NCBI GenBank assembly: GCA_018266055.1
Contig: JAFDYT010000003.1
Location: 1-41,258 of the forward strand
Direction: 5' to 3'
Origin: Bacteroidota bacterium
Lineage (GTDB): Bacteria > Bacteroidota > Bacteroidia > Cytophagales > Cyclobacteriaceae
DNA length: 41,258 nucleotides
A program made the translations under genes and the position numbers. The notes beneath the pieces were generated by a model that was not told the origin of the DNA, ran no database searches, and was given only the letters and a program-made list of their open reading frames with translations. Positions 1 to 41,258 of the stretch are shown here, one piece after another; the first letter of the stretch is position 1; each line of letters begins with the position of its first letter.

Positions 1-236
<236 letters not shown>

Positions 237-241
237 ATAGT

Positions 242-254
242 CTTTAAACAGCTC
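242..254 (-). promoter_or_regulatory. boxA-like antitermination site
   Basis: On the minus strand this reads AGCTGTTTAAAGA, close to the E. coli rRNA boxA (TGCTCTTTAACA), and sits just before the 16S 5' end. BoxA is where NusB/S10 load to prevent premature termination of rRNA transcripts. The match is partial and is a motif call only. Confidence 0.35.
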
Positions 255-388
255 TCGCTGTCCGTGTACTCCATCTCCGCCTCGCGGCTTCAACTTTTCC
301 ACTATGTCATTTGTCCTTGGCTTCATCGATTTTTGTCCTGTCCTTTTCTCCATCTCGCGACTTCAAAAAAAAACGTTTCGAATCGACT

Positions 389-416
389 CGCTTTAAACCT
401 CTATCGATTTAAAGCG
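389..416 (-). repeat. Inverted repeat in the rRNA leader
   Basis: CGCTTTAAA (389-397) and TTTAAAGCG (408-416) are perfect 9-bp inverted arms with a 10-base loop. On the transcribed strand the hairpin is followed, 15 bases later, by nine T residues (365-373). That distance is long for an intrinsic terminator. It could be a processing stem or a weak attenuator that antitermination must overcome. Confidence 0.6.
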
Positions 417-553
417 GGTCCGCTATCAATTCCTATCTATTCAATGAACGTTTGTCTCTACTTCTTTTCCTAAAGACATTGTGGGCTCTTACCACCCCTC
501 CCAGACTCGGCTCTTTCGCCGCCATCCCCCCACTCGTTTTCCAAATGGGAGTG

Positions 554-583
554 CAAAGGTAGTACACAAGAGCATTTCTGCAA
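554..583 (-). promoter_or_regulatory. rRNA operon promoter (Bacteroidota type)
   Basis: On the minus strand there is a TTG at 581-583, 19 bases, then TACCTTTG (554-561), a perfect match to the TAnnTTTG box. Transcription would start near 547. The DNA upstream (585-660) is rich in A and T tracts, including the palindrome CAAAAAGTTTTTG at 592-604, and could act like an UP element. Confidence 0.75.
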
Positions 584-675
584 TGGCTAGACAAAAAGTT
601 TTTGAACTATTTATCCACAAAAAATGGGTTTTTGGAACGACGGATTGATTTTCAGCGAGTTAAAAGCCAAAAAAA

Positions 676-1188
676 TTATGCTTTTTTCCGCTTAAAAAGT
701 GGCACTGTGCTACACGGTTCGCCAAACATTAGGCTTGACACCAGGGGTTGGAGGCGATTTGCCACTTCTACATAGGCCGAAACCGGAACATTTACCTTGC
801 TACAGCCCTTTACAACCACTTTGGCGTCCAGAAATTTATTCCAATCGACTTGATCGAGTTTCTTCATGAAAAGGTGGTTTTCCAACTCGTCGGGTGAGCC
901 AAAAAAAACAGTGGAAGCAAACGGCTTGAGCGCCACAGCCACTACCATGAATGCCCACGTGGGGACGATAGCGTCGGCGGTGCAGGTCACGGCCACGTGT
1001 TTGCCAGTATACTGGGCCCAATCATGGTTTTTAATAAAATCGCGAAAATCCTTTTCCTTCAAGATCAATCCCTGAAAAAGTAAGTCTTTGATATCGAATG
1101 AAACGCGATCACCAACAGGGTATAATTCTTCGAGATCGAAGGTAATCAGATTGCTGGCGGCTACGCGATTTACAATTTGCTCTTCCAT
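676..1188 (-). CDS. DUF2480 family protein
   Basis: This 170-residue protein belongs to DUF2480, a family I know from Bacteroidota and whose function is unknown. The sequence follows the family pattern: an N-terminal MEEQIVNRVA start, FDIKDLLFQGLILKEKDFRD near residues 31-50, the TADAIVPTWAF segment near 71-81, and the C-terminal MFGEPCSTVP motif. A KGCS motif near residue 128 precedes a second copy-like stretch, so the chain may be an internal repeat with two cysteine-containing motifs. It has no signal peptide or membrane segment and is probably cytoplasmic. It is the last gene of the rpmH-rnpA-S41-tsaB run, 13 bases after tsaB, and ends about 90 bases before the rRNA promoter. Confidence 0.85.
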   Translation of the reverse strand: MEEQIVNRVAASNLITFDLEELYPVGDRVSFDIKDLLFQGLILKEKDFRDFIKNHDWAQYTGKHVAVTCTADAIVPTWAFMVVAVALKPFASTVFFGSPDELENHLFMKKLDQVDWNKFLDAKVVVKGCSKVNVPVSAYVEVANRLQPLVSSLMFGEPCSTVPLFKRKKA

Positions 1189-1201
1189 AGGTTTGCAAAC
1201 A

Positions 1202-1897
1202 TCAAGAAACCAATTTTGGTTTTTTCACCAGAAAATCTTTCAGGTAAAAGGGTTCGAAGGTCTGAAGATTTTCAGTTTCTCCGGCCACTAATTTGCGGAG
1301 CGCAAGTTCCCCAAGATCAGAGGCGCGTGGATGAATATCCGCCACAAATCGCGCCGAAGGTCTGGTAATAACTGCTCTGCACTTGTCGGCCCCATCGCCA
1401 AAAAAATAAACAACTCTTCCTTCTTCCAGCAGATCGGAAAAACTTTCGCCATCAATAACTTTTGCTTCGGTGGGTTGTACGATTTGAAGTTGCTTATCTA
1501 AAAGCATACAATAAACCTCCATGCGGCGTGCATCGAGCATGGGGCACAGCAACGAATTGTTTTCGAGGTTAGGAAATTGCTTTGTGTATTGATAAGCCAA
1601 AAGGTAAAGCGTATTTACTGAAATCAAAGGGATGTTCAGCGCATAGCAAATTCCTTTGGCCGTTGCAGTGCCGATTCGTAACCCGGTGTACGATCCAGGG
1701 CCCGCTGCTACCGCTACTGCGCTCAGATTTTTTTTGTCTGTTTGACTAATCGTAAAAAGTCGGTCGATAATGACAGCAAGTTGAGATGCAGTAGATTGTT
1801 GAACACTGCTTTCTTCGTAACCGATTAACTTTTCATCCTGATGAAGCGCACAGGAAAAGTGGTGCGTGGATGTCTCTATGCTTAACAGAAGCGCCAT
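1202..1897 (-). CDS. tsaB: TsaB, tRNA threonylcarbamoyladenosine biosynthesis protein
   Basis: TsaB is the partner of TsaD and TsaE in making t6A at position 37 of ANN-decoding tRNAs. The protein has 231 residues, the usual length. It starts with the ASKHA-fold strand MALLLSIETST and carries the diagnostic AAGPGSYTGLRIGTATAKG motif near residues 63-81, where TsaB proteins dimerise with TsaD. The start codon shares one base with the stop of the S41 protease gene (TAATG), which suggests translational coupling. A Sua5-type enzyme at 14815-15444 makes the threonylcarbamoyl-AMP substrate of this pathway. TsaD and TsaE are not in the window. Confidence 0.93.
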   Translation of the reverse strand: MALLLSIETSTHHFSCALHQDEKLIGYEESSVQQSTASQLAVIIDRLFTISQTDKKNLSAVAVAAGPGSYTGLRIGTATAKGICYALNIPLISVNTLYLLAYQYTKQFPNLENNSLLCPMLDARRMEVYCMLLDKQLQIVQPTEAKVIDGESFSDLLEEGRVVYFFGDGADKCRAVITRPSARFVADIHPRASDLGELALRKLVAGETENLQTFEPFYLKDFLVKKPKLVS

Positions 1898-3588
1898 TAT
1901 TGCAATGACAAAAGTTGCGCGTACCGGGCGGCGTCAGTCAACAGTTTTTTTGCTTCCAGGATTTCCGGATCGCGATCTTCGCTTACTTCAATCTGGCCCT
2001 GTACCAACAGATAATGAAAAGCTATTTCCTCTTCAAGGGCTTTTACAATTTCAGGTTTAAACCTGCGCAAATCGCTTTGACGGGCTTCTTCAATTTTATT
2101 CTTTAATTCTTTCAGCGGCGTTTCCACTTCGGCAAAATAGCTTTCGCTTTTTGCGGCTTTCATCAGCGCTTCCATTTTGTTTTCCAACTCAGGTTTGTAA
2201 TCAAAATGCTGCGTCTTTAGCCACTCGATAAATTTAGTGTACTCGTCGTCGGTAAGGCGAAACGATTTCATCGATGTGGGTATCGCTTTATGCTCGCCGC
2301 AATATTTACTGGCGTATTCAAAAATTAGCCCCGAGCCAATCAGTTCGGCGGTAGCCGCCGATATCTCCTCCTCTTTCACTTTAATATCAGGATCAAGGCC
2401 TGCGCCGTCATATACCTTGCGACCGATTTTAGTTTTGAATTCCCGCTTCAGCGAATCGGCGAATTTACTTACGGTTCCATCGCTGTGACGATGAGCATAG
2501 TCGAGCGCCTGAATACAGCGGCCGCTGGGTATATAATATTTGGCAGTGGTAATTTTCAGTTGCGCGTCGTAAGCGAGCTGGCGTGTAGTCTGCACCAATC
2601 CTTTCCCAAACGTGCGCTGTCCAATCAAAATAGCGCGGTCATAATCCTGAAGAGAACCCGATACAATTTCAGAGGCGGAAGCCGTGCCTCCACTTGTGAG
2701 AATAGCGAGTGGAATTTCCAGATCAACTGGATTATTAAGCGTGTAATAAGACTTATTGGATTCGGGGGCTTTTCCTTTTGTGGACACCACTTCTTTTCCT
2801 TTCGGAATAAAGATGTTCACAATATTTACCGCTTCATAGAGAGATCCGCCCGGATTGTCGCGCAGATCAAGGATCAACTTGGTTGCACCCTGACTTTTCA
2901 ATTTTGTAACTGCTTCGGCTACTTCGCGGCCTGCACCGGGTGTGAATTCCTCCAATTTAATCAACCCGATTTCTTTGGTGATCATCCCCTGAAAAGTGAC
3001 GTTGCTGATTTTAATCTTTTCGCGAACAAGGTTGAATTTTCGGGTGGTAGATTCTCCGTAGCGTTTGATCTCTACTTCCACTTCGGTTTTAGGAACCCCT
3101 TTTAGTAAAGCGCTTGATTCGCCGGTTGGTTTTCCCTGCACATCTTTGCCATCAATGGAAATTAATTCATCGCCCACGTGTATACCGCCGCGATTGGCAG
3201 GAAAACCGAGATACGGATTAGTGACCACTGTTTTGTGATTGATCTGGCCCACCAGTGCGCCAATGCCGGCATACTCGCCGGTGGTCTGGATGCTAAATGC
3301 TTCTGAGTTTTCTTTTGGAATATAAACAGTGTACGGATCTAACTGCTCCAGCATGCCGTGAATGCCGGTATCCACTAATTTTTTCGGTTCTATTTCATCT
3401 ACATAGTTGGCATTCACTTCTTTCACCAGTGTGGCGAATATGTCGAGGCTCTTGGCAATGTCGAAATAGCGATCGGCGGGCACGGTAAATGCCACACTCA
3501 CCGCCGCCATCAGCACTACCGCAACAGCAATTTTTCTTCCCTTTGTCTTCAGCGGATTGTTTCTCATGTATTCAGAGGGTGTTTTCAC
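1897..3588 (-). CDS. S41 family C-terminal processing peptidase
   Basis: This is a CtpA/Tsp-like periplasmic serine protease of about 563 residues that would cleave or trim envelope proteins. A short N-terminal hydrophobic segment (about residues 20-36, ending TVPA) would export or anchor it. A PDZ-like domain follows (about 90-180), then the S41 core. The catalytic Ser lies in GGTASASEI near residue 304, and the Lys in TFGKGLVQ about 24 residues later. The C-terminal 150 residues are a helical extension common in Bacteroidota members. The GTG start at 3588 overlaps the rnpA stop by four bases (GTGA). An in-frame ATG seven codons later would still leave the whole export signal, so the exact start is uncertain. 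Confidence 0.92.
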   Translation of the reverse strand: MKTPSEYMRNNPLKTKGRKIAVAVVLMAAVSVAFTVPADRYFDIAKSLDIFATLVKEVNANYVDEIEPKKLVDTGIHGMLEQLDPYTVYIPKENSEAFSIQTTGEYAGIGALVGQINHKTVVTNPYLGFPANRGGIHVGDELISIDGKDVQGKPTGESSALLKGVPKTEVEVEIKRYGESTTRKFNLVREKIKISNVTFQGMITKEIGLIKLEEFTPGAGREVAEAVTKLKSQGATKLILDLRDNPGGSLYEAVNIVNIFIPKGKEVVSTKGKAPESNKSYYTLNNPVDLEIPLAILTSGGTASASEIVSGSLQDYDRAILIGQRTFGKGLVQTTRQLAYDAQLKITTAKYYIPSGRCIQALDYAHRHSDGTVSKFADSLKREFKTKIGRKVYDGAGLDPDIKVKEEEISAATAELIGSGLIFEYASKYCGEHKAIPTSMKSFRLTDDEYTKFIEWLKTQHFDYKPELENKMEALMKAAKSESYFAEVETPLKELKNKIEEARQSDLRRFKPEIVKALEEEIAFHYLLVQGQIEVSEDRDPEILEAKKLLTDAARYAQLLSLQ

Positions 3589-3974
3589 ATTGGCTTTTGG
3601 TTCGACTCCCGGCCTGAATTATTCAGTCTTTGAAGGGACAAAATTATTTTTTCGTGAATTATGGCCGAGGGTAAAATTTCCTTAGCCGTGTAAATATACG
3701 CAATCGAGAAAAAAACGGGCGATGCGATTTTTGACTTGTTGAGGCGGTAGCCTTCGCGGAAGCGTCTCTTGATCAGATTGCGGTCAACCGCTCTCTTGAA
3801 ATTATGTTTGGGAACGGAAATCAGCACCCTGTTTTCTTTCACCTCAGGATTCTGCTGCGGAAGGTACAGCACTTTGAAGGGGTGTAAATAAAAAGAGGAA
3901 CCCTTGTCGAAGAGTTCCTGTATGATTTTCTTATGCGATAGCCTTTCGGCTTTTTTGAATGAATACGTTACCAT
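3585..3974 (-). CDS. rnpA: Ribonuclease P protein component
   Basis: RnpA is the small basic protein that binds the RNase P RNA and helps it cleave the 5' leader of pre-tRNAs. The 129-residue product has the family signature KRAVDRNLIKRRFREGYR near residues 60-77 (the RNR motif) and an N-terminal segment that starts YSFKKAERLSHKK. Its linkage to rpmH, 51 bases upstream on the same strand, is the usual bacterial arrangement. The normal downstream neighbours (yidD, yidC) are replaced by an S41 protease whose start overlaps the rnpA stop. Confidence 0.95.
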   Translation of the reverse strand: MVTYSFKKAERLSHKKIIQELFDKGSSFYLHPFKVLYLPQQNPEVKENRVLISVPKHNFKRAVDRNLIKRRFREGYRLNKSKIASPVFFSIAYIYTAKEILPSAIIHEKIILSLQRLNNSGRESNQKPM

Positions 3975-4025
3975 TCACCATCAGGATTGAAATCCTTGAA
4001 TTCCGAATGGAATGTACTCAGATTT

Positions 4026-4187
4026 TTATTTACTCTTAGAAGTGCCTTCGTCAGAAACGGTAAGTTTCTTACGGCCTTTCTTTCTGCGGCTTGCCAAAAC
4101 CCGGCGGCCATTGGCCGTTGCCATGCGCTCGCGGAAGCCGTGCTTGTTCTTTCTTTTTCTGGTCGAAGGTTGGAATGTGCGTTTCAT
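4026..4187 (-). CDS. rpmH: 50S ribosomal protein L34
   Basis: This is a 53-residue, very basic protein read from ATG at 4187 to TAA at 4026-4028. It starts [20 protein letters not shown] and continues with [20 protein letters not shown], which is unmistakable L34. The C-terminal 12 residues (ending SDEGTSKSK) form a short acidic-polar tail beyond the E. coli length. L34 is a structural protein of the large ribosomal subunit. It heads the rpmH-rnpA-S41-tsaB-DUF2480 operon and is preceded by a probable promoter at 4223-4254. Confidence 0.97.
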
Positions 4188-4222
4188 ATTCGTTTTTCCT
4201 GCTTTTTCTTATCAAAGGGGTG

Positions 4223-4254
4223 CAAAGATGGGTAGGATTTGCCGGATTTACAAA
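4223..4254 (-). promoter_or_regulatory. Probable promoter of the rpmH operon
   Basis: On the minus strand, TTTG (4251-4254), a 20-base spacer and CATCTTTG (4223-4230) fit the Bacteroidota promoter with one mismatch in the -7 box. The predicted start near 4216 gives a leader of about 29 bases before rpmH. Confidence 0.45.
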
Positions 4255-4316
4255 CCCGAATTCAAACTTAATGGCAGGGCCCAGTGGCGGAATAGAGCGT
4301 TTTGGCCGGATTATCT

Positions 4317-4324
4317 TAGTTTTG
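4317..4324 (+). promoter_or_regulatory. -7 box before the ABC ATPase gene
   Basis: TAGTTTTG is a perfect TAnnTTTG box, but no TTG lies at the expected distance upstream. Transcription from it would begin about 9 bases before the ATG at 4340 and supports that start over longer open-frame starts. Confidence 0.4.
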
Positions 4325-4339
4325 GACAGTTTTACGAGG

Positions 4340-5302
4340 ATGCCCATCAATTCAGCAATCACCATTCGAACTAAAAAACTTTCCGTGGGCTATCCCTCTG
4401 CCGCCGGTCAGAATATTTTATTTAGCGACATCGACCTTGCCCTCGCCCCCGGGAAACTCACCTGCTTCATGGGGCCAAATGGAATAGGCAAATCGACTTT
4501 GATTGCCACGCTGGCGGGCCTTCATCCACTATTAGGAGGGTCTCTTTCAAAGCTTGATGCAAAAAACATCGCGCTAGTACTCACCGACAAAATTACGTCG
4601 GGTACGATGCGCGTGTTTGACCTGGTGAGCTATGGCCGATATCCATACCTGTCGTGGGGGATTTCGCTTTCGCGAAATGATCTTGGCATCATTAACCAAT
4701 CGATAGACGAAGTAAACATCAGGCATCTTGTCGATAAAAAATTGGAGCAGCTGAGCGATGGCCAGATGCAATTGGCCATGATTGCCCGGGCATTGGCACA
4801 GGAAACACCTGTGTTATTGCTCGACGAGCCTACAGCCCATCTTGATCTTAACAATCGCGTGGAAATAATGAAGCTATTACACCGGCTGGCACGCGAAAAG
4901 AACAAAGCGATTTTGGTGGCTACGCACGAACTTGACCTTGCCCTGCAGATGGCCGATCACATCTGGCTGGCTACGCCTGATAAGAAAATCAAAACCGGTA
5001 TTCCGGAAGATTTAGTCTTAGACGGATCGTTTGACGAAATTTTTCAATTCAAGGGCTTTGACCTCAAGACGGGAAAAGTACAACATGAGTCCCACCAAAA
5101 TACTACCATAAAATTATCGGGCGAGGGCTTTGCATTTCTCTGGACGAAGAATGCATTGGAGCGTGAGGGATTTTCAGTAGCCGATCAGGGCGACCGCACC
5201 GTGCTCATCACCAATCAAAATGATGCCGTACAGTGGAGCACCTCCACCCGCACCTTCACCAGCATCAGCGGGTTGCTGGAAGAACTTACAAGAAAGAATT
5301 AG
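4340..5302 (+). CDS. FecE-like ABC transporter ATP-binding protein
   Basis: This is a 320-residue ATPase of the iron-siderophore/haem/B12 importer class. It shows Walker A GPNGIGKST (residues 45-53), a signature LSDGQ (138-142, Gly replaced by Asp at the third position), Walker B LLLDEPT (159-165), a D-loop and a switch His in ATHE (H196). The segment GTMRVFDLVSYGRYPY is typical of the FecE/FhuC/BtuD group. Residues from about 255 form an extra domain that I do not recognise. No permease or binding protein lies next to it, so its partners must be elsewhere. The frame is open to 4091, but that part runs antisense over rpmH and is rejected. The gene ends in a four-base overlap with the convergent permease gene. 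Confidence 0.85.
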   Translation: MPINSAITIRTKKLSVGYPSAAGQNILFSDIDLALAPGKLTCFMGPNGIGKSTLIATLAGLHPLLGGSLSKLDAKNIALVLTDKITSGTMRVFDLVSYGRYPYLSWGISLSRNDLGIINQSIDEVNIRHLVDKKLEQLSDGQMQLAMIARALAQETPVLLLDEPTAHLDLNNRVEIMKLLHRLAREKNKAILVATHELDLALQMADHIWLATPDKKIKTGIPEDLVLDGSFDEIFQFKGFDLKTGKVQHESHQNTTIKLSGEGFAFLWTKNALEREGFSVADQGDRTVLITNQNDAVQWSTSTRTFTSISGLLEELTRKN

Positions 5303-6705
5303 GCGGCGGCTGATTTTCCTTTCATTACAAAATAATACACAGGAATTCCCGTAAGGGCGATGATCAGACCAGGCCACGTGTAAGTAGGCTTGTAGATGAT
5401 TAACAAAAAGCAAAACGCGGTGCCCATAGCAATGTAAACCAATGGCAGCACCGGATAGCCGAAGGCTTTGTAAGGTCGGTTAGCTTCTGGGCGGTTCTTT
5501 CGGAGAATAAATATGCCCGCGATAGTAAGCATGTAAAAGAGCACAACCACAAACGAAATCATATCCAGCAGGTCGCCGTACTTGCCGCTAAGGCACCAGA
5601 TAGACGCCAGAATGCACTGCACCCAAAGACCGTATTGTGGAACAGAAAACCGGTTGAGTTCGCCAGCTTTCTTAAAGAACAAACCGTCTTTGGCCATGGT
5701 GTAATACACACGTGCACCAGAAAGGATAAGTCCATTGTTGCAACCAAACGTAGAGATCATGATCATCAGCGCGATGACGACAGTGCCCGCCGGGCCGAAA
5801 ATCACGTTGGCGGCGGCTACACCCACACGATCTTTTTCTGCGAAAGCAATGTCGTGCAAAGGCAATGAAGCGAGGTACATCAAGTTGGCCGTGACATAAA
5901 TGATCGTCACGATCAGCGTTCCTAAAAATAAACTCAAGCCAATATTGCGCTGCGGGTTTTTCATTTCGCCGGCAATGAACGTCACACTGTTCCATGAGTC
6001 GCTGCTGAACACCGATCCAACCATAGCAGCTACAATCGCGGCCACGCTCAACGCTAGCGTGTAGTCAACCACACTGCCGTCTTTTGCGATGCCGTGCATT
6101 TTCCAGGCGTCAGCCCAGTTCATCTGCCACACATCCGATTTCATCATGATCAGTCCGAAGGCGATCAATCCGAAAAGACAAACCAGTTTAATTACAGTTA
6201 ATGTAGTTTGAATAGCCTTGCCACCTTTCACTCCACGGCTATTGATATAGGTAAGCAACACAATCGTAAAAATAGAGACCACCTGTGCCGGTGAAATTTT
6301 TAAAAATCCAAGATTAAGGAAAACAAGATCTTCGCTGACGGCGGGAATTATGTAGGCTGTAAATTTTCCGAATGCGACGCCCACGGCGGCAATGGTGCCG
6401 GTTTGAATGACAGCGAAATAACTCCACCCGTATAAAAAAGCGATGAGCGGATTGTACGCTTCTTTCAGATACACATACTGCCCGCCGGCTTTAGGAAACA
6501 TACCGCTGAGTTCGCCGTAACTCACGGCTGCCGTAATGGTCATGAAGCCGGTGATCACCCACACTGCCACCAGCCAGCCGGCGCCACCCACGTTGCGCAC
6601 GATGTCGGCGCTGACAATGAAAATACCTGAACCGATCATAGATCCGGCCACCAACATGGTGCCATCCCACAATCCTAAAACGGGCTTAAATTCTTTTTCA
6701 CTCAT
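5299..6705 (-). CDS. APC family amino-acid permease
   Basis: This is a 468-residue inner-membrane transporter with about 12 hydrophobic segments. The N-terminus has the family's first helix, GTMLVAGSMIGSGIFIVSAD (about residues 15-34), whose glycine-rich GSGIF break binds substrate in LeuT-fold permeases. The family fits amino-acid uptake or exchange; the substrate cannot be read from the sequence. The gene stands alone between a convergent ATPase gene and the divergent lipoprotein gene at 6794. Its TAA stop overlaps the TAG stop of the ATPase. Confidence 0.9.
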   Translation of the reverse strand: MSEKEFKPVLGLWDGTMLVAGSMIGSGIFIVSADIVRNVGGAGWLVAVWVITGFMTITAAVSYGELSGMFPKAGGQYVYLKEAYNPLIAFLYGWSYFAVIQTGTIAAVGVAFGKFTAYIIPAVSEDLVFLNLGFLKISPAQVVSIFTIVLLTYINSRGVKGGKAIQTTLTVIKLVCLFGLIAFGLIMMKSDVWQMNWADAWKMHGIAKDGSVVDYTLALSVAAIVAAMVGSVFSSDSWNSVTFIAGEMKNPQRNIGLSLFLGTLIVTIIYVTANLMYLASLPLHDIAFAEKDRVGVAAANVIFGPAGTVVIALMIMISTFGCNNGLILSGARVYYTMAKDGLFFKKAGELNRFSVPQYGLWVQCILASIWCLSGKYGDLLDMISFVVVLFYMLTIAGIFILRKNRPEANRPYKAFGYPVLPLVYIAMGTAFCFLLIIYKPTYTWPGLIIALTGIPVYYFVMKGKSAAA

Positions 6706-6793
6706 CCCGAAAGATAATCGGATTGTTACACTTCCAAAATTTCAGATGCCTTTTCTTCTTCCAATTTTTTATATTGAAGTTCAATCGCAGATC

Positions 6794-8350
6794 ATGAAAA
6801 AATCAGTTGCTCTCGTCGCCGGTATTTTTCTTTTCGCTTGCGCGGAAAAGAAAACATCCGATTATTCCATCGCTTCCCTCAGCAGCGAATATCAAACGCC
6901 GTTCTTCGAAGACTCGTTGCGAGCGGAAAAGATTTTAAAATACACGGCGGTAGTCGATTCGATTTTCAGTCAATCGGCCAGAGCCAATCACAATCCCGCC
7001 ATAGCGTATGGAATTGTGGTCGATGATAAATTGATTTATTCTCATGCCACAGGTTATGCCAACCTGGAAAAGAAAATTGTGGCGGATAACAAATCGCGAT
7101 TTCGGATTGCCTCGATGACGAAGAGTTTCACTGCGATGGCGATCCTTCGCTTACGCGACGAAGGCAAACTTCAACTCTCAGATCCCGTGGCACAGTACAT
7201 TCCCGAGATGAGTTCTATTAAATATCCCACCAAGGATTCTAAACCGATTACTATTTTCAATTTACTTACTATGTCAGCAGGGTTTCCTGAAGATAACCCT
7301 TGGGGCGATCGCCAACTTTCGGACACCGATCAGGAATTGATCGACTTGGTAAAAAGTGGTATTTCCTTTTCTTCTAATCCCGGATCTCAATTCGAATACA
7401 GCAATCTCGGCTACGGCTTGCTTGGCCGTATTGTCTCCAATGTCTCCGGCGTACATTATCAGGATTATGTAATCAATAACATTCTTCGGCCGCTGGGAAT
7501 GAATGACTGCGAATTTGAATACGAAAAAATTAAGGGTGAAAAATTAGCCATGGGCTACCGATGGGAAGACAACCAGTGGAAACCTGAAGCGCTGCTGAAA
7601 GACGGCTCATATGCTTCGATGGGCGGAATGATCTGCACCATCGACGACTTTGCCAAGTACATGAGTTTTCTGTTGACTTCGTGGCCTCCACGCAATGCGG
7701 ATGAAACAGGTCCGGTGAAGCGAAGCTCAGTGCGCGAGATGCAACAGCCTTGGGTATTTCGCGGACTCGCGGCCAATTACAAGTCGCACAGCGGCGAACT
7801 TTGTCCGCGTACCGGAAGCTACGGCTTTGGCTTAGGCTGGCGGCAGGATTGTCATGGCGTGGTGACCGTTTCACACAGCGGTGGCCTTCCTGGTTTTGGA
7901 AGTGTACACCTTTTACTTCCTGATCATGGCGTAGGCATTGTAGCATTCAGCAACCTTACATACGCCAACATGGGCGCGCCTGCCACGCAAGCTCTTGACA
8001 CGTTGATGCAATTGGCTGCTCTTAAAAAAAGAGCCTTGCCCGTTTCTCCGACGCTCAAAAAAGTGCAGGACGAAATTGTAAAACTTTTGCCCGCCTGGGG
8101 CGATGAGCATGACTCGCTCTTCGCAGAAAATTTCTTTCCGGATATTTCAAAAACCTATCGCAAAAAGCAAACTGATGAGCTGCTTTCTAAAATTGGCAAG
8201 ATCACTTCCGTAGGAAAAATGCAGCCCGAAAATTTGCTGCGAGGCTCCTTTGATATCGTTGGTGAGAAGGGAACCATTGAAGTTTACTTCACACTTACAC
8301 CAGATGCAGATCCAAAAGTGCAGTGGTTAACTTTTGAGTTGAAAAAGTAA
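6794..8350 (+). CDS. Serine hydrolase lipoprotein (class C beta-lactamase fold)
   Basis: The product has 518 residues. The lipobox LFAC near residue 16 predicts a lipoprotein. The active-site motifs of the beta-lactamase/penicillin-binding family are present: SMTK near residue 108 (nucleophile Ser and general-base Lys), YSN near 202, and HSG near 361 in place of KTG. Such proteins include esterases, D-amino-acid peptidases and beta-lactamase-like enzymes, and the substrate cannot be assigned. The last 120 residues form a separate C-terminal domain. ATG 6794 was chosen because it gives a proper lipoprotein signal; the frame is open to 6536, inside the divergent permease gene. Confidence 0.88.
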   Translation: MKKSVALVAGIFLFACAEKKTSDYSIASLSSEYQTPFFEDSLRAEKILKYTAVVDSIFSQSARANHNPAIAYGIVVDDKLIYSHATGYANLEKKIVADNKSRFRIASMTKSFTAMAILRLRDEGKLQLSDPVAQYIPEMSSIKYPTKDSKPITIFNLLTMSAGFPEDNPWGDRQLSDTDQELIDLVKSGISFSSNPGSQFEYSNLGYGLLGRIVSNVSGVHYQDYVINNILRPLGMNDCEFEYEKIKGEKLAMGYRWEDNQWKPEALLKDGSYASMGGMICTIDDFAKYMSFLLTSWPPRNADETGPVKRSSVREMQQPWVFRGLAANYKSHSGELCPRTGSYGFGLGWRQDCHGVVTVSHSGGLPGFGSVHLLLPDHGVGIVAFSNLTYANMGAPATQALDTLMQLAALKKRALPVSPTLKKVQDEIVKLLPAWGDEHDSLFAENFFPDISKTYRKKQTDELLSKIGKITSVGKMQPENLLRGSFDIVGEKGTIEVYFTLTPDADPKVQWLTFELKK

Positions 8351-9994
8351 CTACTTCGCTTTTGTTCTTTCAATCTCCTTGAGATTTTCAATCTTCTTGT
8401 TGCGCAAGAAGCCGTTGATGTCTTCGAAGTGCTCTTTGATGCGCTTGTTGCCGAATTCAAAAACTTTACCGGCCAAGCCATCGAGGAAATCACGATCGTG
8501 CGAAACGAGAATTAATGTTCCGTCGAAAGCCTTGAGCGCATCTTTCAAAATGTCTTTGGTTTTGATGTCAAGGTGGTTGGTTGGCTCGTCGAGGATCAGC
8601 AAGTTTACAGGCTGAAGCAAGAGTTTGATCATCGCCAGACGAGTACGTTCTCCACCCGACAGCACTTTTACTTTTTTATCGATCGTATCGCCGCTGAACA
8701 TGAAGGCGCCGAGTATGTCTTTGATTTTGGTTCGAATATCTCCCTGTGCAATCTGATCAATAGTTTCAAAAACTGTCAAGTCAACATCGAGCAGCGATGC
8801 CTGGTTTTGGGCGAAATAGCCGATCATAGAATTATGTCCGAGCTGTAGCTTTCCTTCAAAATCAATTTCACCCATGATGGCTTTCACCAACGTCGATTTT
8901 CCTTCGCCGTTTTTTCCTACAAAAGCTACTTTCTCGCCGCGCGCTATCGTCAAGGATGCGTCCTGGAACACAACGTGGTCGCCATATCGTTTGGTGAGTC
9001 CGTCAACAATTACCGGATAGCTTCCCGAGCGGGGTGCCGGAGGAAATTTTAAGTTCAGCGACGAAGTATCCACTTCGTCTACCTCTACAATCTCAATCTT
9101 TTCAAGCATTTTCACGCGCGACTGCACTTGCAGGGTTTTGGAATAGGTTCCCTTAAACCGTTCGATAAACGCTGTGATGTCAGCAATTTCTTTTTGCTGG
9201 TCATCGAATTGTTTCTGTTGCTGCTCGCGTCGCTCTTTGCGCAACTGCAAATAATGTGTGTAGTTGGTTTTGTAATCGTAAATGCGGCCCATCGTAATTT
9301 CGATGGTGCGATTAGTAAGGTTGTCGACGAAAGCTTTGTCGTGGCTGATCACGATAACGGCTTTGGCGTTGGTCTTTAAAAATTCTTCCAGCCATTGCAC
9401 CGATTCAATGTCGAGGTGATTGGTTGGCTCATCAAGCAAAATCAGGTCAGGCTTTTGCAATAGAATTTTTGCAAGCTCAATGCGCATGCGCCATCCTCCG
9501 CTGAACTCGCTTGTCGATCGTGTAAAATCAGAACGAAGAAATCCCAAACCTTGAAGTGTCTTCTCCACCTCGGCATCAAAATTCACTTCTTCAATGGAGT
9601 AATACTTTTCACTTAGCTCAGATACTTCCTCAATGATTTTTGCATACTCATCCGATTCATAGTCGGTGCGAGTTTCCAACTGCTTGTTGAGTTCGTCCAT
9701 GCGCTGCTTCATGCCCAGAATTTTTGAAAACGCCTTCGACGTTTCTTCAAACACGGTACAGTCATCGGCGGTGAGCAAATGTTGCGGCAGGTAAGCGATC
9801 ACTGCCTCTTTCGGCGCCGAAACTTTGCCGCGAGTAGGTTTGCTCGCTCCGGCCATGATTTTGAGCAGTGTAGATTTGCCGGCACCGTTTTTACCCATCA
9901 AAGCGATGCGGTCGTTTTCGTTAATGTTAAATGTGATATTGCTGAACAGCGCCGCGCCGTTGAATTCTACCGTTACCGAATCTACAGAGATCAT
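8351..9994 (-). CDS. ABC-F family ATPase
   Basis: This is a 547-residue protein with two ABC domains on one chain and no membrane segment, which defines ABC-F. Walker A motifs are GKNGAGKST (near 34-42) and GKNGEGKST (near 360). Signature motifs are SEFSGGW and LSGGE, each followed by a Walker B ending LLDEPTNHLD or LILDEPTNHLD. A charged linker with a glutamine-rich coiled segment (about residues 245-310) separates the domains. Known members act at the ribosomal E site or protect ribosomes from antibiotics. There is no long C-terminal coiled coil as in Uup, so an EttA/YbiT-like housekeeping role is more likely than resistance. Its TAG stop abuts the convergent hydrolase stop. Confidence 0.92.
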   Translation of the reverse strand: MISVDSVTVEFNGAALFSNITFNINENDRIALMGKNGAGKSTLLKIMAGASKPTRGKVSAPKEAVIAYLPQHLLTADDCTVFEETSKAFSKILGMKQRMDELNKQLETRTDYESDEYAKIIEEVSELSEKYYSIEEVNFDAEVEKTLQGLGFLRSDFTRSTSEFSGGWRMRIELAKILLQKPDLILLDEPTNHLDIESVQWLEEFLKTNAKAVIVISHDKAFVDNLTNRTIEITMGRIYDYKTNYTHYLQLRKERREQQQKQFDDQQKEIADITAFIERFKGTYSKTLQVQSRVKMLEKIEIVEVDEVDTSSLNLKFPPAPRSGSYPVIVDGLTKRYGDHVVFQDASLTIARGEKVAFVGKNGEGKSTLVKAIMGEIDFEGKLQLGHNSMIGYFAQNQASLLDVDLTVFETIDQIAQGDIRTKIKDILGAFMFSGDTIDKKVKVLSGGERTRLAMIKLLLQPVNLLILDEPTNHLDIKTKDILKDALKAFDGTLILVSHDRDFLDGLAGKVFEFGNKRIKEHFEDINGFLRNKKIENLKEIERTKAK

Positions 9995-10013
9995 AATTTT
10001 TTGAATGAGGCCG

Positions 10014-10021
10014 CAAAGATA
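10014..10021 (-). promoter_or_regulatory. -7 box before the ABC-F gene
   Basis: TATCTTTG on the minus strand is a perfect TAnnTTTG box. It predicts a start near 10007, 13 bases before the ATG at 9994. No convincing upstream TTG is seen at 19-21 bases. Confidence 0.45.
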
Positions 10022-10064
10022 TTACCACGGGCGGCATTTGAAAATATTTCAAAATGAGGAAACG

Positions 10065-10092
10065 AAAAAAGGGCAGTTGCCTGCCCTTTTTC
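10065..10092 (-). terminator. Intrinsic terminator of clpC
   Basis: AAAAAGGGCAG and CTGCCCTTTTT form an 11-bp stem around the loop TTGC (10077-10080). It lies 18 bases after the clpC stop. The A run on its left gives the U tract for minus-strand transcription. It could also work in the other direction. Confidence 0.85.
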
Positions 10093-10109
10093 TTTGCGTA
10101 ATCGATGAT

Positions 10110-12659
10110 TTATTCGCTTTTCTTTTCCTTAGAAGCTTTCGCCTTTTTTGATTTTACCGTCAGCACTTCACCGGTTCCTTCGTAATCGGCGGTGATAGTT
10201 CCACCTTCGGGCACCTCTCCTTTGAGGATTTCCTCGGCCACCGGATCTTCAAGATATTTTTGAATCGCACGGTTCAACGGACGTGCGCCAAATTGCTGGT
10301 CATATCCTTTTTCAGCCAGGAAGTCTTTCGCTTTTTCGGTCAACTCTACATTGTAACCCAAAGTAAGAATGCGGGCGAAAAGTTTTCCGAGTGTGATGTC
10401 GATAATCTTGTGAATATGCTCGCGCTGTAGCGAGTTAAACACAATCACATCGTCAAGGCGGTTTAAGAACTCAGGACTAAACGCACGCTTCAATGCACTT
10501 TGAATTGTGCTCTTCATCATCTCTTCCTCGTTTTCGCGTTTCGCTTTGGTAGTGAAACCAATGCCGGCTCCAAAATCCTTCAAGTCGCGCACGCCAATGT
10601 TCGACGTCATGATGATGATGGTATTTCTGAAATCGACTCTTCTGCCTAACCCATCCGTCAGGATACCGTCGTCCAAAACCTGAAGTAAAATATTGAATAC
10701 GTCAGGGTGTGCTTTTTCAATTTCGTCAAGCAGCACTACGCTGTACGGTTTTCTCCTCACTTTTTCAGTAAGCTGGCCACCTTCTTCGTAGCCCACATAT
10801 CCGGGAGGCGCACCCACCAGGCGCGATACTGAGAATTTCTCCATGTATTCGCTCATGTCGATGCGCACCAGCGCATCGTCTTTGTCGAAAAGGTAACTTG
10901 CTAATACTTTGGCCAATTCGGTTTTTCCAACTCCAGTAGGGCCAAGGAAAATAAATGAACCTATTGGCTTCTTCGGATCTTTCAATCCCACGCGAGTGCG
11001 TTGAATTGCTTTGGTTAATTTCTTGATTGCCTCTTCCTGACCGATTACTTTTCCACTCAACTGATCGGCCATGCCAAGCAGTTTGTTGCTTTCCTTTTGA
11101 GCGATGCGGTTAGCCGGAATACCTGTCATCATACCCACTACGTCGGCCACGTTGTCTTCCGTGACAGTGTATTTTTCGGTGCGGGTTTTTTCTTCCCAAC
11201 GTGCCTTGGCCAACTCCAACTGCTCAATGAGTTTCTTCTCCTTATCGCGGAGTTGCGCAGCCTCTTCATATTTCTGGCTTTTCACCACGCGGTTCTTTTC
11301 TTTCTTCACATCTTCAATCGCCTCTTCAAACTTTACGATGTCTTCCGGCACGTGAATGTTATTAATATGCACGCGTGCTCCGGCTTCGTCCATTACATCA
11401 ATAGCCTTATCGGGAAGGAAGCGGTCGCTGATGTAGCGATCCGAAAGTTTCACACACGCTTCGAGGGCTTCTTTGGTGTAATTTACGTGGTGATGGTCTT
11501 CGTATTTTTCTTTGATGTTATCCAGAATCTGTATCGTTTCATCTACCGATGTAGAATCCACCATCACCATCTGGAAGCGGCGAGCCAATGCTCCGTCTTT
11601 TTCAATATACTGACGATACTCGTCGAGTGTAGTGGCGCCAATGCATTGAATTTCTCCGCGGGCTAAAGCAGGCTTAAACATGTTGGAAGCATCCAACGAG
11701 CCTGAAGCTCCTCCTGCACCGACGATGGTATGCAACTCGTCGATGAACAAAATTACATCGGGTGATTTCTCGAGTTCGTTCATTACCGCCTTCATGCGCT
11801 CTTCAAACTGGCCACGGTATTTCGTACCGGCCACGAGGGAAGCCAGATCCAGCGTAACTACACGCTTGCCAAACAATACGCGCGATACTTTTTTCTGCAC
11901 AATACGCAAGGCAAGACCTTCTGCGATGGCGGTTTTACCCACGCCAGGTTCTCCAATTAGTATAGGATTGTTCTTTTTCCTTCTTGAAAGAATTTGCGCC
12001 ACGCGTTCGATTTCTTTTTCACGGCCTACGATCGGGTCGAGCTTGTTATCTTCCGCCAGGCGCGTTAAGTCGCGGCCGAAATTATCAAGCACCGGAGTGC
12101 GCGATTTTTCGCCGCCTTTTTTCTCTTTGCCAGTTCCGGGAACTGACCCGCTTCCAAACATCTTCGAAGAATCCTCGTCCGGATCGTCAGTGTCCGAGGA
12201 TGCAGTAGGATTTTCGTGTTGGTATTCCAGCATTTCTTTTACGATGTCGTAGGCTACATCAAATTTGTTGAGGATTTGAGTGGCCAGGTTGTCGGGATCG
12301 CGCAAGATGGAGAGCAACAAATGCTCGGTGCCTATCAGTTGCGCTTTAAAAACTTTTGCTTCGAGATAGGTGATCTTCAGAATTTTTTCTGAAGCCCTTG
12401 TCAGGGGAATATTGGCTACGTTTTTTATTTCGTGAGTAGCTGTTCCTTTAGATACTTTTTCGATTTCAGCGCGAAGCTGATCGAGTTGCACGCCCAATTT
12501 TTTCAGCAATGCTACAGCCACTCCTTCGCCTTCGCGTATCATGCCCAGAATGAGATGTTCTGTGCCGATATAATCGTGACCTAACCTTAGGGCTTCCTCC
12601 CTGCTTAGTGTGATTACTTCTTTTACCCGGTTAGAGAATTTTGCTTCCATGTTCGCCAT
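10110..12659 (-). CDS. clpC: ClpC, ATP-dependent Clp protease ATPase subunit
   Basis: This AAA+ unfoldase of 849 residues feeds proteins to ClpP. The N-domain holds two Clp_N repeats (about residues 4-145, with GTEHLILG and GTEHLLLS). The first AAA+ module has Walker A GEPGVGKTA near 240. A UVR-like segment (KSQKYEEAAQLRDKEKKL) sits in the middle domain, as in ClpC and not ClpA. The second module has Walker A GPTGVGKTE near 575. The IGF tripeptide in GAGIGFTTKAK matches the ClpP-binding loop. An acidic, Ser-rich linker (about 150-190) joins the N-domain to the first module. The C-terminal Lys-rich tail ends SKEKKSE. ClpP is not in the window. The gene is monocistronic, with its own terminator. 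Confidence 0.96.
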   Translation of the reverse strand: MANMEAKFSNRVKEVITLSREEALRLGHDYIGTEHLILGMIREGEGVAVALLKKLGVQLDQLRAEIEKVSKGTATHEIKNVANIPLTRASEKILKITYLEAKVFKAQLIGTEHLLLSILRDPDNLATQILNKFDVAYDIVKEMLEYQHENPTASSDTDDPDEDSSKMFGSGSVPGTGKEKKGGEKSRTPVLDNFGRDLTRLAEDNKLDPIVGREKEIERVAQILSRRKKNNPILIGEPGVGKTAIAEGLALRIVQKKVSRVLFGKRVVTLDLASLVAGTKYRGQFEERMKAVMNELEKSPDVILFIDELHTIVGAGGASGSLDASNMFKPALARGEIQCIGATTLDEYRQYIEKDGALARRFQMVMVDSTSVDETIQILDNIKEKYEDHHHVNYTKEALEACVKLSDRYISDRFLPDKAIDVMDEAGARVHINNIHVPEDIVKFEEAIEDVKKEKNRVVKSQKYEEAAQLRDKEKKLIEQLELAKARWEEKTRTEKYTVTEDNVADVVGMMTGIPANRIAQKESNKLLGMADQLSGKVIGQEEAIKKLTKAIQRTRVGLKDPKKPIGSFIFLGPTGVGKTELAKVLASYLFDKDDALVRIDMSEYMEKFSVSRLVGAPPGYVGYEEGGQLTEKVRRKPYSVVLLDEIEKAHPDVFNILLQVLDDGILTDGLGRRVDFRNTIIIMTSNIGVRDLKDFGAGIGFTTKAKRENEEEMMKSTIQSALKRAFSPEFLNRLDDVIVFNSLQREHIHKIIDITLGKLFARILTLGYNVELTEKAKDFLAEKGYDQQFGARPLNRAIQKYLEDPVAEEILKGEVPEGGTITADYEGTGEVLTVKSKKAKASKEKKSE

Positions 12660-12702
12660 ACAGCTGGTTATATGTAAATGTAAATGTTTAGGGTTGATAA
12701 TT

Positions 12703-12740
12703 CAAAAAATAAAGTGGCTGCAACCCTTATCCTGCCACTT
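12703..12740 (-). terminator. Probable terminator of the WbqC gene
   Basis: AAGTGGC (12712-12718) and GCCACTT (12734-12740) are perfect 7-bp arms with a 15-base loop. They are followed on the minus strand by a T-rich run (12704-12713). The stem begins 16 bases after the WbqC stop and separates that gene from clpC. Confidence 0.6.
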
Positions 12741-12755
12741 AACATTGAACCGATT

Positions 12756-13400
12756 TTATTTGTTCAATGGAAAGCTGGAAGACTTCAACTTCGCTAAAGA
12801 TTCCGGCCCCTCACAAAACAATAAATCGATCAGGCTGAGGTTGGGTACAAATTCATTGCCAAAAACCTGATAATAGGAGTTGGGGCGGTAAATAGTGCGT
12901 GATGCAAACGGTTTCTTGTCGCTAATCTGCGAACGGAGGTCGAAAACGTCTTTTTCCGCCTCGGCGTGAAACGCCACACTTGCCGAAATATTTTTTTTGA
13001 CCCCGATGCCTCGCAGACAGAATGACAGCAAATCCCGATTTAATTCGAAGAGCAGTTCATGTCCGTGAAAAATAATTTCACGCAGATCCCGTTCGTAGTA
13101 ATCGTAAAACGGCGCCTTGCGGTATGCCGATTCGATCGTACGCCAATGGTTATTTCTCCATTTTTTTCCGGGTTCCAAACGAACATCTTTCAACAAAATT
13201 TTTCCGTGACGATCATGAAGCGGCACGCTCAGCAATTGAGGGCCTTGAGCCGTATTGATGTAACATCGGTTCCGCAGAGTCTGTTTGGCAAAGTGCTCAT
13301 GTTGCTCGAGTACAACCGTATCGCAGGGGAGAATAGCGCAAAAAAATTCGAGAGAAGGAAGGTAATGAGGCTCTATGAGAGCGACCATGATTTTTCTCAT
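12756..13400 (-). CDS. WbqC family protein
   Basis: This 214-residue protein resembles the WbqC-like family: an N-terminal VALIEPHYLPSLEFF (family pattern I-x-Q/E-P-x-Y-L/F-P), KQTLRNRCYI near residue 40, and WRNNHWRTIESAYRKAPFYD near residues 82-101. The family is often found in polysaccharide or sugar-nucleotide gene clusters but has no established reaction, and there is no such cluster here. It has no signal peptide. A second ATG four codons downstream is a possible start. It is divergent from the lipoprotein gene at 13444, with only 43 bases between them. Confidence 0.85.
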   Translation of the reverse strand: MRKIMVALIEPHYLPSLEFFCAILPCDTVVLEQHEHFAKQTLRNRCYINTAQGPQLLSVPLHDRHGKILLKDVRLEPGKKWRNNHWRTIESAYRKAPFYDYYERDLREIIFHGHELLFELNRDLLSFCLRGIGVKKNISASVAFHAEAEKDVFDLRSQISDKKPFASRTIYRPNSYYQVFGNEFVPNLSLIDLLFCEGPESLAKLKSSSFPLNK

Positions 13401-13422
13401 AAAGATATTTCTTTATTTGGTT

Positions 13423-13430
13423 TAGTTTTG
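13423..13430 (+). promoter_or_regulatory. -7 box before the dimethylformamidase-like gene
   Basis: TAGTTTTG is a perfect TAnnTTTG box. It predicts a start near 13437, only about 7 bases before ATG 13444. No clear TTG is seen upstream at the usual distance. Confidence 0.45.
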
Positions 13431-13443
13431 GGAGTCTACAGTT

Positions 13444-14811
13444 ATGGCATTTAATTTCCGGCGGACGCTTGTCCTGTTTATTATTCTTATTGTCGTCCTG
13501 CAATCCTGCCGGGACAACGAAACCACCAAACCATTACCGGTTCCGCTGCCGGCATGCGATAAAGCGGTGCTTTCAGGCTACACCGACAAGACCTCATACT
13601 TTCCTGGTGAAGAAGTGCAGGTCTATCTTCAATCAGCAAGCCCCTTCAATTGTGCATTGGGTTTTTTCAACATCAAAGGTTCGCTGGTCTTTAGTTTGGA
13701 CGTGAATTTATTTCATCAGGATATTCAACCTGACGAGCCTTACAAAAATGGATTTAAGTTTTTATCCAACGGAAAAATAAAATTACCCCAAGGAATAACG
13801 AGTGGAATTTATTTAATAGAAAATAAAATTCCATTCATTGTAAAATCAAGTTTGGCCGCTGATATCACGGTGGTTTATCCGGTCAATACGATCAACGCCT
13901 ATTGCAACACCGGAGGCAAAAGTCTTTATGGATTTAACTCTGACAACAATGAAGCTTCCACGCAGGTCTCCTTTCTCCGGCCGATCGAAAGCACCACTGA
14001 ATATGGCGAGTGTGTCGAATGCCTGAGATGGTTTCCATCGCTGGTTGGATATTCCATTAACTACATCACCGACGTGGACCTCAACGATTATACCACCTTC
14101 AAAGACAGCAAGCTGTTGATGATCATTGGTCACAGTGAATACTGGACTCGTCTGGCTCGGGTTCACTTCGACCAATTCGTGAATAGTGGAAAAAACGCTA
14201 TCGTTTTGTCGGGGAACACCATGTGGTGGCATGCACGCTACACGGCTAGCAAAGACGCACTCATCTGCCATCGCGATCCCGTGAAAGATCCGGAACCTGA
14301 CCCGGCTATGAAAACCGTGACATGGACGGACCCTTCTTTGCAATTTTCGATACTGACTAGCATTGGTGAGGATTTTGAACACGGCGGCTATGGATTGCAC
14401 GATGACTACGGTTGGGACGGTTACAAAATTGTTAATCCGCTTTCACCCCTACTTACCGGGTTAGGTTTGAACCGAGGGGATATCATTGGTTTGCCTACCG
14501 GCGAATATGACGGTGCGCCGATCAAAGGATTTGATCTGGATGGCTATCCGCTGCTCGACAATGACCTATTGAAATTTGAAAAAGTTGAACTGATCGGATT
14601 TGACCGAGGCTCTCGTGCAGGGAAAGAAACAATCCCAACGTTCATCATTCTTAAGCGCACAAAAACTTCGGGGATTATTGTAAACGCGGGCAGCAACACC
14701 TGGTGTTCGGGCATGGGCATCGGCAGTTCAGTAAACGGTGATAAAATAAAAACCATCACCAAAAATGCTATCGTAAAGTTACTTTCGGGGCAGACGGTCT
14801 TCTCTAATTGA
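13444..14811 (+). CDS. Lipoprotein with N,N-dimethylformamidase beta-like C-terminal domain
   Basis: The product has 455 residues. The signal ends in LQSC near residue 22, a lipobox. Residues 40-130 look like a beta-sandwich (SYFPGEEVQVYLQS). The rest matches the large-subunit C-terminal domain of N,N-dimethylformamidase: the GHSEYWTRLARVHFDQFV segment (near 229-246) followed by VLSGNTMWWHARY, equivalent to the family's EYW and SGNTxWW signatures. In the known enzyme two Tyr and one Glu hold a mononuclear iron. A Tyr is present in HSEYW, but I cannot confirm the full site. The reaction of this surface-attached form is unknown; amide hydrolysis is only a family-level guess. The gene is alone and converges on the Sua5 gene with 3 bases between stops. 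Confidence 0.78.
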   Translation: MAFNFRRTLVLFIILIVVLQSCRDNETTKPLPVPLPACDKAVLSGYTDKTSYFPGEEVQVYLQSASPFNCALGFFNIKGSLVFSLDVNLFHQDIQPDEPYKNGFKFLSNGKIKLPQGITSGIYLIENKIPFIVKSSLAADITVVYPVNTINAYCNTGGKSLYGFNSDNNEASTQVSFLRPIESTTEYGECVECLRWFPSLVGYSINYITDVDLNDYTTFKDSKLLMIIGHSEYWTRLARVHFDQFVNSGKNAIVLSGNTMWWHARYTASKDALICHRDPVKDPEPDPAMKTVTWTDPSLQFSILTSIGEDFEHGGYGLHDDYGWDGYKIVNPLSPLLTGLGLNRGDIIGLPTGEYDGAPIKGFDLDGYPLLDNDLLKFEKVELIGFDRGSRAGKETIPTFIILKRTKTSGIIVNAGSNTWCSGMGIGSSVNGDKIKTITKNAIVKLLSGQTVFSN

Positions 14812-14814
14812 CGG

Positions 14815-15444
14815 CTACAAGTATTCGCTGAAATCGCCAAGGCCCTGACGCTTTATGACAGGCGCATCGCCAGTAAAATCGACAATGGTAGAAGGTACAT
14901 GGCCGCCCGCTCCGCCATTAATCACCAGATCTACTTTGTGTTTAAAGTCCTCAAAAATTTCTTCCGGATCGGTCGTGTATTCTTTAATGTGATCATCGTC
15001 TTTGATGGACGACGTGATGAGCGGGTTGCCTAACTCTTTCACAATGGCCAGCGGTATCGGATGATCAGGAATCCGGATGCCCACCGTCTTTTTATTTACT
15101 CCCAAAATCTTTGGCACATTACTATTCGAATCAAAAATAAAAGTGAACGGTCCGGGCAATGTGTTTTTTAATATTTTGAAGACAGGTGTATCAATCCTCT
15201 TGACAAATTTGGAGATGTGCGCCACGTCATTGCAAATAAAAGACAAGTCGAGTTTTACCGGTTTGATGTCCATGATATGACAGAGTCGCTCCACCGCACG
15301 ACGATTCATGAGGTCGCAGCCAATTCCATAAATAGTATCTGTTGGGTAAACGACAATGCCACCGTTTTGCAACACTTCTACTACCTGCGCTATTTTTCGT
15401 GGCTCCGGATTTTTGGGGTGAATGGAAATAAACTCAGCTTCCAT
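14815..15444 (-). CDS. Sua5/YciO/YrdC family L-threonylcarbamoyladenylate synthase
   Basis: The family makes threonylcarbamoyl-AMP from Thr, bicarbonate and ATP, the first step of t6A synthesis. The 209-residue product has the substrate-site segment [17 protein letters not shown] near residues 28-44, [10 protein letters not shown] near 95-104, [10 protein letters not shown] near 120-129 and STIVDFTG near 185-192. It has the YrdC domain only, with no C-terminal Sua5 domain. The [10 protein letters not shown] stretch departs from the common KxR(P)xxxP pattern, and [11 protein letters not shown] resembles the YciO branch, so an accessory role is possible. TsaB of the same pathway is at 1202-1897. 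Confidence 0.88.
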
Positions 15445-15510
15445 GCGCGCAAGTTACAGAAACCCTTGTTGGCCTGTTCCTTTTTCACGGCAGTTCCTCA
15501 TTACTTTTTG

Positions 15511-15518
15511 TAATTTTG
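15511..15518 (+). promoter_or_regulatory. -7 box before mltG
   Basis: TAATTTTG is a perfect TAnnTTTG box. It predicts transcription from near 15525, 16 bases before ATG 15541, so the in-frame TTG at 15526 is an unlikely start. No matching TTG lies 19-21 bases upstream. Confidence 0.45.
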
Positions 15519-15540
15519 GGTTTCATTGCAAAAGAAAATT

Positions 15541-16590
15541 ATGGCCGAAGTTCCCAAAGGCAAGCTCGTACTTTATCTGGTGGTGTCTACGCTCACCATC
15601 AGCTTTGTATTTTATGGATATCAGATTTGCTATACACCTAATATTTTGTTGGATCGTGAAGACCGGCTGCTGATTATCAAACCGGGCGAAACTTTCCGAC
15701 AAGTGCAGGAAGATTTAGCCAAGGGCATTGTAAACGATATGGTGTCGTTCAGTTTTCTGGCGCGGCTTTCTGGCTATGACAAAGCCATTGTACCTGGTCG
15801 CTATGTGCTGCGCACCAACATGACCAACCTTCAGGCCATAAAAGTATTGAAGAGCGGGAGGCAAGAAGCGGTGAAAGTCACGTTTTCGTATGTGCGTCTG
15901 CGCAAAGAACTCGCCGAAAAAATTACAAAGAACATCGGTATCTCTCCAGATGAATTCAACGAAGCGCTTGATGAATTTGTAGCCACCAACAATGAAGGCT
16001 TCACCAAAGACAACGTGCTTTGCATGTTCATCCCCAACACGTATGAAGTGTATTTCAATATTTCGCCTACGGATTTTATCGCCCGGATGAATTCGGAGTA
16101 TAAAAAATTCTGGACCGAAGAGCGGAAAAACAAAGCCAAAGAAGTAGGGCTTACGCCCATTGAAATTTCCATACTTGCATCCATTGTGCAAGCCGAATCT
16201 GTCAAAGCTGATGAAGCGCCAATTATTGCCGGGCTTTACCTTAACCGCCTGAAAAAAGATATTGCATTGCAAGCCGACCCCACGCTGGTGTACGCCCTTG
16301 GCGACTTTACGCTGAAGCGTGTGCTCAACGGTCACAAACAAATTAAGTCGCCATACAATACCTACAAATATCCGGGGCTTCCGCCAGGACCGATCAATGT
16401 GCCGCAGGTGGCAAGCATCGATGCGGTTTTAAATTATCAGCATCACGATTATTATTATATGTGTGCTAAAGAAGATTTTTCAGGTTATCATAATTTCGCT
16501 CACAACCTGGAAGATCACAACAAAAATGCACGACGCTACCAGAAGGCCCTGGATGCCGAAATGGAAAAAGCCGAACGCAACAAAAAATAA
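15541..16590 (+). CDS. mltG: MltG endolytic murein transglycosylase
   Basis: MltG is an inner-membrane enzyme that cuts nascent peptidoglycan glycan strands and is thought to set their length. The product has 349 residues. It has one N-terminal membrane helix (about residues 9-26), a LysM-like region (IIKPGETFRQVQEDL), and the YceG catalytic domain. The catalytic Glu is in SIVQAES (E. coli has IVEKET), followed by the family motif AGLYLNRLKKDIALQADPT. The LPPGPINVP signature is present near residue 280. It heads an operon: the thioesterase gene starts at the base after the mltG stop. Confidence 0.93.
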   Translation: MAEVPKGKLVLYLVVSTLTISFVFYGYQICYTPNILLDREDRLLIIKPGETFRQVQEDLAKGIVNDMVSFSFLARLSGYDKAIVPGRYVLRTNMTNLQAIKVLKSGRQEAVKVTFSYVRLRKELAEKITKNIGISPDEFNEALDEFVATNNEGFTKDNVLCMFIPNTYEVYFNISPTDFIARMNSEYKKFWTEERKNKAKEVGLTPIEISILASIVQAESVKADEAPIIAGLYLNRLKKDIALQADPTLVYALGDFTLKRVLNGHKQIKSPYNTYKYPGLPPGPINVPQVASIDAVLNYQHHDYYYMCAKEDFSGYHNFAHNLEDHNKNARRYQKALDAEMEKAERNKK

Positions 16591-16998
16591 ATGTATCGAT
16601 CCGAAACTACCGTTCGTGTACGCTATGGCGAAACAGACCAAATGGGTTTTGTTTACTATGGATTTTATGCGATGTACTACGAGGTAGGTCGTGTTGAAAG
16701 CCTACGCCAACTGGGCCTGAGCTATAAAGAGCTGGAAGAAAGTGGAGTGATGATGCCGGTGCTCGAAAACAAATCAAAATATCTTTCGCCCGCGCTGTAC
16801 GACGATGAATTAAAAATAGTGACCACCATTCGCGAAAAGCCCTCGGTGAAAATCACTTTTGAATATGAAATCTTCAATGGCTCCGGCAAATTGATTCACC
16901 AGGGAGAAACTCTGCTTGCATTTGTGAATAAAGCCACCGGCAAACCATGCCGCCCGCCGGAACATTTTCAACACGTATTGAAACCTTACTTTGGATGA
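16591..16998 (+). CDS. Acyl-CoA thioesterase, 4HBT (YbgC/FadM-like)
   Basis: This is a 135-residue hotdog-fold protein of the 4-hydroxybenzoyl-CoA thioesterase family. The motif RYGETDQMGFVYYGFY (residues 11-26) carries the Asp that serves catalysis in YbgC-type enzymes (usual form D-x-x-G-x-V/H-x-x-x-x-Y). Family members hydrolyse short- or long-chain acyl-CoAs; the substrate is not evident. It follows mltG with no gap and overlaps the YihY gene by four bases (ATGA), so the three are very likely co-translated. A link to envelope lipid metabolism is an inference from those neighbours. Confidence 0.9.
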   Translation: MYRSETTVRVRYGETDQMGFVYYGFYAMYYEVGRVESLRQLGLSYKELEESGVMMPVLENKSKYLSPALYDDELKIVTTIREKPSVKITFEYEIFNGSGKLIHQGETLLAFVNKATGKPCRPPEHFQHVLKPYFG

Positions 16999-17990
16999 AA
17001 TACGTAACGCGCAAACGGATATTACAATACACGTCGGCCCGATCTACACGCCACTGGCTTAAGGGTATTCGTTTCAAAAAGCACGATAATCTCTCGCTTT
17101 ATAAATTCCTGAAGATTTTCTTTCACAACATCAATGAGGACGAAGTGATGGACAAAGCCAATGGCGTGGCCTACAATTTTATCCTCGCTATTTTTCCGGC
17201 CATTATTTTTCTTTTCACGCTCATCCCTTACGTGTCGCACTATTTTCCTGAAATAACGACCGACACGATCATGAAATTTCTTGAGGACGTGACGCCAAGC
17301 ACCATGTATGCGGCTGCATCGTCCACCATTCTGGACATTGTAAGCATTCATCGTGGCGGTCTGCTTACGTTCGGGTTTTTGTTTGCCATTTATTTATCTA
17401 CCAATGGAATGATGGCGCTCATGCGGGCATTCAACTCGTGCTACCGCACGGTGGAGAAAAGAAACTGGATTAAAATGCGCCTGACGGCAATATGGCTCAC
17501 CGTCATGCTGGCCGTTGTTTTACTGCTTGCGATTTTACTATTGGTGGTTGGGCAGATAGCCTTGAATTATGTAACCGAAAACATTGAGAAATTCAGTGAC
17601 CTTAACCTGGACAAATACACGTTGTATTTTCTTTTCGGACTTCGCTTCCTGATCATATTTGTCGTGTTTTTTGTGGCGATTTCTTTCGTGTATTATTTCG
17701 GGCCTGCCGTGCACTACAACTGGAATTTCTTTTCCATCGGATCGTTCCTGGCCACACTTGCCATCCTGGCGGTCTCCTACGGATTTTCTTATTACATCAC
17801 CAATTTCGGCAGTTATAATAAAGTCTACGGCTCTATTGGCGCTCTGATAGCCCTGATGGCCTGGGTGCAACTGATCACGCTGATTTTGCTCTTTGGCTAC
17901 GAAATCAATGCGAGCCTGCACTATGGGCGCAAGCTGGAGTCTATTAACGCGCACCAGCGCACAAAGAAAATTACGAAATCCTTCCGCTGA
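16995..17990 (+). CDS. YihY/virulence factor BrkB family membrane protein
   Basis: The product is a 331-residue polytopic inner-membrane protein with about six hydrophobic segments. It carries the family's KANGVAYNFILAIFPAIIFL segment in the first helix and the late motif YGSIGALIALMAWVQLITLI. The C-terminus is short and basic. The family was once misnamed ribonuclease BN; its true role is unsettled, with a transport function proposed. The ATG at 16995 overlaps the thioesterase stop; an upstream frame extension to 16947 lies inside that gene and is rejected. It is the last gene of the mltG operon, and the tRNA-Ser-like promoter begins 3 bases after its stop. Confidence 0.9.
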   Translation: MKYVTRKRILQYTSARSTRHWLKGIRFKKHDNLSLYKFLKIFFHNINEDEVMDKANGVAYNFILAIFPAIIFLFTLIPYVSHYFPEITTDTIMKFLEDVTPSTMYAAASSTILDIVSIHRGGLLTFGFLFAIYLSTNGMMALMRAFNSCYRTVEKRNWIKMRLTAIWLTVMLAVVLLLAILLLVVGQIALNYVTENIEKFSDLNLDKYTLYFLFGLRFLIIFVVFFVAISFVYYFGPAVHYNWNFFSIGSFLATLAILAVSYGFSYYITNFGSYNKVYGSIGALIALMAWVQLITLILLFGYEINASLHYGRKLESINAHQRTKKITKSFR

Positions 17991-17992
17991 CC

Positions 17993-18023
17993 TTGGCAGG
18001 AAAAGATTTTCCCATTACTTTTG
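17993..18023 (+). promoter_or_regulatory. Promoter facing the tRNA-Ser-like locus
   Basis: TTG (17993-17995), 20 bases and TACTTTTG (18016-18023) fit the Bacteroidota promoter exactly. The predicted start near 18030 is 20 bases before the first tRNA-Ser-derived copy, the leader one would expect for a tRNA gene. The intact tRNA-Ser is 370 bases further on, beyond a GIY-YIG gene. Confidence 0.7.
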
Positions 18024-18049
18024 CAGTCCTTAAAATTAACCGTTTGCAC

Positions 18050-18135
18050 AGAGGAGTGAGCGGTTTATTGCACCGGTCTTGTCCCAAGGGGATGCCTTTG
18101 ACAAAAACCGGAGACCCTTTACTGGGTTCGGGGAT
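18050..18135 (+). pseudogene. tRNA-Ser-derived element, copy A (D-stem deleted, anticodon-loop insert)
   Basis: The copy starts with the same acceptor 5' strand (AGAGGAG, 18050-18056) as the intact tRNA-Ser. It lacks four bases (GTAG) of the D-stem and carries a 22-base insert at 18082-18103, between bases 35 and 36 of the anticodon loop. The anticodon stem (CCGGT/ACCGG) and variable arm follow. The similarity fades in the T-arm after TTCGGGGATT, where the leader of the GIY-YIG gene begins. It cannot work as a tRNA. It sits directly behind the best promoter of the locus. Confidence 0.85.
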
Positions 18136-18152
18136 TAAATTAACTTTGGAAA

Positions 18153-18395
18153 GTGTATTATGCCTACATTTTGCAGAGTATTGTTACTAAGACCTTTTAT
18201 TATGGTCATTCGGAAGATTTGAATAAAAGGTTGATAAGGCATAATCAGGGAAAAGTTCGCTACACAAAGCCAAAAAGACCTTGGATTTTAATTTATAGTG
18301 AGACTTTTGACAACAGATTAGAAGCATATAGAAGAGAGTTGTTCTTCAAGTCAATTGAAGGATACAGATACCTGAAAGAGAAGGGTATCATTTGA
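18153..18395 (+). CDS. Small GIY-YIG nuclease family protein
   Basis: This 80-residue protein is a single GIY-YIG domain. The two signature strands are YAYILQS (residues 3-9) and FYYGHS (15-20). Conserved catalytic-type residues are present: Tyr5, Tyr17, Arg26 and His30 in LNKRLIRHN, and Glu62 in YRREL. Family members cut DNA as homing or repair nucleases, but short one-domain forms have no known job. The start is GTG, because no ATG exists between the upstream in-frame stop (18141) and the GIY strand. GC content is about 34 percent by hand count, well below the neighbours. It begins where tRNA-like copy A decays and ends 3 bases before the intact tRNA-Ser, and may be co-transcribed with both. 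Confidence 0.88.
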   Translation: MYYAYILQSIVTKTFYYGHSEDLNKRLIRHNQGKVRYTKPKRPWILIYSETFDNRLEAYRRELFFKSIEGYRYLKEKGII

Positions 18396-18398
18396 AAC

Positions 18399-18485
18399 AG
18401 AGGAGTGGTAGAGCGGTTTATTGCACCGGTCTTGAAAACCGGAGACCCTTTACGGGGTCCGGGGGTTCGAATCCCTCCTCCTCTG
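18399..18485 (+). tRNA. tRNA-Ser (anticodon UGA)
   Basis: A complete class II tRNA of 87 bases. The acceptor stem AGAGGAG pairs perfectly with CTCCTCT (18478-18484), with discriminator G. There is a 3-bp D-stem (GTA/TGC), an anticodon stem CCGGT/ACCGG with loop CTTGAAA (anticodon TGA), a long variable arm GACCC/GGGTC, and a T-arm with TTCGAAT. CCA is not encoded. It has no promoter of its own that I can see; transcription would come from 18030 through copy A and the GIY-YIG gene, unless a promoter lies inside that gene. Confidence 0.96.
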
Positions 18486-18494
18486 CTAGTTTAT

Positions 18495-18533
18495 AAAAGC
18501 CCTTGAATGAAAGTTCGAGGGCTTTTTATTTTT
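18495..18533 (+). terminator. Intrinsic terminator after tRNA-Ser
   Basis: AAAAGCCCTTGAA (18495-18507) and TTCGAGGGCTTTT (18514-18526) form a 13-bp stem with one G-U pair and a 6-base loop, followed by a T-rich tail. It is ten bases after the tRNA. Confidence 0.93.
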
Positions 18534-18534
18534 G
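18503..18534 (+). promoter_or_regulatory. Promoter-like sequence inside terminator 1
   Basis: TTG (18503-18505), 21 bases and TATTTTTG (18527-18534) match the promoter pattern, with the -7 box lying in the terminator's T tract. It would start a transcript near 18541, 29 bases before copy B. A chance match in T-rich DNA is possible. Confidence 0.35.
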
Positions 18535-18569
18535 ACTACCTGCGAAAAAAGTATCTGAAAAGAATAAAA

Positions 18570-18673
18570 TAAGGAGTAGCGGTTTATTGCACCGGTCTTG
18601 TCCCAAAGGGATGCCCTTGGCAAAAACCGGAGACCCTTTACGGGGTCCGGGGGTTCGAATCCCTCCTCCTCTG
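18570..18673 (+). pseudogene. tRNA-Ser-derived element, copy B
   Basis: From the anticodon stem's 3' strand to the discriminator (18673) it is identical to the intact tRNA. The 5' side is altered: the acceptor 5' strand has two mismatches (TAAGGAG), five bases of the D-stem region are missing, and a 22-base insert occupies 18601-18622 at the same anticodon-loop point as in copies A and C. The T-arm, variable arm and five acceptor pairs can still form. It would make a tRNA-like RNA with a long anticodon hairpin and no D-arm. Confidence 0.9.
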
Positions 18674-18682
18674 CTAGTTTAT

Positions 18683-18721
18683 AAAAGCCCTTGAATGAAA
18701 GTTCGAGGGCTTTTTATTTTT
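18683..18721 (+). terminator. Intrinsic terminator after copy B
   Basis: This is the same 13-bp stem, 6-base loop and T-rich tail as the terminator after tRNA-Ser, repeated base for base, so copy B keeps a complete 3' end. Confidence 0.92.
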
Positions 18722-18722
18722 G
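18691..18722 (+). promoter_or_regulatory. Promoter-like sequence inside terminator 2
   Basis: TTG (18691-18693), 21 bases and TATTTTTG (18715-18722) repeat the arrangement seen in terminator 1 and would start a transcript about 30 bases before copy C. It could be fortuitous. Confidence 0.35.
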
Positions 18723-18758
18723 GCTACCTGCGAAACTAATATCCTGAAAAAGAATTGC

Positions 18759-18863
18759 CCTGGAGTAGCCGTTTAATTGCGCCGGTCTTGTCCCGAAGGG
18801 ATGCCTTTGTCAAAAACCGGAGACCCTTTACGGGGTCCGGGGGTTCGAATCCCTCCTCCTCTG
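18759..18863 (+). pseudogene. tRNA-Ser-derived element, copy C
   Basis: The 3' half is identical to the intact tRNA-Ser. The 5' half is the most diverged: acceptor 5' strand CCTGGAG with only four pairs left, D region reduced as in copy B, and changes to CCGTTTAATTGCGCCGG. A 22-base insert lies at 18791-18812, at the same point as in A and B but with different bases at four to five positions. The anticodon stem is intact. It cannot be a normal tRNA. Confidence 0.9.
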
Positions 18864-18872
18864 CTAGTTTTG

Positions 18873-18907
18873 AAAAGCCCTTGAATGAAAGTTCGAGGGC
18901 TTTTTTA
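18873..18907 (+). terminator. Intrinsic terminator after copy C
   Basis: This is the third copy of the same AAAAGCCCTTGAA/TTCGAGGGCTTTT hairpin, with a run of six T. Unlike the first two, its tail does not contain a TATTTTTG box. Confidence 0.92.
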
Positions 18908-18923
18908 TTTGGGGCTACTCATT

Positions 18924-18980
18924 TTTAGGAAAGCTAAAGTGATTTCGTAGCCATCGATCACTTGTTAAATAATTCCTAAA
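18924..18980. repeat. Nested inverted repeat after the tRNA-like array
   Basis: The outer arms TTTAGGAA (18924-18931) and TTCCTAAA (18973-18980) and the inner arms AAGTGAT (18937-18943) and ATCACTT (18957-18963) are all perfect and coaxial. There is no T tract, so it is not an ordinary terminator. A GGCTAC/GTAGCC pair (18913-18918, 18947-18952) overlaps and could form an alternative fold. It may be an operator for the next gene or an element end. Confidence 0.6.
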
Positions 18981-19051
18981 GCCATCACAACCAGCCCCTC
19001 CTGAAATAATCAAAATACTATATTGCCTTTTTATACCAATTGCTTCTGGTG

Positions 19052-21310
19052 ATGAGATTTGTTGTATTGCTCCTTTTTGTTCCTTGCCTGATGTTTGCCC
19101 AAAATAAACCGGGCACGGGCCTTACTATTCAAAAAGCAAAAGGTGCCATCAAACTCGACGGGATCCTTGATGAACCCGACTGGCTCGAAGCGGATGTAGC
19201 CAAAGACTGGTACCTCAATTATCCCACTGATACTGCGTTGGCCCCAAAGCAAACCGAAGCGCGCGTTACCTTTAACGAACATTATTTCTACATTTCATTT
19301 GTCTGCTACGATGACGAATCGAGGGATATGATCAATTCGCTGCGAAGGGATTTTGACTACGAGCGCAACGATAACGTGGGTATGAACATCGGCCCCTACA
19401 ATGATCGCATCAACGGATTTTTCTTTGTGATCACGCCTAAGGGAATTCAAATGGAAGGAACCATTTCCGGCGCAGGCACGGCCGAAGATTCGTTTGGCAT
19501 CAGTTGGGATAACAAATGGTATAGCAAAGTGGTGCGCTACGCGGACAAATGGATTGCCGAGATCGCCATTCCCTTCAAGAGCTTTCGCTACAAGAGTAAC
19601 CTGAAAGAATGGAACATCGCCTTCGACCGGTCCGACAAAAAAAGAAATCACAAGTCGGCATGGATTCATACGCCGATTCAATACACAACAGGTTCGTTTG
19701 CCTATTCAGGACAGTTGCTGTGGAAAGATCCTATTCCTCCGGCGCACACCAATATCTCGTTGATTCCATACGTGGCGGGCAATGCCTCAACAGATCATGA
19801 AGTTCAGCCATCCACGCAGACATCGAGCCTCACTGCAGGATTAGATGCAAAAGTAGCCGTGACTCCTGCGCTAAACCTCGACCTTACCGTTAACCCTGAT
19901 TTCTCACAAGTGGAAGTCGATCAGCAAGTGATCAACTTGACAAGATTCGAGTTTAAGTTTCCGGAGAAACGGCAATTCTTTTTAGAGAACAACGACCTTT
20001 TTGATAAGGCAGGCTTTCCAGAGTCGCGTGTTTTCTTTTCCAGAAGAATTGGGTTAGTAAAAGGCAAAGACGGTTTGTATCAGAGAACACCCATTGCTTT
20101 TGGTGCGCGCTTGAGTGGCTCCTTAAGCAAACGCTGGCGCCTGAGCACCATGAACATGCAAACCAAAGAAAATCTGTCGCTTGGGTTGCCCACTCAGAAT
20201 TACACAGTGGCTACCCTTCAGCACAATTTCTGGCATCAGTCGAACATTGCGATTACCTACGCCGATAAAGAAACTCTTGGCGTCGGCCCCGGTGACTCCA
20301 CAAAGTATTTTCACGACGGAGTTTTTCAAACCGACCTGCTACACAACAGTCCCAACAAAATCCGTAACACCTACAACCGTGTGATTGATGCTGATCTGGA
20401 GTCGTACAGTAAAGACAACAAGTGGTACACCAGCGCTTTCTTCGCCAAGTCATTTGACGACTTTTCACGCTCACAAAATACTTCGGGTGGATCATACCTT
20501 CAGTACAACAAACGCCAGATCACTGCTACCATTGGAAGCAGTTTCATTGGAAAGAACTATAATGCTGAAGCTGGTTACGTTCCAAGTCACGGAATTTATC
20601 CCGGTCAGATTAATTACTTTGCCAGCGGTGCACTTCGCTTTTATCCCAAGCAAAATGTAGTATTCATGGGGCCCCAGGCGATGCTTCAGCAAACGTACAT
20701 TCCCGACGGCACACTCACCGATCGCCAATACACTTTTTCGTACAATGTTAATTTTATTAATACCGCCACACTTTTATTTTCCTACAATTACATCTACTCA
20801 CGGCTGACAGCAGATTTCAATCCGATCGACCCAACTACACTCACCAATTTCAAAACTGGTGAAGAGTACACGTGGCAAAATGGCTCCGTTACTTTTCAAA
20901 GCAACACACGAAAAATTGTGAACCTTACAACGCAAGCTACCTTTGGCGGATTTTATAATGGCACTAATTTCGACATCAACGGACAGCTGAATTACCGGTA
21001 TCAGCCTTACGGAAATGTATCGCTCCGGTTTGATTACAATGATTTGAGATTGCCCGGCAATTACGGCAACGAAAAACTGTTTTTGATCGGGCCAAGATTT
21101 GATGTCACTTTTACCGACAAAATTTTCCTTACCACTTACGTGCAATACAACAAGTTACTTGACAACATGAATCTCAATGCGCGGTTTCAATGGCGCTACA
21201 AGCCTGCGTCAGATTTTTATATTGTGTACACTGAAAACTATCTGCCCGAAACATTCTTCAGCAAAAACCGCGCGCTGGTGTTCAAGTTCACTTACTGGCT
21301 CAACATCTAG
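19052..21310 (+). CDS. DUF5916 protein with CBM9-like N-terminal domain
   Basis: This is an exported protein of 752 residues. A signal peptide of about 17 residues ends in LMFAQ. Residues 25-220 resemble family 9 carbohydrate-binding domains (AIKLDGILDEPDWLEADVA, then PKQTEARVTFNEHYFYISF). The rest is the DUF5916 region: NPDFSQVEVDQQVINLTRF near residue 290, the EKRQFFLENNDLF segment, and a C-terminal half of alternating aromatic strands that ends in a hydrophobic YWLN, which suggests an outer-membrane beta-barrel. The function of DUF5916 is not established. ATG 19052 gives the signal peptide; the TTG four codons upstream is less likely. The gene is monocistronic, behind the tRNA-like array. 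Confidence 0.87.
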   Translation: MRFVVLLLFVPCLMFAQNKPGTGLTIQKAKGAIKLDGILDEPDWLEADVAKDWYLNYPTDTALAPKQTEARVTFNEHYFYISFVCYDDESRDMINSLRRDFDYERNDNVGMNIGPYNDRINGFFFVITPKGIQMEGTISGAGTAEDSFGISWDNKWYSKVVRYADKWIAEIAIPFKSFRYKSNLKEWNIAFDRSDKKRNHKSAWIHTPIQYTTGSFAYSGQLLWKDPIPPAHTNISLIPYVAGNASTDHEVQPSTQTSSLTAGLDAKVAVTPALNLDLTVNPDFSQVEVDQQVINLTRFEFKFPEKRQFFLENNDLFDKAGFPESRVFFSRRIGLVKGKDGLYQRTPIAFGARLSGSLSKRWRLSTMNMQTKENLSLGLPTQNYTVATLQHNFWHQSNIAITYADKETLGVGPGDSTKYFHDGVFQTDLLHNSPNKIRNTYNRVIDADLESYSKDNKWYTSAFFAKSFDDFSRSQNTSGGSYLQYNKRQITATIGSSFIGKNYNAEAGYVPSHGIYPGQINYFASGALRFYPKQNVVFMGPQAMLQQTYIPDGTLTDRQYTFSYNVNFINTATLLFSYNYIYSRLTADFNPIDPTTLTNFKTGEEYTWQNGSVTFQSNTRKIVNLTTQATFGGFYNGTNFDINGQLNYRYQPYGNVSLRFDYNDLRLPGNYGNEKLFLIGPRFDVTFTDKIFLTTYVQYNKLLDNMNLNARFQWRYKPASDFYIVYTENYLPETFFSKNRALVFKFTYWLNI

Positions 21311-21366
21311 TCCAATTTATTTTTTCTAAATAGTTAGCCGGCGTAATTCCTACCGGTTTAATAGAC

Positions 21367-21374
21367 TATATTTG
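21367..21374 (+). promoter_or_regulatory. -7 box before the CAT-type permease gene
   Basis: TATATTTG is a perfect TAnnTTTG box 22 bases before ATG 21396 and predicts a 15-base leader. No TTG is seen at the right distance upstream. Confidence 0.45.
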
Positions 21375-21395
21375 CCGCCACTTTAGTTTTTTCTT

Positions 21396-22844
21396 ATGCG
21401 TTTAAAATCTATTGCCACGCTGCAGCGCGAAGCGAACGAAATCGGCACGAACACGCTCAAGCGAAGTCTTAGTGCAGTAAACCTTGTTGCCATTGGCATC
21501 GGTGTAATTATTGGAGCTGGCTTGTTTTCCTTAACGGGGATTGCTGCCGCCAATCACGCTGGTCCTGCGGTGACGCTATCTTTCATCATCGCTGCCGTGG
21601 GCTGTGCCTTTAGCGCGTTGTGTTATGCAGAGTTTGCATCCATGGTGCCTGTAGCGGGAAGCGCCTACACGTATGCTTATGCTACACTGGGCGAATTGTT
21701 CGCCTGGATTATCGGATGGGATCTTGTGCTTGAGTATTCCGTGGGCGCTGCCACAGTTTCCATCAGTTGGTCGCAATACCTGATGCGATTTCTCAGTAAT
21801 TACAACATTCATCTTCCCGCTCAACTTACGGCCTCGCCATTTGAGACACTGACCCTTGCCGACGGATCAACCGTGACCGGGTGGATTAACTTGCCCGCCA
21901 TTCTTATCATCATTTTTATTACAGCCATAATTATTCGCGGCACCAAAGGGTCGGCTATCTTCAATGTCATTGTCGTTTCTTTGAAAATCGGAGTCGTGAT
22001 TGTATTTATTGCGTTGGGTTGGAATTACATCAACCCCGACAACTATGTGCCTTACATACCGGCTAATACCGGGACCTTCGGTGAGTTTGGATTGAGTGGA
22101 ATTTTTCGAGGAGCTGGAGTTGTGTTTTTTGTTTTCATTGGTTTTGATATCGTTGCAACGATGGCGCAGGAAGCCAAAAATCCGCAACGCAACATGCCGA
22201 TTGGGATCATTGGTTCGCTGGTGATTTGTACTTTGCTTTTTGGCCTTTTCAGTTTTGTCATGACCGGCCTGGCCAACTATACAGAATTCAAAAACAGCGC
22301 GGCGCCGGTCGCTATAGCGATTGAAAAAACTCCCTTCGTTTGGCTAAGTCAGGCGATTATCCTGGCCATTATTATTGGATACACTTCAGTGATTCTTGTG
22401 GACTTGCTCGGCCAGTCTCGGGTTTTCTTTTCTATGAGCCGCGATGGCTTATTACCAAAATTATTTTCGCAAGTTCATCCCAAATTCAACACGCCTTATA
22501 AAGGAAATATCCTGCTTTGCATTTTCATTTCGCTCTTTGCGGGTTTAGTTCCTATCAGCGTAGTGGGCGAAATGACTAGCATCGGGACGTTGCTGGCATT
22601 TATTATGGTTTGTCTTGGCGTACTTATTTTGCGTAAGCGTCAGCCTAACCTGCCGCGTGCTTTTAAAACGCCGTGGGTACCGGTCGTTCCTATCCTAGGA
22701 ATCATCACCTGCCTGGCCATGATGGTGTCACTACCTCTGGGAACATGGATACGGCTATTTAGTTGGCTGGCCATCGGGCTCGTAGTTTATTTCTTCTTTG
22801 GAAAAAAGAATAGCAAGGTCTTTAATGAACAAAAAAATGAATAA
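21396..22844 (+). CDS. APC family permease, cationic amino-acid transporter (CAT) type
   Basis: This is a 482-residue inner-membrane transporter with about 12 hydrophobic segments. The N-terminal REANEIGTNTLKRSLSAVNL and the first helix GIGVIIGAGLFSLTGIAA are typical of CAT-type permeases, as are FVFIGFDIVATMAQEAKNPQ near residue 245 and FFSMSRDGLLP near 345. Members carry Lys, Arg or neutral amino acids, and the exact substrate is open. It differs from the permease at 5299-6705, which is from another APC branch. The gene is followed by tRNA-Lys on the same strand. Confidence 0.92.
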   Translation: MRLKSIATLQREANEIGTNTLKRSLSAVNLVAIGIGVIIGAGLFSLTGIAAANHAGPAVTLSFIIAAVGCAFSALCYAEFASMVPVAGSAYTYAYATLGELFAWIIGWDLVLEYSVGAATVSISWSQYLMRFLSNYNIHLPAQLTASPFETLTLADGSTVTGWINLPAILIIIFITAIIIRGTKGSAIFNVIVVSLKIGVVIVFIALGWNYINPDNYVPYIPANTGTFGEFGLSGIFRGAGVVFFVFIGFDIVATMAQEAKNPQRNMPIGIIGSLVICTLLFGLFSFVMTGLANYTEFKNSAAPVAIAIEKTPFVWLSQAIILAIIIGYTSVILVDLLGQSRVFFSMSRDGLLPKLFSQVHPKFNTPYKGNILLCIFISLFAGLVPISVVGEMTSIGTLLAFIMVCLGVLILRKRQPNLPRAFKTPWVPVVPILGIITCLAMMVSLPLGTWIRLFSWLAIGLVVYFFFGKKNSKVFNEQKNE

Positions 22845-22883
22845 GGTTTTTGAGGATCAATTCGTATTCCGCTTTCTATGAAT

Positions 22884-22891
22884 TAATTTTG
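22884..22891 (+). promoter_or_regulatory. -7 box before tRNA-Lys
   Basis: TAATTTTG is a perfect TAnnTTTG box ending 15 bases before the tRNA. A TTCG at 22861-22864, 19 bases upstream, could be a weak -33 element. Confidence 0.5.
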
Positions 22892-22906
22892 TCCTGTTCA
22901 TAAAAC

Positions 22907-22979
<73 letters not shown>

Positions 22980-23002
22980 CTTAAAGTTTGCACGTGAACA
23001 AC

Positions 23003-23037
23003 AAAAATGGCTCAGAAAATTCTGAGCCATTTTTTAT
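23003..23037. terminator. Bidirectional intrinsic terminator
   Basis: AAAATGGCTCAG and CTGAGCCATTTT form a 12-bp stem around AAAATT, flanked by an A run on the left and a T run on the right. It can end the tRNA-Lys transcript on the plus strand and the M1 peptidase transcript on the minus strand. Confidence 0.9.
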
Positions 23038-23057
23038 TTTTCTCAATTGAATAACGA

Positions 23058-25280
23058 TCAATTCCCCTTTTTTAATTGATCAAACTTGTTGACTTCCTGT
23101 TTTTTAGGGAAAGAGTTATTCCTGGTATCAATATCGGCCGTTTCCGCGTTGGGGTCAACTACAATGCTCACCACTTCTTTATACTTAACGAACACGCGGG
23201 TTACTTCCTGTTCATTTAATCGCCATACTTCCGCCGGAATTTTTTCAATTTCCTTTGTTCCATCTTTGTATGTCCATTCGATGACTATCGGACTGATCAG
23301 CCCTCCATTGTTTTTGAATTTCAATTGGTAGAGATTTTTGTTCTCCAGATTTTTACGCACGGCATTATCGTCAAGCCGGCTAAGGAATTGTCCATAGTTG
23401 GCGTCGGGGGTATTAATTACAGTGAGTGGCAGCGGGCCGTTGGTGAAATCATTCATCTTGCTATCCTTTTTGGTAGCAAGGTCACCGGGCTGCACGGTCA
23501 CGTTTTTCTTTTCGGGGTCAGCCACTTGCGTGTTGGTCTTGTACCACTTCACATCGTTGAGTTCGAGGTCAACATTTTCGGTACCGTAAAACCAACCTCT
23601 CCAAAACCAATCCAAATCCACTGCTGAAACATCTTCCAGCGTGCGGAATAAATCTGCAGGACGTGGATGTTTGTACTTCCAGCGGTTTGCGTATTCTTTG
23701 AAGGCGCGATCAAAAAGTTCATGCCCCATAATAGTTTCACGTAAAATGGTAAGCGCCACGGTAGGCTTCTGATAAAAGTTGGAGCCAAACGCCATGAGTC
23801 GCTCGTTGTCAGACGTAGTCATGACGGGTCGCATTGTATTTTTGTCGCCCTTCATATACGGCACAATATCTTTGGGTTGAGTATGATGGAATTGCGGATA
23901 GCGTTCCATTTCGGTTCGCGTTTGCAAAAACGTGTTAAGCCCTTCGTCCATCCACATCCACTGACGTTCATCTGAACTTACGATCATAGGGAAATAGTTG
24001 TGGCCTACTTCGTGAACGATCGTGCCGATCATTCCGGCTTTAGCGCCATCGCTCATCTTTCCGTTGCGCGGACGACCGCCATTGAAGCTGATCATCGGAA
24101 ACTCCATTCCAATATTAGAAGTGTTCACAGAGATCGCCACGGGATAGGGATAATCAAATGTGTTTTTCGAATATACCTCCACCGCATTTTTTACTGCTTT
24201 CGTCGATTCTTCTGTCCAGGTAGGCAAACCTTCTTTTGGATAAAAGGACATCGCCAGAAGCGTATTGGTCGGTAGCTTTACGGCTTGCACATCCCAAATG
24301 AATTTGCGTGAGCTTGCGTAGGCTACATCACGCACGTTGTCCGCCTGAAAGCGCCATGTTTTTTTTGCCGTCGATTTTGTTTTCTCTTTCGAGCGAACTT
24401 CGTCTTCTGTAACTATAATCATTGGTTTATCAAACGACGACTTTGCCTTTTCAAACCGGTCGGCTTCCGTAGCCGAAAGAACTTCTTTGGCATTGGTGAG
24501 GCTTCCTGTACCGGCTACAATATGATCGGCCGGAACCGTCAGGTTTACTTTGTAATTTCCAAACTCAAGAGCAAACTCTCCAAGGCGCTGAAACTGTTTG
24601 TTTTGCCAGCCTTCAAAGTCATCGTACTGGCACATGCGTGGAAACCAATGAGCAATCAAATACACATTGTTATTGTCTTCGGGAAAATGCTCATACCCTT
24701 CTCGCGATAAAATGAACATGCTGCGATCGGTGATGGCATAACTCCACGCGACGTTAAATGAAAAATTTTCCCCGGACTTAATGGGAGTGCTCAGGTCAAT
24801 GCGCATCATCGTGCCATTGATTGTTACCGGCAAAGGCTTACCGGTTTTGTCTGTTACAGAATTGATGGTATAGCCAGCCTTAAACTCCACCGGACGAACA
24901 AGGTACTGCATGGTAAGCCCTGTGAGTGTGTCGCGTAGGTTTCCAAAGGCGCTTCCGAAGTCTTCGCCCTCTTTTTTATTTACGTTTTGGTCCAATTGAA
25001 GCCAAAGAAAGGTAAGGGTCTCCGGCGAATTGTTGTAGTAAGTGATTGTTTCTTTACCATTGAGTTGATTGGCTGGCTCGTCAATCTCAGCATCAATGGT
25101 ATAGTCTGCTTTTTGCTGCCAGTATTTAGGACCCGGAGCTCCAGAACCTGAGCGGTATTCATTGGGTGTTGGGAGCAGATAATCCAACTGCTCGAATTTG
25201 CCCTGCCATTTTTTTTGTTCCTGAGCGTTGCTTTGAATAAAAACAAAAGCGCCAAAGAGAAGTAGAAGAAGTCTTTTCAT
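23058..25280 (-). CDS. M1 family zinc metallopeptidase
   Basis: This exported aminopeptidase-like protein has 740 residues. The signal peptide (MKRLLLLLFGAFVFIQSNAQ) is followed by a beta N-terminal domain. The zinc site is HEVGH near residue 422 with the third ligand Glu after exactly 18 residues (in WMDEGLN), the M1 spacing. The exopeptidase motif normally written GxMEN is here GMEFP (in NIGMEFPMISFNGG), a form I associate with a Bacteroidota M1 subgroup. The C-terminal part is long and partly low-complexity (DPEKKNVTVQPGD). It probably acts on peptides in the periplasm. The gene is monocistronic, ending at the shared terminator. Confidence 0.92.
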   Translation of the reverse strand: MKRLLLLLFGAFVFIQSNAQEQKKWQGKFEQLDYLLPTPNEYRSGSGAPGPKYWQQKADYTIDAEIDEPANQLNGKETITYYNNSPETLTFLWLQLDQNVNKKEGEDFGSAFGNLRDTLTGLTMQYLVRPVEFKAGYTINSVTDKTGKPLPVTINGTMMRIDLSTPIKSGENFSFNVAWSYAITDRSMFILSREGYEHFPEDNNNVYLIAHWFPRMCQYDDFEGWQNKQFQRLGEFALEFGNYKVNLTVPADHIVAGTGSLTNAKEVLSATEADRFEKAKSSFDKPMIIVTEDEVRSKEKTKSTAKKTWRFQADNVRDVAYASSRKFIWDVQAVKLPTNTLLAMSFYPKEGLPTWTEESTKAVKNAVEVYSKNTFDYPYPVAISVNTSNIGMEFPMISFNGGRPRNGKMSDGAKAGMIGTIVHEVGHNYFPMIVSSDERQWMWMDEGLNTFLQTRTEMERYPQFHHTQPKDIVPYMKGDKNTMRPVMTTSDNERLMAFGSNFYQKPTVALTILRETIMGHELFDRAFKEYANRWKYKHPRPADLFRTLEDVSAVDLDWFWRGWFYGTENVDLELNDVKWYKTNTQVADPEKKNVTVQPGDLATKKDSKMNDFTNGPLPLTVINTPDANYGQFLSRLDDNAVRKNLENKNLYQLKFKNNGGLISPIVIEWTYKDGTKEIEKIPAEVWRLNEQEVTRVFVKYKEVVSIVVDPNAETADIDTRNNSFPKKQEVNKFDQLKKGN

Positions 25281-25346
25281 CGTAATCGAATTTGAATTAA
25301 AAGTACAAATTCAGATTCAGATAAAAATAGTGTAGTAGATGGACGG

Positions 25347-26633
25347 CTAGCCGATCGGGGCTAATACTGGCATCGATATAGCAAAGGTACTACCCTGTCG
25401 TGGGGTAGACGTAAGGTGAACTGTACCTGAAAGTTTGGCTAAGGTTTCTTTAACAATATAAAGGCCAAGGCCAGAGCCCTGAGAGGATTCATTACCACGA
25501 TAAAACATTTCGAAAACTTTCGCTTGAAACTCTGGCGCGATTCCTTGTCCGTTATCTTCCACATACACAGAAAACGAGGTGGGTGTTTGCAAGTGATGTA
25601 TCCGGATGTACTTTCTTTCCTTGCGCTGGTCGTGGTAGCGAATGGCGTTAGCAATCAGATTACTCAGCACTACCTGGAGCCGCGTAGGATCGTTAATGAT
25701 CACGAGGTGCGATGGTATGTCGTTCACAAACTCAATCCCCCTTGCATCGCTGCTGTATTTGAGCGATTCCCATATTTCATCAATCATGGGGGCGAGATGA
25801 ACATTCTCTTGTACTATTTGAAGTCGGTTGTTGCGGGAATAGTCCGTAATGTCTTTGATGAATTTATCCAGTGCCGACATGCGAGTACTCATCATGCGAT
25901 GGTAGTTCTGCATTTCCTTAAGCTCGCTTGTATTCTCCGCAAGTTTTAGCAAACCCAACACAGAAAGCAGTGGAGCGCGCAAATCATGTGAAGTGCTATA
26001 GACAAACCGGTCGAGCTCGTCGTTCAGTTTCTCAAGCTGCTTGTTGCTTTCGATAAGCTGCCGCGAACTGTATTGATTTAATGTGATTAGCAAATACACT
26101 GCCATGACGCAAACCGGAAAGGCAATCATAAAATTGATTATTAATGAATACCGCTGGTAAGTTTCAGGATAATTCCGAAAAGGAAGGAAGGAGTAATTTC
26201 CCACCACTGATATTGCAAAGAATACAAAACTCAACACGGCAAAACTAACGGCCACTTTTCGCTGCGCATAATTAAACACAGCAAAAGCACCCAGTGAAAT
26301 TGGAATAAAGAAGATAAACGAGCCTGTCTCTTTGCTTTCGCTTGAAGAAATTAAAAACAACAATAAATTGAGCGTTGGGAAAAGAATATAATTGGCCAGG
26401 CAGTGATTTCTCAACCTGTGAAGTACCAGCGAATAAGCAATCAGCACAAAGGCAAAGCTGAAAACCACCACGGATTGCGTGAAGCCATACGGTAGATCGA
26501 GTATAAGGTAAAAGAAGATAATGACTAGGGCCAACAACGCGTAATGCCCCGAGAGCATAACCTGCCTGTATTCATTACGTGATTCTATATAAACTCCTTT
26601 GCCAATTATCAGATTCCGGATTACCCTTTTCAT
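25347..26633 (-). CDS. Membrane sensor histidine kinase (orphan)
   Basis: The 428-residue product has six to seven membrane helices in the first 190 residues and no large periplasmic domain, so it may sense something within the membrane. A short coiled segment (ESNKQLEKLNDELDRF) leads to the HisKA phosphorylation site STSHDLRAPL near residue 216. The ATPase domain has an N-box (NLIANAIRYH), a G1 box (VEDNGQGI), an F-box (FEMFYRG) and a G2 box (GSGLGLYI). There is no receiver domain and no response regulator beside it. ATG 26633 is preferred to a TTG four codons upstream. Confidence 0.92.
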   Translation of the reverse strand: MKRVIRNLIIGKGVYIESRNEYRQVMLSGHYALLALVIIFFYLILDLPYGFTQSVVVFSFAFVLIAYSLVLHRLRNHCLANYILFPTLNLLLFLISSSESKETGSFIFFIPISLGAFAVFNYAQRKVAVSFAVLSFVFFAISVVGNYSFLPFRNYPETYQRYSLIINFMIAFPVCVMAVYLLITLNQYSSRQLIESNKQLEKLNDELDRFVYSTSHDLRAPLLSVLGLLKLAENTSELKEMQNYHRMMSTRMSALDKFIKDITDYSRNNRLQIVQENVHLAPMIDEIWESLKYSSDARGIEFVNDIPSHLVIINDPTRLQVVLSNLIANAIRYHDQRKERKYIRIHHLQTPTSFSVYVEDNGQGIAPEFQAKVFEMFYRGNESSQGSGLGLYIVKETLAKLSGTVHLTSTPRQGSTFAISMPVLAPIG

Positions 26634-26655
26634 CGCTTCACACAAAATTTCGATG

Positions 26656-26663
26656 CAAAAATA
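26656..26663 (-). promoter_or_regulatory. -7 box before the histidine kinase gene
   Basis: TATTTTTG on the minus strand is a perfect TAnnTTTG box. It predicts a start near 26649, 16 bases before ATG 26633. A CAA at 26690-26692 (TTG on the minus strand) is further upstream than usual (26 bases). Confidence 0.4.
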
Positions 26664-26759
26664 AAAGGAGTGCTGCGGCCGGCTTTTAGCAAGTGGCCTC
26701 TTACGTTATCCGTGCAATGTTTTCGTTAAAAAATTCGGGAAATGAGAGCGAGGTCTTGT

Positions 26760-27269
26760 TTAAACCTCCAAATAGCCATCCGGCAGTTCGAGCTGAATCG
26801 TTTTCTTCGACTTATTTATACTTTTTATGAATGGCCCGTTCACCGGCACCAGTATTTCCTTCGATCCATGCAAGATCAAAATCAGCCGGTTAGGCCCATG
26901 ACTTTGCACTTCTTTTACTTTCCCGAGCTCGCCATGGTTCGCGTCAATCGCTTTAAAGTCAACTACCTCGTCATCATAAAATTCTCCGCGGGTAAGTTTA
27001 GCCCGTTCTTCCTTAGAAATGTAAAGACTTCCACCTTTCAGCGCCGAAGCCTCTTCCAGGGTATCCACACTTTGTAGCTTGATGAATGGTTTCAGGGCTT
27101 GTCCCGAGATAGCCTCGATAGAGTAAGGAACAAAGCTCCCGTTTAATTCAATCATTACGACGGAATGGTCGGCCAAATCAATGTCACTATCCATCATAGC
27201 CGTGACTTCTCCCTTCAGACCGTGGGTTTTAGCGATGTACCCTACTTTTATAAGTGACTTTATATTCAT
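26760..27269 (-). CDS. rimM: Ribosome maturation factor RimM
   Basis: RimM binds S19 and helps assemble the head of the 30S subunit. The 169-residue product has the N-terminal beta-barrel motif KVGYIAKTHGLKGEVTA (residues 8-24) and the C-terminal PRC-like domain with GELGKVKEVQSHGPNRLILI and ILVPVNGPFIKSIN. It lies downstream of rpsP, as in many bacteria, but trmD, the usual next gene, is absent; 126 bases later a histidine kinase gene follows. A strong hairpin with a U tract separates it from rpsP. Confidence 0.93.
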   Translation of the reverse strand: MNIKSLIKVGYIAKTHGLKGEVTAMMDSDIDLADHSVVMIELNGSFVPYSIEAISGQALKPFIKLQSVDTLEEASALKGGSLYISKEERAKLTRGEFYDDEVVDFKAIDANHGELGKVKEVQSHGPNRLILILHGSKEILVPVNGPFIKSINKSKKTIQLELPDGYLEV

Positions 27270-27274
27270 TTATC

Positions 27275-27310
27275 AAAAATAAAAATGCCAACACAAAGTG
27301 CTGGCATTTT
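27275..27310 (-). terminator. Terminator-like hairpin between rpsP and rimM
   Basis: AAAATGCCA (27282-27290) and TGGCATTTT (27302-27310) form a 9-bp stem that extends inward through CAC/GTG. On the minus strand it is followed by a T-rich run (27275-27281) only six bases before the rimM start. It should end or attenuate rpsP transcripts before rimM. Confidence 0.8.
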
Positions 27311-27330
27311 ACGCTATCAGTGAGTGAAAA

Positions 27331-27840
27331 TTATGCTTGCGGCTCAGCAGCGGGAGCTTCAGCCTCTGCGGCAGGAGCTTCAGCTACAACGGCCTTCTTG
27401 CGAATGGCTTCGGCGCGCGCTTCTTTCACTTTTGTTTCTGCTTCTTTGCGTGCCTTGGCTTTTTCAGCCTTCGACTTCGCTACGCTATCAATTTTAGACT
27501 GAATCTTGGCTTCTTTGGTTTTCAACCATTCCGCCAACTTCGTATCGGCTTGCTCTTGCGTGATGGCGCCTTTGTTAACACCAATTTGCAAGTGTCTTTT
27601 GTACAAAATTCCGCGGTATGACAACACGGCACGGATAGTATCTGAAGGTTGCGCACCGTTCATCAACCAATGAAACGCTCTGTCGTCTTTAAGTTCGATG
27701 GAAGCTGGAACAGTCAATGGATTGTATGTCCCGATCTTTTCGATAAATCTGCCATCACGTGGCGATCTTGCATCTGCCACTACTACATCGTACATGGCTA
27801 GTTTTTTCCTGCCCCTGCGGGCCAATCTGATTTTTACCAT
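27331..27840 (-). CDS. rpsP: 30S ribosomal protein S16 with long C-terminal tail
   Basis: S16 is a structural and assembly protein of the small subunit. Residues 1-80 are canonical ([13 protein letters not shown], then [20 protein letters not shown] and the GAQPSDTIR segment). The chain then continues for about 85 residues: a charged helical stretch rich in Lys, Ala and Glu, ending in [17 protein letters not shown]. coli S16 is only about 82 residues. Long tails of this kind are common in Bacteroidota S16; what they do is not known. A good promoter lies upstream at 27886-27915. Confidence 0.95.
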
Positions 27841-27885
27841 TTGTTAGGTTTTAATGTTGGATCTCGTCCGTTTTTAAAAGGATTG

Positions 27886-27915
27886 CAAAAGTAAGGCTTT
27901 TTTCTAACCTGGCAA
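27886..27915 (-). promoter_or_regulatory. rpsP promoter
   Basis: On the minus strand, TTG (27913-27915), 19 bases and TACTTTTG (27886-27893) match the Bacteroidota consensus fully. The predicted start near 27879 gives a 39-base leader. Confidence 0.72.
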
Positions 27916-27988
27916 CCTCTACTTCCAATCTTATTCAAAATAAGAGATCGTTGCGGCAATCAAATTGCTGCCCAGTGAGTTAAAACGA

Positions 27989-28018
27989 TTGAAGAGATAT
28001 TCTTAGTTAGTAAATTTG
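27989..28018 (+). promoter_or_regulatory. sucA promoter, distal
   Basis: TTG (27989-27991), 19 bases and TAAATTTG (28011-28018) match the consensus. The start near 28025 would give a leader of about 63 bases before sucA. Confidence 0.68.
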
Positions 28019-28059
28019 CTTAAACGATTATTAAGTTTTAATATTTATGACCTTTTTTT

Positions 28060-28067
28060 TAGGTTTG
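28060..28067 (+). promoter_or_regulatory. sucA second -7 box, proximal
   Basis: TAGGTTTG is a perfect TAnnTTTG box 21 bases before ATG 28088 and would give a 14-base leader. It has no TTG at the usual distance, so the distal promoter is the stronger candidate. Confidence 0.35.
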
Positions 28068-28087
28068 ATTCCCTTTCACAATAAACT

Positions 28088-30799
28088 ATGGACAAATACT
28101 CCTACATCTCCAACGCTGACGTAAGTTATATCGATCAGCTTTACCAGAATTACAGAGAAAACCCGACGGCGGTAGATCCTACCTGGCAAAAGTTTTTTGA
28201 GGGATACGACTTCTCAAGCCAGCGCTTTGGCGAAAACGGCCACGGCTCGTCTGAAGGCGGTAATATTAAAGAGACGTATGTGCGAACGCTGATTTTTGCA
28301 TACCGCTCTTTTGGCCACCTGAAGTCAAACACGAATCCCGTGCGCGAGCGCCGCGACCACGGAGTTAATTTAAGCCATACCAACTTTGGCCTTACCGACG
28401 CTGATCTGGATACGGAGTTTGATGTGGCCGCCGAAATCGGAATGCCCAAGTCTTCCTTGCGTAAAATCATTGAACGGCTTAAAGTTCTGTATTTGGGCAC
28501 CATTGGTTTTGAATATAATTTCATCCGCAACGATGAAGTACGGGGCTGGTTTTTCAATAAGATAGAAAAGGAATATTTTAACTATAACCCCAGCCAGGAC
28601 GAAAAGAAGCGGATTCTGAGCAAACTCAACGAAGCCGTCGTTTTTGAAAACTTCCTTCATACCAAATTCTTAGGCCAGAAGCGCTTTTCGCTGGAGGGCG
28701 GAGAAAATACCATTCCCGCGTTACAGACTATTATTAATAAGTCGGCCGAGCTGGGCGTAAAGGAGGCTGTGATCGGAATGGCCCACCGTGGCCGCTTGAA
28801 TGTGCTCACCAATATTCTTGGAAAAATATACGAGCAGATTTTCACAGAATTTGAAGGCAACATCAATCCAGACCTTACTATGGGTGATGGCGACGTGAAG
28901 TACCACCTCGGTTACTCCAGCCATATTGAAACGCCATCAGGAAATAAAATCTATTTAAAATTAACTCCCAACCCTTCGCACCTCGAAGCTGTCAACCCTC
29001 TTGTGGTGGGCTACACCCGCGGTCAGATTGACGACGAATATCAGGGCGACCTTACTAAAGCTTTATCAATACTCATTCACGGCGATGCCGCTGCCGCCGG
29101 TCAGGGAATTATGTATGAAGTAATTCAGATGTCGGGGTTGCCAGGATATACTACAGGTGGAACCATTCACTTCGTGATTAATAATCAGATCGGCTTCACC
29201 ACCGACTATGATGACGCCCGCACCAGCATTTATTGCACTGATATTTCTAAAATAGTTGATGCGCCCATTCTTCACGTGAATGGCGACGATGCCGAAGCAG
29301 TTACCTTCTGCGCAAATCTTGCCGTAGAATATCGCCAGAAGTTTGGCAAAGATATTTTCATCGATATGTTGTGCTACCGCCGTCACGGACACAATGAAAG
29401 CGATGAGCCCAAATTCACACAGCCCAAGCTTTACAATCTCATTGCAAAACATCCCAATCCGCGTGAAGTGTATGTAAAAAAATTGATCGAGCGTGGCGAT
29501 GTGGATGCTACACTGGCCGATGAACTCGACAAGAGCTTCCGCACACAACTTCAAGATCGCCTGAATGAGGTGAAGCAAAAGCCTCTTCCATACACTCCTC
29601 AAAAAATCGAAAACGAATGGGAGAAGCTCAGGAAATCAACTCCAGAAGATTTTGATCAGTCGCCTGACACAAGCGTCAAACAAGCGGTGATCGACAAAGT
29701 TGGAAAAGCGCTTACTACCATTCCGGAAGGATTTAAGCCGCTGAAGCAAATTGAAAAATTATTGAAGGACAGAAAGGCTGCCTTCTTTGATGATAAGATG
29801 CTTGGTTGGGCTGAAGCCGAACTTCTTGCCTACGGCTCTTTGCTCACGCAAAAAGTGCCTGTGCGTATGTCGGGACAAGATGTGAAACGCGGTACGTTCA
29901 GTCACCGCCACGCCTACCTGTTTGACTCAAATACCAACGAGCCGTATTGCAATATCGATCACATCGAAGAGGGGCAATTGAAATTTAATATTTACAACTC
30001 TCTGCTTTCAGAATACGGCGTACTCGGTTTTGAATATGGTTACGCCATGTCAAGCCCGCACGCGCTCGTGATTTGGGAAGCACAGTTTGGCGACTTTGCC
30101 AACGGTGCACAAGTAATGATCGATCAGTTTATTTCCAGCGCCGAATCAAAATGGCAGCGGATGAACGGGTTGGTGATGTTATTGCCGCATGGCTATGAGG
30201 GTCAGGGACCGGAGCACTCCAACGCAAGGCCAGAACGCTTCCTGCAACTTTCGGCAGAGTATAACATGGTGGTTTGTGTTCCTACCACGCCGGCCAACAT
30301 TTTCCATTTGCTGCGCCGCCAGGTAACGTGGGATTTCCGCAAGCCATGTATTGTGTTTTCGCCGAAATCATTACTTCGCCATCCATCGGTGGTATCGCCG
30401 ATAAAAGATTTCACGAAAGGCTCATTCCAGGAAGTGATTGACGACACCGAAGTGGACGCCAAGAATGTAAAGCGCGTGGTGTTGTGTACCGGAAAAATTT
30501 ACTACGACCTCGCCGAAGGAAGAGCAAAAAAGAAGACCAAAGACGTAGCAATCGTACGTGTAGAGCAGCTCCATCCGTTCCCTGAAAAGCAATTGAACGC
30601 TGTATTGAAAAAATATAAAGGCGCCAAGCTGACGTGGGTGCAGGAAGAGCCTGCCAACATGGGCTATTGGGGATTCATCCTCCGCTACATGCAAGGTCTC
30701 GAACTTATATCTCGTAAGGCAAGTGCCTCACCGGCTACTGGCTATTCAAAAGTGCATAAGGCCGAGCAGGAAAAAATCGTAAATCAGGCATTGGACTAA
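28088..30799 (+). CDS. sucA: 2-oxoglutarate dehydrogenase E1 component
   Basis: SucA is the thiamine-diphosphate enzyme that decarboxylates 2-oxoglutarate in the TCA cycle and passes the succinyl group to the E2 lipoyl arm. The product has 903 residues, near the usual 900-930. It shows the N-terminal E2-binding helix (SYIDQLYQNYRENPTAVDP), the active-site MAHRGRLNVL near residue 231, the TPP segment GDAAAAGQGIMYEV near 331, and the C-terminal transketolase domain with HGYEGQGPEHSNARPERFLQ. It is the first gene of the run sucA, sucB, M15 peptidase, deacylase. Confidence 0.97.
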   Translation: MDKYSYISNADVSYIDQLYQNYRENPTAVDPTWQKFFEGYDFSSQRFGENGHGSSEGGNIKETYVRTLIFAYRSFGHLKSNTNPVRERRDHGVNLSHTNFGLTDADLDTEFDVAAEIGMPKSSLRKIIERLKVLYLGTIGFEYNFIRNDEVRGWFFNKIEKEYFNYNPSQDEKKRILSKLNEAVVFENFLHTKFLGQKRFSLEGGENTIPALQTIINKSAELGVKEAVIGMAHRGRLNVLTNILGKIYEQIFTEFEGNINPDLTMGDGDVKYHLGYSSHIETPSGNKIYLKLTPNPSHLEAVNPLVVGYTRGQIDDEYQGDLTKALSILIHGDAAAAGQGIMYEVIQMSGLPGYTTGGTIHFVINNQIGFTTDYDDARTSIYCTDISKIVDAPILHVNGDDAEAVTFCANLAVEYRQKFGKDIFIDMLCYRRHGHNESDEPKFTQPKLYNLIAKHPNPREVYVKKLIERGDVDATLADELDKSFRTQLQDRLNEVKQKPLPYTPQKIENEWEKLRKSTPEDFDQSPDTSVKQAVIDKVGKALTTIPEGFKPLKQIEKLLKDRKAAFFDDKMLGWAEAELLAYGSLLTQKVPVRMSGQDVKRGTFSHRHAYLFDSNTNEPYCNIDHIEEGQLKFNIYNSLLSEYGVLGFEYGYAMSSPHALVIWEAQFGDFANGAQVMIDQFISSAESKWQRMNGLVMLLPHGYEGQGPEHSNARPERFLQLSAEYNMVVCVPTTPANIFHLLRRQVTWDFRKPCIVFSPKSLLRHPSVVSPIKDFTKGSFQEVIDDTEVDAKNVKRVVLCTGKIYYDLAEGRAKKKTKDVAIVRVEQLHPFPEKQLNAVLKKYKGAKLTWVQEEPANMGYWGFILRYMQGLELISRKASASPATGYSKVHKAEQEKIVNQALD

Positions 30800-30826
30800 G
30801 TGAAAAATCTTTTAATAAAAAATTGA

Positions 30827-32347
30827 ATGGCACAACAAGTTAAAGTACCTACCGTCGGCGAATCAATCACGGAAGTGACCATTGCCAACTGGCTAAAAAA
30901 AGATGGCGATACCGTGAAAATGGATGAAGTGATTGCGGAGCTTGAATCCGACAAAGCCACATTCGAACTCACTGCACCCCAAGCCGGTGTCTTAAAAATT
31001 GCAAAACAAAAAGGAGAGGTTGTGCCCATTGGTACCATCATCTGCGAGATCGCCAATGGCGCCGGAGCAACCGCCACCACTCCTGCCGAAACCAAATCAT
31101 CTACTACCACAGCTTCAAAACCTATGCAAACTACAGGAGCCATAAAAGAAATGAAAGTGCCTGCCGTAGGCGAATCCATCACGGAAGTGACGATATCGAC
31201 CTGGCTGAAAAAAGACGGAGACTTTGTAAAACTCGACGAAGTGCTCGCCGAAGTAGAATCCGACAAAGCCACGTTTGAATTGCCGGCCGAAGCCAACGGA
31301 ATTTTGCGCATCGTTGCTAAGGAAAAGACCACGTTACCTATTGGTGGACTCATTTGTAAAATTGAAGTGACCGAAGGCGCTCCGGCTACAACCACAGCAC
31401 CGGCAGCAAAAACCACAACGCCAGCTTCCACTCCATCGACAACCGTATCGTATGCTTCCGGCACGCCCTCACCGGCTGCCGCCAAAATCCTTGATGAAAA
31501 AGGAATTGCCTCATCGCAGGTAGCGGGCTCTGGCGTGGGCGGAAGAATCACGAAGGAAGACGCCGTAAAAGCTCAGGTTTCAACTCCTGCTAAAGAATCT
31601 AAGCCAGCTCCGGCACTCACACCGCCGGTCATCGCCTCGGGTGGAGCACGTACCGAGCGCAGAGAAAAAATGACATCGCTTCGCAAAACAATAGCGAAAC
31701 GTTTGGTAGCGGTGAAAAATGAAACTGCCATGCTCACTACTTTTAATGAAGTAGACATGAAGCCGGTGATGGATCTTCGCAGCAAATACAAAGATCAGTT
31801 TAAAGAAAAATACGGCGTGGGCCTTGGCTTTATGTCGTTCTTCACCAAAGCGATTTGTATTGCGCTGAAGGAATTCCCGGCTGTGAATGCATCCATAGAC
31901 AAAGACGAAATTGTTTACCACGATTATTGCGATGTGTCGATTGCAGTTTCCACCCCACGCGGGTTGGTGGTGCCTGTCATTCGCAATGCTGAGTCGCTGT
32001 CGTTTTCACAAATTGAAAGTGAAGTAGTTCGGTTAGCGACCAAAGGCCGCGATGGTAAACTCTCTATAGAAGAGATGACCGGCGGAACATTCTCGATCAC
32101 TAACGGTGGAGTGTTCGGCTCTATGCTCTCTACGCCGATCATCAATCCTCCGCAAGCTGCCATCCTTGGCATGCACAATATTGTAGAGCGTGCAGTGGTA
32201 CAAAAAGGTGAAGTGGTAGTTCGCCCGATTATGTATCTCGCACTTTCGTACGATCACCGCATCATCGATGGCCGTGAGTCGGTAAGCTTCCTGGTGCGTG
32301 TGAAAGAATTGCTCGAAGATCCGGGACGTCTGATCCTTGGCGTTTAA
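30827..32347 (+). CDS. sucB: 2-oxoglutarate dehydrogenase E2 (dihydrolipoyl succinyltransferase), two lipoyl domains
   Basis: The E2 core transfers succinyl groups to CoA. The 506-residue chain has two N-terminal lipoyl domains, about residues 3-77 and 106-180, each with the lipoylated Lys in ESDKATFEL. They are joined by Ala/Thr/Pro-rich linkers. An E3-binding domain ([14 protein letters not shown] and [16 protein letters not shown], near 213-250) follows, then the catalytic domain with [13 protein letters not shown] near 475. E. coli SucB has one lipoyl domain; two is an unusual but not unknown number. It starts 27 bases after sucA. The E3 gene is not in the window. Confidence 0.96.
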
Positions 32348-32357
32348 TTCCAGTGAA

Positions 32358-33068
32358 ATGAAATTCATCATACTTTTTTCTCTCGTATGTCTGAGTTTCA
32401 TTTCGCCACAGGTCGAAAAAAATTATTTGCTGGGTCGCTTCGATCCTGCCAAAGATGCAAGGTTTGTTCAGCTTACATCAGCTCATGCTCAGGGTAGCGC
32501 TTTAAATGGCTATCTCCGTAAGGAAGCCTTCGACGCATTTGAGAAAATGGCGGCTGCCGCCGGAAAAGATGGCGTCACGCTGACCATCATTTCGGCTACG
32601 CGAAATTTCGATTCTCAAAAAAAAATCTGGGAGAATAAGTGGAACGGAAAAACGAAGGTGGAAGGAAAGGATCTCACTACTATCACCGACCTTAATGAAC
32701 GAGCCCGACTGATTTTACTTTACAGTTCTATGCCGGGCTCCTCGCGCCATCACTGGGGCACAGACATGGATTTGAATTCTCTCGACAACAATTATTTTTC
32801 CTCCGGCGAAGGGTTGAAGATTTATCAATGGCTCACAAAACATGCAGCTGAGTTTGGCTTCTGCCAACCCTATACTTCGAAAGTCAACGGTCGCACTGGC
32901 TACGAAGAAGAAAAGTGGCACTGGTCATACCTTCCTTTATCAAAACCATTTCTGGAAGAGTACAACAAGCAAGTTTCTACTTCCGATATCACAGGATTTG
33001 CAGGGAGCGAAACTGCCGCCTCACTTCAGATAATTGCAAACTATGTGAACGGTGTGGCCTGCCGATAA
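32358..33068 (+). CDS. M15 family D-Ala-D-Ala carboxypeptidase-like peptidase
   Basis: The 236-residue product has a short N-terminal signal (MKFIILFSLVCLSFISP) and a VanY-type M15 domain. The zinc and catalytic motifs are present: SSRHHWGTDMDLN (His and Asp ligands) near residue 131 and EKWHWSY near residue 190. Such enzymes trim the terminal D-Ala or other D-residues of peptidoglycan stem peptides. ATG 32358 is used; the frame extends to 32337 inside sucB. It starts 10 bases after the sucB stop and so is probably transcribed with sucAB, an odd partnership. Confidence 0.88.
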   Translation: MKFIILFSLVCLSFISPQVEKNYLLGRFDPAKDARFVQLTSAHAQGSALNGYLRKEAFDAFEKMAAAAGKDGVTLTIISATRNFDSQKKIWENKWNGKTKVEGKDLTTITDLNERARLILLYSSMPGSSRHHWGTDMDLNSLDNNYFSSGEGLKIYQWLTKHAAEFGFCQPYTSKVNGRTGYEEEKWHWSYLPLSKPFLEEYNKQVSTSDITGFAGSETAASLQIIANYVNGVACR

Positions 33069-33090
33069 ACGTTTTTTAGTAGCTTTATTC

Positions 33091-34716
33091 ATGCGATCAT
33101 TTTCTCTCTTCTTTTGTGTTCTCCTTTTCTTTTCGTGCAACACCAGGCAACAGACTTTTGATTTAATTATTCGTAACGGTCAGGTGTACGATGGTCGTGG
33201 AGGAAAACCCGTGCATACTGATGTGGGCATTAATGCCGATACCATTGCCTTTGTGGGCGAACTTTCAAACGCAGTAGGTAAAACCGAAATTGATGCCCAC
33301 GGACTTGCTGTGGCACCCGGGTTTATCAACATGCTGAGTTGGGCCGATGGCTCTTTGATTCAAGACGGCCGATCGATGAGCGACATAAAACAAGGAGTAA
33401 CGCTTGAAGTATTTGGCGAAGGCTGGAGTCCCGGTCCGCGCAAAAAGAAAAACAAAAACGATACCACCTGGGAATCGCTCGGTGAGTACTTCAGCTATCT
33501 CGAAAAGAAAAAAGTAAGTCCCAACTTCGCTTCGTTTGTTGGGGCGACTACGGTGCGATCGTATGTGCTGGGTTTTGAGAACAGAAAGCCAACGGCCGCT
33601 GAACTCACGGAGATGAAACAACTGGTAGAAGTGGCTATGAAAGAAGGCGCCATGGGCGTAGGCTCGTCGCTCATATATGCTCCTGCGGATTATGCATCCA
33701 CTGAAGAATTAATTGAATTGTGTAAGACCGCTTCGTCTTTTGGCGGAATTTACATCACGCACATGCGAAGCGAGAGCGACAAAATTTTCCGTGCACTCAA
33801 CGAAACATTTCGTATTGCCAAAGAAGCCAACATCCCCGCTGAAATTTATCATTTGAAAATCAATAACACGTGGAACTGGAATAAAGTGGACACGGTGATT
33901 GCAAAAATCGACAGCGCGCAGAAGGCCGGGCTTAAGATCACTGCCGACATGTATACGTACAATGCCAGCGGCACAGGCCTTACAGCGAGGCTTCCTACGT
34001 GGGTGCAGGAAGGCGGCATCAAAGCCATGTGTGCACGACTCAAAAATCCGGCGATACGAAAACGAGTATTGCGCGAACTAGAACTCGGCATTCCTACCAA
34101 AAACTCTGATCCGAAAGATGTTATGGTGATGGGCTTTAGGAAAGACTCGCTGAATAAGCGATATGCCGGCAAACGATTGAATGAGATTGCGAGGCTTCAC
34201 GGAAAGTCAGCCAACGAAACCTTACTCGATCTGGTCATCGCCGATCGTTCTTCGATCCCTACCATTTTCTTTTTAATTTCTGAAGACAACGTGAAGCGCA
34301 TGCTTCAACTTCCGTATGTGAGCATTTGCTCGGATGCCGCCTCAATTCCGGCAGAAAAACCATTTACCGATGCTTCAACACATCCGCGTACTTACGGTAG
34401 TTTCGCGCGACTGCTTGGCAAGTACGTGCGCGACGAAAAAATAATGTCCTTGGAAGAAGCGATTCGTCGACTTACTTCATTGCCGGCTTCTAATCTTAAG
34501 CTACAAAAAAGAGGAAGCCTTACCACGGGCAATTATGCAGACGTTGTGGTTTTCGATCCTTCCACTATCAAAGACAACGCCACGTTTGAAAACTCCCATG
34601 CCTATGCACAAGGAGTTCAGCACGTGTTGGTAAATGGCGTACCAGTTTTAAAAGACGGTAATCATACAGGACAGATGCCAGGCCGTTGTGTGCGCGGCTC
34701 CGGCTATAAAAAATAG
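33091..34716 (+). CDS. N-acyl-D-amino-acid deacylase-like lipoprotein (amidohydrolase fold)
   Basis: The 541-residue product has a lipobox (LFFSC near residue 16), then the D-aminoacylase fold (FDLIIRNGQVYDGRGG). Three of the expected metal residues are seen: His in THMRSE, His in IYHLKIN and Asp in CSDAAS. The N-terminal HxH of the family (normally GFIDxHxH) is replaced by GFINMLSWAD, and the bridging Cys (normally VxGNCGxS) by VFGEGWSPGP. A one-metal or altered-metal enzyme is therefore likely; I have seen this NMLSWA form in annotated family members. The start at 33091 gives a clean lipoprotein signal. It follows the M15 gene by 22 bases. Confidence 0.85.
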   Translation: MRSFSLFFCVLLFFSCNTRQQTFDLIIRNGQVYDGRGGKPVHTDVGINADTIAFVGELSNAVGKTEIDAHGLAVAPGFINMLSWADGSLIQDGRSMSDIKQGVTLEVFGEGWSPGPRKKKNKNDTTWESLGEYFSYLEKKKVSPNFASFVGATTVRSYVLGFENRKPTAAELTEMKQLVEVAMKEGAMGVGSSLIYAPADYASTEELIELCKTASSFGGIYITHMRSESDKIFRALNETFRIAKEANIPAEIYHLKINNTWNWNKVDTVIAKIDSAQKAGLKITADMYTYNASGTGLTARLPTWVQEGGIKAMCARLKNPAIRKRVLRELELGIPTKNSDPKDVMVMGFRKDSLNKRYAGKRLNEIARLHGKSANETLLDLVIADRSSIPTIFFLISEDNVKRMLQLPYVSICSDAASIPAEKPFTDASTHPRTYGSFARLLGKYVRDEKIMSLEEAIRRLTSLPASNLKLQKRGSLTTGNYADVVVFDPSTIKDNATFENSHAYAQGVQHVLVNGVPVLKDGNHTGQMPGRCVRGSGYKK

Positions 34717-35466
34717 TTACACTACTCTCTTCCTGATTTGCTTGGCGTATGTGCGGCTCACCGGAAAACTTTTTCCGCTTTGCATTTTCACCACCATGCC
34801 GCCATTAAAGTGGCGCTCAATTTCTTTGAGGTAACTTATGTTCACAATCGTGGACCGATGCACTCGAATGAACTTATCCGGGTTCATGATCTCTTCCAGT
34901 TTGCCAATGCCAGATGAGCTCACAAACTGATCGTTTTTGGTAGTGATGATCGTGTAATCGCCGGAAGCCTCGAGGTGTAAAATTTCTTCTACCGGAAGGC
35001 TGTACAGTTTTTCTGATTTCTGCACAAACACATGCGATTCAAAAGACGTCCGATCGCGCTCAGGACGCAAGCTGCCAAGCAAGTCTTCGAGATGACCTGC
35101 TTCCAGTTTCTTTCTTTTCAATGCACGGTCCACCGCCACTTTAAACCGTTCGAGATCCAACGGCTTCAGGAGATAATCGACCGCATTCTTTTCAAAAGCC
35201 TGAATAGCATACTGATCGTACGCCGTGGTAAAGATCACGTAAGGCTCGTGGTTGATGTCTTCAAGTACTTCAAAACCAGTCATACCAGGCATTTGCACAT
35301 CCAGAAAAATGAGTTCCGGTTTAAGCTTGTCGATCAACGCCACAGCTTCCGTTCCGTTGCTGGCATCGCCCACGATTTCAATCTCAGGAAAATTCTCAAG
35401 AAACTCATGGAGCAGTTCGCGCGCCAGTTTCTCATCATCGATAATAAGGCAGGTAGTTTGATTCAT
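34717..35466 (-). CDS. LytTR family response regulator
   Basis: The 249-residue product has a receiver domain with acidic residues DDEKLAREL and the phospho-acceptor Asp in LIFLDVQMPG near residue 56, the switch Thr/Lys in TTAYDQY and LLKPLD, then a LytTR DNA-binding domain (EILHLEASGDYTIITTKND, then KFIRVHRSTIVNISYLKEI). LytTR proteins bind direct repeats upstream of target genes as dimers. Its start overlaps the sensor stop by four bases (ATGA). Its stop abuts the convergent deacylase stop. Targets are unknown. Confidence 0.94.
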   Translation of the reverse strand: MNQTTCLIIDDEKLARELLHEFLENFPEIEIVGDASNGTEAVALIDKLKPELIFLDVQMPGMTGFEVLEDINHEPYVIFTTAYDQYAIQAFEKNAVDYLLKPLDLERFKVAVDRALKRKKLEAGHLEDLLGSLRPERDRTSFESHVFVQKSEKLYSLPVEEILHLEASGDYTIITTKNDQFVSSSGIGKLEEIMNPDKFIRVHRSTIVNISYLKEIERHFNGGMVVKMQSGKSFPVSRTYAKQIRKRVV

Positions 35467-36581
35467 AGGTTTACGTTTTCTTTTCCATTCACAGCATTCA
35501 CTTTCTTAAAAGCTTCTTTGTCTTCTATAAAAAAATTCACCGAATATCCATTGTCATTGGCACGTACGCGCAGCCGCGATTGTGGGCCGAAATAACTTTT
35601 CAATCGCAAATCCGTGTTCGACATTCCTATGCCGCTTGAGGTTCCATCCATTACTTTTTTTGCATTCACGCCAAGTCCATTGTCTTTCACTTCAAAAAAG
35701 ATAATGCTGCCTGATCTTCTTACCGTCAGGAAAATCGTACCTCCTTCCTGCTTGGGGCCAATGCCGTATTTAATTGAGTTTTCAATCAGCGGTTGCAAAA
35801 TCATTGGCGGTACTTTCGCTGTAAGGCAAGTTGGGTCGATGTCTCGTTCAAATTTCAATCGGTCGCCAAAACGCACTTGCTGTATCCTCACATAGCTTTC
35901 GATGAATTCTATTTCCTTGGACAGCATCACCATCTGCTCGCTGTGCGCGTCGAGCGCGTAGCGAAATACATCCGACAGTTGTGTAATCACTTTTCGCGCC
36001 TGCTCTTTGCTGCTGTGAATTAATGTGCTGATCGAATTAAGCGTGTTGAAGAGAAAGTGAGGATTGATCTGCGATTTGAGCAACGAAATCTGCATCTCGC
36101 GATTCTTGATGGCGAGCTCGCTTTTTTCCTGCTCCTGTTGCTGCAACCCTTGGAAGTAACGGATCACATAATACACACCCACCGTAATAATGTATTGGTC
36201 ATGAAAGCGAAGCGCATCCCAACTCATCAGATTGGTCATGTATTCTTTCCAATTCTCGAAATAGACCAAGCCATCCATATAGTCGTCGAAGAAATACGAC
36301 AGCGTGCCCATGGTCATGAAGAAAACAAAAATGCCAAAAAGGTGCCCTACCACTTGCACAATCAGCCTGAACCGAATCAACAAATGGGCCCACAAAAAAA
36401 TCAGTACGATAAAAATGCAGAGCGCTTCAAACAGGAAAAACGCATTCCACAAAACATAAAATTCAGGGTTAACAAAGCGCCACTCCATGAGCCCGCTGAT
36501 GGCGAAGTTGATAAAATACCACGCGCAAATCAGACCGTAAGCTTGTCTCCAGATTTTGGGTATTTTATCTAATATTCTCAA
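35463..36581 (-). CDS. LytS-like sensor histidine kinase
   Basis: The 372-residue product has about four membrane helices (residues 15-150), a short coiled segment rich in Gln/Glu, and a His_kinase domain with the phospho-His in KSQINPHFLFNTLNSISTLI near residue 175. The ATPase domain has PPMILQPLIENSIKYGI (N-box) and VKDNGLGV with SSGIGMSNTDLRL. It has no recognised periplasmic sensor domain. It is coupled to the LytTR regulator gene by a four-base overlap, so the two form one system. Confidence 0.93.
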   Translation of the reverse strand: MRILDKIPKIWRQAYGLICAWYFINFAISGLMEWRFVNPEFYVLWNAFFLFEALCIFIVLIFLWAHLLIRFRLIVQVVGHLFGIFVFFMTMGTLSYFFDDYMDGLVYFENWKEYMTNLMSWDALRFHDQYIITVGVYYVIRYFQGLQQQEQEKSELAIKNREMQISLLKSQINPHFLFNTLNSISTLIHSSKEQARKVITQLSDVFRYALDAHSEQMVMLSKEIEFIESYVRIQQVRFGDRLKFERDIDPTCLTAKVPPMILQPLIENSIKYGIGPKQEGGTIFLTVRRSGSIIFFEVKDNGLGVNAKKVMDGTSSGIGMSNTDLRLKSYFGPQSRLRVRANDNGYSVNFFIEDKEAFKKVNAVNGKENVNL

Positions 36582-36708
36582 GCAATGAGGTGATTTAAAA
36601 GTTATCGATGAAGCGCTGTCAAGAACGCGAAATTCCGCTGATAAAGTTAATCAATTGGCCGTATTGGCGACCAACGGTAAGTAACGATCGCCCAATGGTA
36701 TTTTTGAG

Positions 36709-36716
36709 TGGTCAGA
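36709..36716 (+). promoter_or_regulatory. -7 box before the CarboxypepD_reg gene
   Basis: TATTTTTG is a perfect TAnnTTTG box. It predicts a start near 36723, which rules out the longest open-frame start at 36708 and allows starts at 36738 or 36759. Confidence 0.4.
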
Positions 36717-36758
36717 AAACTAAGATGCAACTTCACAATGTTGTACCTTTCGAAATCC

Positions 36759-37964
36759 ATGAAGTCACTCTTTAGTCTTTTTTTCTTGTTCGTAATCGTC
36801 GGTGTTTACGCCCAGCAGATTACCATCACAGGCAAGGTGATTGATCGCGAAACCAAAGAGCCCCTGCCGTATGCTTCGGTGGGTATCAACGGAAAGCCAA
36901 TCGGTCTGATCAGCAACGAGCAGGGCGAGTTTGATTTTCACATTCCGGCCGATTTGCGCAACGACATCCTGGCGGTAAACATGCTCGGCTATCAGATTTA
37001 CGAAGCCCCGGTGTGGTCGCTGCTCAGCACCGAGCGGGTTGTGATTGAGATGCAAGCTGCCTCCGTATTATTAAAAGAAGTCATCGTGACGGACTCGCTG
37101 CGTGGCGGCGAAATCCTTAAGCTCGCCCTCTCGAAGATTGAAGAAAATTATCCTGCTCAACCGTTTCAGATGGATGGATTTTATCGCGACGTAAAAAAAA
37201 TGGGTGGCACCTACATCTCTCTGCTCGAAGCCGCGGTAAAAATCTACGACGATGATTATCGCGCCCCAAGAAATAAATTCAAACTTCGTGAACGGGTCGC
37301 TTTGCTTGAGGTTAGGCGCAGTCTCGGATACTCCAGCAAGTTCACGACCTTCTTCGACAAGGATAATTTGCTTGAGGATTTACTGTTGAATAACAACGTG
37401 CGCTACCGTCAGTTTCCTGATGAGGAAGAATTTTTCAACAGCCTTGATCTTGAACCGGACTCGTACTATAACGGACGCGAGGTGTTTGTGATTTCCAACT
37501 CACAGGATTATTCCTTGCGGGTTTACGTTGACAAAAAGACCTACGGCATCGTGCATCTGGAATATACCAACGATCATCAGGAAAAACTGGAACGAAAGAG
37601 CGGTCTGGAAAGTCGGTTCGTTAAAATCAAACGTATTATTGATTTTAAATTCTTCGAGGAAAAATTATTTCTCAATTATTTGAGCGTGATCTCGCAGGTA
37701 AATTGGTATGACGACGACACGGGTGAGCTTAAATTTGAAACCGAGTTGTTTCGTCAGTTACTTATCAACCACATTTACCCCAAAGCGAAAAACAGAATCA
37801 GCTTCGGGCAAAAGATGAGGAGCTATGGCCTGCAGTATCAGGATCTTCCGTACAACAAAAAGTTTTGGGACAATTACAACGTGATCAAAGAAAGTCCGCT
37901 CGACACGAAAATTATCCAAGACCTTGAGCGCGAGCTGCCGCTGGAGAAGCAGTTTAAAGAATAG
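36759..37964 (+). CDS. Carboxypeptidase-regulatory-like domain protein
   Basis: The 401-residue exported protein starts with a signal peptide (MKSLFSLFFLFVIVGVYAQ). It continues with a CarboxypepD_reg-like beta-sandwich (residues 20-105: ITGKVIDRETKEPLPYASV, then GLISNEQGEFDFHIP), as found in front of many Bacteroidota outer-membrane proteins. The remaining 300 residues resemble other uncharacterised Bacteroidota proteins of this layout, and I assign no function. ATG 36759 starts the signal peptide directly; ATG 36738 would add seven residues. The gene converges on rfaE1 with one base between the stops. Confidence 0.82.
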   Translation: MKSLFSLFFLFVIVGVYAQQITITGKVIDRETKEPLPYASVGINGKPIGLISNEQGEFDFHIPADLRNDILAVNMLGYQIYEAPVWSLLSTERVVIEMQAASVLLKEVIVTDSLRGGEILKLALSKIEENYPAQPFQMDGFYRDVKKMGGTYISLLEAAVKIYDDDYRAPRNKFKLRERVALLEVRRSLGYSSKFTTFFDKDNLLEDLLLNNNVRYRQFPDEEEFFNSLDLEPDSYYNGREVFVISNSQDYSLRVYVDKKTYGIVHLEYTNDHQEKLERKSGLESRFVKIKRIIDFKFFEEKLFLNYLSVISQVNWYDDDTGELKFETELFRQLLINHIYPKAKNRISFGQKMRSYGLQYQDLPYNKKFWDNYNVIKESPLDTKIIQDLERELPLEKQFKE

Positions 37965-37965
37965 G

Positions 37966-38949
37966 TCAGCGCGAAAACTCTTTAATCGCTTCGCGAGTCA
38001 GTTCATTTTTATCGATTGGCACAACGCCTACATGCTGGCATACCAAACCTCCTGCGAGATTGCTCAGCGCAGCTATTATCTTCGGTTCGAGGCGAAGCGC
38101 CGTGCACAACGCCGCTACGCTCACCACAGTATCGCCCGCTCCGGAAACATCAGCGATCTCACGCGGATGAGCCGGAAGCTTTACTTTCGCATTTTCAAAA
38201 TCAATGTAAACACCAAACTCCGATAGCGTTACCATTACCCCTTTGGCGTTGAGTTTTTCTTTCAGTGCGCGCGCTGCCTGCTCCACCTGACTTTGATTGG
38301 ATGCGCTGACCTCGATCTTCAGCCCCTCTCGCAATTCCTTTAAGTTGGGCTTGAACAAGGTGACGCCCTGATAGGCAAGGAAATTTCTTTTCTTCGGATC
38401 TACGACTGTAGGGATATTATTTTTTTGTGCCAACGCAACGGCATTCTCTATGATAGAAGCATTGAGGCATCCTTTGTCGTAATCTTCAAAGATTACTACC
38501 TGGCATGTGGGCAGTAATTTTTCAATTCGCGAAAGCAATTCTTTTTGCTCCGCCTCTGTCGCATTCTGATCCGACTCTTCATCTACTCTTACCACATGCT
38601 GGTGGCTGGCGATGACGCGAGTCTTGACCGTAGTGGGGCGATCATTGCTGATCACGATGCCCTCCGAAGTAATATTATTTTCAGAAAGGCGCTGCGTTAG
38701 TTTTTTTCCATCATCGTCGTTGCCGATAAGTGCACAGAGCACCGGGCTTGCGCCGAGCGAAAGGATATTCAACGCCACATTGGCTGCACCACCCAGGCGA
38801 AAGTCTTTCTTCTTTACATTGATGATCGGCACTGGCGCCTCCGGCGAGATACGCTCCACAGCTCCCCAGATATAACTGTCGAGCATGACGTCGCCCACAA
38901 TCAGCACCCGAAGGCCTGCAAATGAATCTATTGTTTTTTGAATATCCAT
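37966..38949 (-). CDS. rfaE1: D-glycero-beta-D-manno-heptose-7-phosphate kinase
   Basis: This PfkB-family kinase phosphorylates heptose-7-phosphate at C1 during ADP-heptose synthesis for LPS core. The 327-residue product matches domain I of bifunctional RfaE/HldE: VLIVGDVMLDSYIWGAVERI near residues 15-34, ISPEAPVPIINV, LGGAANVALN near residue 52, and the catalytic DVSGAGDT near 270. The nucleotidyltransferase half (domain II) is absent, so a separate RfaE2 is expected elsewhere. It lies 43 bases downstream of the aminotransferase gene on the same strand and may be co-transcribed. Confidence 0.92.
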   Translation of the reverse strand: MDIQKTIDSFAGLRVLIVGDVMLDSYIWGAVERISPEAPVPIINVKKKDFRLGGAANVALNILSLGASPVLCALIGNDDDGKKLTQRLSENNITSEGIVISNDRPTTVKTRVIASHQHVVRVDEESDQNATEAEQKELLSRIEKLLPTCQVVIFEDYDKGCLNASIIENAVALAQKNNIPTVVDPKKRNFLAYQGVTLFKPNLKELREGLKIEVSASNQSQVEQAARALKEKLNAKGVMVTLSEFGVYIDFENAKVKLPAHPREIADVSGAGDTVVSVAALCTALRLEPKIIAALSNLAGGLVCQHVGVVPIDKNELTREAIKEFSR

Positions 38950-38992
38950 GATGACCGGCAGTTCACCGATTAATACATTGAATTATCCTTAG

Positions 38993-40186
38993 TTATTTCA
39001 ACGTGGCCAGCGCCGCTTTCATCCGCTTCATCGCTTCTACAAGATCTTTCTCTGAGGCCGCGTATGAAAGGCGTACACAATTTTCATCGCCGAATGCTCC
39101 GCCTGGCACGAGCGACACATGGCCTTTCTCCAACATCCACAGGCAAAAATCGTCGCTGTTCTTAACGGTGGTTGTGCCATCCGATTTTCCGAAGAATGAA
39201 CTTACATCGGGGAAAAAGTAAAACGCACCTTGCGGGTAGTTGGCTTTCACGCCTGGGATTTCTTTCAGCAAATTGTAAACTATGTCTCTGCGCTTGTGGT
39301 ATTCACTTACCATGTTCTTGGTCGGCGCCAAGTCGCCGGTAATGGCCGCCAACGCGCCGCGCTGCGAAATAGAGCAGTTAGCCGACGTGATCTGACCTTG
39401 CACTTTGTTGCTTCCATCGGCGATCCACTTTGGAGCAGCGATGTAGCCCACGCGCCATCCGGTCATGGCATATCCTTTGGCAAAGCCATTCACTGTAATC
39501 GTGCGCTCAAACATTCCCGGTAAGGAAGCCATACTCGTTTGGTCGCCAGTGAAGTTGATGTGCTCATAAATTTCATCGGCAATCACGAGCAGTCCTTCGT
39601 GCTTAAATACTACCGCTGCGATTGCTTCCAATTCTTTTTTAGAAAAAACAGAGCCGGTAGGATTACAAGGCGAAGAGAATATAATAGCCTTGGTCTTTTT
39701 GGTGATGGCCGCCTCCACTTGCTGCGCCGTCACTTTAAAATCATTTTCAATAGTGCCCTTCACCAGCACGGGTGTGGCTTCGGTGAGGCGCACGAGCGCG
39801 TCGTAACTTACCCAAAATGGTGAAAAGATAATCACTTCGTCGCCGGGGTTGAGCAGCGCAAGCATCACGTTGGCAATGGATTGCTTCGCACCGTTGGACA
39901 CTACAATATTCTCGGCCTTGTAAGGCACGTTATTTTCTTTTTGATATTTAGCGGCAATGGCTTCGCGCAAATCTTGATACCCAGCCACCGGAGGATAGGA
40001 AAAATACTTGCCGTCGTCAATCGCTTTCTTGGCAGCTTCGCAGATAAACTGAGGTGTCTTAAAATCAGGCTCGCCCAAGCTTAAGCTGATGACATCGATG
40101 CCGCGGTTCTTAAATTCGCGGGCTTTGGCCGCCATGGCCAACGTGGCCGATTCTTCTATGGCGTTGATACGATTGGAAAGTGACAT
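38993..40186 (-). CDS. Pyridoxal-phosphate aminotransferase (AspB-like, class I)
   Basis: This is a 397-residue aminotransferase of the fold type I, subgroup Igamma type. It carries ISLSLGEPDFKTP near residue 34, NPTGSVFSKKEL near 171, the ADEIYEHI Asp-x-x-Tyr that holds the cofactor ring, the PLP Lys in NGFAKGYAMTGWRVGY near residue 236, and VRLSYAAS near the end with the carboxylate-binding Arg. Aspartate or a related amino acid is the likely substrate. The frame is open to 40228, but a -7 box at 40211-40218 lies inside that extension, so ATG 40186 is chosen. Confidence 0.92.
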   Translation of the reverse strand: MSLSNRINAIEESATLAMAAKAREFKNRGIDVISLSLGEPDFKTPQFICEAAKKAIDDGKYFSYPPVAGYQDLREAIAAKYQKENNVPYKAENIVVSNGAKQSIANVMLALLNPGDEVIIFSPFWVSYDALVRLTEATPVLVKGTIENDFKVTAQQVEAAITKKTKAIIFSSPCNPTGSVFSKKELEAIAAVVFKHEGLLVIADEIYEHINFTGDQTSMASLPGMFERTITVNGFAKGYAMTGWRVGYIAAPKWIADGSNKVQGQITSANCSISQRGALAAITGDLAPTKNMVSEYHKRRDIVYNLLKEIPGVKANYPQGAFYFFPDVSSFFGKSDGTTTVKNSDDFCLWMLEKGHVSLVPGGAFGDENCVRLSYAASEKDLVEAMKRMKAALATLK

Positions 40187-40210
40187 TGGAATAGATAATT
40201 TTTTGCAGCG

Positions 40211-40218
40211 CAAAAATA
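40211..40218 (-). promoter_or_regulatory. -7 box before the aminotransferase gene
   Basis: TATTTTTG on the minus strand is a perfect TAnnTTTG box. It predicts a start near 40204, 18 bases before ATG 40186. No clear TTG is seen at 19-21 bases. Confidence 0.42.
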
Positions 40219-40386
40219 AGTAATTCATTTGAGGGCACCGTATCCTTTTTTGCTCCCATTAATCGAATTGGCAAATGGTTGTTAGCCTGCAACACACGGA
40301 CTATCACTTTCTTTTTTTGATTGTCTGCTTTTAGTTTGGTTTTGGTTGTGGAGCCTCTTAATTTGTTAGCCTTTTATTAACCCGCT

Positions 40387-41258
40387 ATGGAAATTGTACG
40401 AAGCCAATCTGACTATGTAGAAGCTCACCAACAAAGCGTAGCCGATCCGGAGAAATTCTGGGCCGGTGTAGCCGAAGATTTCACCTGGAAAAAGAAATGG
40501 GATAAAACGTTGGAATGGGATTTCCATAAACCCGAAGTAAAATGGTTTATCGGCGGCAAGCTCAACATCACCGAAAACTGTATCGATAGGCACTTGGCCA
40601 CACGCGCCAACCAGACGGCAATTGTATGGGAGTCGAACGATCCCAAGGAACATTTTCGCAAAATCACTTATCAGGAATTATCCGACGAAGTAAACAAGGT
40701 GGGCAACATGCTTCGCGCACACGGCATCAAAAAGGGTGACCGCGTGTGCATCTACATGCCGATGGTGCCCGAGGCCGCTTACGCGATGCTCGGCTGCGCC
40801 CGAATAGGTGCGGTTCACTCCGTGGTCTTTGCGGGATTTTCATCAGGGTCGCTGGTGGATCGGATCAACGACTCGCAATGTAAAATGGTGCTCACCTCCG
40901 ATGGCGCCTTTCGCGGCGACAAGCGCATTGACCTCAAAGCCATCGTTGACAATGCCATTGAAAAATGCCCGTCGGTAGAAACAGTGCTTGTACTGGAGCG
41001 CACCAAATCGCACCCGGCCATGAAACACGGCCGCGACTTCTGGTGGGAAGCTGAAATGAAAAAGGTAGGTAACGTATGCGAGCCCGAAGTGATGGACGCT
41101 GAAGATATGCTGTTCATTCTTTACACCTCAGGCAGCACCGGCAAACCCAAAGGCATGGTACACACCTGCGGCGGCTACATGGTATATGTGAATTATACGT
41201 TCCGCACAGTATTTCAATATCGCGAAAGCAAATTGTATTGGTGCACCGCCGACATCGG
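40387..41258 (+). CDS. acs: Acetyl-CoA synthetase, 5' part
   Basis: Acs activates acetate to acetyl-CoA through acetyl-AMP. The 290 residues present cover the N-terminal part of a protein that is normally about 630-650 residues; the gene runs off the right edge. It has the N-terminal ACAS segment (PEKFWAGVAEDFTWKKKWD and KWFIGGKLNITENCIDRHL), GCARIGAVHSVVFAGFS near residue 138, and the AMP-binding P-loop YTSGSTGKPKG from residue 246. The C-terminal domain with the acetylated regulatory Lys lies outside the window. The 200 bases before it hold no other gene and no convincing consensus promoter. Confidence 0.95.
   Translation, partial: MEIVRSQSDYVEAHQQSVADPEKFWAGVAEDFTWKKKWDKTLEWDFHKPEVKWFIGGKLNITENCIDRHLATRANQTAIVWESNDPKEHFRKITYQELSDEVNKVGNMLRAHGIKKGDRVCIYMPMVPEAAYAMLGCARIGAVHSVVFAGFSSGSLVDRINDSQCKMVLTSDGAFRGDKRIDLKAIVDNAIEKCPSVETVLVLERTKSHPAMKHGRDFWWEAEMKKVGNVCEPEVMDAEDMLFILYTSGSTGKPKGMVHTCGGYMVYVNYTFRTVFQYRESKLYWCTADI

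Follow-up and report, generated by a model that had tools for sequence, protein, structure and literature searches.

A putative GIY-YIG nuclease cassette in a tRNA-Ser gene and its relatives beside tRNA and other structured-RNA genes of Bacteroidota

The mORFs of fungal mitochondria occur in atp6 of Allomyces macrogynus and in atp6, atp9, cox2 and nad3 of Glomus. There, according to the available part of the source (PMC3630166), an endonuclease ORF splits its host gene and brings a copy of the gene end, the native end being displaced and the carried end sometimes foreign; the Glomus atp9 mORF is a GIY-YIG protein (PMC3630166, in part). Free-standing, i.e., intronless, homing endonucleases are described from T-even phages (PMC3984707, PMC13096335, both in part), and one of them, the phage enzyme SegB, is encoded beside tRNA genes and promotes the tandem amplification of its tRNA region (PMC13096335, in part).

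We analysed a stretch of 41,258 nucleotides (the window) from a draft Bacteroidota genome, in which a GIY-YIG nuclease ORF stands between a hairpin-bearing, displaced copy of tRNA-Ser and an intact tRNA-Ser(TGA), with two further hairpin-bearing copies behind (Table 1). As in the mORFs, the ORF of such a cassette splits a gene and part of the host gene is repeated beyond it. Unlike the mORFs, these cassettes lie on bacterial chromosomes and in RNA genes, either half of the gene may be carried, the displaced copy has hairpins in its loops, and the ORF is only about 80 aa long. The free-standing nuclease gene adjoins tRNA genes outside an intron as that of SegB does, but the genomes are cellular, there is one cassette per tRNA gene with a displaced and marked half, and cleavage is only predicted here. 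By sequence, the nearest proteins are UPF0213 and other small GIY-YIG domain proteins, which share the single domain and the size; the UPF0213 information examined states no role at tRNA genes. Fungal mitochondrial double-hairpin elements are dispersed repeats of short paired hairpins inserted in genes and are similar to that extent, whereas the hairpin described here was found only in tRNA copies. Integrative elements at tRNA sites restore the tRNA, part of which is then repeated at their far end; the present unit differs in measuring 353 bp, in having no integrase and in the hairpins of its repeat.

To our knowledge, gene-end-replacing homing elements are known only from organelles. The matches listed in a search of titles and the beginnings of abstracts, with preprints and most subscription papers outside its scope, held no description of GIY-YIG cassettes in bacterial tRNA genes. 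In the available part of a survey of the GIY-YIG superfamily (PMC1564403), 'Bacteroid' occurs 0 times and 'tRNA' three times, none of them on tRNA genes as sites.

Judging from sequence comparison, the array is probably an intronless homing-endonuclease cassette in the tRNA-Ser(UGA) gene, of a kind that would split structured-RNA genes and carry a replacement half. By analogy, its logic would join the gene-end replacement of the mitochondrial mORFs to intronless homing, and the nuclease may work like a homing endonuclease.

Table 1. Features of the tRNA-Ser array, in positions of the window
Feature	Position	Strand	Basis
Likely -7 promoter element of the native tRNA-Ser gene, TTACTTTTG	18015..18023	+	Read from the sequence; element-free genus-mates have the same leader immediately 5' of their tRNA
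Copy A, displaced tRNA-Ser copy in native position behind the leader	18050..18136	+	Alignment; leader match to G003
Double hairpin of copy A, 22 nt	18082..18103	+	Alignment, 22-mer scan, pairing
Predicted inserted unit, 353 bp	18082..18434	+	Alignments and element-free relatives
GIY-YIG nuclease ORF, 80 aa, GTG start	18153..18395	+	PF01541, E 2.3e-13
Intact tRNA-Ser(TGA)	18399..18486	+	tRNA and Rfam calls
Terminator-like hairpin 3' of the intact tRNA	18495..18526	+	
Copy B, ORF-less, hairpin-bearing, 3' half complete	18572..18674	+	
Double hairpin of copy B	18601..18622	+	
Terminator-like hairpin 3' of copy B	18683..18714	+	
Copy C, ORF-less, hairpin-bearing, 3' half complete	about 18762..18865	+	
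Double hairpin of copy C	18791..18812	+	
Terminator-like hairpin 3' of copy C	18873..18907	+	

A preliminary description of this DNA had recognised three tRNA-Ser-like copies and one intact tRNA-Ser; all four are real, and the intact gene is the only one in the array. It had also placed a 22-nt insert at one and the same point of the anticodon loop in the three copies, which is right, although the point lies after base 36 of the gene, between G and A of TGA, and not after base 35. The loss of the 5' strand of the D-stem, which it took as a second shared lesion, does not hold: 4 nt are missing in copy A and 5 nt in copies B and C, and in a genus-mate (G005) the first copy has a different 4-nt loss and the second and third have complete D-arms (36 of 36 positions), so D-arm loss is not a family trait. 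In the alignment, copy A consists of bases 1-36 minus 4 nt of the D-arm, then the hairpin, then a decaying remainder. The inserted unit would thus comprise the hairpin, the decayed remainder, the ORF and replacement tRNA bases 1-36, and in this model bases 1-36 of the intact tRNA-Ser would be cassette-derived and the rest native. The sequence TTACTTTTG is likely the -7 promoter element of the native tRNA-Ser gene, as judged by its TAnnTTTG motif. The 3' halves of copies B and C are identical to that of the intact tRNA-Ser (52 of 52 positions), and the terminator-like hairpins behind them are copies of the one behind the intact gene; B and C are 94% alike over the query but not identical. Elsewhere in the 4.79-Mb genome (21 contigs), the query matches only one 29-nt stretch. 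The peptide CPKGMPLTKTGDP, offered earlier as a search proxy, results from reading through the hairpin of copy A, out of frame with the nuclease ORF. As to other element types, the GIY-YIG gene is the sole ORF of at least 80 aa within 18082-18434 and an integrase is absent, on which grounds a tRNA-site integrative element was rejected; a group I intron was likewise rejected, the window having no such Rfam match at the gathering threshold and 17 loci giving only tmRNA, RNase P and tRNA at E 0.01.

Close relatives show both occupied and element-free forms of the site. A DNA search of 96 related genomes found insert-bearing copies in three members of the same genus (G005, G036, G051) and in one of another family (G066), so the element that the preliminary description proposed is present in relatives. 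In G005 there are three tandem units followed by one intact tRNA, each unit consisting of the 5' half of tRNA-Ser, then the 22-nt insert, the decayed remains of a variable arm, and the ORF; their period of 350-352 bp compares with the 353 bp of the predicted window unit, and the first unit, to which the D-arm loss is confined, has a broken ORF. G066 has a single unit. Two genus-mates (G001 and G003; loci L033 and L034) are element-free at this site: yihY, leader and tRNA follow one another with no ORF between. This order, together with the alignment of the G003 leader with that of copy A up to tRNA base 1, places copy A at the native tRNA start and the intact tRNA behind the ORF.

The window ORF matches Pfam PF01541 with 50.7 bits (cut-off 22.6), and eight columns are invariant across 34 sequences, including Y5, Y16, G18, R26, H30, N31 and E62, which we take to be active-site residues. 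The ORF is under purifying selection, with dN 0.17 and dS 1.39 against G005, dN 0.24 and dS 1.73 against G036, and dN/dS of about 0.12-0.14. The nearest solved structures are two UPF0213 proteins (1zg2, 1ywl), followed by Slx1, a structure-specific DNA nuclease. NCBIfam returned nothing for five of six proteins and PHROGs nothing for four of five, the protein of the tmRNA locus (L102) giving one weak match in each, that in NCBIfam below the cut-off. Carriage by phages or plasmids was considered and rejected, all of the 19 phage and four plasmid records that match being below 60% identity.

Within the order, 24 of 291 genomes have a relative of the ORF at E 1e-12 or better. A profile built from 34 members finds relatives at E 1e-12 in 226 of 392 Bacteroidota genomes (95% completeness asked, at most 14 candidates scored per genome), a count in which one clade has no tRNA neighbours. 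Scanning genome contigs yielded 11 loci, some beyond the phylum (L070 in Ignavibacteriota, L071 in Peregrinibacteria). After four duplicates and one locus with no profile match (L076) had been dropped, 106 distinct loci were compared: a tRNA or tmRNA lies within 400 nt on the same strand in 88, on the opposite strand in 0, and 18 have none. These 106 are best-scoring matches, or one or few per genome among the rows listed, found with a profile built mainly from tRNA-linked members, and the rate of 88 of 106 holds for such best-scoring loci and not for all GIY-YIG genes. The recurrent pairing with GIY-YIG genes that had been anticipated is thereby confirmed. Same-strand tRNA density falls from 3.9 per kb within 100 nt of the ORF to 0.49 at 100-400 nt and 0.05-0.07 at 400-1000 nt. 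The nearest neighbours include tRNAs for Ser (five anticodons), Asp, Arg, Leu, Cys, Pro, Val, Ala, Glu, Asn, Phe, Gln and Gly, and one tmRNA. Two or more ORFs or pieces of ORFs are present in 25 of the 106 loci.

Four of the 18 loci without a neighbour lie at contig ends (L054, L085, L098, L103), one of which (L054) has tRNA-Val copies on both sides. At L046 the ORF stands between two hairpin-bearing tRNA-Arg copies, and at L048 an apparent tRNA-Arg 3' piece follows (judged by eye). Eleven of the 106 loci, none at a contig end, have no RNA neighbour that we could find, which counts against the homing reading; seven of these form one clade that adjoins an RNase P case on the nuclease tree. In that case (L135, G395:C16:189700-192400, minus strand), the ORF lies inside the RNase P RNA gene, close to its 5' end, in the loop that joins the two strands of a stem we read as P3. 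Of eight genus-mates compared at this site, three have the ORF DNA (G395, G500, G406) and five a short loop.

On the tree of 106 nuclease sequences, the isotype of the neighbouring tRNA clusters, with 35 changes against a shuffled mean of 64.7 and none of 200 shuffles as low, on a tree of 84 columns in which 43 of 103 forks are open and bootstrap support is not settled. The Asp, Cys, Leu and Ser groups each mix host families, and the Ser group has both layouts, i.e., the ORF upstream or downstream of the intact tRNA. Twenty rows are labelled 'none' on the tree, against 18 loci in the neighbour count, since in arrays the scored ORF can stand far from the tRNA.

On the far side of the ORF, 122 tRNA-like copies were aligned in 78 loci, a few of them unlinked or weak. 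Outside the hairpin, copy and intact tRNA are nearly identical (934 of 979 and 1002 of 1100 positions). The stretch that runs from the hairpin to the ORF has decayed, with identity at 720 of 1943 and 1296 of 2358. With local alignments and tandem copies counted singly, outer identity exceeds inner identity in 73 of 77 copies. The earlier judgement that these copies are not ordinary pseudogenes is borne out by this contrast, by the association with RNA genes and by the strand bias. That they are copies of one modified unit is likewise right, and a small mobile DNA element is the best reading; what fails is the tRNA-like copy as the unit itself, for it is one end of a nuclease cassette, and the ORF between copy A and the intact tRNA, which the preliminary description had left out of its unit, is the defining part. 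The same arrangement is seen at the tmRNA locus of G599, where, beyond the ORF, a second copy of 37 nt of the tmRNA 3' end carries a 20-nt T-loop hairpin. A remnant of the ORF was sought before copies B and C, and nothing scored above shuffled sequence (in the best case 28 of 300 shuffles were as high).

The insert itself is made of two tandem 11-nt mini-hairpins, each with a 4-bp stem and a 3-nt loop, in which 7 of 8 stem pairs form in copy A, 8 of 8 in B and 7 of 8 in C (the last counted by eye). With up to two mismatches, the 22-mer has seven matches among 39 genomes (three in G000, three in G005, one in G066), all within tRNA-Ser-like copies, and the backward control has 0. Given these matches, and in a test of this one hairpin sequence class only, an independently dispersed palindromic or double-hairpin repeat was rejected; an exact scan of viral contigs with another pattern gave 0 matches. 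Across the family, 22 nt is the commonest length of hairpin insert (32 of 95), and 28 of 35 distinct 22-mers fold into two 4-bp stems with 3-nt loops. In those 28, kept for forming at least 6 of 8 pairs, a selection that raises the paired percentage, 94.2% of cells are paired against 77.9% in shuffles. Both sides of a pair change together in 31 cells, against a shuffled mean of 6.0 and with none of 500 shuffles as high. A single long 22-nt palindrome was rejected as a model, pairing 75.4% of cells against 75.3% in shuffles. The first triloop is mostly purine-N-A and the second mostly its complement, which puts one such triloop, closed by C-G, on each DNA strand. GNA mini-hairpins are very stable in DNA, and these features hint at an action of the hairpin at the DNA level.

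With a hairpin cut-off of -3 kcal/mol or lower, the 95 hairpin-forming inserts lie in the D loop (32), the anticodon loop (13), the T loop (21), stems (23) and elsewhere (6), so that these three loops hold 66 of 95 (69%) against 34% expected by position. Displaced copies upstream of the ORF have 49 of these inserts, mostly in the D loop (29) or the anticodon loop (11); those downstream have 46, with 19 each in the T loop and in stems, and these equal shares count against homing. For 42 of the 115 distinct inserts of 12-45 nt, no more than two of 100 shuffles fold as well, so that many inserts are gaps in decayed parts. Beside Ser-group nucleases, the loop that holds the hairpin may be the D, the anticodon or the T loop, and some copies have two or three hairpins; as the positions vary within the group, they mark no single fixed cut site, a further point against homing.

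Whether the carried half can be foreign was compared at two loci. In G342, where the ORF is downstream of tRNA-Arg(CCT), six genus-mates, which have no ORF within the stretch examined, agree with the final 45 nt of the displaced copy at 43-44 of 45 positions and with the working tRNA at 35-36. The comparison covered 14 genomes, two of whose scores (L189, L194) were set aside as out of register with CCA included. L204 leans to the displaced half (40 against 36), as does the ORF-bearing L197 (41 against 35), whereas L193, L195, L196 and L206 carry the working allele of G342 instead (42-44). L195 (G734:C77) has a hairpin-marked tRNA-Arg copy of the host type upstream of a tRNA-Arg(CCT) of the other allele, with no ORF, and may be a relic that has lost the nuclease but retains the new tRNA. 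L194 has a similar marked copy, and none was seen beside the tRNA in L193 and L196. The G342 pattern fits replacement by an invading cassette; an older polymorphism is the alternative, four genomes sharing the working allele. At the other locus (L092), the working tRNA is nearer the relatives than the displaced copy in five of five comparisons (56-57 against 51-52 of 57), the differences lying in a rewritten anticodon loop, so that this locus does not bear out a foreign working half.

In the mechanism that we propose, the nuclease would cut an element-free copy of the gene, and repair from an element-bearing copy would then insert the cassette. The cassette would bring its own copy of the half that it displaces, the 5' half where the ORF is upstream of the intact tRNA and the 3' half where it is downstream. 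In this way the tRNA would stay whole, and the host's own half would be left outside, behind the hairpin. The loop hairpin might keep the displaced copy from being cut again or from tRNA function, the least certain of these steps. As every insertion would restore a complete tRNA gene, tandem arrays could grow by further rounds. Copies B and C, which have no ORF, would most simply have arisen when copy A and the intact tRNA recombined unequally and the product was duplicated. Against homing counts the fact that every unit retains an intact tRNA, i.e., the presumed target left whole, beside the displaced copy with its loop hairpin.

Other explanations account for parts of these data. The cassette could be an addiction or defence module, whose nuclease cleaves the host tRNA or its gene isotype-specifically, whose own tRNA is a resistant antidote and whose hairpin disarms the displaced host copy. 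tRNA-cutting enzymes usually act in loops, where the hairpins lie, and both the tracking of isotype on the nuclease tree and the different allele of the working tRNA in G342 would suit such a module. We nevertheless consider it unlikely: UPF0213 proteins and Slx1, the latter acting on DNA, are closest to the nuclease among solved structures, such a module would not be expected to form tandem ORF arrays, and the 5' half of the intact tRNA-Ser in the window is the same as in element-free genus-mates, so nothing marks resistance; this identity also counts against homing. It is quite improbable that the hairpin-bearing copies are functional structured small RNAs, with the nuclease gene as passenger or processing partner, for the ORF-facing part of the copy decays, copies at different loci derive from different tRNAs with hairpins at different loops, and all four window sequences whose folding was compared with that of shuffles gave z above -2, even if the covariation of the mini-hairpins (31 cells against 6.0, 0 of 500 shuffles) and the terminator-like hairpins kept at B and C are in its favour.

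If tRNA genes at repeat-rich loci had simply been duplicated in tandem and had decayed, a GIY-YIG gene standing nearby for unrelated reasons, the tandem copies and the resemblance of B and C to duplicates would be accounted for. This explanation leaves aside the strand bias and proximity of tRNAs to the ORF, the contrast between outer and inner identity, the clustering of isotypes and the RNase P and tmRNA cases, and we give it very little credence. An assembly artefact, conceivable at a repeat-rich spot in a draft of 21 contigs, is barely credible when B and C are 94% alike over the query but not identical and the same architecture recurs in other assemblies.

A broader version of the homing reading, about which we are evenly divided, is that these cassettes constitute a phylum-wide selfish class: compact, isotype-specific GIY-YIG nucleases would write over host genes for tRNA, tmRNA and other structured RNAs at the loops, put a foreign half in place and tag the host half they expel with double DNA mini-hairpins that are selected for structure, with tandem growth and foreign tRNA alleles as standing by-products in Bacteroidota. 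If true, gene-end-replacing homing elements would extend to bacterial chromosomes and to RNA genes, and the tRNA genes of a major bacterial phylum would have been repeatedly invaded and partly replaced by nuclease cassettes. The cassettes would then offer a route by which essential tRNA genes are replaced horizontally, as well as a collection of very small nucleases with isotype specificity, and they would give rise to spurious tRNA calls and to broken assemblies at tRNA loci.

Some loci deserve separate mention. At L122 (G560:C1:1621200-1623900, minus strand, 1211-1620), the 5' piece of a protein gene is followed by the ORF and then by the whole gene, presumably dTDP-glucose dehydratase-like; the piece aligns to the gene with a DNA score of 50.4 against a maximum of 44.0 in 20 shuffles. 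It looks as if the same trick had been played on a protein gene, and the clade of this locus (7 of 106 loci) is without tRNA neighbours. At L062 (G161:C12, oriented 121-1434), calls of tRNA-Asp(GTC) and tRNA-Gly(GCC) are 94-96% alike with several partial tRNA-Asp copies between them, and the tRNAs called as Gly may have arisen from tRNA-Asp by a change of anticodon. At L065 (G048:C1, oriented 1275-1349), ARAGORN reports, beside tRNA-Asp and a GIY-YIG ORF, a tRNA-Ala(CGC) whose anticodon is oddly placed, possibly a false call from a cassette. In the window itself, positions 22907-22980 hold an ordinary tRNA-Lys(CTT) with no GIY-YIG ORF listed next to it, and part of a 16S rRNA gene lies at positions 1-236 on the minus strand.
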